Below are positions 1-64,000 of a DNA stretch of 64,000 nucleotides, piece after piece. A model generated the notes under the pieces. That model had not been told where the DNA came from. It did no database searches and saw nothing but the letters and a program-made list of their open reading frames with translations. Both the position numbers and the translations under genes were made by a program. Source of the DNA: Thiospirochaeta perfilievii (GTDB taxonomy: Bacteria > Spirochaetota > Spirochaetia > DSM-2461). The DNA is taken from contig NZ_CP035807.1 in assembly GCF_008329945.1 (NCBI RefSeq), forward strand, positions 2,108,001 through 2,172,000, given 5' to 3'. Position 1 is the first letter of the stretch. The number at the start of each line of letters is the position of its first letter.

Positions 1-1268
1 TATAAGGTAAGGTAGAAATAGGAAGATAAACTAGCTTCAATTTTTATTATGTAGGATATAATTGGTAGGTAGACTTGTCCTGTACAAGTTAATTCAAAAA
101 TTGTAACCATTATACCAATTATAATTGTACCTACAACTAAACCTCTATTTCTAGTATTCTTCCTGATTACATTGTGAATCCTTTTTTTTATACCCTTTGG
201 TAGCTGTAATTTCATCTGGTTTACGCTACCTTTTTTTGCGTTATAAGCATCAAAAAAGCTTAATAAACTTAGTATTAGTAGGGCAATAATTAAGATATAT
301 TTTATCACTTTTGAAATTATTGGAAAAATAAAGGCGGTTCTTATAACATTAAGTAGACCTAGACCAACTAGGTAGTAGGATAAAAAAATTGTTATAGTGA
401 ATATAATACCAACTGTTAAAATCTCTTTACGCCCTCTTCCTACATAAAAGAGGGATGATATTAAAAAGAGAAGAGTGGTAAAAGCGCATGGATTTACTCC
501 ATCTAAAAGACCTGCAAAAAATATAGGAAGGGGCTTTAGGTACTCTAGAGTATTTCTGTATTTTTCATTAAGTGTGGTCTCTTGTTTAAAAGATAATATC
601 TTCTTAAATTTTTCAATATTTACTTCTCCTCCCTGTAGAACTCTATCTTTATAGATTAATAGGGGAAACTCTTTAAGTCCTATATCTAATAATTTCAACT
701 TCTTCTCTAGGGAGGTCAGCTCCTCTTTTTCTAAAATATTGTGTTTTTTTATGGTGTATTCAACTCCAGCATCCATAATAAACTCTTCGCATGTAGAGCA
801 ACCAGGGGAGTAATAGATATCAGCTATAATCCAACTATCTAATATCTTCTTAGCCCTCTCTTGATCCTCTATAGCCTTCTCCTTCTCTCTGCACTCTGGG
901 CATCCCATAGAGAGGGTCTCTTTAGGAGGATCTGGAAGAGTTACAAATACTTTTGTTGTAGTCTTCTTCCCATTTTTATCAACAAGCATGTGTCTACTCA
1001 TTACACCATAACCTTCAGGTTCTAGGGTAAGGTTAAAAAGAGATCTCTCTCCTGCACTTATTGTTCTAGACTGGGGATCTATAGACAAACAGTCACAAAG
1101 GGAGAGAAAGGTTATTTCTAGATCGGTACTACTACTATTGGTAACGCTAATTTCCTGGGTTATAACCTCCATTGAAAGGGCATTCCCTAGGTTTATTTCC
1201 CCGGTCAGCTCTAAAGAAAAGAGTAGACCGGGTATAGCGGTTAGTATTAAAGTAAGGATGTTTTTAAT
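1..1268 (-). CDS. DUF1573-like / thioredoxin-like / CcdA-DsbD-like membrane fusion protein (partial, runs off left edge)
   Basis: This open frame continues from just after livF to the left edge (about 422 codons visible; the C-terminus is missing). Seen: a hydrophobic signal-like N-terminus; a DUF1573-like beta domain at about residues 20-115 with the pattern LCDCLS; a thioredoxin/glutaredoxin-like segment with a CSTC motif at about 157-160; and from about 243 a polytopic membrane domain with GVNPCAF (C about 261) and, later, ELTCTGQVYLP (C about 395). That cysteine pair is typical of CcdA/DsbD-type electron carriers. Inferred role: moving reducing equivalents across the membrane to periplasmic thiols. 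No ATG, GTG or TTG lies near the 5' end in frame. The best start is ATT at 1268, 7 nt after a GGAG inside the livF end; the first in-frame ATG is at 1172, inside the DUF1573-like domain. It is probably the last gene of the liv transcript. Confidence 0.72.
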   Translation of the reverse strand, partial: MKNILTLILTAIPGLLFSLELTGEINLGNALSMEVITQEISVTNSSSTDLEITFLSLCDCLSIDPQSRTISAGERSLFNLTLEPEGYGVMSRHMLVDKNGKKTTTKVFVTLPDPPKETLSMGCPECREKEKAIEDQERAKKILDSWIIADIYYSPGCSTCEEFIMDAGVEYTIKKHNILEKEELTSLEKKLKLLDIGLKEFPLLIYKDRVLQGGEVNIEKFKKILSFKQETTLNEKYRNTLEYLKPLPIFFAGLLDGVNPCAFTTLLFLISSLFYVGRGRKEILTVGIIFTITIFLSYYLVGLGLLNVIRTAFIFPIISKVIKYILIIALLILSLLSFFDAYNAKKGSVNQMKLQLPKGIKKRIHNVIRKNTRNRGLVVGTIIIGIMVTIFELTCTGQVYLPIISYIIKIEASLSSYFYLTL

Positions 1269-1270
1269 GA

Positions 1271-1978
1271 TTAAGCTCCAAGGTAGGCCTTTCGAACTTC
1301 GTCGTTTTTAAGTAGGTTCTCACCTGTATCTGTCATTGTTATTACACCATTTTGCAACACATAACCTCTATCAGATATCTTAAGAGCCTGATTTGCATTT
1401 TGCTCAACTAAGAATACTGTGATGTTATAATCCCGATTTACACGTTTTATTTCCTCAAATATCTGAGCTACAATAATTGGTGCTAAACCTAGGGATGGTT
1501 CGTCTAATAAAAGTAGTTTTGGTTCCATCATAAGTGCCCTGGAGATAGTTAACATCTGTTGCTCCCCACCAGATAGAGTTCCTCCTAATTGGTTTCTTCT
1601 CTCACCTAAAATAGGAAACATTGTATACATAAATTCAATATCTTTCTTAATCTGTTTTTTATCATTTCTAAGAAAGGCTCCTAACTCTAGGTTTTCTAAA
1701 ACTGTAAGTCCTGGAAAAATTCTTCTACCTTCTGGAGCTTGAGTAATACCCAGGCTTACTATTTTATCTGGAGTCATGCCATTTAGTTCTTTTCCGTCAA
1801 ATGTTATAGTACCAGACCGAGGTTGCTCCAATCCTGAAATAGAGAGAAGTGTAGTTGACTTTCCTGCTCCGTTTGCTCCAATTAAAGATATTATCTCACC
1901 CTGTTGTACTTCTAGAGAGATACCCTTTAATGCATGAATGTGACCATAATATGTGTGGATGTTATCAATTTTTAACAT
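1271..1978 (-). CDS. livF: Branched-chain amino acid ABC transporter, ATP-binding protein LivF
   Basis: This is one of the two cytoplasmic ATPases that power import through LivH/LivM. At 235 aa it has the usual LivF length. Seen: Walker A GANGAGKST at residues 34-42, the ABC signature LSGGEQQ near 135, Walker B LLLLDEPSLGL near 155-165, and the H-loop region VFLVEQN typical of LivF, where the LivG counterpart has LLIEHDM. The start ATG (1978) shares its A with the livG stop (TAATG), so the two are probably translationally coupled. It is the last transporter gene in the order livK-H-M-G-F. The substrate is inferred from family: leucine, isoleucine and valine, but related systems carry other amino acids or amides. 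Confidence 0.93.
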   Translation of the reverse strand: MLKIDNIHTYYGHIHALKGISLEVQQGEIISLIGANGAGKSTTLLSISGLEQPRSGTITFDGKELNGMTPDKIVSLGITQAPEGRRIFPGLTVLENLELGAFLRNDKKQIKKDIEFMYTMFPILGERRNQLGGTLSGGEQQMLTISRALMMEPKLLLLDEPSLGLAPIIVAQIFEEIKRVNRDYNITVFLVEQNANQALKISDRGYVLQNGVITMTDTGENLLKNDEVRKAYLGA

Positions 1979-2763
1979 TAAAACTCCTCTCCTAAATATG
2001 CTTTTATAACAACTGGATTATTTACTGTCTCTTCAGGTGTCCCCTTTGCTATTAGTTTTCCATAGTCCATTACATAACACATATCGGATAAATTCATAAC
2101 AAGGTGCATATCATGTTCTATTAAGAGTATTGATAGGTCGTGTTCTGACTTTAGTTTTTCAATAGTTGTAATTAGAGAAATGGTCTCTTGGGGGTTCATT
2201 CCTGCGGCCGGCTCATCTAATAGTAGAACTTGAGGGTCCGTTGCCAATGCTCTAGCTATTTCAAGTAGTCTCTGGGCCCCGTAGGGTAGGTTACAGGCAA
2301 ACTCATTGGCAAATTGATCCAATTCTAGCTTTTTTAATATCTCATAACTGTCATGGATAATTCTTTGCTCTTCCTCTCTTGTTTTTTTACCATTAATAAT
2401 AGCATTAAAGATATTTGCCTTAGTAACTGTATGTCTCCCAATCATTACATTTTCTAATACTGTCATGTCTTGGAATAGTCTTATATTCTGAAATGTCCTA
2501 GCAAGACCAAGTTCTGTTATTTTATTAGGTTTAAGTCCATTTGCTCGCACAATTTTACCGTTAGGTTGGGTTATATTTATGTCCCCGGAGGTTGGCTCGT
2601 AAACTCCTGTAACACAGTTAAAAAATGTTGTTTTTCCAGCTCCATTGGGACCTATTAATGCAGTAATTTCTGACTTGTTAACATCCAATGAGACATTGTT
2701 TACTGCTTTAAGACCTCCAAACTGCATTAGAAGGTTTTTAATTTCTAAAACTTTATTACTCAT
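1978..2763 (-). CDS. livG: Branched-chain amino acid ABC transporter, ATP-binding protein LivG
   Basis: This is the second ATPase of the Liv importer, 261 aa. Seen: Walker A GPNGAGKTT near residues 38-46, the LivG-type degenerate signature LPYGAQRLLEIARAL near 160, Walker B VLLLDEPAAGM, and the C-terminal Liv-specific extension ending IAKGTPEETVNNPVVIKAYLGEEF (the last part of which is the usual LivG/LivF C-terminal motif). The start overlaps the end of livM by 8 bases and the stop overlaps the livF start by one base, so this is a compact, coupled operon. Family knowledge: LivG and LivF form the heterodimeric nucleotide-binding unit. Confidence 0.93.
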   Translation of the reverse strand: MSNKVLEIKNLLMQFGGLKAVNNVSLDVNKSEITALIGPNGAGKTTFFNCVTGVYEPTSGDINITQPNGKIVRANGLKPNKITELGLARTFQNIRLFQDMTVLENVMIGRHTVTKANIFNAIINGKKTREEEQRIIHDSYEILKKLELDQFANEFACNLPYGAQRLLEIARALATDPQVLLLDEPAAGMNPQETISLITTIEKLKSEHDLSILLIEHDMHLVMNLSDMCYVMDYGKLIAKGTPEETVNNPVVIKAYLGEEF

Positions 2764-3970
2764 TGGTAAGGTCTCCTTCTATTTTATAAACTTTTCGTAC
2801 ATTTTGGATTATTCCTCCTGGCCTGAATACCATCATTACCACTAATAAAAATCCAAAAATTAACATTCTATACTGCTGAAAAGCTCTAAGATATTCTGGT
2901 AGAAGTATAATAATTAATGCTCCTAAAATTACTCCACGAACTGAACCCTTTCCTCCTAAAACAACTATACAAAGAATCATTATTGATTCCCAAACAGTAA
3001 ATGACTGAGGGTTTATAAATGTGTTTTTAGCTGCAAAAAGAACACCAGCTATACCAGCAATTGCGGCACTAATAATGAACAGGGTTAGTTTTGACTTATG
3101 TAGATCAATACCCATTGACTCACAGGCTATATCATCCTCTCTCATGGCAACCCATGATCGCCCAACCCTTGAGTTCTCCATTCGCCATACAATAAATATT
3201 ACTAAAATTACTACAGCTAATGCTATTAGATAGATATATCTTGTAGATCCAAAAGAACCAAATGTATGACCAAAAAAAGAAGGTTTCGGAATTTTTGCAA
3301 TTCCTGAAGAACCGTTAGTTAAACTATCGAAATTCTCGGTTACTATTCGTGTCATCTCTCCAAAACCTAGTGTTACAATGGCTAAATAGTCACCTTTTAG
3401 TCTTAATACAGGAAGACCTACTATAAAACCAAATAGGGCACTAGCTATACCTCCTAGTGGTAGAGCTACCCAAAAGTCTACACCAAAATTCATATTTAAT
3501 ATGGCATAGGTATAAGCTCCTACTCCAAAATATGCGGCATAACCAAGATTTAAAAGCCCTCCGAGACCTACAACAATGTTGAGTCCAAGACCTAATATAA
3601 TGTAGATTAGAGCAGATGTTATAATCCCAGTAGTATAAGGTGATGTTATAAAAGGTATTGCAGTAATTAATACTAATGCAGTAATCAAAACTGACTTTAA
3701 AACTCCTGGTTTTGATATAGTAGTGTGGTATCTTTGTCCAATTTTACTCTCTTTAAACTTAAATGTTACACCTGCTTTTTGTCTCTCAAGCTGTTTTATC
3801 CACAGAAAACTTATTAAGAAAACTACAGATCCAACTAGTAGTATCATATACCAACGCCATGTTATCTCTCTGTCTATTGTATTTACTTTAATAACAGTAA
3901 TAGGGAATGTTAAAAGTACACCCAATAGAGCGTTAATTGCTGATTTTTTTAAAATTTCAATATTACTCAT
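2756..3970 (-). CDS. livM: Branched-chain amino acid ABC transporter, permease LivM
   Basis: This is the larger permease of the Liv importer, 404 aa. Seen: two early transmembrane segments (about residues 12-30 and 40-57), a basic hydrophilic stretch, then a typical LivM core of about eight helices with the conserved LGLGLNIVVGLGGLLNLGYA segment (about 125-145) and the cytoplasmic coupling loop containing NSRVGRSWVAMREDDIACESMGI, where the EAA-like loop contacts the ATPases. The N-terminal extension matches the longer LivM class. It lies 1 base after livH and overlaps livG by 8 bases. It acts in the inner membrane as a heterodimer with LivH. Confidence 0.92.
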   Translation of the reverse strand: MSNIEILKKSAINALLGVLLTFPITVIKVNTIDREITWRWYMILLVGSVVFLISFLWIKQLERQKAGVTFKFKESKIGQRYHTTISKPGVLKSVLITALVLITAIPFITSPYTTGIITSALIYIILGLGLNIVVGLGGLLNLGYAAYFGVGAYTYAILNMNFGVDFWVALPLGGIASALFGFIVGLPVLRLKGDYLAIVTLGFGEMTRIVTENFDSLTNGSSGIAKIPKPSFFGHTFGSFGSTRYIYLIALAVVILVIFIVWRMENSRVGRSWVAMREDDIACESMGIDLHKSKLTLFIISAAIAGIAGVLFAAKNTFINPQSFTVWESIMILCIVVLGGKGSVRGVILGALIIILLPEYLRAFQQYRMLIFGFLLVVMMVFRPGGIIQNVRKVYKIEGDLTNE

Positions 3971-3971
3971 A

Positions 3972-4880
3972 TTACACCTTCTGCTTTTGAGACTTACCTA
4001 AAAGTCCATCTGGTTTAAAGGTTAAAATTACAATTAGTACAACAAAGGCAAAAAGATCTTCGTAGTTACTTGAAATGTATCCTGTTCCAAAACTCTCTAC
4101 TAATCCCAGTACAATACTACCTAACACAGCACCTGCTAGACTTCCAATTCCACCTAAAACAGCAGCAACAAATGCTTTTATACCAACTATAAAACCAATA
4201 TAAAAGTTGATCTGTCCCATTTGTGAGCTTATTAAAACTCCACCAATAGCAGCAGCGGCAGACCCAATTAAGAAAGTAAAACTAATAACCCTATTTATGT
4301 TAATACCTAGAAGTTGGGCCATTTTTGTATCTTGGGATGTTGCCCTCATTGCCTTTCCTGTTTTTGTAAATTTTACAAGTAGGGTAAAGCCTAATAGAAA
4401 TAGAGCTGTACATATATATATTAATACCTGAGCAGAGCTCAAGTAGTTTTCTACTGGTTTAAGAAATTTAAAATCGGGAATTAAATTTGGGAATGATAAA
4501 AAATCTGATGTTTGAAATAATAATACAAAATTTTGTAAAAACATAGAAACACCAATCGCGCTGATTAAAGCGGATAATCTTTGGGATTTCCTTAAAGGTT
4601 TATATGCTATTTTTTCAATAGTAACACCATAAGCAGATGAATAGATAATAGCTACAATTGTGGCTACCACTAATGAAAGAACTGGGTTTATACCTGCATA
4701 ACTCATTAAGCTTGCAATTATAAGTCCTGTAAAAGCCCCTAGCATATATAGTTCACCATGAGCAAAGTTTATCAGTTTTATTATACCGTAAACCATTGTA
4801 TAACCTAGGGCAATTAGTGCATAAATACTACCCCTAGTCAAACCACTTAAAAGTAGCTTAAAAAAGTATCCAACGTCCAT
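3972..4880 (-). CDS. livH: Branched-chain amino acid ABC transporter, permease LivH
   Basis: This is the smaller permease of the Liv importer, 302 aa. Seen: N-terminal LLLSGLTRGSIYALIALGY, the classic LivH opening, then GIIKLINFAHGELYMLGAF, and near residues 175-195 the ATPase-coupling loop TKTGKAMRATSQD. About eight transmembrane helices are visible. A strong Shine-Dalgarno (AAAGGAG) lies just before the ATG at 4880. An intrinsic-terminator-like hairpin separates livH from livK upstream (4894-4922), so permease expression is probably set below that of the binding protein. Confidence 0.93.
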   Translation of the reverse strand: MDVGYFFKLLLSGLTRGSIYALIALGYTMVYGIIKLINFAHGELYMLGAFTGLIIASLMSYAGINPVLSLVVATIVAIIYSSAYGVTIEKIAYKPLRKSQRLSALISAIGVSMFLQNFVLLFQTSDFLSFPNLIPDFKFLKPVENYLSSAQVLIYICTALFLLGFTLLVKFTKTGKAMRATSQDTKMAQLLGININRVISFTFLIGSAAAAIGGVLISSQMGQINFYIGFIVGIKAFVAAVLGGIGSLAGAVLGSIVLGLVESFGTGYISSNYEDLFAFVVLIVILTFKPDGLLGKSQKQKV

Positions 4881-4893
4881 TAAGACTCCTTTA

Positions 4894-4922
4894 ATAAAAA
4901 TGGGGATAAATAAATATCCCCA
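4894..4922 (-). terminator. Intrinsic terminator/attenuator between livK and livH
   Basis: Read on the minus strand, the perfect 8-bp stem TGGGGATA/TATCCCCA (4901-4922) has a 6-nt loop and is followed at once by a T-rich tract (TTTTTATT). It lies after the livK stop and before the livH ribosome-binding site. Partial read-through would give more LivK than permease, a usual arrangement for binding-protein transporters. Confidence 0.75.
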
Positions 4923-4931
4923 CTCTATTTC

Positions 4932-6047
4932 TTATTTTACTTCTACGTATACACCATCTTTTACTTGGAATGGCTTAAACTCTACACCAATAGGGTCTCC
5001 AGTCTCACTGAAACCAATATTACCTAAAGTTGTATCAAATCTATTTGTTTGTAGTGCTTTTCTTACAGCTTCATAATCTGTAGTACCTGCAATCTCAATA
5101 GCTTTTAATAATGACTCAATTGCTGCACATGCATTTAAGAAGAAAGCACCAGGTTTTTCTCCATACTTCTCTTCATGTAGTTTAATAGCTTCCTGTGCCA
5201 TTTTATTTGAAGAAGTATCCTCAGGTCCTGTTGCATAAACACCTTCAGCATACTCTCTAGCTACTTGAATAAATGTATTATCTTTTACACCATCATCAGA
5301 GATAAATGGTATATCGTTGTTTGATTTTTTCATCTGGGTAACAAGTTTTGAAGCCTCTGGGTGATATCCACCATAAACTACAGCATCTGCATTTGAACCG
5401 CTAACTTTATTGATTATTGCAGAGTAGTCCACAGCACCTACAGTTATACCATCAAATAGTACTACCTCTGTTACACCCTCAGCTTCTACTAACTCTTTAA
5501 CTGCTGTTGCAAAACTTTTTCCATAATCTCCCTTATCGTGGAGTACGGCTATTTTCTTAAGACCTAGATCTTTTACTAAATTTGCAGCTGTTACAGCTTG
5601 GAAGCTATCTTTTGCTATTGCTCTAAAGAAGTTTGGATATTCACCATCGGTTAAATCATTACTTGTTGCAGAAGGGGTAATAGCTACAATATTTGCATCT
5701 CTATAGATACTCATAGCTGCCTTAGTTGTTCCACTACAGATATGTCCAATTATACCATCAACCTTCATTCCTACTAATTTAGCTGCAACATTTGTTGCTA
5801 GCTCAGGTTTACATGACTCATCTTCAGCAAAAAATTCGATTTTACGACCTAAAACACCACCTTTAGCGTTCCACATCTCTGTATAGATCTCTACAGCTCT
5901 TACGGTTGGAATCCCGTAGGATGCTAAATCCCCTGACTGGGCACCAGGAACACCTATCTTAATAGGGGCATTAGTAGCCGCTTCCTTAGAACAACTAGCT
6001 AACATTATTAGAGTTAGTATAGCGATCATCAAGTTTTTAATTTTCAT
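4932..6047 (-). CDS. livK: Branched-chain amino acid ABC transporter, substrate-binding lipoprotein LivK
   Basis: This is the periplasmic-face binding protein of the Liv importer, 371 aa. Seen: a lipoprotein signal ending LIMLASCSK (lipidated Cys about residue 19), then the type I periplasmic-binding fold with KIGVPGAQSGDLASYG near 33-48 and GVLGRKIEFFAEDESCKPELA, the usual LIVBP landmarks. Later segments (AVLHDKGDYGKSFA, VVYGGYHPEASKLVTQMK) also fit the Leu/Ile/Val-binding family. The Shine-Dalgarno AAGGAGAG sits 4-5 nt before the ATG. It is the first gene of the operon and lies under its own promoter with a palindromic operator-like element (6090-6108). The exact ligand cannot be read from sequence. 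Confidence 0.92.
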   Translation of the reverse strand: MKIKNLMIAILTLIMLASCSKEAATNAPIKIGVPGAQSGDLASYGIPTVRAVEIYTEMWNAKGGVLGRKIEFFAEDESCKPELATNVAAKLVGMKVDGIIGHICSGTTKAAMSIYRDANIVAITPSATSNDLTDGEYPNFFRAIAKDSFQAVTAANLVKDLGLKKIAVLHDKGDYGKSFATAVKELVEAEGVTEVVLFDGITVGAVDYSAIINKVSGSNADAVVYGGYHPEASKLVTQMKKSNNDIPFISDDGVKDNTFIQVAREYAEGVYATGPEDTSSNKMAQEAIKLHEEKYGEKPGAFFLNACAAIESLLKAIEIAGTTDYEAVRKALQTNRFDTTLGNIGFSETGDPIGVEFKPFQVKDGVYVEVK

Positions 6048-6079
6048 ATTCTCTCCTTAAAAAACGTAAAACAGATATG

Positions 6080-6108
6080 CTATTAACATATTTACGATAA
6101 TCGTAAAT
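6080..6108 (-). promoter_or_regulatory. livK promoter with overlapping 19-bp palindrome
   Basis: The sequence ATTTACGATAATCGTAAAT (6090-6108) is a perfect 9-bp inverted repeat around one base. On the minus strand a candidate -35 (TTTACG, 6107-6102) lies in it, and a -10 (TAATAG, 6085-6080) follows after 16 bp, about 33 nt before livK. A repressor bound there would block the -35. The regulator is not in the window. Confidence 0.55.
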
Positions 6109-6405
6109 CTATGAAAATTTCATCTTTTTTACTTTAGTGAATTATCCTGTTATTATACAGAGACGGGCAAAGTTTGAAAAGGAAAAGTTGTATAATTTTC
6201 GAATAGGATTTGTTTGTAAGTGGGTTTTGAATGTATTATATTTGCAATATGGCCTATATCTTTTTGAAATATATGGTTGTTTAAGTCGGTATTACATTGA
6301 ATATGTGTTATGTTTGTATATTATAAGAATTTAGTTCACTTTAATTATAATACGAAAGTGATATTGACATTAGACGTAAGATCACAATGTATTTTATTTG
6401 GATGT

Positions 6406-6443
6406 AGCCAGCATTTATCAAATTATATTTACAAATACTGGCT
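6406..6443. repeat. Inverted repeat downstream of trxB
   Basis: An 11-bp stem, AGCCAGCATTT with AAATACTGGCT, has one wobble position and a 16-nt loop. It sits 8 nt beyond the trxB stop. There is no clear T-tract on either strand, so it is at best a weak terminator or a 3'-end stabilising hairpin. Confidence 0.45.
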
Positions 6444-6450
6444 TGGGTTC

Positions 6451-7395
6451 TTACTCTTTTTCCGCTAACCACCGCTCTGTTTCTAGGGCTGCCATGCATC
6501 CTGTTCCAGCAGCAGTAATTGCTTGTCTATATTTACTATCCATAACATCTCCACATGCAAACACACCTTCGATGTTAGTTTTTGTAGTCCCTTTTTCTGT
6601 TAATAGGTAACCGTTCTCGTCGGTATCTAAAAACTCCTTGAAAAGTTCTGTATTTGGCTTATGTCCTACAGCTATAAATAGGCCTTTTACACCAATCTCC
6701 CTCTTCTCTCCCGTTTTATTATTTATTACCCTAACATCTTCTAGGGGACCTGTATCTCCACCTAATACCTCATCCAACTCTGTATTCCAGAGAATTTCAA
6801 CCTTAGGGTTATTTTCAGCTCTTTTTTGCATAGCTTTACTTGCCCTTAGTTCATCTCTTCTGTGCATTAGGTAAACCTTTGAGCAGAAGTTAGTTAGATA
6901 GATAGCTTCTTCTACAGCAGTATCTCCACCACCAATTACAGCAACATCCTTACCTTTGAAAAAGAATCCATCACATGTTGCACATGCGGAGACTCCACGA
7001 CCCTTAAATTTCTCTTCACTCTCATTACCAAGGTATTTAGCTGTAGCTCCTGTGGATATAATTAAGGAATCGCAACTGTATTTTTTCCCATAGGTCTCTA
7101 AAATAAAGGGTCTTTTTGAAAGGTCTGCCTTTGTCACTTCATCTTCAATTATTTGTGTATTAAATCTTAATGCTTGCTTTTCCATATCAAGCATAAGTTC
7201 ATTTCCATCTCTACCTTCAGGAAAACCTGGAAAGTTATCAATCTCTGTAGTAGTTGTAAGTTGCCCACCTTTTTGAAATCCAGATATCATTACTGGACTA
7301 AGATTTGCTCTAGCTGCATAGATAGCAGCTGTATAACCTGCTGGACCAGATCCGACAATGATTACTTTGTGGTGTTCAATAGTTGTTTCAGACAT
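6451..7395 (-). CDS. trxB: Thioredoxin reductase
   Basis: This FAD/NADPH enzyme reduces thioredoxin; its 314 aa are typical of the low-molecular-weight bacterial class. Seen: the FAD-binding GSGPAGYTAAIYAARA at residues 15-30, the redox motif CATC at 138-141 within GVSACATCDGFF, the NADPH-binding GGGDTAVEEA, a conserved HRRDELRAS, and the C-terminal FAD motif GVFACGDVMD. The start is preceded by GGGAG with good spacing. It lies 47 nt downstream of a CPBP protease gene in a minus-strand run that also holds a parvulin and arginase. It probably supplies electrons to the peroxiredoxin (18381-18995) and the thiol-redox proteins at 49542-50162 and at the left edge. Confidence 0.96.
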   Translation of the reverse strand: MSETTIEHHKVIIVGSGPAGYTAAIYAARANLSPVMISGFQKGGQLTTTTEIDNFPGFPEGRDGNELMLDMEKQALRFNTQIIEDEVTKADLSKRPFILETYGKKYSCDSLIISTGATAKYLGNESEEKFKGRGVSACATCDGFFFKGKDVAVIGGGDTAVEEAIYLTNFCSKVYLMHRRDELRASKAMQKRAENNPKVEILWNTELDEVLGGDTGPLEDVRVINNKTGEKREIGVKGLFIAVGHKPNTELFKEFLDTDENGYLLTEKGTTKTNIEGVFACGDVMDSKYRQAITAAGTGCMAALETERWLAEKE

Positions 7396-7442
7396 ATTAT
7401 ATTCTCCCTATATAGATAATATACTAAATATTTTTAATTTTG

Positions 7443-8252
7443 TTAATTATTCTTTTCAAGTTTTTTGATAATAATTACTAATAAGGCTGAAAAAAGTAGT
7501 GTTTGCAAAAGTGTTGGTAGTGGGGCAATCCCGTTGCTTAATAAAAATATTGGTGAAGATGGTAGAGGGGAGTCTGGATAGTTTACTATGTTTATTGCAA
7601 ATAGATTGTTTGCTAAGTGTACTCCGAAGCTGTACTCTAATCCCCTATATTTAACAGTTATGTAGGAGAATGTAATTGCCATTGTTAGGTAGATTAAAAA
7701 GAATGTAAAAGTACTGTTTTTTACTTCTGGATTTTTTAAGTGGGGTAGTGCAAAAAGAAGTGATGAGGCAAGTATAATAAATAGCTTGTTTTTACTAAAA
7801 CTCCTTAGGAAGTCTATTAAGTAGCCTCTGAATAAAAACTCTTCTGAAGCAACTTGGATAGGTGTAAGGGATATTGAAAGAAGTAAAAATATTAAAAACT
7901 TGCTAGGGTTAAAGTTGAAGCTAAGCTGATTTTTAAAAAATATTAGGTTATATATTAGGGTCGTGCTTTGTAGTATGAACCATATAACAAAACCTCTTAA
8001 AAACCTTTTTGTATTAATACTATTTTCTCTGTTTATAAAGTTAACTAATTTTCTTTTATGGTAAAATTTAATGATAACTAAAATTGATATTATTAGTGGA
8101 AAAAAGGAGAGATTAACACCAATAAAGGAGTTTATATCCTTTATATAGCCTAATCTGCTTATTGGTATTAAAAATATAGGGTTAAGTGATATAAATAGGA
8201 GCAGCCCTAAGACTCCTCCTATTAAGTAGTTATACCACATATTTTTAGGCAT
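7443..8252 (-). CDS. CPBP family intramembrane metalloprotease (CAAX-type)
   Basis: This is a polytopic membrane protein of 269 aa with about seven helices. It carries the Abi/CPBP motifs: SEEFLFRGYLIDFL (the EExxxR glutamate pair, about residues 137-142), FALPHLKNPE and FGVHLANNLFA, whose histidines with the glutamates form the metal site. Family members cleave within the membrane; substrates vary and cannot be inferred here. The start at 8252 shares its A with the stop of the upstream parvulin gene (TAATG). A longer reading to 8273 is possible, but it only adds residues inside that gene. It is probably coupled to the parvulin lipoprotein, which suggests envelope protein quality control. Confidence 0.85.
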   Translation of the reverse strand: MPKNMWYNYLIGGVLGLLLFISLNPIFLIPISRLGYIKDINSFIGVNLSFFPLIISILVIIKFYHKRKLVNFINRENSINTKRFLRGFVIWFILQSTTLIYNLIFFKNQLSFNFNPSKFLIFLLLSISLTPIQVASEEFLFRGYLIDFLRSFSKNKLFIILASSLLFALPHLKNPEVKNSTFTFFLIYLTMAITFSYITVKYRGLEYSFGVHLANNLFAINIVNYPDSPLPSSPIFLLSNGIAPLPTLLQTLLFSALLVIIIKKLEKNN

Positions 8253-9184
8253 TAAACTTCTTGTTGTGCCCAATCTGGTTTTTTGATTTTAGCTGAATCT
8301 TCAATCTCTTGGAAAAATTTATCAACTTTTAATCTGTTTTTAATATAACTTTTAGTCTCTTCAAAGGGTGCAAAACTCTTATCAGTTCTGTTATCAACTA
8401 GGATTAGGTGGTAACCAAACTGGGTTAAAACTGGCTCACTTACTGTGTTTACAGGTATAGAGAAGGCTACAACTTCAAATTCTCCAACCATCTGACCTTT
8501 TTGGAAAGAACCTAGTTGTCCACCGTTTGGTCCAGAAGGGCCTTCGGAATACTCTACCGCCGCTTGGGAGAAATCCATACCGCCAGAGATCTTCTCTTTA
8601 ATATCTTTAATTTTTGTTAAGGCTTCCTCTTCGCTCTTATTGTCAGTTGTTACTAAAATGTGTCTAGCTGTAACAGTTCCCGGTTGGGCAAAAACGCTCT
8701 CTTTATTGTCGTTGTAGTAGGTTTCAATCTCTTTGTCACTAACTTCAGTATCAGACTCTACAGCGTATTTACTTAACTCCTGCATTCTATACTGGTATGT
8801 AAACTCTTCCCTAAGTTCATCCATTGTAAAACCCTTAGCTTCCACATCTGAAATCATAGCCTCTTCTGAACCATATTGACTTATTAACTGGGAAAATTGC
8901 TCATCTATTGCACCCTCTTCCACTTGAATATCTAGGGCGTCTAGTTTTTGTGTATAGACAAATTTTAATATCATGTTATTAAGAATTTGGGCTTCAAACT
9001 TTGCCTTCTCTTCTTCTTGCATAACATAGTCCTCGGGAACCATTGCTTTTTTTAATCTTTCAACTTCATTTTCAAACTCTGCTTGAGTTATTTTATGCTT
9101 TGAAACTGACGCAATAACTTTGTTTTCTGGTGTTTGACACCCAAATAGAACTGCTGGAATAAGCAGTAGTAATAATTTTTTCAT
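8252..9184 (-). CDS. Parvulin-type peptidyl-prolyl isomerase lipoprotein (PrsA/SurA-like)
   Basis: This is a predicted extracytoplasmic folding factor of 310 aa. Seen: a lipoprotein signal ending AVLFGCQ (Cys about residue 16), an N-terminal SurA_N-like helical region (about 20-160), and a parvulin domain (about 165-265) with TARHILVTTDNKSEEEA, MDFSQAAVEYSEGPSG, GGQLGSFQKGQM and FGYHLILVD. These are the rotamase signature blocks. Family knowledge: such proteins assist folding of secreted or outer-membrane proteins. It lies 25 nt downstream of arginase and overlaps the CPBP protease by one base. Confidence 0.9.
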   Translation of the reverse strand: MKKLLLLLIPAVLFGCQTPENKVIASVSKHKITQAEFENEVERLKKAMVPEDYVMQEEEKAKFEAQILNNMILKFVYTQKLDALDIQVEEGAIDEQFSQLISQYGSEEAMISDVEAKGFTMDELREEFTYQYRMQELSKYAVESDTEVSDKEIETYYNDNKESVFAQPGTVTARHILVTTDNKSEEEALTKIKDIKEKISGGMDFSQAAVEYSEGPSGPNGGQLGSFQKGQMVGEFEVVAFSIPVNTVSEPVLTQFGYHLILVDNRTDKSFAPFEETKSYIKNRLKVDKFFQEIEDSAKIKKPDWAQQEV

Positions 9185-9209
9185 TCTATCCTCATATATT
9201 TATAAAAAT

Positions 9210-10121
9210 TTAATACATCTCTTTGCCAAATGCATGGCATAACAACTCAACGGCGAGTTCAGCTGTTTGGTTTTGAATATCTAGTGCTGGATTTACCTCA
9301 ACTAATTCAAAACTTGAAACTTTGTTACACTTTGATATTGACTCTAGTAGTAGAGCAACCTCTCTATAGTGAAGTCCTCCAGGGACCTGAGTTCCTGTTC
9401 CAGGAGCCTCTTTTGGGTCTAAGGAATCGACATCAAAGGAGACATGGACATGATCAACTCCGTCGGATGCAATCTTTATCGCTTCTGATGCAATCTCTAC
9501 AATACCCTTCTTCATAACATCCATCATTGTAAATACAGTTACATTTGACTCTTTTAAAAGTTTAGCCTCGTTAGGGTCTATCTCCCTTGCTGCAATTATA
9601 ACACAGTTTTTTTCGGATACAGTAGGTGAGGGGCCTAAGGCTAATAGACTTTTCTCTCCTCTTCCCGTTGCTATGGCCAGTGGCATTCCATGTATGTTCC
9701 CAGTTGGAGATGTTTCTGCTGTGTTAAAATCTCCATGGGCATCAATCCATATAACTCCAGTATTTCCCTGGTTCATCTTTTTTAATCCTGCTAGTGTTCC
9801 TATGGAAATACTGTGGTCTCCTCCTAATACTAGGGGCATGTAACCAGCGTTTATAATAAGTTCTACCCTATCTTTTAATAGAGAACATGTATCTAATATA
9901 ATATCTAAGTAGTTTAAACCAAGGTTGTTTGGGTCTCTTGAGTCAAATTGATCAACTGTATAACAATCCACAGTTCCAAAATCTTTTACTTCATGTCCTA
10001 GTTTTCTAAGTTTAGCTATAACACCTGCTACTCTTATGGCTCCAGGACCCATGTCTACACCTTTTTTTGACGCTCCAACATCCTGAGGAACCCCAATTAA
10101 GCCTATTTTTCTGAAATTCAT
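9210..10121 (-). CDS. rocF: Arginase
   Basis: This Mn-dependent enzyme hydrolyses arginine to ornithine and urea; 303 aa matches the bacterial RocF class. Seen: GGDHS with H103, the DAHGDFN block with D127, H129 and D131, and SFDVDSLDP with D230 and D232. All six metal ligands are present. NIHGMPLA (about 142-149) and GTQVPGGLHYRE also fit arginase rather than agmatinase. No Shine-Dalgarno precedes the ATG. A -10-like TATTAT ends only 6 nt before it on the minus strand, so the mRNA may be leaderless. Arginine synthesis genes argA and argJ are elsewhere in the window, so the cell both makes and degrades arginine. Confidence 0.93.
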   Translation of the reverse strand: MNFRKIGLIGVPQDVGASKKGVDMGPGAIRVAGVIAKLRKLGHEVKDFGTVDCYTVDQFDSRDPNNLGLNYLDIILDTCSLLKDRVELIINAGYMPLVLGGDHSISIGTLAGLKKMNQGNTGVIWIDAHGDFNTAETSPTGNIHGMPLAIATGRGEKSLLALGPSPTVSEKNCVIIAAREIDPNEAKLLKESNVTVFTMMDVMKKGIVEIASEAIKIASDGVDHVHVSFDVDSLDPKEAPGTGTQVPGGLHYREVALLLESISKCNKVSSFELVEVNPALDIQNQTAELAVELLCHAFGKEMY

Positions 10122-10195
10122 AAAAAAATAATATCATAAGTGTTGTAAAAGTAGAACTAATATGTGAAAAATGTTAAATTTGTAATGGAGGACAA

Positions 10196-10417
10196 ATGAA
10201 AAGATATATTGATTACGGTTTTTTTACAGCTGCGATTTTTACTTTAATTTATATAATAGCCGCTTTAATTACTGGAATTACAATAAATATAATAGCCATC
10301 TTAATGTGTGTAGGAGGTGGAATACTTGCAGGTTTTGTTTTATCTATACTGCTAATCTACTTTTCTCCAGGAGAGCCAATCCTTGAAGGGGAAGAGGATA
10401 ACTATATTAAAAGATAG
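10196..10417 (+). CDS. Small two-helix membrane protein, unknown function
   Basis: A 73-aa protein with two hydrophobic helices (about residues 8-30 and 32-55) and a short acidic tail (EGEEDNYIKR). A strong Shine-Dalgarno, GGAGG, stands 6 nt before the ATG, so it is very likely translated. It is divergent from arginase, and its last 16 bases overlap the 3' end of the convergent serine-dehydratase-like gene. No family is recognised. Confidence 0.7.
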   Translation: MKRYIDYGFFTAAIFTLIYIIAALITGITINIIAILMCVGGGILAGFVLSILLIYFSPGEPILEGEEDNYIKR

Positions 10418-11514
10418 TTATCTTCCATTGTTATCTTATAAAAGTAGTCAATCTCTTTAGATATATTTTTATCTGATAATAGTGCCCATGTTGCGTTACT
10501 CAAAGCCCTAGAAGCTGCTAGGGCGTTAAGCTCAATATAGTTTAGGTGGGAGTGGGTTTCTATCTCCTTATCCTGATCTAAGTTACTTAGGGAGATAGAT
10601 GCTGCTGCTATAACTTGGTTTGGTGTTCCTCCCATAATCTGGGTCGCTGCTCCACTTGCCATAGCTGTGGCTATTGAGATATCACTAAATAGATTTCCAT
10701 ATAAAATTTCTTTATAGAGAAGTTTTCCAATCATACCCGCTGTAATTAATCCTCTAACTACCCTTACCTCTGAAATTTTATAAACATCCATTAAAGAGTA
10801 TAAAACCCCAGGAATAATTCCTGAACTTTTGGCAGTAGGGGCTGCTACTATATTTTTCCCAGATGCATTTTCCTCAATTACTGCAAGGGTATATGAAATG
10901 GTCTTACTTATCTGTTGGATAAAATCCCTGTTTTTATAGGATCTGGACATAAAAAGCGATGCTCTTCTGTTCTGTTGTTCAAATCCAGGTAATCCTCCCT
11001 CAATTTCTAAACCCTTTTCAACAATCTTTTTCATCCTATTCCACTTAATAGATATAAATTCTTCAAGATTAGAGGAGTCTGTTAGTAGAGCGTACTCCCA
11101 AATTGATCGGCCGTTATTATAAGTCCATTGTAACATCTCGTCTGTTGTTACTTTCTCTATAGACTCATCATCAAGTTCTGATTCCTCCCCTAGTTTATTA
11201 AAATAGTATAACTTTTCTTTAATTAGTGTCTTTTTTTTACCAAAGGCTTCGAACTTTGCAGCTATAACAGAGTTTGGTAGTTCTGATTCTTGATCAATTT
11301 CAATACGTGCAACAAAGGGGGATATTGCAGACTTAAGAGCCTGAGCTGTAAAACAGGAGTCTGAATTTGTTATTAGTTGTCCATATAATGTAACTTTTAT
11401 AGTTGTTGCATCATGACAATCATCTTTAAACTCCTTTGCTACTCTGTAGGGATGCATGGAGAATTGACTACTAGGTCCTGGACCCTCTCTGAATAGATTT
11501 TTAATTGATATCAT
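10402..11514 (-). CDS. L-serine dehydratase-like protein lacking Fe-S cysteines
   Basis: This 370-aa protein resembles bacterial Fe-S L-serine dehydratases. Its N-terminus has the beta-domain signature EGPGPSSQFSMHPYRVAKEF (residues 10-29), and the C-terminal half has APTAKSSGIIPGVL and MASGAATQIMGGTPNQVIAAA, matching the alpha-domain blocks. True enzymes hold a 4Fe-4S cluster through three alpha-domain cysteines (in blocks like GCQ, CDP and PCxxRN). Here the only cysteines are C33 and C54, both N-terminal, and the cluster blocks are absent or altered. It may therefore be a catalytically different or inactive relative, or use another metal. It stands alone, divergent from capA. Confidence 0.65.
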   Translation of the reverse strand: MISIKNLFREGPGPSSQFSMHPYRVAKEFKDDCHDATTIKVTLYGQLITNSDSCFTAQALKSAISPFVARIEIDQESELPNSVIAAKFEAFGKKKTLIKEKLYYFNKLGEESELDDESIEKVTTDEMLQWTYNNGRSIWEYALLTDSSNLEEFISIKWNRMKKIVEKGLEIEGGLPGFEQQNRRASLFMSRSYKNRDFIQQISKTISYTLAVIEENASGKNIVAAPTAKSSGIIPGVLYSLMDVYKISEVRVVRGLITAGMIGKLLYKEILYGNLFSDISIATAMASGAATQIMGGTPNQVIAAASISLSNLDQDKEIETHSHLNYIELNALAASRALSNATWALLSDKNISKEIDYFYKITMEDNYLLI

Positions 11515-11630
11515 TATTCCACCTTTTTTAATATAAATAATGATATTCTTTAAATTTTCTATTTACAAATATTTTTTTATATAATACCTATTTTTCTTCC
11601 AAAAAGTGAAAAAAAACGGTACATTTGTCT

Positions 11631-12710
11631 ATGATGAAAAGATTTTACCTACTTATACCATATATATTTATACTAAATTTTATATTTTCAGTTGATAGTG
11701 TGAAATTAACTTTTGCCGGTGACCTAATGGCCCATGATGTAAATTTTAGAACCAAACCCTTAAGTGAAATTTATAAGGGTGTTTTAGATACTTTACAAAA
11801 TGATGATTTAAGCTTTGTGAACCTAGAATTTCCAATAGATGAAACTAGGGAGCAATCATCCTATCCATCCTTTAATGTATCTCCAACCTATGTTGAGGCG
11901 GCGATAGTTGGAGGTTTTGATGTGTTTTCTCTAGGGAATAATCATACTAATGACTTTGGGTTTAATAGTTTAATTAAAACCATAGAGAATATGGAAAAAT
12001 TTAAAAAGAGTCACTTTATAACCTATTCTGGAGTTTATGGGGATAGTTTAAGCCGGATGGATGTTGAGACAATACAGGTTAAGGATTTAACAATAGGTTA
12101 TCTCTCCATTACCCAGTTTAGTAATAACTTTTGGAATAAAGAGGGTGCTGCTAAAATCTATACTGTTGATTATAAGAGTGTCGAAAAAGTAAACGAGTTA
12201 AAAAGTTTTATCACCAATGAATCTAAAAATTACGACTGCTTTATTCTCTCTTATCATGGGGGAATTGAGTATAGGTCAAATCCTACTAAGGAGAGGATCG
12301 ATTTTTTTGATCAGCTTATTAAGGCGGGTGTTGATATTCTATGGGCACACCATCCCCACGTATTACAACCTTGGAAGTTTAATTCTACAGATAGTGGAGA
12401 TAAGTTGATTATGTATTCAATGGGGAACTTTATCTCAGGGCAATTAGCTATAGTAGACCCTAAAGAGCATGATATTAACTTTGCGGCAACTGGATTTTCA
12501 GCCCTTTTTAATGCTGAACTGGTTTTAGATGATGGAAAGCTTAGAATATTGAACCCTGGGCCTAAAATGATAGCAAATGTTAGGAATAAGGATAATTATT
12601 TTGTAGCAGTTAATAAGGAAGATGCCCTATCGTGGCCTATGAGTGATAGTTGGAAGGAGTTCTATTCCAAGATGTTCCCTGTTGCTGAAAATAGGATTAG
12701 GAAGGATTAA
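11631..12710 (+). CDS. CapA family (PGA_cap) metallophosphatase-like secreted protein
   Basis: About 359 aa with an N-terminal signal (LLIPYIFILNFIFS). Seen: KLTFAGDLMAHDVNF near residue 27, then SFVNLEFPID, FDVFSLGNNHTNDFG, FILSYHGGIEY and ILWAHHPHVLQPW. This is the order of metal-binding blocks in CapA/PgsA calcineurin-like proteins. Family members take part in poly-gamma-glutamate or capsule handling; the role here is not known. Two ATGs (11631, 11634) follow a TTG at 11625, and none has a clear Shine-Dalgarno, so the exact start is uncertain. Its stop overlaps the topB start (TAATG). Confidence 0.8.
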   Translation: MMKRFYLLIPYIFILNFIFSVDSVKLTFAGDLMAHDVNFRTKPLSEIYKGVLDTLQNDDLSFVNLEFPIDETREQSSYPSFNVSPTYVEAAIVGGFDVFSLGNNHTNDFGFNSLIKTIENMEKFKKSHFITYSGVYGDSLSRMDVETIQVKDLTIGYLSITQFSNNFWNKEGAAKIYTVDYKSVEKVNELKSFITNESKNYDCFILSYHGGIEYRSNPTKERIDFFDQLIKAGVDILWAHHPHVLQPWKFNSTDSGDKLIMYSMGNFISGQLAIVDPKEHDINFAATGFSALFNAELVLDDGKLRILNPGPKMIANVRNKDNYFVAVNKEDALSWPMSDSWKEFYSKMFPVAENRIRKD

Positions 12711-14743
12711 TGAAAACATTAGTATTAGCAGAGAAACCTTCTGTTGGAAGGGAGATTGCTAGGGTTTTAAAATGTAATAATAAGACTAAGACATATATTG
12801 AGGGCAGTGACTATATAGTTACTTGGGCTATGGGACACCTAGTTGAGTTAGCAGGTCCTGAAGTTTATGATGAACAACTTAAAAAATGGAGCCTTGAGAC
12901 TCTCCCGATGTTACCCTTAAAAATGAAGCATCGGATTATAAAGAAGAGTAGTAATCAGTTTAGATCTATAAAGCAGTTGATGCACCGTAGTGATGTAGGC
13001 CATCTTGTTATTGCTACTGATGCGGGAAGAGAGGGAGAGTTAGTTGCTAGGTGGATTATGAGACTAGCTGGCTGGAAGAAAGATTTTTCTAGGCTCTGGA
13101 TTAGCTCCCAGACTGATGGAGCTATTACTGAGGGGTTTAAAAACCTTAAGCCAGGAAGGGATTATGATAGACTTCTTCTAGCTGCAGAGTGTAGGGCTGA
13201 AGCTGATTGGATTGTAGGTTTAAATGTTACTAGGGCATTGACATGTAAATATGATATGAGGTTAAGTGCAGGTCGAGTCCAAACTCCAACCCTAAGCATT
13301 ATTGTAAATAGGGAGAAGGAGATAGAGGATTTTGAACCAGCACCTTTTTGGAGCATTGAAGCTAATTTTGGTCTGTTTGATGCTAAATGGAGAAGTTGTA
13401 AGGGGAATGAGCGTATTAGTGATGAGGCCTTTGCCAACTCTATAGTCGATAAATGTATGGACTCTAAGGCAATAATTACCCAGTTAAGTGAGAAGGAGGT
13501 AGTAGAGAAACCTCCATTAGCTTACGACTTAACTACTTTACAGCAGGATGGTGATAGGTTATTAGGCTTCTCTGCAAAAGATACTCTAAGAACCCTTCAG
13601 TCCTTATATGAGAGACATAAAATTGTTAGTTACCCACGAACAGATTCTAAGCATATTACTCCAGATATTGTCCCTACTTTAAAAAATAGATTGCTGGCTA
13701 TTAAGGATTCTCAGTTTTTATCAAAGGTAGAAGGCCTCTTATCTAAGGATATAAAGCCTGGAAAAAGGTTTGTAGATCCATCTAAGGTAGGAGACCATCA
13801 TGCTATTATCCCAACAGAAGAGAGGGTAAATATTAGTAGTCTCTCTAGGGAAGAGAAGATGTTGTGGGAGTTAATAGTAAAAAGGTTTCTAACAGTACTC
13901 TCCCCAGACTCTATTAGTATTAATATAAGTGTAGCCCTAGAGTGTGGCGGTGAATTTTTCTACGTTAAGGGTAAAAAAAATATTAAAAAGGGTTGGAGAA
14001 GTATCGAAAATATATATGAAAACTCTTCCCAGAATTTAGCTGGTTTAAAAGTTGGGGATGGAATAGAACTTAAGGGTGTAAAAGCTATTAAGGGTTTTAC
14101 ATCTCCTCCATTAAGATTTACCGAGGGTACTCTTTTAGAAGCAATGAGTAATCCTGTGAAATATATGATGGATAAAACTCTAAAGGAGTCTTTAGGTGCA
14201 GGTCTTGGAACCCCTGCAACCAGGGCTGATATAATCGAAAAACTTTTTTCTTCCTATTATGTGGAGAAAAAGGGGAACACTTTACACCCAACAGCCCAAG
14301 GAACTGAGTTATTAACAGTGGTTCCTAATATGCTAAAATTCCCAGACTTAACTGCAAAATGGGAGAGTGTTTTTGAAGATATTGCACAGGGAAGGGCTAA
14401 AAGCCAACCATTTTTAAAAGAGATTAGAGAGCAGACAACACTCCTTGTAAATGAGATAAAATCTAGTTCCGGTATTTTTGAACCAAGTGGATTAAGCAAA
14501 GAGACATGTCCAATGTGTGGTAAAAACCTTTTAAGTGTTAACGATAAAAAGGGTAGACCTAAAAAAGTTTGCAGGTCTATGTCTTGTGGTTACGAAGAGA
14601 GTAATGGTCCTAAAAATAGAAAAGACTTTGCAAGAGAAAAATCAATGGGTCGTAAGCTGATAAATCAATATTCAGATAAATCTAGTGATACAATGACTCT
14701 TGGTGATATGTTAAAGGCCGCAATGGAGAATCATGGGAAGTAG
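12710..14743 (+). CDS. topB: DNA topoisomerase III
   Basis: This type IA topoisomerase (677 aa) relaxes or decatenates DNA by single-strand passage. Seen: the Toprim domain with AEKPSVGREIA at residues 7-17 and the acidic ATDAGREGE at 102-110; the SAGRVQTPTL block near 186-195; the catalytic tyrosine Y308 in IVSYPRTDSKHI; and DHHAIIPTEE. A C-terminal zinc-finger-like stretch has CPMCGKNLL followed by a CxxxxCGY pair. It starts in the capA stop (TAATG), and its end overlaps the next gene by 11 bases, so three genes appear translationally linked. Confidence 0.94.
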   Translation: MKTLVLAEKPSVGREIARVLKCNNKTKTYIEGSDYIVTWAMGHLVELAGPEVYDEQLKKWSLETLPMLPLKMKHRIIKKSSNQFRSIKQLMHRSDVGHLVIATDAGREGELVARWIMRLAGWKKDFSRLWISSQTDGAITEGFKNLKPGRDYDRLLLAAECRAEADWIVGLNVTRALTCKYDMRLSAGRVQTPTLSIIVNREKEIEDFEPAPFWSIEANFGLFDAKWRSCKGNERISDEAFANSIVDKCMDSKAIITQLSEKEVVEKPPLAYDLTTLQQDGDRLLGFSAKDTLRTLQSLYERHKIVSYPRTDSKHITPDIVPTLKNRLLAIKDSQFLSKVEGLLSKDIKPGKRFVDPSKVGDHHAIIPTEERVNISSLSREEKMLWELIVKRFLTVLSPDSISINISVALECGGEFFYVKGKKNIKKGWRSIENIYENSSQNLAGLKVGDGIELKGVKAIKGFTSPPLRFTEGTLLEAMSNPVKYMMDKTLKESLGAGLGTPATRADIIEKLFSSYYVEKKGNTLHPTAQGTELLTVVPNMLKFPDLTAKWESVFEDIAQGRAKSQPFLKEIREQTTLLVNEIKSSSGIFEPSGLSKETCPMCGKNLLSVNDKKGRPKKVCRSMSCGYEESNGPKNRKDFAREKSMGRKLINQYSDKSSDTMTLGDMLKAAMENHGK

Positions 14744-15338
14744 GGTCGTTTATCTTTTAATTTTATTATTATTTACAACTTCAATCTTCTCTATAGATTT
14801 AGGCCTCTCTGGAGGCTTCTCAAGACTTTCCTATGTTGAGGTGGGTATAAATAATAAGGAAGATGAGTATATTTTTAATTCTCTTTTAGGAGGCTTAGAG
14901 ATAAACTCAACTCTTAATAGTTTTATTGTAAATACCTCAGTTTCAGTTCAAGTACCCTATGATTTACAGTTTAATGATGCTTTAGGAAGAGATGAATTTA
15001 ACTACCTAAGTGGTCTTTTCTTTTTTGGTGGCAACGTTAATTTAGGTTTGTTATATCCATTTATTATTAATAGTACAACAGACCTACAGATAGGCCCTGT
15101 TTTAAGTTATGATATTATCTTTCTTAGGGATAATGTTATAGGTTATTCAGATGAGTATCTCTTTTCTGTATTAGGCTCGGGGTTGGAGTTTAAGTTTATT
15201 AAAAATTTGTCTGATTGTTTGGACTTATCAATAAATTTAGATTGGGTTATTAACTTCCTTCCAATTAATAGCAGGAGTGGTGAGTATAAGTGGTCATATA
15301 ATTTTTTAACTACTATTGGGTTTCTTTATAAAATTTAA
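14733..15338 (+). CDS. Predicted secreted beta-barrel-like protein, unknown function
   Basis: A 201-aa protein with a signal peptide (about residues 1-20, ending TSIFS) and a mature part of short amphipathic strands alternating hydrophobic and polar residues, with aromatic ends (for example LNLGLLYPFI, LGSGLEFKF, INLDWVINFLP). It ends in the aromatic strand LTTIGFLYKI. This looks like a small outer-membrane barrel of the kind common in spirochaetes. No named family was recognised. Its start lies inside topB (11-base overlap), so expression probably depends on topB translation. Confidence 0.65.
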   Translation: MGSRVVYLLILLLFTTSIFSIDLGLSGGFSRLSYVEVGINNKEDEYIFNSLLGGLEINSTLNSFIVNTSVSVQVPYDLQFNDALGRDEFNYLSGLFFFGGNVNLGLLYPFIINSTTDLQIGPVLSYDIIFLRDNVIGYSDEYLFSVLGSGLEFKFIKNLSDCLDLSINLDWVINFLPINSRSGEYKWSYNFLTTIGFLYKI

Positions 15339-15484
15339 CTATTTTAAGACCTTGGTTTGTATATTGGAATTTATCCCTTTTAGGTGGAAACAATTGGCTA
15401 AATGGGTAGTGAATATTAGTAATAATATGTTAAAGTGGTGTTGTTTAAGGTTATCTAAGTTTAAAATTGGGGGATTTAGTCTAT

Positions 15485-16327
15485 ATGAATAAAATTGTTG
15501 AAAAAAAACAGTTATCGGATGATGTCTATTTAATGGAGTTAGAAGCTCCATATATAGCGGAAAGTAGAAGGGCAGGTCAGTTTATAATCCTTCAGTTAGA
15601 TAATAATTTTGGAGAGAGAATCCCTTTAACAATTGCAGATGCAAATGAGTCAAAGGGTACAATAACTATAATATTTCAAGCTGTAGGGAAGACAACAATT
15701 CATCTATCAAAACTTGAGGTTGGGGATTATATAGAAAACTTATTAGGTCCTTTAGGTACTCCCACAGAGATTAAAAAAGTTGGAACAGTTGTATGTGTAG
15801 GTGGTGGAATTGGTGTAGCGCCAATGCATCCTATTGCACAAGCATATAAGGCTGCAGGAAATAGAGTAATATCCATTATTGGTGCTAGAAACAGAGATCT
15901 ACTAATTATGGAAGAAGAGATAAAGAAATGTAGTGATGAAGTAATTATCTGTACTGATGATGGCTCCTACGGAAGGAAAGACCTTGTTACAGCTCCTTTA
16001 AAAGAGCTATGTGAAAAGGGTATTCCCAACGAAGTTGTTGCAATTGGACCTCCTATAATGATGAAATTTGTATCAGAAACAACTAGACCTTATAATGTTC
16101 ATACTATGGTTAGTTTAAATACTATTATGGTTGATGGTACAGGTATGTGTGGTGGTTGCAGAGTAACCGTTGGGGGTGAGACAAAGTTTGTTTGTGTGGA
16201 TGGGCCAGAGTTTGATGGCCATTTAGTAGATTTTGATAATATGATGTTAAGACAGAAAGCTTACAAAACCCAGGAAGATCAAGCTACTCATAAGTGTAGA
16301 ATTGGTTTAACAGGAGATCATAAATAA
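15485..16327 (+). CDS. nfnA: NADH-dependent reduced ferredoxin:NADP+ oxidoreductase subunit A (NfnA)
   Basis: This is the FAD/[2Fe-2S] subunit of the NfnAB electron-bifurcating enzyme, about 280 aa, related to PyrK and sulfide dehydrogenase beta. Seen: the N-terminal ferredoxin-reductase barrel with GERIPLTIAD (FAD-binding RxPxT-like) near residues 41-50; the nucleotide-binding VCVGGGIGVAPMHPIA near 100; and C-terminal GTGMCGGCRVTVGGETKFVC, which has three cysteines of the four-ligand Dx2-3CxxCx11C pattern for [2Fe-2S] (the aspartate is in MVDGTG). The ATG at 15485 follows GGGGGA; a TTG at 15467 is a less likely start. It overlaps nfnB by one base (TAATG). Confidence 0.9.
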   Translation: MNKIVEKKQLSDDVYLMELEAPYIAESRRAGQFIILQLDNNFGERIPLTIADANESKGTITIIFQAVGKTTIHLSKLEVGDYIENLLGPLGTPTEIKKVGTVVCVGGGIGVAPMHPIAQAYKAAGNRVISIIGARNRDLLIMEEEIKKCSDEVIICTDDGSYGRKDLVTAPLKELCEKGIPNEVVAIGPPIMMKFVSETTRPYNVHTMVSLNTIMVDGTGMCGGCRVTVGGETKFVCVDGPEFDGHLVDFDNMMLRQKAYKTQEDQATHKCRIGLTGDHK

Positions 16328-17799
16328 TGAGTGATATAGACTTAAAAAGCATTTATGCTAACTTAGAAGGTAAAGATAACCAGCTAAAACCTAAAGAGAG
16401 GATGACTATCCCTCAGATGGATATGCCGGCTCAAGATCCTGTTCTTAGGAGTAAAAACCAAAAAGAGGTTGCCCTTGGATATACAGAAGAGATGGCAATT
16501 ATAGAGGCTTCAAGATGTCTTCAGTGTAAAAATGCACCGTGTATAAAGGGGTGTCCTGTTGGGATTAATATCCCTGGCTTTTTAGACGCTGCAGCTAAAG
16601 GTAATTTCCAGGAGTCTGTGGATATTATTAAGGAGGCTAGTCTACTTCCTGCAATTTGTGGAAGAGTTTGCCCCCAAGAGACCCAGTGTATGGAGTTTTG
16701 TACAGTAGGTAAAACTTTAAAAGATCCAATGAAGTCTGTGGCTATAGGTCGAGTTGAGCGATATGTTGCTGACTTAGAGAGGGAAACAAATAGTATAAAA
16801 ATCCCTGCAATTAAAGAGTCTACAGGAAACAAGGTTGCGATTATTGGATCTGGACCTGCAGGGTTAGCAGCAGCGGCGGATTTAAGGCAGGATGGTCATG
16901 AGGTTGTTGTTTTTGAGGCCTTCCATAAGCCTGGTGGGGTTATGATATACGGTATTCCTGAATTTCGTCTTCCTAAGGCTATTGTTGAAAAAGAGATTGA
17001 TACATTAAAAGAGATGGGCGTTAAGTTTGAGATGAACTTTCTAGTAGGAAGAACAAGAACTATTGCAGACTTAATAGAGAAGGATAACTTTGATGCCGTA
17101 TTTATAGGCAGTGGAGCAGGTCTGCCTAAGTTTATGAATATCCCTGGTGAGAATTTAGTTGGTGTTTTTTCCGCTAATGAGTACCTAACAAGATCTAATT
17201 TAATGAAGGCATACGACAAAGAGAATGTAGATACTCCTATTTATCAATCAAAAAAAGTTGCTGTTTTAGGTGGTGGTAATGTAGCTATGGATGCTGCTCG
17301 AATGGCTTTAAGACTAGGTGCTGAAGAGGTAAATGTTATATACCGAAGAACTAGAAACGAGATGCCTGCAAGGGTTGAAGAGATAGAACATGCCATGGAA
17401 GAGGGAATAAAATTCCATTTTTTAACTAACCCTATACGAATTCTTGGGGATGATAATGCCCGAGTTAATGCTATTGAGTGTTTAAAATATGAACTAGGAG
17501 AACCTGATGACTCTGGTCGTAGAAGGCCTCTTCCTATCTCTGGTAGTGAATTTATTATGGAGATGGATACAGTTATTCCTGCTCTTGGTAACGGTTCAAA
17601 CCCATTAATTAAGCAGACAACCCAGGACTTAGAGACTACTAAATGGGGAAATATAGTTGTTAATGAGAACAATAAGTCCTCTATGGATCGGGTTTATGCC
17701 GGAGGAGATATTGTTTTAGGAGCTGCAACAGTTATCCTTGCTATGGGGGAGGGTAGGACCGCAGCAAAGGCAATAACGGATGATCTTAAAAACAGATAG
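16327..17799 (+). CDS. nfnB: NADH-dependent reduced ferredoxin:NADP+ oxidoreductase subunit B (NfnB; GltD-like)
   Basis: This is the larger bifurcating subunit, 490 aa, homologous to the glutamate synthase small subunit. Seen: two Fe-S clusters in the N-terminus from CLQCKNAPCIKGCP (about residues 63-76) and CGRVCPQETQCMEFC (about 111-125); an FAD site, IIGSGPAGLAAAADL; a GG doublet with GGVMIYGIPEFRLP; the NAD(P) site VAVLGGGNVAMDAAR; and the C-terminal VYAGGDIVLGAATVILAMGEG. No glutamate synthase large subunit is nearby, and the immediate partner is nfnA, which argues for Nfn rather than GltD. Likely role: making NADPH from NADH and reduced ferredoxin in a fermentative metabolism. Confidence 0.9.
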   Translation: MSDIDLKSIYANLEGKDNQLKPKERMTIPQMDMPAQDPVLRSKNQKEVALGYTEEMAIIEASRCLQCKNAPCIKGCPVGINIPGFLDAAAKGNFQESVDIIKEASLLPAICGRVCPQETQCMEFCTVGKTLKDPMKSVAIGRVERYVADLERETNSIKIPAIKESTGNKVAIIGSGPAGLAAAADLRQDGHEVVVFEAFHKPGGVMIYGIPEFRLPKAIVEKEIDTLKEMGVKFEMNFLVGRTRTIADLIEKDNFDAVFIGSGAGLPKFMNIPGENLVGVFSANEYLTRSNLMKAYDKENVDTPIYQSKKVAVLGGGNVAMDAARMALRLGAEEVNVIYRRTRNEMPARVEEIEHAMEEGIKFHFLTNPIRILGDDNARVNAIECLKYELGEPDDSGRRRPLPISGSEFIMEMDTVIPALGNGSNPLIKQTTQDLETTKWGNIVVNENNKSSMDRVYAGGDIVLGAATVILAMGEGRTAAKAITDDLKNR

Positions 17800-18355
17800 G
17801 CTTTTATTAAGACCATTTTCTATAGAGGACTCTGCAGATTTTTTTTCCATATCAAGTGACCCTATGGTCACTGAGTTTTTAACATGGGGTCCTCATATCC
17901 ATATGGAAGAGTCTTTAGAATCTATACAAACAAGATTTATTAACAATACTAATGTTTTTTGTATTGAACATAGGGATGATAATAAGTGTATTGGCTGTAT
18001 AGATTTAAGATTTGACAATACGAATAAAAAAGTTGGCTTTGGTTATATGTTATCCCAAAGTTATTGGGGGTCTGGTTATATGACAGAGACCCTTAAAGCA
18101 GTTTTAGATTATATCTTTTCCTCATTTGATATAAATAAGGTCGAAGCATCCTACTATGTTGGAAATCCAGGATCTGGAAGGGTTATGGAAAAGTGTGGGA
18201 TGGTATATGAAGGGACTCAAAAAGAGTCCCTGATAATTAAAAATAAGTTTGTAGATGTAGTTAACTATGGGTTAACTAAGAAAGATTTTTTGGACTTCAC
18301 CCAGCCATTAATTAATAAAAAACCTGAGCAGCTGCTGGATGAAATATTAAGGTAA
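17780..18355 (+). CDS. GNAT family N-acetyltransferase (RimJ/RimL type)
   Basis: A 191-aa acetyltransferase. Seen: the opening LKTDRLLLRPFSIEDSADFF, typical of the RimJ/RimL/Acetyltransf_3 branch, then VGFGYMLSQSYWGSGYMTETLKAV with the acetyl-CoA-binding segment (here WGSGYMTET in place of RxxGxG/A), and ASYYVGNPGSGRVMEKCGMVYEG, the usual C-terminal block. Substrate unknown. It overlaps nfnB by 20 bases and ends the plus-strand run; a weak hairpin (18346-18364) covers its end. Confidence 0.82.
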   Translation: MILKTDRLLLRPFSIEDSADFFSISSDPMVTEFLTWGPHIHMEESLESIQTRFINNTNVFCIEHRDDNKCIGCIDLRFDNTNKKVGFGYMLSQSYWGSGYMTETLKAVLDYIFSSFDINKVEASYYVGNPGSGRVMEKCGMVYEGTQKESLIIKNKFVDVVNYGLTKKDFLDFTQPLINKKPEQLLDEILR

Positions 18356-18364
18356 GACCTTAAT
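18346..18364. terminator. Weak hairpin between convergent genes
   Basis: ATTAAGGT/ACCTTAAT forms an 8-bp perfect stem around AAG at the end of the acetyltransferase gene, facing the peroxiredoxin gene. Low GC and no T-tract make it a weak terminator at best. Confidence 0.35.
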
Positions 18365-18380
18365 AAAAAGTTCATAAACA

Positions 18381-18995
18381 TTAACTTAAAATCTCATCAA
18401 GAGTAATATAATCCCCCACATGCCCAGCCATTTTTTCGGCATCAGTATTTACTGGTAGTGTTTTTTTCCCTGGTCTCCAACCTGCGGGACAGACTTCTCC
18501 TGTTTTTGTTGCGTGCTGCCATGCTTGAACTTGCCTTAAGAACTCATTCACATTTCGTCCAACAGAATCAGCTTGCACTTCTTGGGCAACACAAATTCCC
18601 TCTGGGTTAAATAAAAATCTTCCTCTAAGAGCGACCCCTTCTTCTTCTACTAATACTCCAAAAGCTCTACTAACTTCTTGGTTTGTATCTGCGCCTATAG
18701 TTAATTTTAAGCCACTAAGAAGAGTTTCTGTTTCAACGAATCTCTTGTGCGAAAATTTTGAATCCACAGAGACTGCAAGAATTTCAGTGTTTAGCTTCTG
18801 AAATTCATCATACTTGCTATTCATAGCTGCTATTTCAGTTGGACATACAAATGTAAAGTCTGCTGGATAAAAGCATATAACTGACCATTTCCCTTTATAG
18901 TCTTTACTTGATACAGTTTTAAAATGACCTGTTTTTGAATCAAAGGCATCCATTGAAAATTCTGGCATTTCTTGTCTTACCATTGTTGAACTCAT
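18381..18995 (-). CDS. Typical 2-Cys peroxiredoxin (AhpC/Prx)
   Basis: This thiol peroxidase (about 204 aa) reduces hydrogen peroxide and organic peroxides. Seen: the peroxidatic cysteine C51 in ADFTFVCPTE, FLFNPEGICVAQ, the region SVGRNVNEFLRQVQAWQ, and the resolving C169 in GEVCPAGW. The start chosen is the ATG at 18995, 9 nt after GAGGAG; the frame stays open upstream to 19085, but that part has no homology and lacks a ribosome-binding site. It is transcribed away from the suf operon. Reductant is probably thioredoxin via trxB. The promoter (19109-19137) has consensus-like elements and an overlapping palindrome, suggesting a redox- or metal-sensing repressor. Confidence 0.93.
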   Translation of the reverse strand: MSSTMVRQEMPEFSMDAFDSKTGHFKTVSSKDYKGKWSVICFYPADFTFVCPTEIAAMNSKYDEFQKLNTEILAVSVDSKFSHKRFVETETLLSGLKLTIGADTNQEVSRAFGVLVEEEGVALRGRFLFNPEGICVAQEVQADSVGRNVNEFLRQVQAWQHATKTGEVCPAGWRPGKKTLPVNTDAEKMAGHVGDYITLDEILS

Positions 18996-19108
18996 GTTTT
19001 TTTTCTCCTCTACTAATTGTTCTGTTCCTAATTGTTGTGTACTTATTATTTTTTTTCTTGGTCTTACACCTGCTTCACACCCCATAGGTCCCCCCTTATT
19101 ATATAAGA

Positions 19109-19140
19109 ATTATAATACGCATTATTTGCATATGCAAATA
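19109..19140 (-). promoter_or_regulatory. Peroxiredoxin promoter with overlapping 18-bp palindrome
   Basis: On the minus strand the -35 is TTGCAT (19137-19132), the spacer 17 bp and the -10 TATAAT (19114-19109). The perfect palindrome TATTTGCATATGCAAATA (19123-19140) covers the -35. The palindrome is an operator candidate for a dimeric repressor; which one cannot be told. Confidence 0.65.
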
Positions 19141-19147
19141 TTAAAGC

Positions 19148-19205
19148 TTGTATATAGGGTATTAGAGATGTATAAAGCAGTCAAGTAGTAATGATAATTA
19201 TTCTT
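19148..19205 (+). promoter_or_regulatory. suf operon promoter with Fur-like box
   Basis: The -35 is TTGTAT (19148-19153), the spacer 17 bp and the -10 TATAAA (19171-19176). Just after the expected transcription start lies 19187-19205, which matches the classical 19-bp Fur box at 14 of 19 positions (core TAATGATAAT). A second, weaker match (13 of 19) is at 19254-19272. Iron-controlled suf operons are well known; Fur binding here is inferred. Confidence 0.6.
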
Positions 19206-19302
19206 ACAAGGCATAATGTTGTAAAAAATGGGTATTTTATTGTTTAGCTTATTGATAATTGTTCTCATTAAGAGGATAATTAGTTATATAAAGGAAAATT
19301 AT

Positions 19303-20728
19303 ATGGATGATAATTTAAACAAACATCTATCTGGGGAGTATAAACTAGGTTTTGAAACAGATGTTGAATCAGAAACTTTCCCGGTAGGTCTAAATATAGA
19401 GACAATTAAAGAGATATCAAAAAAGAAGGATGATCCTGAGTGGTTATTGGATTTTAGGTTAAAAGCATTTGATAAATGGCTTAAGGCTAAAGAGCCTAAC
19501 TGGGCAAACATACACCATGATCCAATAGATTATCAAAAAATTAGCTACTTCTCTAAACCTAAAAAAAGTTAAACAGTTTAGATGAAGTTGATGAATCAAT
19601 TCTTAAAACCTACGAGCGGTTAGGTATTCCACTAGAAGAGCAAAAAATACTATCTGGAGTAGCAGTTGATGCAGTCTTTGACTCCGTATCTGTTGTTACA
19701 ACATTCCATGAGCATTTAAAAGAGAGGGGAATAATATTCTGTTCCATTAGCGAGGCAGCAAGGGACTACCCAGAACTTGTAAAGAAGTATTTAGGTTCAG
19801 TAGTTCCAATAACAGATAACTACTTTGCAACTTTAAATAGTGCTGTTTTTACAGATGGAACCTTTGTTTATATACCTAAAAATATTAGATGTCCAATGGA
19901 GCTATCCACCTATTTTAGGATTAATGCACAAAATACAGGGCAGTTTGAAAGAACACTTATAGTTGCAGATGAGGGGAGTTATGTCTCCTACAATGAGGGG
20001 TGTTCAGCTCCCCAAAGGGATGAGAATCAACTCCATGCAGCGGTTGTAGAACTAATAGCCCATAAGGATGCTTTTATTAAATACTCCACAATTCAAAACT
20101 GGTATCCAGGGGATGAGAATGGTAAGGGGGTATATATAACTTTGTAACCAAAAGAGGTATCTGTCACGAGAATGCAAAAATATCATGGACACAGGTTGAA
20201 ACAGGCTCTGCTATTACCTGGAAATACCCAAGTTGTATATTAAAAGGGGACAACTCAGTAGGGGAGTTCTACTCTGTAGCCCTAACTAGTTTAAAACAGG
20301 AAGCTGATACCGGAACAAAAATGATACACATAGGGAAAAATACCAAATCTACAATTATATCCAAGGGTATATCCGCTTTAAAAGGAAAAAACAGTTATAG
20401 AGGTTTGGTAAAATTTAATAAGAATGCTATTGGGTCTAGGAATTTCTCCCAGTGTGACTCTCTTTTAATTGGAGAGGATTGTAGTGCCCATACCTATCCA
20501 TATTTAGATGCGGAGAATAGTGAGTCTATAGTTGAGCATGAAGCTACTACATCTAAAATAAGTGATGAACAACTCTTCTATATAAGGCAGAGGGGTATTA
20601 AGCCTGAAGATGCAGTAAGTCTTATTGTAAACGGGTTTTGTAAAGAAGTTTTAAATGAACTTCCCATGGAGTTCGCAGTAGAAGCAAGAGAGTTATTAGA
20701 TATAAGTCTTGAAGGGAGCATAGGATAA
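19303..20728 (+). pseudogene. sufB: sufB, Fe-S cluster assembly scaffold, interrupted by two single-base frameshifts
   Basis: The gene reads as SufB across three frames, about 475 aa if corrected. Segment one (19303-19569) ends PKKS-stop; the expected continuation, [10 protein letters not shown] and onward, lies in the -1 frame from about 19563. Segment two ends at about 20147 after GDENGKG, and the expected [10 protein letters not shown] follows in the next frame. Both breaks are one base short in homopolymers: A7 at 19561-19567 and G5 at 20126-20130. Conserved blocks remain: [39 protein letters not shown] (cysteine) and EHEATTSKI. The start at 19303 follows AAGGA; an upstream ATG at 19228 would add an atypical hydrophobic leader. 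Being first in an intact suf operon, it is probably functional, and the breaks are probably sequence errors. Confidence 0.88.
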
Positions 20729-21483
20729 TGAATTTACTAGAAATAGATAATTTAAAGGTTAATATTAACGATAAAGAGATAATAAATGGTTTAAACCTAA
20801 AAATAGATAAGGGGCAAGTCCACGCTTTAATGGGACAAAATGGGTGTGGAAAATCCACTCTAGCTAAGGCTATTACAGGACACTTTGCAATTAATGTAAC
20901 TGGAGGTTCAATAAAGTATAAAAACCTTGATCTGTTAAATATGGAGCCAGAAGAGAGGGCAAATAGGGGAATCTTTATGAGTTTTCAAAGCCCTAGGGAG
21001 ATTCCAGGGGTAAATAACCTATATTTTTTAAAAACATCTCTTAATTTAAAAAGGGAGTTTAATGGTCAAGAAGAGTTGAATTCTGCCCAGATGTTAAAAA
21101 AAATTAAGACATTAACAAAAGAGTTGGGAATTGATGATAAGGTTTTAAAAAGATATGTAAATGACGGTTTTTCCGGTGGAGAGAAAAAGACAAATGAACT
21201 TCTACAGATGCTACTTTTGGAACCAGATTTGATAATTCTAGATGAAATTGATTCAGGATTGGATATTGATGCTCTAAAAAGAGTTGGTGAGGGAATAAAT
21301 CGGTTATTAGATGGTAAAACTTCTGTACTAATAATAACCCACTATAAAAGAGTTTTAGACTATATAAAACCTGATGTAGTCCACGTAATGGCTGGAGGAA
21401 AAATAGTTAAAACAGGTGACATCTCTATTGTAAATATCTTAGAAGATAAGGGATATGGAGGGATAGATAATGCCTCTAGCTAA
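20728..21483 (+). CDS. sufC: Fe-S cluster assembly ATPase SufC
   Basis: This is the ABC-type ATPase of the SufBCD scaffold, 251 aa. Seen: Walker A GQNGCGKST near residues 36-44, the SufC Q-loop SFQSPREIPGV, signature FSGGEKKTNELLQML near 147-161, and Walker B LIILDEIDSGLDIDAL. The DEIDSGLD form is diagnostic of SufC. It starts in the sufB stop (TAATG) and overlaps sufD by 14 bases. Family knowledge: SufC hydrolyses ATP while SufBD assembles clusters in the cytoplasm. Confidence 0.95.
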   Translation: MNLLEIDNLKVNINDKEIINGLNLKIDKGQVHALMGQNGCGKSTLAKAITGHFAINVTGGSIKYKNLDLLNMEPEERANRGIFMSFQSPREIPGVNNLYFLKTSLNLKREFNGQEELNSAQMLKKIKTLTKELGIDDKVLKRYVNDGFSGGEKKTNELLQMLLLEPDLIILDEIDSGLDIDALKRVGEGINRLLDGKTSVLIITHYKRVLDYIKPDVVHVMAGGKIVKTGDISIVNILEDKGYGGIDNASS

Positions 21484-22555
21484 TTTGAATTTACAGAGTG
21501 TTGAAGAGTTTAGAAACTTTAGTATAGATAGTCTCTTTTTAAAGGATTATAAGGTTAAAATTGGTGGAGAAAAATTTAATATCGAAAACCGTTTTAAAAA
21601 TATGGAAAAGATCTATATTGTTAATGGGATTCCTGTTTCTAAGGATTTACCAATAGGTGTATCAATTGTGAACCTAGATATTACTGAGATTAATAACTAT
21701 AACCCCCTCCTAAATTTCAACAATAAATATAACGGAAAAATATGGGATATTAATTTTGAGAGTCAGAGACTTTCAGATATAGTTATTATTAATGTCATCA
21801 CAGATTCAAATATATTTATTCCTTCAAATATCAGATATTCCATTGAGGATGAAGGTGTTATTAATATATTAGAGGTAACATTAACTCAAGGTAGTAGCAG
21901 TGGGGTTTTAGTTAATAACCGAAGGGAGTTTAGTATAAAAAACTCAACACTAAATTACTCTAGTTTAAATGAGTCAGGGGATGAGAACTCTATACTCTTT
22001 AATTATTATGGTTTTGTAAACGGAGGCTCTCTAAATAGTGTAAACCTTAATAATCAAGGGTTTACAACCATGAATATATGGGATGTGGACCTATTAACTG
22101 ATGGTTCTGAATGTTCTGTTTATGGTGTAATAAAACTTGAAAAAAATATGAAGCATGGAACCATATGTAAAATTAACCATCTTGAAAAAAACACCTTTAG
22201 TAACCAGGAATTCAGGTTTATATTAGACGGAAGTAGTTATGCTATGTATGATGGGGATAGTACTGTTGTTAATAGTGCTAAGGACTCATCTACCGCTCAA
22301 AACTCAAAGACTATAATGCTTTCAAATAGTGCAAGAATATATAACAAACCAAGACTGAATATTTATACCGGGGAGGTAAAAGCAACCCATGGAGCCTCTG
22401 TAGGAAGACTCGATGGTGAGGATATCTTCTATTTAAAACAGAGGGGTTTAAAGGAGTCTATAATTAAGAGCTTGTTAATTGATGCCTTTGTTATTGATCT
22501 ATTAGATAAGGTGAAATCCAATAGTTTTAGGGAGTATCTACATGATAAAAGATGA
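21470..22555 (+). CDS. sufD: Fe-S cluster assembly protein SufD
   Basis: The SufD partner of SufB, 361 aa, shorter and more divergent than SufB but with the same beta-helix core. Seen: a helical N-terminus, a strand-rich middle, and the conserved C-terminal segment KATHGASVGRLDGEDIFYLKQRG (residues about 303-325), which holds the histidine important in SufD and the motif shared with SufB. It overlaps sufC by 14 bases and sufS by 14, so translation of the operon is tightly coupled. Confidence 0.9.
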   Translation: MPLANLNLQSVEEFRNFSIDSLFLKDYKVKIGGEKFNIENRFKNMEKIYIVNGIPVSKDLPIGVSIVNLDITEINNYNPLLNFNNKYNGKIWDINFESQRLSDIVIINVITDSNIFIPSNIRYSIEDEGVINILEVTLTQGSSSGVLVNNRREFSIKNSTLNYSSLNESGDENSILFNYYGFVNGGSLNSVNLNNQGFTTMNIWDVDLLTDGSECSVYGVIKLEKNMKHGTICKINHLEKNTFSNQEFRFILDGSSYAMYDGDSTVVNSAKDSSTAQNSKTIMLSNSARIYNKPRLNIYTGEVKATHGASVGRLDGEDIFYLKQRGLKESIIKSLLIDAFVIDLLDKVKSNSFREYLHDKR

Positions 22556-23729
22556 TTTCCCATATTTTAAAAATAGTAAAACCACCTATCTTGATAATGG
22601 TTCAACAACTCAGAAACCCCAATCTGTAATTGATTCAATTACTAGTTATTATACCCAGTACTGTTCTAATACCCATAGGGGAAGTTACAAGGATGGGAAT
22701 AGGGCAACTAAAGAGTTTGAGGCTTCAAGAAGTTATATTAGGGATTTTATCGGCGCAAAATTTAATAAGGAGATAATCTTTACTAAGGGAGTTACCGAGG
22801 GAATCAATATGGTGGCTAGCAGTTTTGTTAATAGTAGGTTTAAAACTGTTATCATCTCCTCTCTGGAGCATCATTCTAATATTGTTCCTTGGCATATTAT
22901 GGGAAGAACACTTGGAGAAGGTTTAGAGGTTGTTAGATATAGGGAGGACTTATCCTTTGATCTAGAACATTTTGAGGATCTTTTAAGAAAAAATCCCAAC
23001 TCCTTTGTCTCTATAACCCATATCTCCAACGCTTTTGGAGTAGTTAATCCAGTAAAAGAGATAACTGGATTAGCCCACAAATATGGATGTAAAGTTTTGG
23101 TTGATGGGGCTCAGGCATTATCTAGGTTAAAAGTTGATGTTAAAGATTTAGGTGTTGATTTTTATATTGCTTCAAGTCACAAGAGTTATGGACCAACAGG
23201 TGTTGGTGTTTTGTATATTAACGAAGAAGTTTTACCAGAGTTTAGCCCATATCAAACAGGTGGTGCTGTAATAGAGAGGGTCTCTTTTTCAAAATCAACA
23301 CTTTTAGACTCACCCCACTGTTTTGAAGCTGGTACACAAAATATTGCCGGTGTTATTGGGTTTAAAACAGCTCTAAAATACATAGATAGTATTGGTTATA
23401 AGAGTATAGCAGAGAACGAAGATAGACTTGTAAATTATATTATTGAAGGTTTAAAAAAAATAGATGGGGTTAGACTCTACACAGGTAAGAGTCGGATAGT
23501 TGGTAATGTTAGTTTCAATATCCAAGGTTTAATGCCAATAGATATAGGGCTTCTATTAGATAAACAGAATATCTCTATTAGGGCTGGTCACCACTGTGCC
23601 ATGCCAATTATGGAGTCTCTTAATATTGATGGGACTGTTAGGATAAGTCTTGGTGTATATAATAATGAGTCGGATATAAAAACCTTTTTTAAGGGGTTGG
23701 ACAAGGCTGTCTCAATTTTAAGGAAGTAG
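22542..23729 (+). CDS. sufS: Cysteine desulfurase SufS
   Basis: This PLP enzyme (395 aa) takes sulfur from cysteine for Fe-S assembly. Seen: YLDNGSTTQKPQSVI at the start, TKGVTEGINMVASSF, SLEHHSNIVPW with the PLP-stacking histidine, VDGAQALSRLKVDV, the PLP lysine in ASSHKSYGPTGVGVL (about residue 224), EAGTQNIAGVIG and the active-site cysteine in RAGHHCAMPIM. This is the SufS/CsdA (group II) form. It is followed after 2 bases by sufE, its usual sulfur acceptor. Confidence 0.95.
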   Translation: MIKDDFPYFKNSKTTYLDNGSTTQKPQSVIDSITSYYTQYCSNTHRGSYKDGNRATKEFEASRSYIRDFIGAKFNKEIIFTKGVTEGINMVASSFVNSRFKTVIISSLEHHSNIVPWHIMGRTLGEGLEVVRYREDLSFDLEHFEDLLRKNPNSFVSITHISNAFGVVNPVKEITGLAHKYGCKVLVDGAQALSRLKVDVKDLGVDFYIASSHKSYGPTGVGVLYINEEVLPEFSPYQTGGAVIERVSFSKSTLLDSPHCFEAGTQNIAGVIGFKTALKYIDSIGYKSIAENEDRLVNYIIEGLKKIDGVRLYTGKSRIVGNVSFNIQGLMPIDIGLLLDKQNISIRAGHHCAMPIMESLNIDGTVRISLGVYNNESDIKTFFKGLDKAVSILRK

Positions 23730-23731
23730 GT

Positions 23732-24142
23732 ATGATCGAAGATAGAATAAATAATATATTAGAAGACCTAAACATGTTTGATGATGATATAGATAAGTAT
23801 GAATATATTGTAGATGTTGGTAAAAATCTCCCTAATCTGGATGAGTCACTACAAAGGGATGAGTTTCTAGTTAAGGGCTGTACATCTAAAGTCTGGTTAA
23901 TTGCAGAGTACAGTAATGGAGTTATTAATCTAAAAGCTGATAGTAACTCTGTAATTGTTAAAGGTTTAGCATCTATATTAATAACGGTTTTTCAGGATTT
24001 AGAACCAGAAGAGATTGTAAATTATAATATTGATGGTTTAGAAAAGTTAGGTTTAACAGAGATAATAAGTCCAACACGGCAAAATGGTGTTTATCATATG
24101 GTTAATAAGATAAAGCACTATGCAGAACTTTATAAGGAATAG
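23732..24142 (+). CDS. sufE: Sulfur acceptor protein SufE
   Basis: A 136-aa SufE-family protein that accepts persulfide sulfur from SufS and passes it to SufBCD. Seen: a helical N-terminus with DKYEYIVDVGKNLPNL, the acceptor cysteine C50 in LVKGCTSKVWLIAEY, and the C-terminal block GLEKLGLTEIISPTRQNGVYHMV. The GCxSxVW motif marks SufE rather than the zinc protein SufU. It sits directly between sufS and sufT. Confidence 0.92.
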   Translation: MIEDRINNILEDLNMFDDDIDKYEYIVDVGKNLPNLDESLQRDEFLVKGCTSKVWLIAEYSNGVINLKADSNSVIVKGLASILITVFQDLEPEEIVNYNIDGLEKLGLTEIISPTRQNGVYHMVNKIKHYAELYKE

Positions 24143-24144
24143 AT

Positions 24145-24471
24145 ATGGAACTAATGGAAGAGGTTATTACTAAGTTAAAAAGAATATACGACCCAGAGAT
24201 TCCTGTAGATATATATAACTTAGGGTTAATATATAATATAGATTTTGAGGCTTGCAGAAACGGATTATACTGCAATATTTTAATGACATTTACATCACCA
24301 AACTGTCCTGTTGCAGACTTTATACTTGATAGTATAAGAAGATCCCTAATTACAATAGAAGAGATCTATAGGGTAGAAATAGAAGTAACATTTGACCCCC
24401 CTTGGGACAGAAGTAAAATTAGCCAAGAGGGGCAGGAGATATTTGAGATGGAAAATGTTGATATGAACTAG
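24145..24471 (+). CDS. sufT: SufT-like MIP18/DUF59 Fe-S assembly protein
   Basis: A 108-aa MIP18-family (DUF59) protein. Seen: KRIYDPEIPVDIYNLGLIY (residues 12-30), the family signature, then MTFTSPNCPVADFI with C54, and VEVTFDPPW-like VEIEVTFDPPWDRSKIS near 82-97. Family knowledge: SufT aids maturation of Fe-S proteins; PaaD and ApbC-linked relatives share the fold. Its place as the last gene of the suf operon supports SufT. It ends 7 bases before the convergent transporter gene. Confidence 0.9.
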   Translation: MELMEEVITKLKRIYDPEIPVDIYNLGLIYNIDFEACRNGLYCNILMTFTSPNCPVADFILDSIRRSLITIEEIYRVEIEVTFDPPWDRSKISQEGQEIFEMENVDMN

Positions 24472-24478
24472 AAGTTCT

Positions 24479-25210
24479 TTATGCTGCTATTTTCTCTTTT
24501 TTCAAAAGATCCTTAGGTTGTATTAGATTCATTAAATATAAAAATGGAGTATCAATTATTGCAGCCATATATTTAACTACAAGAGTTGTTATAATAATTG
24601 ATCCAATTATATCAAAGGGGAATATTCCAGCTAATGCAAAACCAATTGTAACTAATACTGAATCTACTAGTTGGGAAATAAATGTAGAACCATTATTTCT
24701 AATCCACAAGGTCTTGGTTGAGCTATTCCATGACTTTATTTTAGCATAGACAAATACGTCTATACTCTGACTTATAAAGTATACAATATTTCCAACTAAT
24801 ACAGCTTTGAATGTTCCCCCGTTTATAGAGAAAAATAGCTCTAGAGCACTATTGTAATCAGAACTGTAGTCTAAACCTTTAAATAGTGTAGAAACAAACA
24901 TAATTAGTATAAATGAAATATTTGCAAATATTGATATATGTACTGCATTTCTAGCATTTTTATATCCGTATTTTTCATTTAGAAGGTCTGTAGCAAGAAA
25001 AATACCTGCAAACATTACATTCCCTAATGTTGCTTCTAATTCAAACAGGCCAAAGTTGAAAATAACACCTTTGTTAACCTGTAGATTTGCTGCTATAACA
25101 CTTAGGATTATGTATCCAAGTATACCCTTCTTCCCAAAAAAACGGAAAGCTAAAGCTATTAATGCAAAGTTAAACAGTGCAAATAATAGAAAAATTAATA
25201 AATTATTCAT
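24479..25210 (-). CDS. yhhQ: Queuosine precursor transporter, YhhQ/VUT family
   Basis: This integral membrane protein of about 243 aa has about six helices. Seen: the family blocks ANLQVNKGVIFNFGLFELEATLG, MFAGIFLATDLLNEKYG, NIVYFISQSIDVFVYAKIK, WIRNNGSTFISQLVDSVLVT and VVKYMAAIIDTPFLYL, which together define the YhhQ queuosine-precursor importers (ECF-independent). Substrates in the family are preQ0, preQ1, queuine or queuosine. Two ATGs occur at 25213 and 25210. The second has AGGAG at 6 nt and is preferred. That Shine-Dalgarno is the last part of a preQ1-I riboswitch (25217-25253), which explains regulation and supports the function. Confidence 0.92.
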   Translation of the reverse strand: MNNLLIFLLFALFNFALIALAFRFFGKKGILGYIILSVIAANLQVNKGVIFNFGLFELEATLGNVMFAGIFLATDLLNEKYGYKNARNAVHISIFANISFILIMFVSTLFKGLDYSSDYNSALELFFSINGGTFKAVLVGNIVYFISQSIDVFVYAKIKSWNSSTKTLWIRNNGSTFISQLVDSVLVTIGFALAGIFPFDIIGSIIITTLVVKYMAAIIDTPFLYLMNLIQPKDLLKKEKIAA

Positions 25211-25216
25211 CATAGA

Positions 25217-25253
25217 CTCCTAGTTTTGTTTCGCAGGATGGTTACGAACTGCG
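25217..25253 (-). promoter_or_regulatory. preQ1 class I riboswitch controlling yhhQ
   Basis: On the minus strand: stem CGCAG/CTGCG, a 12-nt loop TTCGTAACCATC between its arms, then the A-rich tail AAACAAAACTAGGAG. This matches the preQ1-I layout (short P1, pyrimidine-rich loop, A-tail that folds back, and a tail ending in the ribosome-binding site). The AGGAG of yhhQ lies in the tail, so ligand binding should hide it: translational repression when preQ1 is plentiful. A 14-nt inverted repeat (25254-25267) abuts it. Confidence 0.9.
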
Positions 25254-25297
25254 ACTGATTTATCAGTGATTTGTAATGTATACATAAATACAGTAAA

Positions 25298-25996
25298 ATG
25301 CAAGATATGATAAGGTACAGCAGAATAACTAATAAAATAAAAAGAGAGATTGTTTTGTTAAAGGGGAAACCATGTAAGTGGGGTAAGTGTAGTTTTTGTG
25401 ACTATATTGAGGATAACTCAACAGATGAAGACCTAAATGATAAAATAAACTTTGATATTTTATCAAATATTACTGGAGAGTATGGGGTTTTAGAAGTTAT
25501 AAACTCTGGTAATGTTTTTGAACTATCTCAAAAGACCCTTAATTATATAAAAGAAATAATAGTAGATAAAAAAATTGATACACTTTTCTTTGAAGCCCAC
25601 TGGATATATAGGAAAAGAGTAAAGTATATGAGGGACTTTTTTGGAGTAAAATGTATTGTCAAAACTGGACTCGAGAGTTTTAATCAAGATTTTAGGGAGA
25701 GGATACTCTTAAAGGGTTTTGATTATAAAAATATAGATGAGATAAAAGAGTATTTTGATTCTGTATGCCTAATGGTTGGAATTCAGGGGCAAAGCAAAGA
25801 GATGATAATAAATGATATAGAGTTAGCCCGAAATAATTTTAATCATTTTACTATAAATATCTTTGTTGAAAACTCTACAAATATTAAACCCGATAATAAG
25901 CTTATAAGTTGGTTTCAGAGTGAGTATAAGTGGTTAGACAGTGAACAAAAATGTGATGTCCTCTGGGTCAATACTGATTTTGGAGTTGGAGATTAA
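25298..25996 (+). CDS. Small radical SAM-type protein; candidate queuine lyase (QueL-like)
   Basis: This 232-aa protein has a single N-terminal cysteine cluster, C26, C31 and C34 in KPCKWGKCSFCDY. The spacing is CX4CX2C, where most radical SAM enzymes have CX3CX2C. Downstream features fit a radical SAM barrel: VLEVINSGNVFEL, the strand FEAHWIYRKRVKYM, IVKTGLESFNQDFRERIL (a GxE-like turn) and CLMVGIQGQSKEM. It stands divergent from yhhQ and shares a 90-nt spacer that holds a preQ1 riboswitch. Some bacteria pair a YhhQ importer with the non-canonical radical SAM enzyme QueL, which frees queuine from queuosine 5'-phosphate; that is the leading hypothesis. It could be another radical SAM enzyme of the queuosine pathway. 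No Shine-Dalgarno is seen, and an in-frame ATG at 25307 is an alternative start. Confidence 0.6.
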   Translation: MQDMIRYSRITNKIKREIVLLKGKPCKWGKCSFCDYIEDNSTDEDLNDKINFDILSNITGEYGVLEVINSGNVFELSQKTLNYIKEIIVDKKIDTLFFEAHWIYRKRVKYMRDFFGVKCIVKTGLESFNQDFRERILLKGFDYKNIDEIKEYFDSVCLMVGIQGQSKEMIINDIELARNNFNHFTINIFVENSTNIKPDNKLISWFQSEYKWLDSEQKCDVLWVNTDFGVGD

Positions 25997-26018
25997 TCCT
26001 GTCAAAATATGGCAGGAT
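25996..26018. terminator. Hairpin between convergent genes
   Basis: ATCCTGTC pairs with GGCAGGAT (one wobble), loop 7 nt, in the 27-nt gap between the radical SAM gene and the djlA-like gene. It probably ends both transcripts, although a T-tract is missing. Confidence 0.5.
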
Positions 26019-26023
26019 AAACA

Positions 26024-26758
26024 TTAAAAGTTTCGCTCCTTTCTAATATAGTCGTAGGCATCCTGAATCTCTTGGAATTTAACCTTGGCATACTGACTAA
26101 ACTCCTCAGGCAGTCCCTTGTTTTGAATTTTATCTGGGTGAAAATCCTGTACTAACTTTCTGTAACTAGACTTTATTGTTTGATCACTATCTTTAGGTGT
26201 ACAATTTAGTGTTGCATAATGTTTTTCCGACTCTAATCTTGGAAAGTGTTGGGTTTTTAAATTGTTGTAGTCATGATCTGATATTTTAAAAATACTCTTT
26301 GCTAATTTTAATAGTTCCTCTTCCTTTTCATGAAGTTGTCCATCTGCTTTTGCCACTTCAAAAAGAGTATTTAACATAAAAAATAGTAGATTAGGTTGAT
26401 TAGAGTTAATTTTGTAGAAATTATTTGCAAAATTCTCAAATGAATAACTACTGTCTTTTGCCTCATTAAATACTTTTATAGCAAAACTTCTCTGTTCACT
26501 ATTAAGTCGCAACCTATTGGATATTACATATTCTACCGCTCTTACCTCATCAGATGTTACTATTCCATCTGCCTTAGCCATTTTACCTAACATTGAGAAT
26601 AGGGCAACAAAATAATTCGCCTGAACCTCTTCATGGTGGGATAAGTTATTATCATTATCTAATAACTTATGCCCTATAAAAGCACCTCCCGCAGCACCTA
26701 GGGGCCCTCCAATAATAAAACCTATTGTAGCCCCTGCTATTTTTCCATACCAACCCAT
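26024..26758 (-). CDS. DjlA-like co-chaperone with TerB and C-terminal J domain
   Basis: A 244-aa protein with three parts: a glycine-rich N-terminal segment (residues 5-30, GATIGFIIGGPLGAAGGAFIGH) that could insert in membrane; a TerB-like helical domain (about 45-160) with MAKADGIVTSDEVRAVE and EVAKADGQLHEKEEELL; and a C-terminal J domain (about 180-244) with the HPD tripeptide in QDFHPDKIQNKG. This is the DjlA layout. J domains stimulate DnaK. The gene stands alone between a convergent hairpin and the divergent A2M gene. Confidence 0.88.
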   Translation of the reverse strand: MGWYGKIAGATIGFIIGGPLGAAGGAFIGHKLLDNDNNLSHHEEVQANYFVALFSMLGKMAKADGIVTSDEVRAVEYVISNRLRLNSEQRSFAIKVFNEAKDSSYSFENFANNFYKINSNQPNLLFFMLNTLFEVAKADGQLHEKEEELLKLAKSIFKISDHDYNNLKTQHFPRLESEKHYATLNCTPKDSDQTIKSSYRKLVQDFHPDKIQNKGLPEEFSQYAKVKFQEIQDAYDYIRKERNF

Positions 26759-26849
26759 AAAAACTCCTTAAGTTTAATTTAAAAATATTTTGTGGATTTG
26801 GCAAGTTTTCCTTATAACTATTTGATTATTAAGGTTTATTTAAATTTAG

Positions 26850-26879
26850 TTGACACTATATAGATCAATTACATATTCT
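26850..26879 (+). promoter_or_regulatory. Promoter of the A2M-pbpC operon
   Basis: TTGACA (26850-26855), an 18-bp spacer and TATTCT (26874-26879) precede the A2M start by about 18 nt. The gene has a Shine-Dalgarno (CGGAG) 5-6 nt before its ATG. Confidence 0.55.
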
Positions 26880-26896
26880 AATATTACGGAGATATC

Positions 26897-29800
26897 ATGA
26901 AAAAAATAATTAAGTTATCTATATTTCTACTAATTCTAATGTTTTCATGTAGTAAAGATAGTAGTGATACTGTTGTAAAACAGGAAGAAGTGGTTAAAAA
27001 TGTTGTGGAAAGTAGCTCCAATTTAGTGGAGCCAGTAAAAGAGCAAGAGAGTGAAGTAGTTCCCCTTGTTCCTGTTGATATGGAAGTTTTTAATCAGAAT
27101 ATTATTAAAACAGAGGCTTCAGAAGGTGCTCTTTTAGAGGATAGTATTGATTATAGTTCTACAACTGTTAATTATTATAACCCTGGAGAACATGATAATT
27201 CATCCTTCCAGATTGCAGATGATGGGAAACCTTTGGAAATTGTAGATTTTGGTCCTACAGGTAAACTCCCTGAAGAGATGCAAAAACCATCTGTATATGT
27301 TCTCTTCTCCAAACCAATGGTCCCTCTTTCTAAACTAGGAGAGCCTATAACCTCCTTTGATAATTTTGTTATAGAGCCAGCACTAGAGGGTGTATATCGC
27401 TGGTATGGGACTAACCTTCTATCCTTTGAAGCTTCAAAACCAATATTAGCAGATTCTGATGGCTACTCTAAGGAGTATAGAGTTGTAGTAAAAAAGGATA
27501 TAAAATCTTTAACAGGGCAGACTCTTGGAAAGGATTTTGAGTATAGTTTCTATCCTAAAGAAGTAGAAATGGTAAACCTAATAATACCGGTAAACGATAC
27601 TGATGTTTTAGGTAGGTTGTCAAATGTTCCCTATGACCTAGCCCATAAAGCTATTGTTCGTTTTAACATGCCTGTTGATTTAGACTATATAAAAAATGGA
27701 TTGGACGTTAAGGTAAAGGGAAACAGTGTTGATTTCTCGATTAGTAGAACACTTGATAAGGGAAATAGGGGAGATCGATCAATTGTTATAGAAATTCCTA
27801 ATAGCGTTAAATTTACTAATAACAATCCTGTAATGATAACACTAAAAGAGGGGGCTGTTCCTAGGAAGGGAACTCCCCAAAAAACAGAGAGTCAAAGCAA
27901 GGTTTATGAGACTTTAGATAAATTTACTTTCTATGGCAGTTCGACATATAGTTATGCCACTCCATCTCTACCTAAGGGAAATAGATACCCACTATATATT
28001 TCATTTAATCAAATTATTGATAAAGAACAGGATATAAAGAGTCTTATTAAAACTTCGTTAGATGTGGACTTAGATGAGAAAGTATTTATATATGGTTCAA
28101 CTATCCATATTACTAATTTACCCCTAGAGTCTGGTGATAGTTACAGTGTTACAATAAAAGAGGGTCTAAAGGATATATATGGGCAAGAGTTAACTGGAGG
28201 AGAGAGGGTTCTTAACGAGGTTGTTCCTGAAGCGACATCCTATATTAGATTTCCAGATAAATCCTATGGTTCATCTGACCCTGCAAGGGTTGGGTATTTA
28301 GAGTCACAGTTTGATCCAGGAATTATAATACAGCATCAAAACCTTGACAGTTTAAGTTATGGGGTGGAAGCTGTTGATTCAATTATTAATAGTAAGACAA
28401 CTACAAACATGAGTGCTGTAGATCTATCTGTTTCTAAAAAGAACTACTCTAATTTTGAATATATCGACTTAAAGAGTTTTGTAAACGGAATGGGGAATGG
28501 ATCAGTTCTCTTTAATGGAGAGGGAACTTATCACTGGTATAATGATAGGGAAATTACAAGGAAGGATCAGCTTTTAGTTCAAATGACTGATATAGGTATA
28601 ACTGTTAGATTTGGTTATAATATGATTCTTGTATGGGCAAACTCATTATCCAACGGTGCTCCAATTATTGGAGCAGATGTTACACTTTATAATAGAAATA
28701 AGACTATTACAAAAACAGCTAAAAGTGATAAAAATGGATTAACAGTATTCAATCTAGGACCAAATGAGTACGCAAAGTCATACTATAACTACAGAGATGT
28801 TAGTTTTTGGGTTAATGTTGATAGTGGGGAGGACAAGGCCTCGTTAGAAGTTTTTGATAATTTAACCCCTTGGCGTCATGGTGTAAGTGGGCGAGACCCA
28901 GAGAATGCAGAAGAGTCTCTAGATAGAATGTTACTTTTTTCTGATAGGCAGTTATATAAACCAGGAGAAGAGTTAAGTTTTAGAGGGATCCATTGGAGAC
29001 AGAGATTAGGGGAGTTTACGCCCTACGAAGGGGAGTACTCTATATACCTAACTTCCCGGGGATATAAGTCCCAGGTGATCTATAAAACAACTGGTAAAAC
29101 AACTAAGAGTGGAGGTTCATTTGGTTCATTTAAACTTCCCGAGGATATAAAACCTGGAAAATACTCCCTTATCTATAGGGTCGGTAATAACCGGGGGTCA
29201 GCTGAGATTCAAATAGCCAATTTTAGAAGATTAAACTTCTTTGTAACTTCCCAAATACCAGATAGAACATTCTATTATGGTGATACTATAAGTATCCCTG
29301 TAAAAGCAGGATATCTTGCAGGGGGAGTTATGCCTGGAGCAAGTTATTCCTACTACTGGACTAGAAAGATGATAAACTTTACCCCTCCAGGGAAGAGATG
29401 GGATTCCTATATTTTTGGTATAAATAGTTATAGTGGGGAGAAAAACCTAGAACAGGGTGAAGGAAGACTTTCAGGTAGTGGTGAAGCCCAGATAAAGGAG
29501 GAAGCTTTAGGGCATGAGAGCCAGGTTGGAACTTATAGATATGTATTGGAGACTACTGTAACTGATATTGATAATCAACAGGTATCAAATACTGCCTCTG
29601 TTGTTGTTCATCCATCTTCCTTTTATATAGGAGCTAAGTTAGGGGATGATAGTAGCTCCTATTGGTCATCTTTTATTAAAGCTAAAGAGGATACCCCATT
29701 AAGAATTGTCCTTGTTACACCAGAGGGTGAAATATATAAAAAGAGCAGTGATATTGATATTGAACTTTATAAGATCTCGTGGAAGTCATCCTATCAGCAG

Positions 29801-32785
29801 GGTGTTTACGATAGAGTTAATGTTTCATATAGAAAGAGCGAAGAGCTTGTGGGAACATATAAAACAAAGTCAGACTCTAAAGGGTTAGCTAGTATAGATA
29901 TTAATCCTGAAACATCTGGTAGTTATATAGCGAAAATAAAAAGCGCTGATGATAATGGTAGAGCTGTCCAGAGTGATCTTCGATTCTACTCCTACGGTGG
30001 AGGATGGTACTACTGGGGTGGAGATAGTGACACTATTAGTCTTGTTCCAGATAAGGATCTCTATTTTGTTAATGATAGTGCAAAAATAATGGTTCAGTCC
30101 CCATTAAAAGAGGGTAAATATCTTTTAACAGTAGAGAGAGAAGGTATAATTGAGAAATCTATAATTAACCTTGATGAAGATACTACTATGGTTGAAATTC
30201 CAATAGAAGAGAGCTATGTCCCAAGGGTTTATGTAGCCTTAACTAGTTTTACCAATAGGGAAGAGGCTCCGGAGAACTACTTTGCTCCAGATTTAGGAAA
30301 ACCAAAAAATCTATTTGGAGTAACAAGTTTAGATGTATCCCCTATTACAAGGACATTAGATATAGATGTTGCTGCATCTAAGGCTAGTTATAGACCTGGA
30401 GAGGATGCAGAAGTATATATTAAAGTCTCTAAGGATGGGAAACCTGTTGCAAATACAGAACTTGTCTATTTAGCAGTAGATAGAGGGGTCGTAGATCTTG
30501 TTAACTATCATGTTCCAAACCCATTAAAATACTTTTATAATCCATACAACTTTCCTCTGTATACTTCAGGTGATGACTTAAGAAATTATTTAATGGACCC
30601 TGTTAGTTATGATATTTCCAACCTACAAGGTGGAGATGGATCAACTAAAATGGAGAAAAGGGAAGATTTTAATCCTTTAGCAGCCTTTGAGCCTTATATT
30701 AAGACAGATGCTAACGGTATTGCAAAAGTTAATTTTAAACTTCCAGATACTCTTACTACATATAGAACTACAGTTATTGCATTAGAAGGGAATAGGGTAG
30801 GGTATTCAGAAAACGAAATATTGGTAAAAAACCCAATAAATGTAAGATCCGCTTTCCCAAGACGACTGAGACTTAGGGACACAGGAGTTGGATATGTTAT
30901 ATTGCAAAATAATACAGATAGTGATCAAAGTGTTACAGTCTCTTTAGACTCAGAGAGTATTACATTTCCAGGGGAGAGTTTAAAGAGTGTTGTCGTCCCT
31001 GCATTTTCATTATATAAAGTTCCATTTTTAATGGTACCACAGGATGAAGGTAAGCATAAAATTAATACAACTATTAAGTCTGATGTTCTAAATGAGGTTA
31101 TCATTGAGCCTATAAATGTTGAAAAGCCCCTTATAAAAGAGACTTTTGCAACTACAGGAAAAGTTGAAGATGGAGCCTCGGAAGAGGGTATTCTTATTCC
31201 GGAAGATATTGCTGATAACTATGGGGCCTATGATATCTCTATGTACGCTTCAAGGTTTGGTATGATTAAGGGGCCTATAAATAGTCTTAAAACTTTTAAT
31301 AGAACTCTATTTGAAAGGTTGTACTACTATATGCCAGATGCAGTTTTAGGAAAAAAACTTAGTCAACTTGATATAACCTATGATCCTAGTAGTGTTGATA
31401 GTGTTTTATCTACATTAAAGAGAATCCAGACGCCATCAGGGTGGTTAAAATATTATACAAGGCAGACTGAGCAGGATATCTACTTAGATATAATCTCACT
31501 TATGTTTATAATAAATGCCCAAGATACAAAACGTTCAATTCCAAATGGCTTAAAAGATGGGTTAGCAAATGCTCTGCTTAATAGCTTAAATAAGGATAGG
31601 GTAAATAGTTCAACTGTCTCCTTTGCTTCTTATATATTAAATCAAGCAGGTGTAAATGTTACAACTTTAGTTGATAAGTTATTAAAAGAAGAGGAGAGTA
31701 TAGGTTTAACAGCCCTAGGTTATCTATCTTCCACATTAAAAGATATGGGAAGGGATGAGGATTCTCTTACTACGTGGAAACTGGCTAAAAAGTTTGTTAG
31801 GCCTGGGACTAGAACCATCGATATAAATGAACCCTATGAAACAAGATGGTATTTTGATAGTGAAATTAGACAGATAAGTTCCCTTATTCTAGCTGGTCTA
31901 AAGTTAGATGAAAATTCAGATATGATGCAGAGATATGTTACAACTCTTAGGGATAGATTAAATGCAAGGATGTGGAAGAGTAATACAGACTACCTGTGGT
32001 CTTTAATTGCAATAAAGGCTATAGCAGAAAATGATCAAATTGATAGTTTAGATATGAACGTAGCCCTTACGTTAGATGGGAACATTGTAGAGCAGAAGGG
32101 AATCAACAACTTAGCTGACTCAACTTTAGATGTAACTCTACCACTATTTGAATCACCACTAAAAGAGATGGAGAGGGGAAAACTCTTCCCAATTAGGATT
32201 GAGAAGAGTGGAACTGGTAATATCTACTACTCTGCTCAAATTAATTACGCCCTACCTTCCGAGGTAACACTGCCTAGAGATGAGGGTATTGGTCTCTTTT
32301 TACACTATGAAAATTTAGATGGTGAAGTTGTAAAACCTAAGGATGTTATTGTTGGAACTACATATAGGGTAAGAACTGTAATATCTAGTAGTAAAAGACG
32401 GGAGTATCTAACTCTCGATATCCCTGTCCCTTCAGGTATTGAAATTATTGACCCAAGTTTTGCAACAACCTCGGCATATAAACCTGAGGGTGGTGTAGAT
32501 TCTGAAGTCTGGACTAGAGAGACATCATATGGTGATGAAACCCAGTTTAAATCAGAGGGTTACTGGGGTTATTGGTGGTATTGGAAAAATGAACCAGATC
32601 AAGAGATCTATGATAACCACTTAACATATACATGGGACACATTTTATGAAGGGAAGAGGGAGATTACATTCCTAGTAAGGGCTACTAATCCTGGAATATT
32701 CCCAACACCATCAGCCCAGGCCTCTCTACTGTTTGAGCCTGAGGTCTTTGGTCGAACAGGAGGCTCCCTCTTTGTTATTAAGTAG
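26897..32785 (+). CDS. Alpha-2-macroglobulin family lipoprotein without thioester motif
   Basis: A very large (1962 aa) secreted lipoprotein; signal ends LILMFSCSK with lipidated C18. After a low-complexity linker rich in Val/Glu, about residues 95-1000 carry repeated beta domains (MG type), including the YfhM/YfaS blocks LLFSDRQLYKPGEELSFRGI and ITRTLDIDVAASKASYRPGE with DTLTTYRTTVIAL further on. The C-terminal alpha-helical domain (about 1440-1700) normally holds the CxEQ thioester; the equivalent region here, about residues 1455-1480, reads LKTFNRTLFERLYYYMPD and has no Cys or Gln pair. So this is a thioester-less bacterial A2M that may trap or act structurally but cannot cross-link proteases. 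It overlaps pbpC by 14 bases, a pairing known from other bacteria. Confidence 0.9.
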   Translation: MKKIIKLSIFLLILMFSCSKDSSDTVVKQEEVVKNVVESSSNLVEPVKEQESEVVPLVPVDMEVFNQNIIKTEASEGALLEDSIDYSSTTVNYYNPGEHDNSSFQIADDGKPLEIVDFGPTGKLPEEMQKPSVYVLFSKPMVPLSKLGEPITSFDNFVIEPALEGVYRWYGTNLLSFEASKPILADSDGYSKEYRVVVKKDIKSLTGQTLGKDFEYSFYPKEVEMVNLIIPVNDTDVLGRLSNVPYDLAHKAIVRFNMPVDLDYIKNGLDVKVKGNSVDFSISRTLDKGNRGDRSIVIEIPNSVKFTNNNPVMITLKEGAVPRKGTPQKTESQSKVYETLDKFTFYGSSTYSYATPSLPKGNRYPLYISFNQIIDKEQDIKSLIKTSLDVDLDEKVFIYGSTIHITNLPLESGDSYSVTIKEGLKDIYGQELTGGERVLNEVVPEATSYIRFPDKSYGSSDPARVGYLESQFDPGIIIQHQNLDSLSYGVEAVDSIINSKTTTNMSAVDLSVSKKNYSNFEYIDLKSFVNGMGNGSVLFNGEGTYHWYNDREITRKDQLLVQMTDIGITVRFGYNMILVWANSLSNGAPIIGADVTLYNRNKTITKTAKSDKNGLTVFNLGPNEYAKSYYNYRDVSFWVNVDSGEDKASLEVFDNLTPWRHGVSGRDPENAEESLDRMLLFSDRQLYKPGEELSFRGIHWRQRLGEFTPYEGEYSIYLTSRGYKSQVIYKTTGKTTKSGGSFGSFKLPEDIKPGKYSLIYRVGNNRGSAEIQIANFRRLNFFVTSQIPDRTFYYGDTISIPVKAGYLAGGVMPGASYSYYWTRKMINFTPPGKRWDSYIFGINSYSGEKNLEQGEGRLSGSGEAQIKEEALGHESQVGTYRYVLETTVTDIDNQQVSNTASVVVHPSSFYIGAKLGDDSSSYWSSFIKAKEDTPLRIVLVTPEGEIYKKSSDIDIELYKISWKSSYQQGVYDRVNVSYRKSEELVGTYKTKSDSKGLASIDINPETSGSYIAKIKSADDNGRAVQSDLRFYSYGGGWYYWGGDSDTISLVPDKDLYFVNDSAKIMVQSPLKEGKYLLTVEREGIIEKSIINLDEDTTMVEIPIEESYVPRVYVALTSFTNREEAPENYFAPDLGKPKNLFGVTSLDVSPITRTLDIDVAASKASYRPGEDAEVYIKVSKDGKPVANTELVYLAVDRGVVDLVNYHVPNPLKYFYNPYNFPLYTSGDDLRNYLMDPVSYDISNLQGGDGSTKMEKREDFNPLAAFEPYIKTDANGIAKVNFKLPDTLTTYRTTVIALEGNRVGYSENEILVKNPINVRSAFPRRLRLRDTGVGYVILQNNTDSDQSVTVSLDSESITFPGESLKSVVVPAFSLYKVPFLMVPQDEGKHKINTTIKSDVLNEVIIEPINVEKPLIKETFATTGKVEDGASEEGILIPEDIADNYGAYDISMYASRFGMIKGPINSLKTFNRTLFERLYYYMPDAVLGKKLSQLDITYDPSSVDSVLSTLKRIQTPSGWLKYYTRQTEQDIYLDIISLMFIINAQDTKRSIPNGLKDGLANALLNSLNKDRVNSSTVSFASYILNQAGVNVTTLVDKLLKEEESIGLTALGYLSSTLKDMGRDEDSLTTWKLAKKFVRPGTRTIDINEPYETRWYFDSEIRQISSLILAGLKLDENSDMMQRYVTTLRDRLNARMWKSNTDYLWSLIAIKAIAENDQIDSLDMNVALTLDGNIVEQKGINNLADSTLDVTLPLFESPLKEMERGKLFPIRIEKSGTGNIYYSAQINYALPSEVTLPRDEGIGLFLHYENLDGEVVKPKDVIVGTTYRVRTVISSSKRREYLTLDIPVPSGIEIIDPSFATTSAYKPEGGVDSEVWTRETSYGDETQFKSEGYWGYWWYWKNEPDQEIYDNHLTYTWDTFYEGKREITFLVRATNPGIFPTPSAQASLLFEPEVFGRTGGSLFVIK

Positions 32786-34961
32786 GGTATGGAAAGGGTT
32801 TTTAATACTCCTTGGATCTTTAATACTCCTTGGACTTTTCCTATTTTTATTACCTTATAAAGGCCTAGAAGATGTACAAAAAGCCCACTACTCTCTATCT
32901 ATTAAAGATGTTAAAGGTAGAGAGTTATACAGTACTCCCCTGGATAATGGTCTAATTCGGTATAGGGTTAGGGAATACTCTATACCGAAAGAAGTAAAGA
33001 GTATTGTACTACTTAACGAGGATAGGTATTTTTATTACCATCTAGGTGTAAACCCAATATCCATATTTAAAACTCTGTTCTTAAATAAAAAAGAGGGCAG
33101 AGTTGTCTCTGGAGCATCTACTATAAGTATGCAGTTAGCAAGAATTATAACTCCTAGGAGTAAATCCTTAAAATCAAAGGCTCTAGAGATGTTTGATGCT
33201 CTGCGGCTAGAGCTTAAACTCTCTAAAAGTGAGATTTTGTCCTTATACCTGTCTTATATACCATTTGGTAAGAATATTGAGGGATATGGGGCTGCCTCAA
33301 AATACTACTACGGAAAGGAATTTAGTGATTTAACTATTTACGAGGCTTCAATTCTTGCAGTTATCCCTAGAAGTCCAAGTTTTTACGATCCTATTAAAAA
33401 TAGATCTAACTTAAAAGAAGCTTTAATTAGAAATAGTGATATCCCTATTGAAAAATTTGATAAAGCTCTAGATTTAATTGATTCTAGAAGTAGACTACCT
33501 AAAAACCCTATTAAAGCACCACACTTTGTTAACTTTGTAATGGACCGTATAACAGAAGATGCTTATATCGAAGGTGTAGATATAGTTACAACCCTTGATT
33601 TAGATATTCAGATGGACGCCCAGTATATATTAAATCAGCATATTGAGAACTCCCTAGAACATAGACTCTCTAATGGAGCAGTTTTGTTAATTTATAAGGG
33701 GGATATTGTCGCCTATATTGGTTCTAAAGATTTTTTTGATAATGAGACCCAAGGACAGATAGATGGAGTACAGATAAGGCGTCAGCCAGGTTCTACTCTT
33801 AAACCCTTTTTATATGAACTTGCATTTGAAAGTGGATTTACTCCAGCAACAATTATACCAGATATCCCCACAGTCTTTGGTCGAGAGGAGGTGTACCGTC
33901 CAGAAAATTTTAGTCAAACATATAACGGACCTGTTAGAGTTAGAACTGCATTAGCCTCTTCCTTAAATATTCCTGCTGTATATCTGTTGGAGAGATTAGG
34001 TGTAGATCCATTTATTAAAAGACTTAAAGAGTTAGGTTTTAACTCCCTTAATGGACAGGAGGATATATTAGGTCTAGGTCTTGCAGTAGGTAATGCAGAA
34101 GTAACACTATATGAATTAATAAGAGCATTTAGGAGCTTTAAAAACAGTGGTAATTATCAAGATTTAAACTGGATTAAGGGGGATGTTAAGGAGAATTATC
34201 CTGTTATGGATCCAATATATGCATCTTTAACTCGTGATATTCTTTCTGATAAAAGAGCACGAGTTTTAGGCTTTGGACGTAATACTCTGTTGAATACAGC
34301 CTATCCATCATATTTTAAAACCGGTACATCAAACCAATTTACCAATATATGGGCCCTAGGAGGCACTCCCGACTTAGCATGTGGAGTATGGATGGGTAAT
34401 TTTTCTGGTAATAGTGTTATTGGTACTCCTGGAAGTTCTATACCAGCAAGGATCATAATAGATCTTTTTGATGAGTTAAGTTCAAAAGAGGAGTTTCAGC
34501 CATTGTATGGTTTGGAAAAGGCTAAAATTTGTTCTCTTTCCGGAGGACTAGCAACAGTTAATTGTCCTGATACTACCTATGAGTATTTTAAAGATATATC
34601 TAACTTAAAAAAATGTGACTATCACAAAGATGGAGGTGGTGTTGTCCTTCCAGGAGAGTACTTACAGTGGTCATCAATCTATAATTACGACAATGTTTCA
34701 ACGATATCAGATATAGAGGTTTCAATTCTTTCCCCCCAGGATGGTGCTGAATTTTATTACTCTCCAGAGATTCCAGAGGGGTCTCAAGGTGTTGAGTTTC
34801 AGATTAATGGTAAGGGTAAATTTAATATAATTGGAAAGGGAGAGGAAATTATTAGTGGGACTCTTCCCTATCAGGGAATAATATATTTAGATAAGGGGGA
34901 ATGGGAGTTAGAGTTTAGGTTTGAAAATAAAATAGTATTAAGGTATATTAAAGTATCATAA
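32772..34961 (+). CDS. pbpC: Penicillin-binding protein 1C
   Basis: This bifunctional peptidoglycan synthase is about 729 aa. Seen: a membrane anchor (about residues 9-30); the glycosyltransferase-51 domain with LLNEDRYFYYHLGVNP (catalytic Glu in NEDRYF), VVSGASTISMQLARII and SYIPFGKNIEGYGAASKYYYGK; a transpeptidase domain with RRQPGSTLKPFLYE (nucleophile Ser in STLK), SSLNIPAVYLLE (SxN) and FKTGTSNQF (KTGT); and a C-terminal BiPBP_C-like beta domain (about 645-729). The start is the TTG at 32772, 8 nt after AGGAGG; an in-frame TTG at 32733 is less likely. It starts inside the A2M gene. Family knowledge: PbpC often pairs with A2M at the cell envelope. Confidence 0.93.
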   Translation: MLLSRVWKGFLILLGSLILLGLFLFLLPYKGLEDVQKAHYSLSIKDVKGRELYSTPLDNGLIRYRVREYSIPKEVKSIVLLNEDRYFYYHLGVNPISIFKTLFLNKKEGRVVSGASTISMQLARIITPRSKSLKSKALEMFDALRLELKLSKSEILSLYLSYIPFGKNIEGYGAASKYYYGKEFSDLTIYEASILAVIPRSPSFYDPIKNRSNLKEALIRNSDIPIEKFDKALDLIDSRSRLPKNPIKAPHFVNFVMDRITEDAYIEGVDIVTTLDLDIQMDAQYILNQHIENSLEHRLSNGAVLLIYKGDIVAYIGSKDFFDNETQGQIDGVQIRRQPGSTLKPFLYELAFESGFTPATIIPDIPTVFGREEVYRPENFSQTYNGPVRVRTALASSLNIPAVYLLERLGVDPFIKRLKELGFNSLNGQEDILGLGLAVGNAEVTLYELIRAFRSFKNSGNYQDLNWIKGDVKENYPVMDPIYASLTRDILSDKRARVLGFGRNTLLNTAYPSYFKTGTSNQFTNIWALGGTPDLACGVWMGNFSGNSVIGTPGSSIPARIIIDLFDELSSKEEFQPLYGLEKAKICSLSGGLATVNCPDTTYEYFKDISNLKKCDYHKDGGGVVLPGEYLQWSSIYNYDNVSTISDIEVSILSPQDGAEFYYSPEIPEGSQGVEFQINGKGKFNIIGKGEEIISGTLPYQGIIYLDKGEWELEFRFENKIVLRYIKVS

Positions 34962-35465
34962 CTGTATAATTTCATCTGCTATATCCAGGGGTTTATATTT
35001 CTTAAAACACTCTAAGTCATTTTGTTTCCAGATATTATTCCACTCTGGGTTTGGTTCTAAACCGTACTCTTCTTCATCCCTCTTTTGTCCCCGTTTTATA
35101 GACTCCTCTAAATTTGTATCTATCCATATTTTTTTTGTAAAATATTTTAATAACTCTGGCCTAAATAGCCCAACCCCTTCTACAATTATAGAGTCCTTAA
35201 AAGAGACTGTTGTTTTATTTATTATTCTATTTTCGTTCCAGCTAAAAACTCCATAGGTTAGAATTTTAAAGCCGTTGGAATAAGGCTTCAAAATCTCTTT
35301 CTCAAGTCTTTTGTAATCCATTATATTCCATAAATTATAATTAGTTAATTTTGTATCCTTACAAAAGCTATCCACACCAATTATTGGTGCCCCTAACTCT
35401 ATTGATAGCTTTTGGGCATAAGTTGATTTCCCTGATCCACCAAAGCCTGAAATTGCTATAAGCAT
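34956..35465 (-). CDS. Uridine kinase-like P-loop protein
   Basis: A 169-aa P-loop protein. Seen: Walker A in SGFGGSGKSTYAQKL (residues 6-20), GAPIIGVDSFCKDTKLTNYN (position of the uridine kinase DSFY segment), SIIVEGVGLFRPELL and KKIWIDTNLEESIKRGQKRDEEEYG (lid-like basic stretch). This resembles the uridine kinase/phosphoribulokinase group and AAA-type small kinases; the substrate is not certain. It overlaps the convergent pbpC end by 6 bases. Confidence 0.72.
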   Translation of the reverse strand: MLIAISGFGGSGKSTYAQKLSIELGAPIIGVDSFCKDTKLTNYNLWNIMDYKRLEKEILKPYSNGFKILTYGVFSWNENRIINKTTVSFKDSIIVEGVGLFRPELLKYFTKKIWIDTNLEESIKRGQKRDEEEYGLEPNPEWNNIWKQNDLECFKKYKPLDIADEIIQL

Positions 35466-35809
35466 TTTAAATCCCTCTATCTCATTTATTAAATTAGTTT
35501 AAAAATAACTTTTGTTTATAATGTTAAGCAGAATATTTTGAATAGAAAGAGTTTATCATATTTAGAAGTCAGTCTCTATAAAACAATTATTACTTTTTTA
35601 TTATTATCAGTCAAAATAGTGAAAATTACTATCAATATTTTTTGTTTTTTACAATTAAAGGTACAAATTTGTAGGACAACTAACTCCTTCATACATTTTT
35701 GTTATGTAATATTATTCAAATCTAGATCTAATGCTAATAATCCCTAGGAAGAGATGTTGGTATAGTTTTTGCAATAGTTTATGTATAAAACAATTTGATG
35801 GAGTAAAAT
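35466..35809. other. 344-nt AT-rich gap upstream of aapJ
   Basis: A promoter for aapJ is expected here; a candidate is given separately. The gap otherwise shows only AT-rich sequence. A short open frame (35538-35747) has no Shine-Dalgarno and no family resemblance. Confidence 0.5.
35757..35785 (+). promoter_or_regulatory. Candidate aapJ promoter
   Basis: TTGGTA (35757-35762) and TATGTA (35780-35785) are separated by 17 bp, about 25 nt before the aapJ ATG. The overlapping TATAAA at 35784 is an alternative -10 but has no -35 at a suitable distance. Confidence 0.35.
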
Positions 35810-36892
35810 ATGATTAAAAAAAAATTATTAGGGAGACTTTTAGCTATTTCTGCTATAAGTCTATTGTTATTAATGTCCTGTGGTTCTAATGAAGAGCAAA
35901 AAAGTGCTGGGGAAACACAAACTCCAACAACTACTAAAAAAACAACCCTTGAATTAGTGAAAGAGAGGGGAAAGGTTGTTGTCGGTGTAACTGCAGGAGT
36001 TCCTGGTTATTCTGCACCTGATAGTGATGGAAAGTGGCAAGGGTTCGATGTAGACCTTGGTAAGGCTATTGCTGCAGCAGTTTTAGGAGATGCTGAAGCT
36101 ATTGAGTGCAGACCTCTAAGTGCTAAAGAGAGATTTACAGCCCTTCAATCGGGTGAGATAGATGTTCTAAGTCGGGTAACTACATGGACAGCATCTAGGG
36201 ATACAGGTTTAGGTTTAAACTTTGCCGGTGTAAACTACTATGATGGCCAGGGATTTATGGTAGCTAAGGATTCTGGTATTACTTCTTTAGCAGATCTGGA
36301 TGGAGCAACAATAGCTGTCCAAGCTGGAACAACAACAGAACTAAACCTCTCTGACTATTTTAGAAAAAATGGTATGGACTTTGAACTTATTACATTTGAA
36401 AAAAATGATCAGGCTACAGCTGCATTGGAAGCTGGAAGGGCTGATGCTGTTACTAGTGACCAGTCCCAATTATACGCTTTAAGAACTAAATTTAAAAATC
36501 CAGAGAACTTTATTATGTTATCTGATGTTATTTCTAAGGAACCTTTAGGTCCTGTTGTAAGACAGGGAGATGACGAGTGGTTTAATATTGTAAAGTGGAC
36601 TCTTCTAGCCATGGTTAATGCCGAGGAGTATGGAATAACATCTGAAAATGTAGATGAGATGAAAGCTTCAAGTAGTAATCCTAGTGTTAAGAGGATTCTA
36701 AGTGTTGAAGGTGAAATATATAAAGGATTAAACCTAGAAGCAGACTGGGCATATAATATTATCAAGCAAGTAGGTAACTATGGAGAGAGTTTTGATAGAA
36801 CACTAGGTAGTGGATCTCCATTAAAAATTGATAGAGGATTAAATGCTCTATGGAATGATGGTGGGTTACAGTACGGTATCCCTATTAGATAA
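35810..36892 (+). CDS. aapJ: General amino acid ABC transporter, substrate-binding lipoprotein AapJ
   Basis: The binding protein of an AapJQMP-type importer, 360 aa. Seen: a lipoprotein signal ending LLLMSCGSN (Cys about residue 24), then the AapJ core LELVKERGKVVVGVTAGVPGYSAPDSDG, GFDVDLGKAIAAAVLGDA, EIDVLSRVTTWTASRDTGLGLNFAGVNYYDGQGFMV (the AapJ hallmark), ADAVTSDQSQLYALR and the terminal GLNALWNDGGLQYGIP. SD GGAG lies 8-9 nt before the ATG. It is followed by a terminator before the permease genes. Family knowledge: broad L-amino acid uptake, mainly polar amino acids. Confidence 0.94.
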   Translation: MIKKKLLGRLLAISAISLLLLMSCGSNEEQKSAGETQTPTTTKKTTLELVKERGKVVVGVTAGVPGYSAPDSDGKWQGFDVDLGKAIAAAVLGDAEAIECRPLSAKERFTALQSGEIDVLSRVTTWTASRDTGLGLNFAGVNYYDGQGFMVAKDSGITSLADLDGATIAVQAGTTTELNLSDYFRKNGMDFELITFEKNDQATAALEAGRADAVTSDQSQLYALRTKFKNPENFIMLSDVISKEPLGPVVRQGDDEWFNIVKWTLLAMVNAEEYGITSENVDEMKASSSNPSVKRILSVEGEIYKGLNLEADWAYNIIKQVGNYGESFDRTLGSGSPLKIDRGLNALWNDGGLQYGIPIR

Positions 36893-36907
36893 CTCTACCA
36901 CAGGTTA

Positions 36908-36942
36908 ACACCTCTAGTAGATAGAGGTGTTTTTTTATTTTT
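36908..36942 (+). terminator. Intrinsic terminator between aapJ and aapQ
   Basis: A perfect 9-bp stem, ACACCTCTA/TAGAGGTGT, with the 5-nt loop GTAGA is followed by a run of T bases from 36931. It is a textbook Rho-independent terminator placed inside the operon, so only part of the transcripts would continue into aapQMP. Confidence 0.9.
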
Positions 36943-36959
36943 ATACAGGAGTTTCACTT

Positions 36960-38129
36960 ATGAAGAAAATTAATTTAAGGAATCTTACACTTCAAAGCAG
37001 TATTATTGCAGTTCTTTTGGGGCTCTTTATTTTCTTTGGATTTACATATGTAAAAAATATTAATGAGAGAAATATCGGTATTGGATTTGGATTCCTAGAT
37101 GATACTGCAGGTTTTTCTATTAGCCAGACTTTAATAGATTATGAGGAGTCTGATAGTTTTGCAAGGACCTTTGTTGTTGGTCTTTTAAATACTTTGTTGG
37201 CATCATTTATAGGGATTATATTGGCTACAATTTTAGGTTTTTTTGTTGGTCTTCTAAGAATGTCAAAAAATAAACTTTTAAGTGGTGTTGCTAAGACCTA
37301 TGTAGAGTTTTTAAGAAATATACCACCTCTTCTACATGTTCTTTTTTGGTACCAAGTTGTTTTTTTAAATATTCTTCCACCATTTAAAGAGTCATTAATT
37401 ATAAAAAATTGGATATATATAAATGTTAGGGGAATAACTGTGCCTGCATTTATCCCTGGAGATAATGCCCCTACTTTTAACATACTATTTTTTCTTGGAC
37501 TATTCGGGATATTTTTTATTAGTAAAATTAAAAAGGATATGGTCTTAAGAGGTGTTCATAGAAGGTTGTGGCCGTGGACTTTGTTGGCTATTTTTACTCC
37601 TATTATCTATGCTTTAATAACATCTCCTTATAATATTGTTTTACCTGTTATTACAAAGTTCAAATTTTCATCTGGAATGACATTAAGACCTGAACTCTTC
37701 TCTGTAGTAGTAGCCCTTGGAACATATACTTCTACTTATATTTCGGAAATTGTTAGAAGTTCAATTGTGGCTGTTCCAAAGGGACAAATGGAGGCAGCTC
37801 AAAGTTTAGGATTTTCAGCTTGGGACAGACTAAGGCTTATTATTGTTCCTCAAGCAATGAGAACTATGATTCCGCCTGTAACAAATCAGTATCTTAATAT
37901 TATTAAAAATACATCCCTGGGAATGGCTGTAGCATATCCTGATCTTACATCAGTTTTTGCTGGTACTACACTTAATCAGACAGGACGTGCATTAGAAGTT
38001 ATGTCTTTAGTAATGGTTACTTATCTTGGAATCAGTTTAATTACATCTCTGTTAATGAACTGGTATAACAAATCAATTATTAATAAAAAGGGTGTAATGA
38101 TTAGCAAGGAGGAGATTCCCTATGATTAA
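36960..38129 (+). CDS. aapQ: General amino acid ABC transporter, permease AapQ
   Basis: A membrane permease of about 389 aa. Seen: the N-terminal LRNLTLQSSIIAVLLGLFIFFGF, FLDDTAGFSISQTLIDYEESDSFARTFVVGLLNT (the AapQ hallmark), IPPLLHVLFWYQVVFLNILPPF, and the coupling loop EIVRSSIVAVPKGQMEAAQSLGFSAWDRLRLIIVPQA (EAA motif). The ATG at 36960 has AGGAG at 8 nt; the longer reading from 36927 would begin inside the terminator. It overlaps aapM by 8 bases. Confidence 0.93.
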   Translation: MKKINLRNLTLQSSIIAVLLGLFIFFGFTYVKNINERNIGIGFGFLDDTAGFSISQTLIDYEESDSFARTFVVGLLNTLLASFIGIILATILGFFVGLLRMSKNKLLSGVAKTYVEFLRNIPPLLHVLFWYQVVFLNILPPFKESLIIKNWIYINVRGITVPAFIPGDNAPTFNILFFLGLFGIFFISKIKKDMVLRGVHRRLWPWTLLAIFTPIIYALITSPYNIVLPVITKFKFSSGMTLRPELFSVVVALGTYTSTYISEIVRSSIVAVPKGQMEAAQSLGFSAWDRLRLIIVPQAMRTMIPPVTNQYLNIIKNTSLGMAVAYPDLTSVFAGTTLNQTGRALEVMSLVMVTYLGISLITSLLMNWYNKSIINKKGVMISKEEIPYD

Positions 38130-39174
38130 AAAAATAAAGGATGATTATTTTAACTCTCCGCTGAACTCTATTTTAACTTTATTAGCTCTATATGTGGTAG
38201 TACGGTTTGGAATATGGTTTCTAAACTGGGCAGTATTAGATGCGGTTTGGGTTGGAGATAGTAGGGATGTTGCCACTGGTGAGGGTGCTACCTGGGCTTT
38301 TATTGTAAATAAAATACGTTTTTTTATGTTTGGATTTTTTCCTAAAAAGGAGATCTGGAGAATTTTAGTTGCAGTGGTACTAATTATTTTTACAATGATC
38401 CCATATTTTATTAAAAGTATAAAACATAAGGTCTTTATATTAGTTGGACAGATGATTCTATGGCCAGTTATTATTGGATTCTTTCTCTCAGGAGGCTTAT
38501 TACTAGAGAAGGTTTCAACCAATGATTGGGGAGGACTTACACTGACTCTGATATTATCCCTGTTAGGTCTTTTATACTCCTTCCCTATAGGTGTTATTTT
38601 AGCACTCTCTAGAAGAAGTGAACTCCCTGTAATTCGTGGATTATCTATAGCATACATTGAGTTCTTTAGGGGAATACCCCTAATAACTATACTTTTTATG
38701 TCATCTGTGGTTGTTCCGTTTTTTTTACCTTCAGGTGTTACTATTGATAAAATTGTAAGGGTTGTAATAGGGATGACATTTTTTCAATCCGCATATTTAG
38801 CAGAGGTAATTAGGGGAGGTTTACAAGCTATTCCTAAGGGCCAGTATGAGGCAGCTGAGTCATTAGGGTTTAGGTTTAATTTGCAATCCTACTTAATTAT
38901 ATTACCCCAAGTTTTTAAAATTACTATATCAAATATTGGTGGAATCTCGATTTCATTTATTAAAGATACAACCCTTGTTCTTATAATTGGGATGTTTGAT
39001 CTTTTAGGAATTGTTAACCCTTTAGCTAGTGATAGTAATTGGCTTGGAATGGAACCAGAGGGGTTAATCTTTGCTGGGATTGTATACTGGGTTATCTGCT
39101 ACTGGGTATCGCGAATAACAGACAAAGCAGAAGAAAAGTTAAATAGACTACCTATTTCAGGAGAAAAAAAATGA
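38122..39174 (+). CDS. aapM: General amino acid ABC transporter, permease AapM
   Basis: The second permease of the Aap importer, 350 aa. Seen: several helices, the loop block [41 protein letters not shown] (AapM/HisM type), and the EAA-type loop [23 protein letters not shown] followed by [15 protein letters not shown]. It overlaps aapQ by 8 bases and aapP by 4. It acts in the inner membrane with AapQ and AapP. Confidence 0.93.
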
Positions 39175-39962
39175 TAGAAACTAAAGATAAGCCAGAACTT
39201 ACTGGTTCTGAAATAAATGGAGAAGAGTGTATTATTACCATTGATAAGGTCAATAAGTGGTATGGAGACTTTCATGTCCTAAAGGATGTGGATCTTGAAG
39301 TTTTTGCAGGTGAGAAGATTGTTGTTTGTGGACCATCTGGATCTGGTAAATCCACACTTATACGATGTATAAATCACTTAGAGAAGCATCAAAAAGGTAG
39401 TATTAATGTTATGGGTCATGAGTTAACAAATGATATTAAGGATATATCAGTTATTAGACAGGAAGTTGGGATGTGTTTTCAAAGCTTTAATCTGTTTCCC
39501 CATCTCTCTATCTTAGATAATCTTACCCTTGCTCCTATTTGGGTTAGAAAGATGTCTAAAAAGGATGCGGAAAAAATTGCATGGAAATACCTTAAAAGGG
39601 TTAATATTGCTGAGCATGCTCATAAATTTCCAGCACAACTATCTGGTGGACAGCAACAACGTGCAGCTATTGCTAGAAGTCTATGTATGCAGCCTAAGAT
39701 TATGTTATTTGATGAACCTACTTCTGCTCTAGACCCAGAGATGGTTAATGAAGTTTTAGATGTTATGGTATCCCTTGCAGAGGAGGGAATGACAATGATT
39801 GTTGTAACCCATGAAATGGGTTTTGCTAGAAGGGTTGCTGATCATGTAATTTTTATGGATGAAGGGCGAATAGTGGAAAGACAGGTTCCAGAGAAGTTTT
39901 TTAAAAACCCTGAGAACGAGAGAACCATAGAGTTTTTAAAACAGATCCATGCAATATCATAG
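39171..39962 (+). CDS. aapP: General amino acid ABC transporter, ATP-binding protein AapP
   Basis: The ATPase of the Aap importer, 263 aa, of the GlnQ/HisP polar amino acid class. Seen: [19 protein letters not shown], Walker [19 protein letters not shown] (about residues 54-71), Q-loop [13 protein letters not shown], signature [15 protein letters not shown], Walker [16 protein letters not shown] and H-loop [10 protein letters not shown]. All catalytic parts are present. It is the last gene of the operon and is followed by a hairpin (39974-40002). Confidence 0.95.
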
Positions 39963-39973
39963 GATTTATTATG

Positions 39974-40002
39974 GCTATAGGTTAGTAATACTAACCTATA
40001 GC
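39974..40002. terminator. Strong hairpin between aapP and the HI0933 gene
   Basis: GCTATAGGTTAGT and its perfect complement form a 13-bp stem with a 3-nt loop in the convergent gap, overlapping the stop of the minus-strand gene. It probably ends both transcripts, although T-tracts are poor. Confidence 0.65.
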
Positions 40003-41229
40003 TTCAACCTCTTTATTTAGTTTATCAGAAATTAACTTTGCAGTAGAAAATGCTGCTTGGATATTATATCCCCCAGTATCTCCATCAATATCTATAATCT
40101 CTCCAGCAAAATAAAGACCGGGTATTAGTTTAGATTCCATGGTTGTTCTATTAATCTCTTGAGTATCAACACCTCCAGAAGTTACCATTGCTGCATTAAA
40201 ATCCATTTTAGTTTTAACTTTGAATAAGAAACTAAGTAGGGTATCTATTATTCTATTTTTCACTTTTTTATTTAGTGATTTTATTGTATGGTTCCCATCT
40301 AGGCTAAGGAACTCTATTAAAAGATCACCCATAGAAGATGTTATACCTAAGGATTTTAAAAACTTTTTAATAGTTACAGGGTTTGATTCATTTATAAGGT
40401 TTAAAATCTCACTTCTTTTTTCTTCTCTATTTTCACATGGGATAAGAGTTAACTTTAATAAATCACCATCCCTAATAACCCTTGAATTATTTAAAATCCC
40501 TGGTCCTGATAGACCCTTATGGGTAAATAGAACATCTCCATTGGCTGTATGGTATCTTTTATTCTCTCCATCTCTGTAGAATTCAATAAATGAGTTTTTA
40601 ATTGAAGTACCACTTATAGTTTTGAATTTATAATTCTCAATATATAAGCCTGTAAGAGCTGGTTCTGGCTTAATAATCCTATGACCTAATAATTTAATTA
40701 TGTTATATGATGAACCATCAGATCCTGTTTTAGGGAATGATTTACCCCCAGTAGTAAAAACCAATTTTTTGCAGTAGATTGGTTCGTTATCTGTATATAT
40801 TTTAAAACCACTATCCAACTTCTCAACACTATTTACTTTTAAATTGTATCGGATTTTACATCCATTTTCTGTGAGTTTTTTATATAGGATATCTATTACA
40901 GATTGGGCTCTTAAGCTTTTAGGAAAGACCTTTCCATCTTCCCTGATGACTATATCTAATCCTGCCTTTTCTAACCACTGCCTTGTATTCTCTGTAGATA
41001 AGTTTAATATTGCAGGTTTTAGGAAGTTACACTTCTTTTTATCTCCAAACCTTTTAATAAACTCCTGTGTATCATCCATATTAGTAATGTTACACATTCC
41101 TCCACCGGTTATTAGGATTTTTTGTCCTAATTTTTTTGTTCCTTCAATTAGGAGGTTATTATCTCCTTTAAGGTTTGCCGCTAAAAAAAGTCCTGCAGCA
41201 CCACCACCTATTATTACTGTATTGTTCAA
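39991..41229 (-). CDS. HI0933/YhiN family FAD-dependent oxidoreductase
   Basis: A 412-aa flavoprotein. Seen: NTVIIGGGAAGLFLAANL at the start (dinucleotide site), KLGQKILITGGGMCNITN (the HI0933 hallmark), LVFTTGGKSFPKTGSDGSSY, FTHKGLSGPGILNNSR and the C-terminal ATPase-like YFAGEIIDIDGDTGGYNIQAAFSTA. The family's reaction is not established. It lies directly downstream of argA (1-base gap), so the two are probably cotranscribed; the functional link is unknown. Confidence 0.88.
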   Translation of the reverse strand: MNNTVIIGGGAAGLFLAANLKGDNNLLIEGTKKLGQKILITGGGMCNITNMDDTQEFIKRFGDKKKCNFLKPAILNLSTENTRQWLEKAGLDIVIREDGKVFPKSLRAQSVIDILYKKLTENGCKIRYNLKVNSVEKLDSGFKIYTDNEPIYCKKLVFTTGGKSFPKTGSDGSSYNIIKLLGHRIIKPEPALTGLYIENYKFKTISGTSIKNSFIEFYRDGENKRYHTANGDVLFTHKGLSGPGILNNSRVIRDGDLLKLTLIPCENREEKRSEILNLINESNPVTIKKFLKSLGITSSMGDLLIEFLSLDGNHTIKSLNKKVKNRIIDTLLSFLFKVKTKMDFNAAMVTSGGVDTQEINRTTMESKLIPGLYFAGEIIDIDGDTGGYNIQAAFSTAKLISDKLNKEVEAIG

Positions 41230-41230
41230 A

Positions 41231-42484
41231 TTAAACCTTTTTAATATATATTCTAGAATTTCTTTCTAGGTTATATTTCTCTTTTTTCCAAATAGGGAGA
41301 TCATCGATATTTCCTTTCTTAAAACCTATAGATTCAAACCAATCTGATGTTTTTGTAGTTAATACAAATATCATTTTTGCGTTCCTCTCTTCTCCTCTAC
41401 TAAGAAGGTAGTCCACTATAGCCTTACCTGAACCATTTGTTTTAGAGGATAAATCTGTCGCAAGAGCTGCGATCTCTCCAAATCCATCCTCTTTAAGATG
41501 TAGTGCTCCACAGGCATGTATCTTATTATCTATTTCATATACTACAAAGTCATGTAAACACTCTTCCATCTGTTCTTTGGTTCTACTTAATAAAATACCA
41601 TCTTCAATATATGGCTTCATTATTTTTAAAACATCAGGGATATCATCATTAATCATTGGTCTTATCTGTTCGTATGCATTAGAGTGGATCATTGTTCCCT
41701 CTCCAGTATTGGAGAAGATCTCTTTTAATATAATACCTTCAACCCTTCCATCTATTATATGTACTCTTGTAACTCCGTTCTCACAGGCATTTACACCCAG
41801 TTCAACTAATCCCTGGGCATATCCTCTATATTGTTTGGCCTCTTTTAGGGACATTTGGCTAACACCACCTAATTTATCATGTTCTCCAATAAAGAAAAGT
41901 TTACTTGAACCAAGGGTTATACTTATTGAGGATGCTAGATCTCTGCTACTTATATTGTATGGCTTTCCTAAACTATTCCATCCTATACATGGAAATATTG
42001 GAACTAAATCATCATTAATAACTTTGAAGAGGGGATCTCTGTATATTTTATCTACAACACCAGTCTCCTGGTAGTCTATACCCTTAATTACTCCCTTTCC
42101 TCTTGCGTGGACCCAATTCCCTATTACTGCAGGGATTTTTGACCGACTAAGGGATGTCATTATACTATTTGCTACATCAAAGGCTGCCATTTTTATAAAT
42201 GGGATAGTCTCAGAAGTTGAGATCCTAATTCCGTCTATAGAGTTTGTTTGTACATTGTACTGCTTTAGAATTCTATCAATATGGTCATGGGCTCCAGGTA
42301 CAATTACAATATTAATCCCTGACTCTTTAAGCATTGCAAGATCTTTAATAAGACTGTGGAAATTTTCTCCTTCTATAATACTATTTTCAATCTGAAATAC
42401 AAATGTTTGGTTTTTAAACCTTCTTGTATAGAAAAAAACTTCCCGTATTAGGTCTACGCTCTCTCTTAATTTATCTCTTTTCAT
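41231..42484 (-). CDS. argA: N-acetylglutamate synthase (amino acid kinase-GNAT fusion)
   Basis: A 417-aa protein with an N-terminal amino-acid-kinase-like domain (FQIENSIIEGENFHSLIKDLAMLKESGINIVIVPGAHDHIDRIL, GVVDKIYRDPLFKVINDDLVPIFPCIGWN, the DLASSISI segment near 185) and a C-terminal GNAT domain (about 285-417) with IKACGALHLKEDGFGEIAALATD-like stretches (here ACGALHLKEDGFGEIAALATD, DLSSKTNGSGKAIVDYLLSRG). This order and length is that of ArgA, the first enzyme of arginine synthesis. The window also holds argJ (61449-62732), which can recycle acetyl groups; both being present is common. Confidence 0.9.
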   Translation of the reverse strand: MKRDKLRESVDLIREVFFYTRRFKNQTFVFQIENSIIEGENFHSLIKDLAMLKESGINIVIVPGAHDHIDRILKQYNVQTNSIDGIRISTSETIPFIKMAAFDVANSIMTSLSRSKIPAVIGNWVHARGKGVIKGIDYQETGVVDKIYRDPLFKVINDDLVPIFPCIGWNSLGKPYNISSRDLASSISITLGSSKLFFIGEHDKLGGVSQMSLKEAKQYRGYAQGLVELGVNACENGVTRVHIIDGRVEGIILKEIFSNTGEGTMIHSNAYEQIRPMINDDIPDVLKIMKPYIEDGILLSRTKEQMEECLHDFVVYEIDNKIHACGALHLKEDGFGEIAALATDLSSKTNGSGKAIVDYLLSRGEERNAKMIFVLTTKTSDWFESIGFKKGNIDDLPIWKKEKYNLERNSRIYIKKV

Positions 42485-42507
42485 ATTTTCCTCAAAGAAA
42501 TTATCTT

Positions 42508-43758
42508 TTAATACTGGATTTTAGTAAAGTAACTATTTATCATATCATCTTCAAACTCTTTGTTGTCTTTATACTCTCTATTAAAAACATCCATCCATAG
42601 GTTTTTATCCTCCATGCACATGTAGAAAAATACTTCTTTATGCCAGGGTTTAAAAGATTTATACAGGGTGGAAAACATTTTCTTTTTTATATCATAGGTA
42701 TAAGATTGTTTCCCTTCTGCATCCTCTAAAGGGATCTGTAGTATTTTTGTCCTAAAGTCCCTCTCTCTTATCTGTTTTATCACGGGTTTTATAAAAGTTA
42801 ATGTCCCAATTGATATAAGTGCTGTTCTTTTAGGATCAAACATCTCTATTATATTGTTTGCCAACTCTTTATATTCATCTTCCCATCCTTTGTAGTAGAC
42901 CATGGGGTGGAAGTGGAAACCAATTAATACACCTTTTTCTTGTACTTCTTTTGCAGAAATTAACCTCTCCTCTAACGTTGCGGTTAAATGTTCTTCATTT
43001 TGAATAATAGTTGTTGTATTTAGGGACCAGGTACATATTATATTGGGAGGTACATCATTTTCTAATATATAATCAATATTTGAAGATTTAGTTTTTAACT
43101 CAAGTATTACATTTTTATTTTTTTTAGCAAAATCAAAGAGTAGTTTTAAGTTGTTTTCCCTGTTTCCCCACATTAATGAGTCGGATGATTGACCTGTTCC
43201 TATATGATATCTTTTTTTAGGGTCTAACTCTATTTTTTCTAGCTTCTCTTCTAATTTTTTCTCAAAAAGAACTTTACCTCCCTTATAAAATGATTGGATA
43301 GTACAGTAACTACAATCAAAACCACAATTAATTACAGAGTCTAGTGTTTTTAAGTTACAACAACGGGTTTTCTCTGATGCTACAGGACAATCTCCAAGGA
43401 TTGTTCTATCCTCATTTATATCCTCAAACTTTATATCATCTTTTTTAAAGTCTGATTTTGGTTTAAAACCTTTATAATCTGTTGGTTCTAGTTTTAGTCT
43501 GTTCCAAGACTTTTTAATCTGCCCCATAATGTAGGTTTTAAGTTCCTTATTTTTTAGTTTAGAATCTGATACATCTGGCCATATAGTTTTTAGATTTCCC
43601 TCATCCCATGCCTCTAAGTCCAGTGTAATATCAATTAACTGTTTAATATCTTGATAAGAGAGTAGGTAGTCTGTAGAAACTCTCTCTATAAATTTTTTCT
43701 CTTCTGGTAAAACTCTCTGCCAGCTTTTGTTACTCTCAAATTGCCCAATCTTGCTCAT
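42508..43758 (-). CDS. Spore photoproduct lyase family (SplB-like) radical SAM protein
   Basis: A 416-aa radical SAM protein. The cluster motif is C145, C149 and C152 in INCGFDCSYCTIQSFY (CX3CX2C). The C-terminal part shows KTKSSNIDYIL, CTWSLNTTTIIQNEEHLTATLEERLISA and GFHFHPMVYYKGWEDEYKELA, which match COG1533/SplB blocks. Classic SplB repairs spore photoproduct (5-thyminyl-5,6-dihydrothymine) in spore formers; here the host is not expected to sporulate, so the role may be another DNA or nucleotide repair reaction. The long N-terminal region (about residues 1-120) is not part of the core. It is 23 nt upstream of argA on the same strand. Confidence 0.78.
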   Translation of the reverse strand: MSKIGQFESNKSWQRVLPEEKKFIERVSTDYLLSYQDIKQLIDITLDLEAWDEGNLKTIWPDVSDSKLKNKELKTYIMGQIKKSWNRLKLEPTDYKGFKPKSDFKKDDIKFEDINEDRTILGDCPVASEKTRCCNLKTLDSVINCGFDCSYCTIQSFYKGGKVLFEKKLEEKLEKIELDPKKRYHIGTGQSSDSLMWGNRENNLKLLFDFAKKNKNVILELKTKSSNIDYILENDVPPNIICTWSLNTTTIIQNEEHLTATLEERLISAKEVQEKGVLIGFHFHPMVYYKGWEDEYKELANNIIEMFDPKRTALISIGTLTFIKPVIKQIRERDFRTKILQIPLEDAEGKQSYTYDIKKKMFSTLYKSFKPWHKEVFFYMCMEDKNLWMDVFNREYKDNKEFEDDMINSYFTKIQY

Positions 43759-43812
43759 AAGTAAATTATAGATTTATTTAGTATTCTTTTCTATCAGTTC
43801 AACACTTAGCAA

Positions 43813-44334
43813 TCAATTATATAATGTTAACAACTTTTTAAGCTTGGGTTTTATTATTAAGATTCCTAGTATTGAAGTACCCCATAAAAGATAAAATGGT
43901 GTAAGGGTCTGTGTTGTAAGAGCTAATACTAGGCCAAAGAGTGCGGGGATATGAACCAAACCAATAGATACTGTATATATTGAGAAAATTGTAGAGAGAT
44001 TAATACTTATATTTGTCTCACTATTTGTTATTATTATATCTTCTCTCTTATTTAGGCTATTAAATAGTTTAGAAATTTTAGTATTTGAGAAGTGAACATC
44101 ATTAAAAATTTTATTATGTAGAATACAGCCAAAAACCAAGGATATTCCGCTTATAGTTGCGTAGATAATAAATATTTCACTACTTAATATCTCTCTATCT
44201 ATTTCTAGGGATAGTCCTATAGATTGATTTACCATATGTAGATATATAATGTAAGGAATAATTGTTCCTCCCCAAATAATAAAAAATAATAGTTCGAACT
44301 TTTTAATCTCTCTTTTATCTTTATCGTTAAACAT
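43813..44334 (-). CDS. Four-helix membrane protein, unknown function
   Basis: A 173-aa protein with four hydrophobic segments (about residues 12-32, 48-66, 112-130 and 137-155) and short basic termini. No family was recognised. A GAGGAG lies before the ATG, so translation is likely. Upstream is a long hairpin element (44360-44416). Confidence 0.65.
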   Translation of the reverse strand: MFNDKDKREIKKFELLFFIIWGGTIIPYIIYLHMVNQSIGLSLEIDREILSSEIFIIYATISGISLVFGCILHNKIFNDVHFSNTKISKLFNSLNKREDIIITNSETNISINLSTIFSIYTVSIGLVHIPALFGLVLALTTQTLTPFYLLWGTSILGILIIKPKLKKLLTLYN

Positions 44335-44359
44335 TATACTCTACTCCTCTTGAATATAT

Positions 44360-44425
44360 TTTGAAAGATGCTACCCGTTTACCTCATTTATAGATATAAT
44401 TTAGTCATCTTTCAAACTTTTTTTT
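44360..44425. terminator. Orphan hairpin with T-tract in a divergent gap
   Basis: TTTGAAAGATG (44360-44370) pairs perfectly with CATCTTTCAAA (44406-44416), an 11-bp stem with a 35-nt loop, followed on the plus strand by eight T bases (44418-44425). It has the form of an intrinsic terminator, but no plus-strand gene lies upstream. On the other strand it sits in the 5' leader of the gene at 43813-44334. It may end a short RNA or a leader of the antiporter gene. Confidence 0.5.
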
Positions 44426-44512
44426 ATTTATTTACAGAAGTCCTTGGTAAAGGGGGGATGTTTCTAAATAATATACCTGTAAAGAATTTTTAAATTTTGA
44501 TATGATATTAAT

Positions 44513-45700
44513 ATGACTTTTAATATAACTATATTATTGATACTAGGAGGGGGGTGGTTATCTGGAAGACTCTTTACCAGAATAAAATTACCGTCTGTTT
44601 TAGGTATGACACTTTTAGGTGTTTTTATCTCTATCTTCTTAAAGGAGCAGATTCCTCCAGTCTTATGGGATATTGCACCTTTCTTAAAATCGTTAGCATT
44701 AATCGTAATTTTGTTAAGAGCAGGACTTGGAATTAAAAAATCAGTTTTAAAAAAAGTAGGTAGAGCTGCCCTTTTTATGGCTTTTGTTCCCTGTCTATTT
44801 GAGGGATTATCTCTAACATTTCTTTTTTACTATTTATCACCCTTTGATTTTTTAACATCAGCCCTAACAGCATCACTGTTATCCGCCGTTTCACCAGCGG
44901 TAGTTGTACCTTCTATGCTTAATTTAAAAGATGCTGGATTTGGAAAAAAAAGAGAAGTGCCAACACTTGTTCTAGCAGGTGCATCCCTAGACGATGTTTT
45001 TGCTATAACACTATTTACCCTATTCCTTGGTCTATTAACAGGTGAGGGTTCTGGACTTGGTTCTACACTTCTTTCAATCCCAATTTCTATAATTGGAGGA
45101 ATTATAAGTGGTTTAGTAATTGGTCTACTTCTAAGTTTCTATTTTAAAAAATATCATGATAGGTTAAAGGGTACAGAAAAAGCCCTAGTCCTATTAACTA
45201 TTTCACTCTTTCTATTCCAAGTAGGAGAGTGGTTACATATTGCGGCACTTTTAGGTGTTATGACAGCAGGGTTTGTTGTCCTAGAGAAGGCAGAACATGC
45301 AGCCCATGAAACAGCACGACAGTTAAATGGCGCATGGGTTTTTGCAGAGATAATTTTATTTGTAATAATTGGAAGCTCTGTTGATGTAGAGGTGGCAATG
45401 GAAGCTGGCTTTATGGGGGTTTTTATTATTCTAGGTGGGCTTGTTTTTAGATCTTTAGGTGTTTATGTTGCAACTATTGGTTCTGGTTTATCATTTAAAG
45501 AGAGACTATTTTGCATAATCTCTTATCTTCCTAAGGCTACTGTACAGGCCGCTCTTGGTGCTGTAGCCCTTGAGAGGGGATTACCATATGGGAAGGAGAT
45601 CCTGGCCTATGCAGTAATGGCTATTATCTTAACTGCGCCTTTAGGTCTAATAGGGATAAATATTTTGGGTCCAAAATTACTTAAAAAGGAGTTTTTATGA
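44513..45700 (+). CDS. Cation:proton antiporter (CPA/NhaP-type)
   Basis: A 395-aa protein with about eleven to twelve transmembrane segments. Seen: LILGGGWLSGRLFTRIKLPSVLGMTLLG, ALIVILLRAGLGIKKSVLKKVGRAAL, LLSAVSPAVVVPSMLNLKDAGFG and VLAGASLDDVFAITLFTL, in which the paired Asp (DD in SLDDVF) is the ion-binding site of CPA antiporters. It probably exchanges Na+ or K+ for H+. No Shine-Dalgarno is seen; TATGAT (44501-44506) ends 6 nt before the ATG, so a leaderless mRNA is possible. It overlaps the next gene by 4 bases. Confidence 0.88.
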   Translation: MTFNITILLILGGGWLSGRLFTRIKLPSVLGMTLLGVFISIFLKEQIPPVLWDIAPFLKSLALIVILLRAGLGIKKSVLKKVGRAALFMAFVPCLFEGLSLTFLFYYLSPFDFLTSALTASLLSAVSPAVVVPSMLNLKDAGFGKKREVPTLVLAGASLDDVFAITLFTLFLGLLTGEGSGLGSTLLSIPISIIGGIISGLVIGLLLSFYFKKYHDRLKGTEKALVLLTISLFLFQVGEWLHIAALLGVMTAGFVVLEKAEHAAHETARQLNGAWVFAEIILFVIIGSSVDVEVAMEAGFMGVFIILGGLVFRSLGVYVATIGSGLSFKERLFCIISYLPKATVQAALGAVALERGLPYGKEILAYAVMAIILTAPLGLIGINILGPKLLKKEFL

Positions 45701-46293
45701 AGATAATTGGAATAAATGGAAGTCCTAAAAAAATTGGGAGTACAACACTAATAGGTCTTACTAAAGCTATGGAACAAGTTAAAACCCATGGTTTTGATAC
45801 AGATATTATAGAGCTAAGTAGTTATTCTTTTACTGGGTGTGATGCCTGTGGTGATTGCAAAAAAACAGGATACTGTTCAATTAATGATGAATTTTCAAGC
45901 AAACTTTTTAATATTTTTAATGACCCGGAAGTTAAAGGTTTTATATTTGCCTCTCCAGTTTATTTTGGTGGTGTTACATCCTTAATGAAGAGCTTTATTG
46001 ATAGGTGTGTTGTCTTTAGGAGAAGAGGTTTTGACTGGGAAAACAAGGTTTCAGGTGTATTAACAGTGGGAAATTCAAGAAATGGAGGGCAGGAGTTAGC
46101 TGCGATGGATTTAGTTGCATTTTGTATGATTCATGGGATGATAGTAGTTCCTGATGCTTCTCCTACTAGTCACTTTGGAGGAATACTACACTCAGGACAT
46201 GATGGTGGTATCCAGTGTGATGACCTAGGATTACAAACAGCTGCAAACCTAGGCTTTAAAGTTGGAGAAGTTACTAAAAAACTTCACACTTAA
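45697..46293 (+). CDS. NADPH-dependent FMN reductase / iron-sulfur flavoprotein-like protein
   Basis: A 198-aa flavodoxin-like reductase. Seen: IIGINGSPKKIGSTTLIGLTK (FMN phosphate loop), a cysteine cluster C48, C51, C54 and C60 in GCDACGDCKKTGYC (as in iron-sulfur flavoproteins, which hold a cluster beside FMN), FIFASPVYFGGVTSLMKSFIDR, SGVLTVGNSRNGGQEL and the C-terminal helix. It overlaps the antiporter gene by 4 bases, so the two are coupled. Electron donor and acceptor are unknown. Confidence 0.82.
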   Translation: MKIIGINGSPKKIGSTTLIGLTKAMEQVKTHGFDTDIIELSSYSFTGCDACGDCKKTGYCSINDEFSSKLFNIFNDPEVKGFIFASPVYFGGVTSLMKSFIDRCVVFRRRGFDWENKVSGVLTVGNSRNGGQELAAMDLVAFCMIHGMIVVPDASPTSHFGGILHSGHDGGIQCDDLGLQTAANLGFKVGEVTKKLHT

Positions 46294-46298
46294 TATTT

Positions 46299-46676
46299 TT
46301 ACTCTTTTGGTATAGAAAATCTGTGGCTTTCAAACTCTTCACCACCAAGCCATAGATCTATTTTAATTCCAGAATCCGTTCTTGATACATCGGCATGTTT
46401 TACCTGCCAACCTAAAAGATCTAAACGGGATGACCCTAAAAGATCATGACCAGTCATCGCCCCATAATAGCCGGCTAACTCTGGTCTTTTTTGGCTATTT
46501 AATGCCTTTTCCATCTTTTCAATCTCTTCATCGCTATGGTGGTTGCTATCTAAGACACATAGATGTAGACCCGACTCCTCCTGATGGAGGGAGATAACCA
46601 TTCTTTGGGGATCTTCTTCTAGTATGTAACTAGAGATTTCACTTAATAAATTTAGTATAATATCCTTTCTTCTCAC
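46299..46676 (-). CDS. Conserved-looking hypothetical protein
   Basis: A 125-aa soluble protein with an N-terminal helix (RRKDIILNLLSEISSYIL), a beta-strand pair (RMVISLHQEESGLHLCVLD) and another conserved-looking segment, MEKALNSQKRPELAGYYGAMTGHD. No family was recognised. It overlaps the DUF1576 gene by 4 bases and is the last gene of the minus-strand run from tlpA. Confidence 0.65.
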   Translation of the reverse strand: MRRKDIILNLLSEISSYILEEDPQRMVISLHQEESGLHLCVLDSNHHSDEEIEKMEKALNSQKRPELAGYYGAMTGHDLLGSSRLDLLGWQVKHADVSRTDSGIKIDLWLGGEEFESHRFSIPKE

Positions 46677-47950
46677 TTCATTTTACTCCTAAATGTATCT
46701 TTAAACTCGGTTTTATTAGTTTTATACCACTGTATTACTGCAACAAAAATTGTAGCAGTTAAGCCTCCAGCAAAACCATTATTGTACAGATTTATAGCAC
46801 CATGCCAACCACCTGTCTCCATAACCATAACTAGGTGTGTAAAACCAGCTAAGATTCCAACCTTCCATCCAAACTCTCCTGCAAGAGGGCCTAGTGTTGT
46901 TACAAAAATAGCTGCAAGAATAGGCCCAGGGGAGTTTAAATCCAGCTTAAAGAGTAGAGCACATAAAATTACCCCAAATACTACTGGCCAGCTATTTTTT
47001 AAGTTAGTACCAAATGCAGAGAACCCTATAATTGTAAGTAACCCACCAATAACAGGACCGTTAAAGTCTCCACCTATAATTATGGTATATAGAGTTCCTA
47101 CTATACCAATTACTCCGCTATTAATAAGGGTTCCGGCTAAGGATTCTATATCCATAAAGTCTGATGGCAGTCTTCCTGGGATTTTTTGTATTTTGAAAAA
47201 TGATTTAATTGAGTCTTTTTTATCAATAATTATTCCTAGAATTATTAAGAAGAGTGATAAAACAGGAATTAATAGTGTTAATAATGTGGACTTTTCTGAA
47301 TACCATGCCATCTGTCCTACAAACTTGTGTCCAGAAATTTTAACAAAGGATGCTGCAAAAAGTCCTAAAAACCCACAAGTTAAACCCATATTATACAGGT
47401 TGTATCCTTGGTGTAAATGTAGCATTGCAACAGCTAGAGATGGTAGGAAAAAACCTGTTATTATCCCTAGAGAGATACCTGTTATTACCCCTAAAACTCC
47501 AGTTAAACCTATCTCAAATGCTATAAGACTAACAATAGGACCTAATGCTGTCCCAAAAAGTGCAATGATTATATACTCTTTAAACTCTTTCCCTACAAAC
47601 TTACCAGACAGATATACACCTAAAATTATAGGTATTATATTTAATACAGTTTTTCCAAAAAGTCCAAATCCCATTAGGGTAAAGACCGCCGCAAATGTTG
47701 GACCAGATAGTTTTACATCTAATTTTAAGATTATAACCAAACCTACTAGTCCTACTAGTGCTGAGTTTATTAGAGCTCCACCTATTCCTGCAATAGAGAT
47801 GAAGTCACTTATAAGTCTTGCTGGGGATAGTTGTATAGATACAAATTGAGTTATAGCTTGAGAAAAGCCATCATGAATTATACCAATAATAATAAAAAGG
47901 AGTATTATTGAGCTTAAAAGATTTCTAAGTATTAAGTGTTGTTTTGTCAT
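46673..47950 (-). CDS. DUF1576 family multi-pass membrane protein
   Basis: A 425-aa membrane protein with about ten to twelve helices. Its two halves resemble each other: SPARLISDFISIAGIGGALINSALVGLVG (near residue 42) is echoed by PGRLPSDFMDIESLAGTLINSGVIGIVG (near 258), and each is followed by GFGLFGKTVLNIIPIILGV or GFSAFGTNLKNSWPVVFGV. This internal duplication is that of DUF1576. Function unknown; a transporter is a reasonable guess. It is 20 nt downstream of the MBL hydrolase gene. Confidence 0.85.
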   Translation of the reverse strand: MTKQHLILRNLLSSIILLFIIIGIIHDGFSQAITQFVSIQLSPARLISDFISIAGIGGALINSALVGLVGLVIILKLDVKLSGPTFAAVFTLMGFGLFGKTVLNIIPIILGVYLSGKFVGKEFKEYIIIALFGTALGPIVSLIAFEIGLTGVLGVITGISLGIITGFFLPSLAVAMLHLHQGYNLYNMGLTCGFLGLFAASFVKISGHKFVGQMAWYSEKSTLLTLLIPVLSLFLIILGIIIDKKDSIKSFFKIQKIPGRLPSDFMDIESLAGTLINSGVIGIVGTLYTIIIGGDFNGPVIGGLLTIIGFSAFGTNLKNSWPVVFGVILCALLFKLDLNSPGPILAAIFVTTLGPLAGEFGWKVGILAGFTHLVMVMETGGWHGAINLYNNGFAGGLTATIFVAVIQWYKTNKTEFKDTFRSKMK

Positions 47951-47970
47951 TTTTTAATACTACAAGCTTT

Positions 47971-48612
47971 TTACCCTTTTAGTCTTCTATAATATGCAAA
48001 TTTATCAAAATTACTTGTCATAAAAAGGTTATTATCTATTTCTAGTCCAATTGTCGAGTTGGTAGAAGGCATATTCATTAGAGAGAGTTTTTTATAATAA
48101 CCTGGGTCTAGGGATAGTTTTTCCATAAAATCAATAGAATGTTGAATATATTCATGACCAGGATATAGTTTTGTTTCTCTAGGAAGAGCCTTTAATCTAT
48201 TTAATGATTTAAACATCTCTTTATAACTTTTCCCATCCATAATTCTTCCGCATATACCTGTGAAAAGAGTGTCTCCAGTAAATATTCCACCCTCTTCTTT
48301 AAAATAGTAACAGCAAGAGTCTTCTGTATGCCCAGGGGTTAATAACATCTCTATTTTGAGTGTTTTTAAAATCTCTTTATTTGTATGGCTATCAATTATT
48401 ACACAGTTTTTGTACTTTTCTAAAATATCTTCTAACCCACCTACATGGTCAATATGATGGTGAGTTAAAAGTATGTAGTTGGGGATTAAATTTTTACTCT
48501 TTAAGTAGGATATAATCTTATCTGATTCACCTGGGTCAATAATAAAAACACCACTTCTATTTTCTATAATATAGGAGTAATTATTTTCTAAAAGAGTAAA
48601 TATCTTAATCAT
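47971..48612 (-). CDS. MBL-fold hydrolase (glyoxalase II-like)
   Basis: A 213-aa metallo-beta-lactamase-fold protein. Seen: FIIDPGESDKIISYLKSK, the metal motif LLTHHHIDHVGGLEDIL (HxHxDH), LLTPGHTEDSCCYYF, GGIFTGDTLFTGICGRI and LYPGHEYIQHS. These are the di-zinc ligands of the hydroxyacylglutathione hydrolase type. It is placed in a thiol-redox operon (tlpA-ccdA), so a sulfur or thioester substrate is possible; the actual substrate cannot be read. It follows ccdA with no gap. Confidence 0.85.
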   Translation of the reverse strand: MIKIFTLLENNYSYIIENRSGVFIIDPGESDKIISYLKSKNLIPNYILLTHHHIDHVGGLEDILEKYKNCVIIDSHTNKEILKTLKIEMLLTPGHTEDSCCYYFKEEGGIFTGDTLFTGICGRIMDGKSYKEMFKSLNRLKALPRETKLYPGHEYIQHSIDFMEKLSLDPGYYKKLSLMNMPSTNSTIGLEIDNNLFMTSNFDKFAYYRRLKG

Positions 48613-49542
48613 TTATATCCCTTGAAAGGCTAGGTAAGAAGATAGAATCCCTCCCCAATTTATTAGCCCCGCATATGTTGTAATAGATAGTATTAAGAAT
48701 AGAGTTGAGAAAATTATATGTAAAACTATTTTTCTCTTCTCCCTTGCTCTTTTAATCCCTATTTTTGTTAAAAATAAAAAAAGTAAAGCAGATATAGAAC
48801 CTAGAACAATATTAAAAATAGTTCCATTTATAGAATACCATATACTAAAGGAGTTTGATATTTGGTTTAAAACAATGTTTATATTGGATAATTTATTAAG
48901 AAGAATAAAAATACCAATCAATGTTATAAAGATTCCACTAAACACCTTAATTTTCCCTAGATGTTTTTTAATTACAACACTCTTTTCTCTAAACTTTGAA
49001 ATAAATATACCGGCAATTAGAAAGGGAATACCAAGTCCAAGGGAGAAGAATAGCAATAATACTAAACCACTTAAAAGTGTTGTTGAGTTTCCAGCTAAAA
49101 ATAGAATAGAGGCTAAAATAGGTCCTATACAAGGGGACCAGCCCGCTCCAAAAGCCATTCCTAAAAGAATGCTGCTTAGAATTCCTTTTTTATCACTTCT
49201 AAAATCTACCTTTTTTTCATAATCTAAAAACTTGAAAAAATTGAATATTGTATTTAATCCAAGAATAATAACAATAATTCCAGAAATCCTTGTTATTAAT
49301 AATGAGTAGTTTTTAAATGCAAAACCTAGAGTACTAAAAGCAACACCCATTAAAGAGAATACAATTGTAAAGCCAATAATGAATGAGATTATTAAGGGTA
49401 GTGCCCCCTTATTTCTTTTAAAACCATCATCATATGTAGCAGCTCCAATATATGCTATATATGAAGGAATTATAGGGAAGATGCAGGGTGATAAAAATGA
49501 TATAAGCCCAGCGAATAGGGCCAATAGAATGTTTATTTCCAT
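48613..49542 (-). CDS. ccdA: Cytochrome c biogenesis CcdA-like membrane protein
   Basis: A 309-aa protein with about seven to eight helices. Seen: LFAGLISFLSPCIFPIIPSYIAYIG, the conserved SPCxxP cysteine segment, and GMAFGAGWSPCIGPILASILFLAG, the second cysteine-bearing helix. These two cysteines carry electrons across the membrane in CcdA/DsbD. It overlaps tlpA by one base. Likely role: transferring electrons from cytoplasmic thioredoxin to the TlpA-like protein. No c-type cytochrome gene is in the window, so the clients may be other exported thiol proteins. Confidence 0.9.
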   Translation of the reverse strand: MEINILLALFAGLISFLSPCIFPIIPSYIAYIGAATYDDGFKRNKGALPLIISFIIGFTIVFSLMGVAFSTLGFAFKNYSLLITRISGIIVIILGLNTIFNFFKFLDYEKKVDFRSDKKGILSSILLGMAFGAGWSPCIGPILASILFLAGNSTTLLSGLVLLLFFSLGLGIPFLIAGIFISKFREKSVVIKKHLGKIKVFSGIFITLIGIFILLNKLSNINIVLNQISNSFSIWYSINGTIFNIVLGSISALLFLFLTKIGIKRAREKRKIVLHIIFSTLFLILSITTYAGLINWGGILSSYLAFQGI

Positions 49543-50162
49543 TATTTGCCTAACTCTTCCAATATTGCAACAATTTTTGGGTCATCCCATTCATGGGTTC
49601 CAATCTTACCACCTACAATGTTTCCATCTTTATCTACTAGGTATGTAGTAGGAATACTTCTAGCTCCATACATTAATCCAATCTGATTATCAGAGTCTAG
49701 CAGAACATCAAAAGTGTAGTTGTTGTTATCTATAAACGCTTCTACTGTTTCTTTAGGTTCAGCCAGGTTTACGGCTAAAACTCTAAAATTTTTATCTTTT
49801 CCTATCTGTTCAAGACGTTCCATTGATGGCATTTCCATTTTACAAGGTCCACACCATGATGCCCAAAAGTTAAGAAGAAGTGCCTGGCCTTTATAGTCTG
49901 ATAGGGTAACATCCTCACCATTTAAGTTTTTAATGGTAAAATCAGGGGAAGGTACTGGCTTATCCATTGCACTTATTTTAGCATCAATTAATTTGTCGAT
50001 TAAGGATGGCTCCTCTTTTAGGGTTTGTGTTACAACTTCTTTAGTTTTTTCCACAGAGGATTCTTCAACTACAGGCTCTTCATTTGCTGGTTTAGCTATA
50101 ATTGTTCCTGTACAAGCTAGCATTGTTAATAGTAATATGACTGTATTGTTTATCTTTTTCAT
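49542..50162 (-). CDS. TlpA/ResA-like exported thioredoxin
   Basis: A 206-aa exported thiol-disulfide oxidoreductase. Seen: a signal (VILLLTMLACTG, a possible but weak lipobox), a linker, then PSPDFTIKNLNGEDVTLSDYKGQALLLNFWASWCGPCKMEMPSMERL (AhpC/TSA-Redoxin fold) with the active site WCGPC near residues 112-116, and SIPTTYLVDKDGNIVGG with the cis-proline region. It is cotranscribed with ccdA, its probable reductant. A 15-bp inverted repeat ends 4 nt before the start. Confidence 0.9.
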   Translation of the reverse strand: MKKINNTVILLLTMLACTGTIIAKPANEEPVVEESSVEKTKEVVTQTLKEEPSLIDKLIDAKISAMDKPVPSPDFTIKNLNGEDVTLSDYKGQALLLNFWASWCGPCKMEMPSMERLEQIGKDKNFRVLAVNLAEPKETVEAFIDNNNYTFDVLLDSDNQIGLMYGARSIPTTYLVDKDGNIVGGKIGTHEWDDPKIVAILEELGK

Positions 50163-50166
50163 AGGT

Positions 50167-50216
50167 AAATATTAGCACCAAAAAAAAAATCTGTATATGA
50201 ATTGGTACTAATATTT
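50167..50216 (-). repeat. Long inverted repeat just upstream of tlpA
   Basis: AAATATTAGCACCAA (50167-50181) pairs with TTGGTACTAATATTT (50202-50216), 15 bp with one mismatch, loop 20 nt. In the tlpA transcript the stem ends 4 nt before the ATG, and no Shine-Dalgarno is visible, so it may block or set translation. The divergent small gene starts at 50279. Confidence 0.6.
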
Positions 50217-50278
50217 AGTAATTATTACTAAATTGTAATAATTGTATATAGTAAAATAGCAAAATAATGGAGAGTACA

Positions 50279-50506
50279 GTGAATAGTAATATAGTTAAAA
50301 TAGGCCTAGCTATAATTGTTAATTTAATACCCCTTGTTTATTCAGGGTATTTATACATTAAATTGCAAAGATTGATTAAAACATCAACTGTAGAAGAGAT
50401 GGAAGAGAATGATCAATATATAGGACGACTTAGAAAGAGTATGACAATGTTTTTTCTAATAGGTGTATTTTTAACCTATCAGAACTACAAGATAAACTTC
50501 TCTTAA
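50279..50506 (+). CDS. Small two-helix membrane protein, unknown function
   Basis: A protein of about 75 aa with two hydrophobic helices (near residues 5-23 and 55-70) flanking a charged stretch ([17 protein letters not shown]). The GTG at 50279 has GGAG 6 nt upstream; an in-frame ATG at 50267 has none, so GTG is preferred. It overlaps the convergent rlpA end by 4 bases. No family is recognised. Confidence 0.6.
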
Positions 50507-51081
50507 CCCCTATGTTTTATTAGTATTTTGTCTATTCCTAGACCTTCTAATTTTTTTACAATCTCATAACTTTTGCTTATAGGTACGTTAGGTATCATAA
50601 CCCTCATGATCCCTGTATTGCTCATGGACGTTTTAGGCTCAAAGCCTGCACTTTTTAACTTTTTTTTCATTGCCGTTGCGTAGGTGAAATTAGAGTAAGC
50701 TGCAACTTGAATATCCATAACCTGGGCAGTTTTTGGCATTTTTATAACTTTTAATACTATTTTTGCTGTACCAGTTTTTACCATGTCTATATCTTCTGCC
50801 GCTTTTTGTGACAGGTCAATAATTCTTCCCTTAATGAATGGGCCTCTATCATTTATTCGTACAGTAGTCTTTTTTCCGTTATCTAGGTTTGTAACTTCAA
50901 CAATAGTATTAAAAGGTAGGGTCTTATGGGCAGCTGTATACAGCATAGTATCAAATATTTCTCCATTAGCAGTCTGTCTACCTATAAACTTACCTCCATA
51001 CCAAGAGGCTTCTCCTTTTAATTCATGGCTATATATTAAAACAGGTAAAATTATTAAAAATGCAAATAAAAATCTTTTCAT
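50503..51081 (-). CDS. rlpA: RlpA-like septal ring/lytic transglycosylase family lipid-free exported protein
   Basis: A 192-aa exported protein. Seen: signal peptide ([14 protein letters not shown]), then the double-psi beta-barrel of Rlp[67 protein letters not shown], with the catalytic-type Asp in NDRGPF. A SPOR-like C-terminus ([20 protein letters not shown]) should bind denuded glycan. No lipobox is seen. It stands alone between lysS and a convergent small gene. Confidence 0.88.
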
Positions 51082-51105
51082 GTAAGAAATATCGACTAAA
51101 AAGGG

Positions 51106-51134
51106 TTAATCCTTAATGAAAACTAATATATAAT
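51106..51134 (+). promoter_or_regulatory. Candidate lysS promoter, leaderless arrangement
   Basis: A perfect TATAAT (51129-51134) lies 8 nt before the lysS ATG, with TTAATC (51106-51111) 17 bp upstream. Transcription would start at or beside the ATG; no Shine-Dalgarno is seen. Confidence 0.5.
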
Positions 51135-51142
51135 GTTCCACT

Positions 51143-52726
51143 ATGAATAACAGACCTAAATCAACACACTGGGCGGATTTAACCGCTGATAAGATTATCA
51201 GAGAAAAAGGGGATAAAGAGGTATATACATGTGCCTCTGGTATTACCCCTTCAGGGACAGTTCATGTAGGTAACTTTAGAGAGATAATCTCGGTAGACCT
51301 AACTGTTAGAGCATTAAGGGATATGGGTAAAAATGTAAGGTTTATCTACTCTTGGGATGATTATGATGTATTTAGAAAGGTTCCTAAGGATATGCCTAAA
51401 CAGGAAGAGATGGCCACTTTTTTAAGAAAGCCAATAGTTCTTGCCCCGGATTTTATAGATGGGGAAGAGAGTTATGCCCGAGCTAACGAAAAGCGATTAG
51501 AGAAGTTATTGCCAGAAGTTGGAATATTTCCTGAATATATATATCAAGCTACAAAATACCGAAATAGTGAATACGCTGATCAGATGAAGATTGCCTTAGA
51601 GCATAGAGATGTTATACGACGGGAGTTAAATGATAGTAGAACTTCAGACTTACCAGATGACTGGTGGCCTGTATCCGTTTTTTGTTCTAAGTGTGATAAA
51701 GACACTACTAAAGTCCTTGACTGGGATGGTGAATATGGTGTCCACTACTCTTGTGATTGTGGAAATGATGAAACTGTTGATATGAAAACAACACCTTGGG
51801 TTAAGCTTCCTTGGAGAATTGACTGGCCAATGCGTTGGGCATATGAAGGTGTTGATTTTGAGCCAGCTGGTAAAGATCATCACTCCGATGGAGGAAGTTT
51901 CGATACTGCAAAGTTAACAGGTAAAGAGGTCTATAATCATGAGCCTCCTGTAACTTTTCAATATGATTTTATTGCAGTAAAAGGTCGTGGAGGTAAAATG
52001 TCCTCATCCGCCGGAGGTGTTATATCTTTAGCTGAGGTCTTAGAGGTATATCAACCTGAGGTTATTAGATACCTATTTGCTGGAACAAGACCAAATTCAG
52101 AGTTCTCCATATCCTTTGACTTAGACGTTCTAAAGATATACGAAGATTACGATAAGTGTGAAAGAACATATTTTAGTAAACCAGAAACTGATAAGCAGAT
52201 GAAAAAATGGGCTAAAGAGGCAAGAATATATGAACTCTCCCAGGTAGGAGAAGTTCCTATACAAATGCCTTATCAGATTCAAATTAGACAGTTAACAACA
52301 CTATTAAGTATTCATGAAAATAATATTGACAGTGTTATTGAAGCTTTAGGTGATGTAGAACCACACCAGATAGAGAGACTTAAAAGAAGGTGTGAGTGTG
52401 CTATTAACTGGTCAAGAGACTTTGCTCCTGAGGATTTTAAATTTAGCATCAATAAGGGTGAAGAAGAGTTACTTGATGTTAATGATCAGGAGAGAAAGAT
52501 CTTGCAACTTCTATCAGTAGCAGTAGAAAACTATCTTGGTAAAGTTACTGAAAAAGAGTTTGGTGTTAAGGTTTATGATGTTGCAAGGGAAGTAGAAATT
52601 GAGACATCTGAAATGTTTCCACTTGTATATCGAGCAATAATTGGGAAAGAAAAGGGACCACGTCTAGTATCCTTCCTTTCTACTATTGGTAGAGATAAAC
52701 TATTAAAAATATTAAGTAGATATTAA
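51143..52726 (+). CDS. lysK: Lysyl-tRNA synthetase, class I
   Basis: This enzyme charges tRNA-Lys; 527 aa matches class I LysRS, found in archaea and a few bacteria including spirochaetes. Seen: the HIGH-like PSGTVHVGNFREIISVD with HVGN at residues 41-44, the KMSKS-like GRGGKMSSSAGGVISL near residues 277-292, a zinc-binding-like region with CSKCDKDTTKV and CDCGND between them (residues about 190-215), and FIYSWDDYDVFRKVP early on. The class I form is a strong lineage clue. No Shine-Dalgarno is seen; the promoter's -10 box lies 8 nt from the ATG. Confidence 0.95.
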   Translation: MNNRPKSTHWADLTADKIIREKGDKEVYTCASGITPSGTVHVGNFREIISVDLTVRALRDMGKNVRFIYSWDDYDVFRKVPKDMPKQEEMATFLRKPIVLAPDFIDGEESYARANEKRLEKLLPEVGIFPEYIYQATKYRNSEYADQMKIALEHRDVIRRELNDSRTSDLPDDWWPVSVFCSKCDKDTTKVLDWDGEYGVHYSCDCGNDETVDMKTTPWVKLPWRIDWPMRWAYEGVDFEPAGKDHHSDGGSFDTAKLTGKEVYNHEPPVTFQYDFIAVKGRGGKMSSSAGGVISLAEVLEVYQPEVIRYLFAGTRPNSEFSISFDLDVLKIYEDYDKCERTYFSKPETDKQMKKWAKEARIYELSQVGEVPIQMPYQIQIRQLTTLLSIHENNIDSVIEALGDVEPHQIERLKRRCECAINWSRDFAPEDFKFSINKGEEELLDVNDQERKILQLLSVAVENYLGKVTEKEFGVKVYDVAREVEIETSEMFPLVYRAIIGKEKGPRLVSFLSTIGRDKLLKILSRY

Positions 52727-52733
52727 ACAATAC

Positions 52734-52752
52734 AGGGGTCTGTAAGGCCCCT
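52734..52752. terminator. Hairpin downstream of lysS
   Basis: AGGGGTC pairs with GGCCCCT (one wobble), loop TGTAA. It lies just after the lysS stop. No T-tract follows, so its terminator strength is uncertain. Confidence 0.45.
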
Positions 52753-52776
52753 AGATTTAAAAAAAAGGATTATAAA

Positions 52777-53532
52777 GTGAAAAGAAATGTTTTGTTAGTT
52801 GTTATGCTATTATTAGCATCCATGATTTTTTCCCAGGATTATGTTGATGTTGTTGAGAAGAAAGATGGTTCTATTCTAAAGGGTATTGTTATTGAAAACA
52901 AAATAAATGATTATGTTAAAATTGAGTTAACTGGTGGTTCTGTTTTTAAAATTGAGTATAGAGATATTGATTTAATGAGAAAAGAGAAGGTAGCCTCCAG
53001 TGGTACAAATAGTTCAATAGTCATTAATAACTCAAATAATAACTCTAATGGAGCAAATAAAAGTTTAATTGGTTATGACCATTTTCAGTTAGTTTCAATT
53101 TTAGAGGATCTTCCATTAAGTAAATTAAAGAAGGTAAAAATAGATTCTGATCTAATTAGAACTACTGATATTGGAACTAGAATGATAGTATATAACTCCT
53201 TGGAGAAGGAGAGTGCCCTTGGCTATACGGTTTTAAATATATTTTTACCTGGTATTGGTTCTGTTATGCAGGGGGATAAAAAAGGATGGCTCTACTTTAT
53301 TTCCTCTTCTCTTTGTTATCTAATTGGTTATTCACTAATTTCAGATTATGCTGTAGAACCTATGTATGATGATTCCTATTATTATGGAGAAAGTTCTTCT
53401 AATGAGAGCCAGTTCTTTTTAGGTGCCGGATTAATGGTTGTCTCAGGATTGATAAATATCTCATCATGGTTTGCACCAACAACCTATAAGAATGAGTATA
53501 ATAAGCAGTTGAGAACGACTCTAATGTATTAA
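52777..53532 (+). CDS. Exported protein of unknown function with C-terminal membrane segments
   Basis: A 251-aa protein starting at GTG (52777), with AAGGA about 8 nt upstream. Seen: signal peptide (LLVVMLLLASMIFS), then VDVVEKKDGSILKGIVIENKINDYVKIELTGGSVFKIEYRDI, a small beta domain common in bacterial exported proteins (often with the pattern GxxIxGxI), an Asn/Ser-rich linker, and C-terminal hydrophobic stretches including IFLPGIGSVMQGDKKGWLYFIS and MVVSGLINISSWF. No family name is certain. It precedes the amylase gene by about 190 nt. Confidence 0.65.
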   Translation: MKRNVLLVVMLLLASMIFSQDYVDVVEKKDGSILKGIVIENKINDYVKIELTGGSVFKIEYRDIDLMRKEKVASSGTNSSIVINNSNNNSNGANKSLIGYDHFQLVSILEDLPLSKLKKVKIDSDLIRTTDIGTRMIVYNSLEKESALGYTVLNIFLPGIGSVMQGDKKGWLYFISSSLCYLIGYSLISDYAVEPMYDDSYYYGESSSNESQFFLGAGLMVVSGLINISSWFAPTTYKNEYNKQLRTTLMY

Positions 53533-53608
53533 CTAAAGGATTCGCTGCTTTATTCCTAATAATATTTAGTCCTAAATATAAATCCCGATTAATATTCAAA
53601 ATTATTCC

Positions 53609-53668
53609 TTGACATATCATGGAAGCGCTTGCATAATTTTAATAGCACTTCTTTGGAAGCGTTTGCAT
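53609..53668 (+). promoter_or_regulatory. Amylase promoter with two LacI/CcpA-type operators
   Basis: The -35 TTGACA (53609-53614), 17-bp spacer and -10 CATAAT (53632-53637) form a strong promoter. Two near-identical operators, ATGGAAGCGCTTGCAT (53619-53634) and TTGGAAGCGTTTGCAT (53653-53668), fit the LacI-family/cre-type half-site pattern. Site 1 lies between -35 and -10; site 2 lies just after the expected start. Their centres are 34 bp apart. The regulator itself is not in the window. Confidence 0.82.
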
Positions 53669-53725
53669 TGTTGTCTTTGTTTCCACGATTAATACCAATA
53701 TATGGTTTATATATAAGGAGAAAAT

Positions 53726-56260
53726 ATGAAAAAATTATTGAAAAACATTTTTTCAACCATGTTGTTACTTTTCTTAGTAACCTCATGTGGAAATGTTTTA
53801 ACGGGTTCTGATACAGAAAAGTTTGTATCTTCAGATGAATTAGCTGTCTCAAGGTCTTTAAACAGTGAAGATGACTCATGGATTCAATCATCAAGTATTT
53901 ATCAGGTTTATGTGAAGGCTTTTAATGATACTGATGGAAATGGGATTGGGGATTTAAAGGGTGTTAAAAATAAAATTCCATACCTCAAATCCCTTGGAGT
54001 AAAAACTATTTGGTTAATGCCCGTTTTTGAAGCTGATAGTTATCATGGTTATAATACAAATAACTATTATCAGGTTAGAGGTGATTATGGAAATAATCAG
54101 GACCTAAAAGATTTAGTGGATGAAGCACATAATAATGGGATGAAGTTAATATTAGATTTAGTTGTAAACCATACAGGTTACAATGTTTCATATTTCAATG
54201 ACTATTCAAAAACCGACTGGTATTGTTGGCAAAACCCCGATTTAAATTATGGGAACGATTCAACTTGGAGTAGTATTCAGAACTGGGAAACACCTTGGGG
54301 TGGAGGATCAGTTATGCAATGGGATACTAAATTAAATAGAGGAAATTTTTATTCAGTTTTTGGTTATGATATGCCAGACCTTAACTATAGAAATCCTGAG
54401 GTTGTATCAGAAGTAAAAAATATTATGAAATTTTGGGTAGAAACAGCTGATGTTGATGGTTTTAGATGTGATGCCGCAAGATATTTAGTAGAAGAGGGAC
54501 AAGGTGTTCAAAAGGATTTAGATGCGACTCACTCATTATGGAAAGAGTTTCGAGCGTCTCTACAAAGTGTAAAACCTTCCGCTATTTTATTGGCAGAAGC
54601 TCCAACAGAGACTTCTGAGCAATTAGTTGGTTATTATGGTGACGGTGATGAGTTTAATACTGCATTTCATTTTGGGCTTCAGTATAAATTAGTTAGTGCC
54701 TTTAAGGATGGATACAGGCAGGGAGCAATGTTAACGGATCTTTATGACGTTCAAGGCAATCTACCTACTGGAAGCATTGATACAATTTTTTTAAGTAATC
54801 ATGATGCATTTGCAGGACAAAGAATCGGTTATCAGATGGATATGAATATTGGAAAGATGAAGGGTGCAGCTTCACTTTATATTCTTCTATCTGGTATTCC
54901 TGCTGTCTATTATGCTGAAGAGCTGGGATATAATAACTTAAATGGTGAAGTGGGAGGTGATGATCCATTAAGGGGTGATATTAATTGGGCTGACGTTGAG
55001 ACTCAAGAAAATGATCCATCATCGATGTTAAACCATTATAAAGGACTATTTAATATAAGAAATAGTTACGATGCCCTACGATCTGGTATCTCAATGTTTG
55101 CTTCATCCTACGATGGAAGTTGGGATTCTGTAGATCAGAATTCAGATACTATGGCCATATTCAGAGAGTATTATGGAGAAAAAATATTAGTAGTTCATAA
55201 TTTTAGTAGTAATGATAGGGAGATCAGTGTAGACCTAGAGTCTAGTAGTTTAACTTTTTCACCTGGAGAAGAGGCGTATATTCTAATGGGGAATGGTGTT
55301 GGTTCTCAAGGGAATACAGTTACAGATTTAAACAAAAACTTCTACTCTTTAGGTTCTGTTCCTGGATTAACAACAGTAGTTATATTCTTTGGGGATATCG
55401 ATAGTTATAGGGATGTAAATGGTAAATTCCCCACTTATGGTACTTCTACTGTAGACCCCGGTTGGGACAGTTTGTATCTTAGGGGAACATTTAATAGTTG
55501 GGGAACAACTGCAATGTCTAAGGTTGGGGATGTATGGAGCGTCCAAGCTACATTTGCTCAAGGTGGCCGATTTAAGTTTGATAGAGACGGAGACTGGCAA
55601 AGAAACTACGGTGCAGGAAATATAGAGAACGTGGCTGTTTTTACTGGAGATGATATATATATTCCTTCAGCTGGAACTTGGACAGTTTCTTTAAACGAGT
55701 CAACTTTGGAGTACTCAATGTCAACTGAACCAATAGAAACATACTCTGTTTCAGGTCAGATATTAGAAGATGATAAAGGATTAAGCGGTGTAACTGTTTC
55801 CCTTGGTTCTAAATCTACTCTTACAGATTCTAACGGTTATTATAGCTTTAGTAATATTTCTACAGGGTCATATGTTTTAAGTCCAGTAAAATCTGGATAT
55901 ATATTCTCTCCAGTTAGTCAGAACGTTAATGTTGTAGATGAAGGTATAATAGTTTCTAATATTATTGGTACATTTTCTACAACAACAGATTTAACTGTTC
56001 ATTTTGGAGAGTGGGAATCTGCTACAACATATTCTATACACCCTTGGGATGGTTTATCAGGAGATATTGTAATGGAGTATGAGAAGTTAGAGAATGGTAT
56101 TCACTGGTGGGTTGCTACTATTCCAAATGCTCCAACTCATTTTATGTTCTGTTTTAATAATTCAAATAATAACTGGGATGGTGGAAATCGTAGTTATGAC
56201 TCACAAGCTAGTGAAATTTTCATAAAAGCTTGGGATAATACAGTATATACCAGCAGGTAA
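53726..56260 (+). CDS. Secreted modular alpha-amylase lipoprotein (GH13 with C-terminal starch-binding modules)
   Basis: An 844-aa lipoprotein; signal ends LFLVTSCGN with Cys near residue 21. Seen: a GH13 barrel (about residues 50-470) with SSIYQVYVKAFNDTDGNGIGDLKG, VVNHTGYN, DGFRCDAARYL (nucleophile Asp about 248), LLAEAPTE (acid Glu about 290) and IFLSNHDAF (third Asp, about 360), all three catalytic residues present. Then a short beta domain; a carbohydrate-binding-like module near 575-670 (LYLRGTFNSWGTTAMSKVG); a CarboxypepD-regulatory-like domain near 675-750 (VSGQILEDDKGLSGVTVSLG); and a C-terminal module near 755-844 resembling CBM25/26 (FGEWESATTYSIHPWDG, WDGGNRSY). It degrades starch or glycogen at the cell surface. 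It is monocistronic, with an upstream operator pair and a strong downstream hairpin. Confidence 0.92.
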   Translation: MKKLLKNIFSTMLLLFLVTSCGNVLTGSDTEKFVSSDELAVSRSLNSEDDSWIQSSSIYQVYVKAFNDTDGNGIGDLKGVKNKIPYLKSLGVKTIWLMPVFEADSYHGYNTNNYYQVRGDYGNNQDLKDLVDEAHNNGMKLILDLVVNHTGYNVSYFNDYSKTDWYCWQNPDLNYGNDSTWSSIQNWETPWGGGSVMQWDTKLNRGNFYSVFGYDMPDLNYRNPEVVSEVKNIMKFWVETADVDGFRCDAARYLVEEGQGVQKDLDATHSLWKEFRASLQSVKPSAILLAEAPTETSEQLVGYYGDGDEFNTAFHFGLQYKLVSAFKDGYRQGAMLTDLYDVQGNLPTGSIDTIFLSNHDAFAGQRIGYQMDMNIGKMKGAASLYILLSGIPAVYYAEELGYNNLNGEVGGDDPLRGDINWADVETQENDPSSMLNHYKGLFNIRNSYDALRSGISMFASSYDGSWDSVDQNSDTMAIFREYYGEKILVVHNFSSNDREISVDLESSSLTFSPGEEAYILMGNGVGSQGNTVTDLNKNFYSLGSVPGLTTVVIFFGDIDSYRDVNGKFPTYGTSTVDPGWDSLYLRGTFNSWGTTAMSKVGDVWSVQATFAQGGRFKFDRDGDWQRNYGAGNIENVAVFTGDDIYIPSAGTWTVSLNESTLEYSMSTEPIETYSVSGQILEDDKGLSGVTVSLGSKSTLTDSNGYYSFSNISTGSYVLSPVKSGYIFSPVSQNVNVVDEGIIVSNIIGTFSTTTDLTVHFGEWESATTYSIHPWDGLSGDIVMEYEKLENGIHWWVATIPNAPTHFMFCFNNSNNNWDGGNRSYDSQASEIFIKAWDNTVYTSR

Positions 56261-56272
56261 TTAGTTACATAT

Positions 56273-56300
56273 GCCCTTCTTTATAAAAATAAAGGAGGGC
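56273..56300. terminator. Bidirectional terminator between amylase and plsC
   Basis: GCCCTTCTTTAT pairs with ATAAAGGAGGGC (one wobble, 12 bp), loop AAAA, in the convergent gap just after the amylase stop. Confidence 0.8.
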
Positions 56301-56320
56301 TTAAGTCTATTTCGAAGATT

Positions 56321-57058
56321 TTACTTTAAAGAGTTAAGTTCATCTGTTTTTTTCTGTATAGAATCTTTTATTAAATTTGATAGTTCCTTTGTTTTATATT
56401 CGCTAGGGAAAATAGGGGGTAAGAAATACATATTCATTTCCACCTTTTTATTCCATATAAAGCCTTTTTTAGGCATTGCATGGTTATTACCATAGTTACA
56501 AACAGGAAGGACCTTTCTATTTGTTTTTTTTGCTAATAAAGCTGCCCCATCCCGGAATTTACCTAGTTCCCCTGAAACACTTCGAGTGCCCTCAGGGAAA
56601 ATAGCAATAGAAACACCCTCGTTTAGGTAGTATTCACTCTTCCTCATCATAGAGAATTGGCTTTTAGGATCTTTTCTATCCAGTAGTATATCTTTACCCA
56701 TTAACATCATCCAACCAAGGGTCGGAATATAAGATATCTCTTTTTTTGAAATCCACTTAAGGTCTAGCCCGGTGGATGCTAGTATACATATATCTGTTAA
56801 TGATAGATGGTTTGGAGTAATTACATATGTCTCGTTTCTATCAACATTTTCTAAACCGTGTATCTTCGTTCTCCAGAAAGGATTTAAAAACATCATTAAA
56901 AAACCAACCAATGAGTTCATTTTATGATTAATTCGTCTAAGCTTGTCAAAGGGTGTTGTTACTATCCAAACCAGAAAACAGACAGGAGTATAAAGAATCA
57001 TAAACATTCCAAAAGTAAAATAGTAAAATAGTGTTCCTAATAAGTTTAAAATTATCAT
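56321..57058 (-). CDS. plsC: 1-acyl-sn-glycerol-3-phosphate acyltransferase
   Basis: A 245-aa membrane-associated acyltransferase that adds the second acyl chain in phosphatidic acid synthesis. Seen: an N-terminal hydrophobic segment (residues about 1-35), VITPNHLSLTDICILA with NHxxxxD, KWISKKEISYIPTLGWMM, and IAIFPEGTRSVSGELGKFRDGAALLAKKT with FPEGTRS. All acyltransferase blocks are present. It overlaps era by 4 bases, so translation is coupled to that gene. Confidence 0.9.
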   Translation of the reverse strand: MIILNLLGTLFYYFTFGMFMILYTPVCFLVWIVTTPFDKLRRINHKMNSLVGFLMMFLNPFWRTKIHGLENVDRNETYVITPNHLSLTDICILASTGLDLKWISKKEISYIPTLGWMMLMGKDILLDRKDPKSQFSMMRKSEYYLNEGVSIAIFPEGTRSVSGELGKFRDGAALLAKKTNRKVLPVCNYGNNHAMPKKGFIWNKKVEMNMYFLPPIFPSEYKTKELSNLIKDSIQKKTDELNSLK

Positions 57059-57933
57059 TTAAGTATTCCTTTAAGTAAGTAGTCCTTTCTTCTCCATCTC
57101 TTATTAACTTTAACCCTAAGGTCTAGTTTTATTTTATATGGAAAAATTTTATTCAACTCTCTCTGAGCCCCTATTCTTATTTTTTTAATAGTTTCACCCT
57201 TGTGGCCTATAACAAAACCCTTTTGGCTCTCCTGTTCTACAGTTAAAAAGGCTCTTACCCACATAGTATTTTCGGCTTCGTTGTACTCTGTGTCTGCCAT
57301 TTCTACATAAATTGAGTGGGGAACTTCATCTTTTACTCTACGAATAGCTTTCTCTCTTATAATTTCAGCCATTCTAAATTCTGGTTCCTGATCAGTATAA
57401 TACTCCGCAGGGTACATTAGTGGACCCTCCGGGCAGTTCTCAATCAGAGCATCTTTTAACTCTGTTATTCCCTGTTCTTTAAGAGCAGAGATTTCTAATA
57501 TAGCTTTAGGTTTTATATTTACAGCTAGTAGTCCTCTCATCTCTTCGAGGGCTTTGTTTTTAATATCCATCTTATTTAAAACTAGTATAAGAGGTTTATT
57601 ACTGCTGTTTACAATGTTTATTATCTCTTGTTCTTCCTTTCCTAGTACCTTTGTAGAGTCAACAACATACATTACAACGTCTGCTTCACTTATAGATGAG
57701 TGTACAGCCTCCATCATGTAGTTGTTAAATTTCTTATCGGAAATGTGATACCCAGGGGTGTCTAAAAAGACTATTTGTCCTTTATCAGTATCAGTATAAA
57801 TACCCCTAATCTTGTTTCTTGTTGTCTGTGGGCTCTGGGCGGTTATAGATATTTTATAACCACAAATTGTATTTAGTAGTGTGGACTTCCCTGCTGAGGG
57901 TCTTCCTATTATTGCAATAAATCCTGATTTCAT
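57055..57933 (-). CDS. era: GTPase Era
   Basis: A 292-aa GTPase that helps 16S rRNA maturation and 30S assembly. Seen: G1 IGRPSAGKSTLLN (residues 9-21), the switch region QSPQTTRNKIRGI, G3 LDTPGYH, G4 LVLNKMDIKNK, and the C-terminal KH domain with ERGSQKGFVIGHKGETIKKIRIGAQRELNKIF-like sequence (here EQESQKGFVIGHKGETIKKIGA-type, residues about 225-255). Length is normal. It is divergent from clpP and upstream of plsC on the same transcript. Confidence 0.95.
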   Translation of the reverse strand: MKSGFIAIIGRPSAGKSTLLNTICGYKISITAQSPQTTRNKIRGIYTDTDKGQIVFLDTPGYHISDKKFNNYMMEAVHSSISEADVVMYVVDSTKVLGKEEQEIINIVNSSNKPLILVLNKMDIKNKALEEMRGLLAVNIKPKAILEISALKEQGITELKDALIENCPEGPLMYPAEYYTDQEPEFRMAEIIREKAIRRVKDEVPHSIYVEMADTEYNEAENTMWVRAFLTVEQESQKGFVIGHKGETIKKIRIGAQRELNKIFPYKIKLDLRVKVNKRWRRKDYLLKGILK

Positions 57934-58047
57934 ACCTAAATAATAGACTATTTTTATTAAAATAAATACCGCTTTAATAAAAAATAAAATTTGAATATGA
58001 TAGTACTATATAATATTATTGTAATAACCTTATAGAAGGATGTTCTC

Positions 58048-58647
58048 ATGTACAGAAGATTAGAAGAAGAAGGCGACAAAAAGCCAAAAGTAGCACCACC
58101 CCAGGATGAATTAGCACAAAAGATGTTAAAAACAAGAACTATTTTGTTATCTGGTGAAATTAATAAAGAGTTAGGTGAAAAAATTATTAAGCAACTACTA
58201 TTGTTAGAAGCTGATAGTGATGAACCTATTAAGGTCTTTATAGACTCTCCTGGTGGAGATGCAGATGCAGGATATGCAATTTATGATATGATTAGGTTTA
58301 TTAAGCCAGATGTTTATACTATAGGTATGGGTCTTGTAGCTAGTGCTGGTGCATTGGTTTTATTAGCAGCACCTAAAGAGAGACGTATTGGTCTACCTAA
58401 CTCCCACTATTTAATCCATCAACCGCTAAGTGGAATGAAGGGTGTAGCATCTGATTTACAGATCCATGCAGAAGAGATCGAAAAATTAAGACATAAAATT
58501 AATGTATTAATATCCAATGAAACAGGTCAAACTGTTGAGAAAGTTAGTGGAGACACTGATAGAGACTTTTGGATGAGTGCAACAGAGGCTAAAGATTATG
58601 GTTTAATCTCTAGAATTGTAACTAAGAGAGAGGAAATCGATAACTAA
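58048..58647 (+). CDS. clpP: ClpP-family serine protease
   Basis: A 199-aa ClpP homologue. Seen: TRTILLSGEINKELGEKIIKQLLLLE, VFIDSPGGDADAGYAIYDMI, the catalytic Ser S99 in GLVASAGALVLLAA (where ClpP usually has GMAASMG), the catalytic His H124 in HYLIHQPL, and DRDFWMSATEAKDYGLI near the third Asp. The active-site triad is preserved, but its surroundings diverge from ClpP1, as in the second ClpP of many spirochaetes. It overlaps purC by one base (TAATG) and has a clear Shine-Dalgarno (AAGGA). Confidence 0.9.
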   Translation: MYRRLEEEGDKKPKVAPPQDELAQKMLKTRTILLSGEINKELGEKIIKQLLLLEADSDEPIKVFIDSPGGDADAGYAIYDMIRFIKPDVYTIGMGLVASAGALVLLAAPKERRIGLPNSHYLIHQPLSGMKGVASDLQIHAEEIEKLRHKINVLISNETGQTVEKVSGDTDRDFWMSATEAKDYGLISRIVTKREEIDN

Positions 58648-59579
58648 TGATTGATAGAATCCATGGGGCATTAAATAGTACCTTTGATAAATTAGATGAT
58701 GTTGATAATAGATGGGGCGATAAACTAATAAATGGAAAAGTTAGAGAGATTGTTGATCTTGGAGATAGTTTGGTATTAACAACATCAGATAGGATATCTG
58801 CCTTTGACCGAATACTTTCTACAATTCCTTTTAAAGGAGAAGTGTTAAATAGACTATCTCTTTACTGGTTTAAAAATACCCAGGATATTATTAATAATCA
58901 TATAATTTCCCAAGTTTCTCCAAGAAGTATTCATGTGAAAAAGTGTCAGGTTCTTCCTGTAGAGGTAATTGTTCGTGGATATTTAACTGGTTCCTCTTGG
59001 AGAGATTACCAAAATGGTCGTGATATCTCGGGAATAACCCTTCCTAAGGGGATGAAGATGGATCAGAAGTTTGAATCACCTTTAATAACTCCATCTACAA
59101 AGGCTGAGCAAGGTGACCATGATGAGCCAATCTCATGTGAGGATATTGTATCTAAGGGTTTAGTAGATAGTAAGTTGTGGGCTGAAGTTGAAGATAAAGC
59201 CTTAAAGCTATTTGCAAGGGGTAGTAAGTTAGCTTCAGAACGTGGACTTATTCTAGTTGATACAAAGTACGAATTTGGTATTTTAGATGGTGAATTAATT
59301 ATTGTAGATGAGATTCATACTCCTGACTCAAGTCGGTTTTGGTATAAAGACTCCTATCAAGAGGCTTTTGAGAAGGGTGAAAACCAAAGAAAAGTTGATA
59401 AAGAGTTTTTACGACAGTGGCTTATGGATCAAGGTTTTATGGGGGATGGAGTTCCTCCAAAGATCACATCCCAAATGAGAATTAATATAGCCCTTAAGTA
59501 TATTGAAGCTTTTGAGTTAATAACCGGGGAGAAATTTACCCCAAGTGACCTTACTCCTGAAGCGGAGAGAAAAAAATAG
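58647..59579 (+). CDS. purC: Phosphoribosylaminoimidazole-succinocarboxamide synthase
   Basis: SAICAR synthase of purine synthesis, 310 aa. Seen: NGKVREIVDLGDSLVLTTSDRISAFDRIL, the PurC opening, VEVIVRGYLTGSSWRDYQNGRDI, TPSTKAEQGDHDEPIS with the catalytic SxxxxGxHDE pattern, LILVDTKYEFGI and IVDEIHTPDSSRFW. The full set of SAICAR motifs is present. It begins in the clpP stop and is followed by a strong terminator. Confidence 0.95.
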   Translation: MIDRIHGALNSTFDKLDDVDNRWGDKLINGKVREIVDLGDSLVLTTSDRISAFDRILSTIPFKGEVLNRLSLYWFKNTQDIINNHIISQVSPRSIHVKKCQVLPVEVIVRGYLTGSSWRDYQNGRDISGITLPKGMKMDQKFESPLITPSTKAEQGDHDEPISCEDIVSKGLVDSKLWAEVEDKALKLFARGSKLASERGLILVDTKYEFGILDGELIIVDEIHTPDSSRFWYKDSYQEAFEKGENQRKVDKEFLRQWLMDQGFMGDGVPPKITSQMRINIALKYIEAFELITGEKFTPSDLTPEAERKK

Positions 59580-59600
59580 TTAAGTATATAGATAGTATAT

Positions 59601-59628
59601 AAAAAGAGCCTTTGAGGCTCTTTTTTTT
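59601..59628 (+). terminator. Intrinsic terminator downstream of purC
   Basis: AAAAAGAGCC/GGCTCTTTTT is a 10-bp perfect stem with loop TTTGA and a continuing T run to 59628. Confidence 0.92.
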
Positions 59629-59638
59629 GGAGCTATAT

Positions 59639-60613
59639 ATGAAATCAATTATAATAATTTTATTAGTACTCTCAACTTCCTGCTGTATTCAAGTTAAAAA
59701 TAGACCTAATGAGGTAACTATTATGAGTTGGAATGTTCAGAACCTATTTGATGGAGTTGATAATGGACAAGAGTATCCCGAGTTTAGCGTCTCTTCTGGG
59801 AAATGGAGCCGACAGTTATATGAGTTGCGTCTTAAAAATCTGGTTAAAATTATTGAGTTTAATGATCCCGATATAATTGGTCTACAAGAGATTGAGGGTT
59901 TATCTGTATTAGAAGATTTTTCAAGTAGACTTAAAGGGTATAGTTATATGGTCTCTACATCTAGTCCTGGAGCCATACAGTTAGGTCTTTTATCTAAATA
60001 TCCTATTAAACGAACTGGTATTTTAAAAACCTATAATGGGGATAGACTACTAAGGCCCATTTTAGAAGTATCCTTAGATATAGATGGAAATGAGTTGATA
60101 ATAATGAATAACCATTGGAAGTCAAAGGTTGGTTCTTTTAGTGAGCACCTGCGTTTAAAGAGTAGTAGTGTTCTTAAAAAAAGATTAGAAGAGTTAAAGG
60201 ATAAAGAAGTTCTGATTTTAGGAGATTTTAACGAGAACTATAATGAGTATCAACGGGTATATAAGTCCTTTGATACAGGTTTGATGTACAATAATATGGG
60301 TAAGGGAATAACTGTTACAGATGGTATTCTAGGTAAAAATGAACTTTATACTCCTTGGCCAAAATCAACATTTAAGGGGTCATATAAGTATAAAGGTCAG
60401 TGGGAAACAATTGATAACTTCTTCTTAAATAGTAAACTACTAGATAAGGAGAGTTTCTATTTTAATAGCTTTATAGTTGATAATAGAGATTTTTTATTTG
60501 ATAAAAGTGGCAATATTAAAAAGTGGTATACAGATTTTAAAATAGGTTTTTCAGACCATCTACCTATTATTTTAACACTTAGAAGTGAAGGAATTAAAAC
60601 TAATCTGGAATAA
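59639..60613 (+). CDS. Exported endonuclease/exonuclease/phosphatase-family lipoprotein
   Basis: About 324 aa. Seen: a lipoprotein signal ending LLVLSTSCCIQ (Cys at about residue 14), VTIMSWNVQNLFDGVD, the EEP opening, IIGLQEIEGLSVLEDF with the metal Glu, MNNHWKSKVGSF, LILGDFNENYNEY with the Asp/Asn pair, and a C-terminal SDHLPIILTL. All EEP signature residues are present. It may cut extracellular nucleic acid or act as a phosphodiesterase. The ATG at 59639 has GGAG 6 nt upstream, directly after the purC terminator. Confidence 0.85.
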   Translation: MKSIIIILLVLSTSCCIQVKNRPNEVTIMSWNVQNLFDGVDNGQEYPEFSVSSGKWSRQLYELRLKNLVKIIEFNDPDIIGLQEIEGLSVLEDFSSRLKGYSYMVSTSSPGAIQLGLLSKYPIKRTGILKTYNGDRLLRPILEVSLDIDGNELIIMNNHWKSKVGSFSEHLRLKSSSVLKKRLEELKDKEVLILGDFNENYNEYQRVYKSFDTGLMYNNMGKGITVTDGILGKNELYTPWPKSTFKGSYKYKGQWETIDNFFLNSKLLDKESFYFNSFIVDNRDFLFDKSGNIKKWYTDFKIGFSDHLPIILTLRSEGIKTNLE

Positions 60614-61391
60614 TTTCCTCCCCCTCTTCAATTAGTTTTTCGCACAGGTTAAGGGATGCCTTTAGGTTTTTAAGATGGCTATTTGTAATATTAAACTGCT
60701 TGTTTAGTTTTGTATAATTGGTTCTTAGTGTCTCAATCTTCTCCATTATCTCATTTTGGCGTTGATTAAAGGTAAAACCTTTTAGTCCATATACTACGGT
60801 TTGAATTAGACTAAAAAGACTAGATGGACTTGCTGGAAGAATTCCTATTTTTAGTAATTTTGATATTAACTCCCCTTCACTATGAATAAATGCCCTATAA
60901 TAGAGTTTTTCAGAAGGAATATACATAACAGCAAAGTTTAATGTTCCCTCCTTTAGGCTGATGTACTTATTTGCAATATCCTCTCCATGCTTCATAAAAG
61001 TTCTAATTATCTGGTTTGATAAGGGTTTATCAGTAAGAAGGATTTCATTAACGCTCTGAATTGGAAATTTAGAATCGATTGGAATTATATATTGACCTGT
61101 TCTAATTATAGCATCTACTCGAGAGCCATTTTTAAAACCATATTGTAGTTGAAATGTTCCCTTAGGCAGATAATTGTTTAATAACTCTTTTAATAGAGTC
61201 TCTCCTGCTTCTCCCCGTAGATATGGAAGGGTAAATATAGAGTTTAACTCCCTAACTTCCCTCTCTATGTTGTCTAGCTGGGAAAGTCTACTTTTAACAC
61301 TCTGATCTAGATTCTTTCCACTACTTTTAAATAGAGTTATAATTACTAATAAAAATAGTATTATATTAAAACTTATTGATAGGTATAACAT
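60600..61391 (-). CDS. rmuC: DNA recombination protein RmuC homologue
   Basis: A 263-aa RmuC-family protein, shorter than the Escherichia coli form. Seen: N-terminal membrane anchor (about residues 4-22), a short coiled region, then the nuclease-like core LRGEAGETLLKELLNNYLP (about 60-78), GSRVDAIIRTGQYIIPIDSKFPIQSV with the D-x-K type residues, VMYIPSEKLYYRAFI and LPASPSSLFSLIQTVVYGLKGF. C-terminal coiled coil follows. The extra coiled-coil region of larger RmuCs is reduced here. Its stop region overlaps the convergent EEP gene by 14 bases. Confidence 0.9.
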   Translation of the reverse strand: MLYLSISFNIILFLLVIITLFKSSGKNLDQSVKSRLSQLDNIEREVRELNSIFTLPYLRGEAGETLLKELLNNYLPKGTFQLQYGFKNGSRVDAIIRTGQYIIPIDSKFPIQSVNEILLTDKPLSNQIIRTFMKHGEDIANKYISLKEGTLNFAVMYIPSEKLYYRAFIHSEGELISKLLKIGILPASPSSLFSLIQTVVYGLKGFTFNQRQNEIMEKIETLRTNYTKLNKQFNITNSHLKNLKASLNLCEKLIEEGEEIIPD

Positions 61392-61448
61392 AGCTAACTA
61401 TAACTCATAAATCTTCTTGATAAAACTAATATATGTAAATAAAATGTT

Positions 61449-62732
61449 ATGGTGGAAAAATATAAAAACAGAGAAGAGTATGAAGAGGAAGTTATTAGTA
61501 GATCTAAGCTTCCTAAGGGGTTTAAGGTTGGTGTTGTTCCATTAACTTTTTTCCCCATAGAGAAAAAGGTTGATAAAGCACTACCTATGAAGCTGTCTTT
61601 AATCCTTCTTGATAATGATAGTGAGTCCTTTGGGAGTGTTTTTACAAAAAATAGCTTCCCTGGCCACCCTGTTGTTCATGGGAAAAAGATGTTAGATTCA
61701 GAAACTACTCGAGGGGTTCTTATTAATAATAAGATCTCTAATGTTAGGTGTAGTGGTGGTGCAGAGTCTATTGATAATATACTAAGCTCCCTATCGGAAA
61801 ATTTAAATATTAAAGGCCAGAAGTTTTTTTCATCTTCAACAGGTATAATTGGCTGGAAACTTCCACAAGAAGATATAATAAGTTCTATCCCTAAGTTAAT
61901 AGAGAGTCTTAATTCCAACTCAATATTTCCTGTTGCCAAGGGTATTATGACAACAGATAACTACCCTAAGGTAAGAAGTATAGAGATTCAAGGGGGACGG
62001 ATTACTGCAGTGGCTAAGGGTGCAGGTATGATAGAACCAAATATGGCAACAATGCTAGTTTTTATCTTAACTGATATAGCTGTAGAGCGTAAGGAACTAA
62101 GATCTATTCTAAAGAGAGTTGTAGATAAAACTTTTAATAGAATATCAATAGATAGTGACCAAAGTACAAGTGATACTGCAATGATTTTTAGTTCAAATAT
62201 AATCCAAGGCGTAAAAACTTCTCTATTTGAAGACTCTCTTTACTCTATCTGTTTAGATCTCTGTCAAGATGTAGTAAGAAACGGTGAGGGGACGGCCCAC
62301 GTTATTCAGGTAACTGTTAAAGGTGTCCAGTGTGAAGATGATGCTTTAAAAATAGGTAAAGCTATAATAAATGCCCCACTTCTAAAAGCTGCAATCTATG
62401 GAAATGATCCGAATCTAGGGCGATTATTACAAGCTATAGGGGATGTTGCAGGAAATGAGAATATTCCATTAGATCCAGAATGTATAACACTTTATATGGG
62501 GGATTATATAATATATGATAATGGTGCTTTTACTCTTAACGAAGAGTTGGAGCTAAAATTAAATAGATATCTAAAAGATAGGTCGTTTAATGAAACAGCC
62601 ATAGGATTTCCAGAGCATAGGAATAATGTTGAAATTGTGGTAGATTTGCAGAATGGATTAGAAAGTGCTACTGTATATGGCTCAGATCTGTCCTATGAAT
62701 ACGTTAGAGAAAATGCAGATTATAGATCTTGA
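61449..62732 (+). CDS. argJ: Bifunctional ornithine acetyltransferase / N-acetylglutamate synthase
   Basis: A 427-aa ArgJ. Seen: the autocleavage and nucleophile segment AKGAGMIEPNMATMLVFILTD, where the Thr of ATML becomes the N-terminal nucleophile of the beta chain; TTDNYPK; IDSDQSTSDTA; and NAPLLKAAIYGNDPNLGRLLQAIG. Family knowledge: ArgJ recycles the acetyl group from acetylornithine to glutamate. Whether it is monofunctional or bifunctional cannot be read from the sequence; argA is present in this genome, so it may be monofunctional. No Shine-Dalgarno is obvious at 61449. Confidence 0.93.
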   Translation: MVEKYKNREEYEEEVISRSKLPKGFKVGVVPLTFFPIEKKVDKALPMKLSLILLDNDSESFGSVFTKNSFPGHPVVHGKKMLDSETTRGVLINNKISNVRCSGGAESIDNILSSLSENLNIKGQKFFSSSTGIIGWKLPQEDIISSIPKLIESLNSNSIFPVAKGIMTTDNYPKVRSIEIQGGRITAVAKGAGMIEPNMATMLVFILTDIAVERKELRSILKRVVDKTFNRISIDSDQSTSDTAMIFSSNIIQGVKTSLFEDSLYSICLDLCQDVVRNGEGTAHVIQVTVKGVQCEDDALKIGKAIINAPLLKAAIYGNDPNLGRLLQAIGDVAGNENIPLDPECITLYMGDYIIYDNGAFTLNEELELKLNRYLKDRSFNETAIGFPEHRNNVEIVVDLQNGLESATVYGSDLSYEYVRENADYRS

Positions 62733-62751
62733 TAAGTTAAAGGAATAGTGT

Positions 62752-63728
62752 GTGAGTGATATAAAAATAGATGATAAAATAACAGAGGCTGGAAAGATAA
62801 TTGAGACAGCTCGTGCTGAAATAGCCACTAGGATTGTAGGGCAAACAAAGTTTATTGATGGGTTAATAATGGGTATTATCGCAGGTGGGCATATCCTTGT
62901 AGAGGGTGTTCCTGGTTTGGCAAAAACTCTTGCTGTAAATACTCTTTCCGATGTTTTTGATACTGATTTTAAAAGGATTCAGTTTACACCAGACCTTCTA
63001 CCAGCCGACTTAATAGGAACTATGATCTTTAAACAAGAGAGTGGGGAGTTTGTTCCAAGAAAAGGACCAATCTTTTCAAATATTATATTAGCAGATGAGA
63101 TAAATCGAGCGCCTGCTAAAGTTCAAGCCGCTCTTTTAGAATCTATGGCTGAGAAGCAGGTTACAATTGGTGGAAATACTTACGCCCTCCCAAATCCTTT
63201 TTTGTCTTAGCAACACAAAACCCTATAGAACAGGAGGGTACATATCAGTTACCTGAAGCCCAGTTAGATAGATTTATGATGAAACTCTTAGTAGATTATC
63301 CATCCCCAGAAGAGGAGCTTCAAATATTAAAGCTAATGGGTAAGGATTCTAAAATATCAGTAAAGAAGATTCTTACAACACAGATGATAAGTTCATTACG
63401 AGAAGCAGCGGAAAGTATATCTATAGATGAGATGATAGAGAAATATATAGTATCTATTGTAACAGCTTCTAGAGTTAAAGATAGAAAGTATCCATTTGTA
63501 CGTTTAATCGAATTTGGAGCTTCCCCTAGGGCAACAATCTATATTTATAGATGTTGTAAGGTTAGAGCCCTATTTGAAGGAAGGGATTATGTACTTCCTG
63601 AGGATGTTAAAAGCGTAGTATATGATGTATTAAGGCATCGAATTGTTCTCTCCTACGAGGCGGAAGCAGAAGCATTAACAGCAGATGATGTTATTAAAGA
63701 AATTTTAGCCTCTGTTCCGGTACCTTAA
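62752..63728 (+). pseudogene. moxR, MoxR-type AAA+ ATPase, interrupted by one frameshift
   Basis: The gene reads as a MoxR ATPase of about 325 aa if corrected. Segment one starts at GTG (62752) and shows Walker A EGVPGLAKTLAVN, QFTPDLLPADLIG, ILADEINRAPAKVQAALLESM (Walker B) and ends ALPNPFLS-stop. The expected [24 protein letters not shown] follows in the next frame. The break is in T6 (63195-63200), one T short of the reading that gives [11 protein letters not shown]. The second part includes [13 protein letters not shown]. Its end overlaps a DUF58 start (TAATG). MoxR and DUF58 genes are usually adjacent. Confidence 0.85.
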
Positions 63729-64000
63729 TGGAGGATATAGACTTCTCTGGTAGAGTAAAAAGATTACAAATAATCTCTACCCAACTAATTGAAGGAATGT
63801 TTTCTGGAAATTATAGGTCAACATTTAAAGGTCCAGGGCTTGAATTTAATGAAGTTCGTGAGTATCAAGATGGGGATGATGTTAGATTTATAGACTGGAA
63901 CGTTACATCTCGAATGCAGGCGCCTTATACTAAAACATTTAAGGAAGAGAGAGAATTAATATTAAATATTGTTATGGATGTTTCCGCTTCCCTATCGGAA
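63728..64000 (+). CDS. DUF58 domain protein (partial, runs off right edge)
   Basis: The first 91 codons of a DUF58 protein. Seen: GMFSGNYRSTFKGPGLEFNEVREYQDGDDVRFIDWNVTSRMQAPYTKTFKEERELILNIVMDVSASL, the DUF58 block (GLEF.EVR.Y..GDDVR.IDWNV) and the start of a vWA-like segment. It overlaps the moxR stop by one base. It usually works with MoxR in membrane-associated complexes of the vWA/batA type. Confidence 0.9.
   Translation, partial: MEDIDFSGRVKRLQIISTQLIEGMFSGNYRSTFKGPGLEFNEVREYQDGDDVRFIDWNVTSRMQAPYTKTFKEERELILNIVMDVSASLSE

Follow-up and report, generated by a model that had tools for sequence, protein, structure and literature searches.

A divergent QueL-QPTR gene pair with a preQ1 riboswitch leader suggests indirect queuine salvage in the spirochaete Thiospirochaeta perfilievii

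Two divergent genes in a 64,000-nucleotide stretch of Thiospirochaeta perfilievii DNA (hereafter the window) raise the question of how this bacterium obtains the precursor for queuosine. A first-pass annotation read them as a YhhQ transporter under a preQ1 riboswitch and a radical SAM protein, possibly QueL. To address this question, we computed the family membership of both proteins (the transporter is termed QPTR here), the riboswitch and its position, the presence or absence of pathway genes, the Tgt pocket, and the pairing of QPTR with QueL across relatives. The QPTR-QueL pair is real and well supported. The locus is a clear new example of an enzyme and a route established earlier in gut bacteria. 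It adds a spirochaete lineage to the organisms with indirect queuine salvage, and its remaining interest lies in the QueL-linked transporter clade and the riboswitch variant.

The divergent gene pair

Both open reading frames were recovered at exactly the coordinates first assigned to them (Table 1). A phmmer search matched residues 2-232 of the plus-strand product to the queuine lyase of Clostridium spiroforme (PDB 6P78) with an E-value of 3.8e-80. An AlphaFold2 model built from the homologue alignment (pLDDT 89.5) superposed on 6P78 with a TM-score of 0.96 and 56% identity in the fold match, and the next solved radical-SAM folds reached only about 0.5. Sequence homology and structure prediction thus bear out the tentative naming as QueL.

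Table 1. Features of the QPTR-QueL locus (window coordinates).
Feature	Position	Strand	Length	Basis or remark
QPTR/YhhQ queuosine-precursor transporter	24479..25213	-	244 aa	PF02592, TIGR00697; probable start 25210
preQ1-I riboswitch aptamer, type I	25214..25258	-		RF00522
P0 hairpin ACUGA-UAAA-UCAGU	25254..25267	-		abuts aptamer helix P1
queL, radical-SAM queuine lyase	25298..25996	+	232 aa	phmmer and model against 6P78; cluster C26, C31, C34

The CX4CX2C cluster motif of this protein had been singled out as unusual. Its spacing is real (C26-KWGK-C31-SF-C34), but it is not an oddity, as 6P78 has the same arrangement (CIWGKCSFC) and so do all 22 aligned QueL homologues and every one of the 19 others for which an open reading frame was called, a total of 41 that includes more distant spirochaete QueLs. 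Judged by these alignments, CX4CX2C is the norm of the QueL family. Because the homologues align from M4 of the window's open reading frame, the true queL start is probably 25307, giving a protein of 229 amino acids. The likeness to the C. spiroforme enzyme thus covers full-length homology, cluster motif and fold, and the difference from known clostridial QueLs is that the host here is a spirochaete.

The minus-strand product belongs to the QPTR family, with matches to PF02592 (E-value 3.9e-36; 125.1 bits against a curated cut-off of 27.2) and TIGR00697 (127.7 bits against 50.95), in agreement with its annotation as YhhQ, and it is the only QPTR encoded in the genome. In the leader and start comparison, the alignment of relatives begins at the second ATG, so this is probably the true start. 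A palindrome in the intergenic region, ATGTATACAT, was considered as an operator common to both genes and was rejected since it is not kept in relatives. A promoter scan returned about as many matches as shuffled sequences.

Pathway genes and the proposed salvage route

We searched the whole genome (3.70 Mb, 96.85% complete) for queuosine genes. Tgt, QueA and QueH are present outside the window, Tgt and QueA being confirmed by a second search, and no further gene of the pathway was seen in the window, as had been noted. The search for preQ1 synthesis covered QueC (PF06508) and QueF (PF14489), and neither matched in the genome while the controls were positive. QueG gave a 23-bit partial match only, and the controls of a Qng1 search gave no signal. 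The pocket of Tgt reads GGLSVGE, which is of the preQ1 type (GGLAVG, versus GG[LS][AS]G for the queuine type) and keeps the valine said to hinder queuine (PMC11570991). Because the pocket resembles the preQ1 type, the cell would need preQ1, and with QueC and QueF absent, Tgt, QueA and QueH present and no QueK assigned, this preQ1 must come by salvage.

Published work provides a route. QueL regenerates preQ1 from queuine, which is itself freed from queuosine by QueK or Qng1 (PMC11130926, PMC11477304, PMC11570991). The C. difficile QueL was described by Yuan et al. (2019, PNAS, as cited in PMC11130926 and PMC11477304). By analogy, the window's QueL very probably regenerates preQ1 from queuine that the cell has scavenged, a catalytic activity that we infer from 6P78 and the C. 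difficile enzyme. The first-pass annotation had QueL releasing queuine from queuosine 5'-phosphate, which is not the reaction of the published enzyme. Its proposal that the cell salvages instead of making preQ1 was correct in that the organism, lacking QueC and QueF, is a salvager, but preQ1 would still be made, from queuine. The unusual route that it allowed for is the published indirect one.

A need for preQ1 at Tgt, no synthesis of its own and a queuine lyase together fit indirect queuine salvage, and we consider it likely that the locus operates in this way. QPTR would bring in a precursor of queuosine, most likely queuine as the free base, and QueL, as a [4Fe-4S]/SAM radical enzyme, would strip the cyclopentenediol side group from it to yield preQ1. 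Tgt would then place preQ1 at position 34 of tRNAs with GUN anticodons, and QueA and QueH would complete queuosine. Surplus preQ1 would bind the class I switch upstream of QPTR, sequester the Shine-Dalgarno sequence and lower import, so that the net effect would be product feedback on uptake. If queuine import holds, these bacteria would have to rely on other organisms to release queuosine or queuine.

The closest known arrangement is the queK-qrtT-queL operon of C. difficile and Lachnospiraceae, in which QueL sits with QueK and an ECF importer under a preQ1 riboswitch (PMC11477304 for C. difficile). The window shares with these systems a QueL and an importer under a preQ1-I switch, as well as the absence of preQ1 synthesis. 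It differs in that the importer is a QPTR (PF02592), the two genes are divergent, the switch covers the importer only and no QueK is assigned. The YhhQ/QPTR transporters of Chlamydia trachomatis (for queuine) and E. coli (for preQ0 and preQ1) are of the same family as the window's (PF02592, TIGR00697). In Chlamydia, however, queuine is inserted directly by a queuine-type Tgt, whereas the Tgt of the genome analysed here has a preQ1-type pocket.

The riboswitch and its P0 hairpin

Infernal placed RF00522 directly upstream of the QPTR start with 39.3 bits, just over the gathering score of 39 and marginal if taken alone. The riboswitch core, GCAGUUCGUAACCAUCCUGC...CAAAACUAGGAG, is nearly identical letter for letter across 11 loci, with changes in L010 only, and this conservation together with the position supports the riboswitch that had been annotated there. 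It is the only preQ1 riboswitch match in the genome, and queL itself has none. Among 80 relatives, seven of seven matches lie at a QPTR of the window's type, including one genome (G009) in which QueL is missing. The 3' end of the aptamer carries AGGAG (25217-25221), the Shine-Dalgarno sequence of QPTR, a few bases 5' of the ATG.

Riboswitches of the preQ1 family sense preQ1. As preQ1 would be the product of QueL, such a switch is the sensor that one would expect here. The leader is predicted to bind preQ1 and control translation, with a direction of switching that we infer.

The leader alignment contains the motifs CGCAG-UU...UC-CUGCG, which agree with the description of type I switches as having UU at the top of the 5' strand of P1, UC preceding its 3' strand and a C in the 3' tail (PMC11625349). 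By these sequence criteria, the leader is a class I type I preQ1 switch, which it also resembles in having the Shine-Dalgarno sequence at its 3' end. A switch of this type is known to bind two stacked preQ1 molecules (PMC8752633). Spirochaetota is not among the phyla listed for type I in PMC11625349, where control of yhhQ is assigned to type III switches. Unlike those, the window's yhhQ-type gene has a type I switch with a conserved hairpin, P0, abutting the aptamer.

Each of the ten leaders tested has P0 at this position, with a mean of 4.6 bp versus 2.9 in shuffled sequences, a value reached in 1 of 5000 joint shuffles. Pairs that are A-U in the window are U-A in relatives or G-C in some of them, and two pairs differ from the relatives on both sides. 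Because the tested leaders are akin to each other, this support is only moderate. The hairpin is also predicted in the minimum free energy fold of the leader; that fold is no better than those of shuffled sequences (z -0.85), and minimum free energy folding cannot judge a pseudoknot.

QueL-linked transporters, alternative readings and neighbouring genes

QueL is patchily distributed, occurring in 8 of 80 relatives; across the phylum, 24 of 393 genomes have it, counting one partial match of 19 bits. Where it occurs, a QPTR gene almost always adjoins it (27 of 29 loci in genomes of the phylum, L102 and L108 being the only exceptions). In the window's family, all seven QueL loci have a divergent QPTR with a riboswitch. 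In a second family (f9), QPTR is in tandem with QueL in 19 of 20 loci and belongs to a different clade; one such QPTR, from G058, is 25% identical to the window's and scores above the TIGR00697 cut-off. No preQ1 riboswitch was found at the gathering threshold in the tandem f9 loci. The tandem genes in f9 (L089-L107) often overlap by a few bases. One QueL locus of a third family (f25) has the QPTR downstream.

Three loci from metagenome-assembled genomes labelled Clostridia (L010, L012 and L013) carry a QPTR of the window's type (76-79% identical), QueL and the leader. Their QueLs branch with those of spirochaetes (support 85/75 for the whole group and 97/97 for the set with L010), which suggests either horizontal transfer or mislabelled genomes. 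Lachnospiraceae loci contain a preQ1 riboswitch, a nucleoside hydrolase, an ECF S component and QueL, as in the published layout. In Peptoniphilus and Anaerococcus, the surroundings of queL (loci L014, L023 and L033) gave no match to QPTR or to a hydrolase, and a preQ1 riboswitch was likewise missing within about 6 kb.

The import of queuine by the window's QPTR clade, though most likely, has a competitor. QPTR might instead import preQ1, or preQ0 and preQ1, as does E. coli YhhQ, which does not carry queuine (PMC11130926), and QueL would then mainly serve to reuse queuine that arises from turnover of the cell's tRNA or from a minor source. A riboswitch that senses preQ1 is in keeping with this, as is G009, a genome of the window's family: its QPTR is 76% identical and has the same riboswitch (L085 7578-8350; G009:C1:261577-262350), neither the genome nor the locus contains QueL, and tblastn detected no QueL remnant. 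From its retention of QPTR and riboswitch without QueL, the clade may also carry preQ1. G009 additionally owns a second, ordinary QPTR. We nevertheless regard this reading as unlikely, since QueL and QPTR are paired in two layouts with two QPTR clades, and the window's QPTR is 75-83% identical to other QueL-linked QPTRs and at most 41% identical to the remaining ones, which marks a distinct clade. Furthermore, G004 and G013 each have an ordinary QPTR in addition to the one linked to QueL, suggesting separate substrates.

With queuine import as the preferred reading, a broader scheme may be put forward tentatively, at somewhat less than even odds: spirochaetes would possess two QPTR-QueL cassettes, each arranged in its own way, in which the QPTRs came to take queuine independently of Chlamydia, and in the window's family a type I preQ1 switch with P0 would gauge the queuine supply through the product of QueL. 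The QueL-linked QPTRs provide a ready set for learning what makes a QPTR take queuine versus preQ1.

An added step, compatible with indirect salvage as set out above, would be a hydrolase that acts as QueK and feeds queuine to QueL. The genome encodes a single PF01156 nucleoside hydrolase (E-value 7.4e-74; C1:2942303-2943199), which groups next to the QueK-like hydrolases from Lachnospiraceae in a tree (88/81). However, that tree joins long branches and carries a warning to this effect, and by BLAST the protein resembles ordinary hydrolases of the family (35-36%) more closely than QueK-like ones (about 30%). Its gene is far from queL, and the QueL carriers G002, G011, G013 and G058 have no PF01156 match. 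A QueK role for this hydrolase is doubtful. The remaining alternative, that the 232-amino-acid protein is a radical-SAM enzyme of a different kind, for example an archaeosine lyase like RaSEA, is highly improbable and already largely excluded, because TIGR01210 (RaSEA), its sole NCBIfam match of note (E-value 9e-11), covers residues 16-148 only and reaches 41.6 bits where the cut-off is 212.15, in contrast to the full-length match to 6P78, and because other radical-SAM folds fit poorly. A Pfam search of the open reading frame gave no significant match. QueL is called here by none of the Pfam or NCBIfam models, so that proteins of this kind probably carry the annotation 'hypothetical'.

The adjacent SUF operon was considered as a functional partner of the pair and rejected because the neighbours at the same-genus locus L011, and at L012 and L013, are unrelated. 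Within that operon, sufB (window 19550-20728, plus strand) is split over three reading frames: the SufBD-core pieces at 19896-20144 and 20321-20725 do not share a frame, and in the upstream part the frame shifts close to a run of A around 19560. Either the gene has decayed or the assembly contains indel errors. On the other side of the pair, window positions 26897-34961 (plus strand) encode a bacterial alpha-2-macroglobulin of 1962 amino acids followed by a transglycosylase/transpeptidase penicillin-binding protein, which is a usual pairing.
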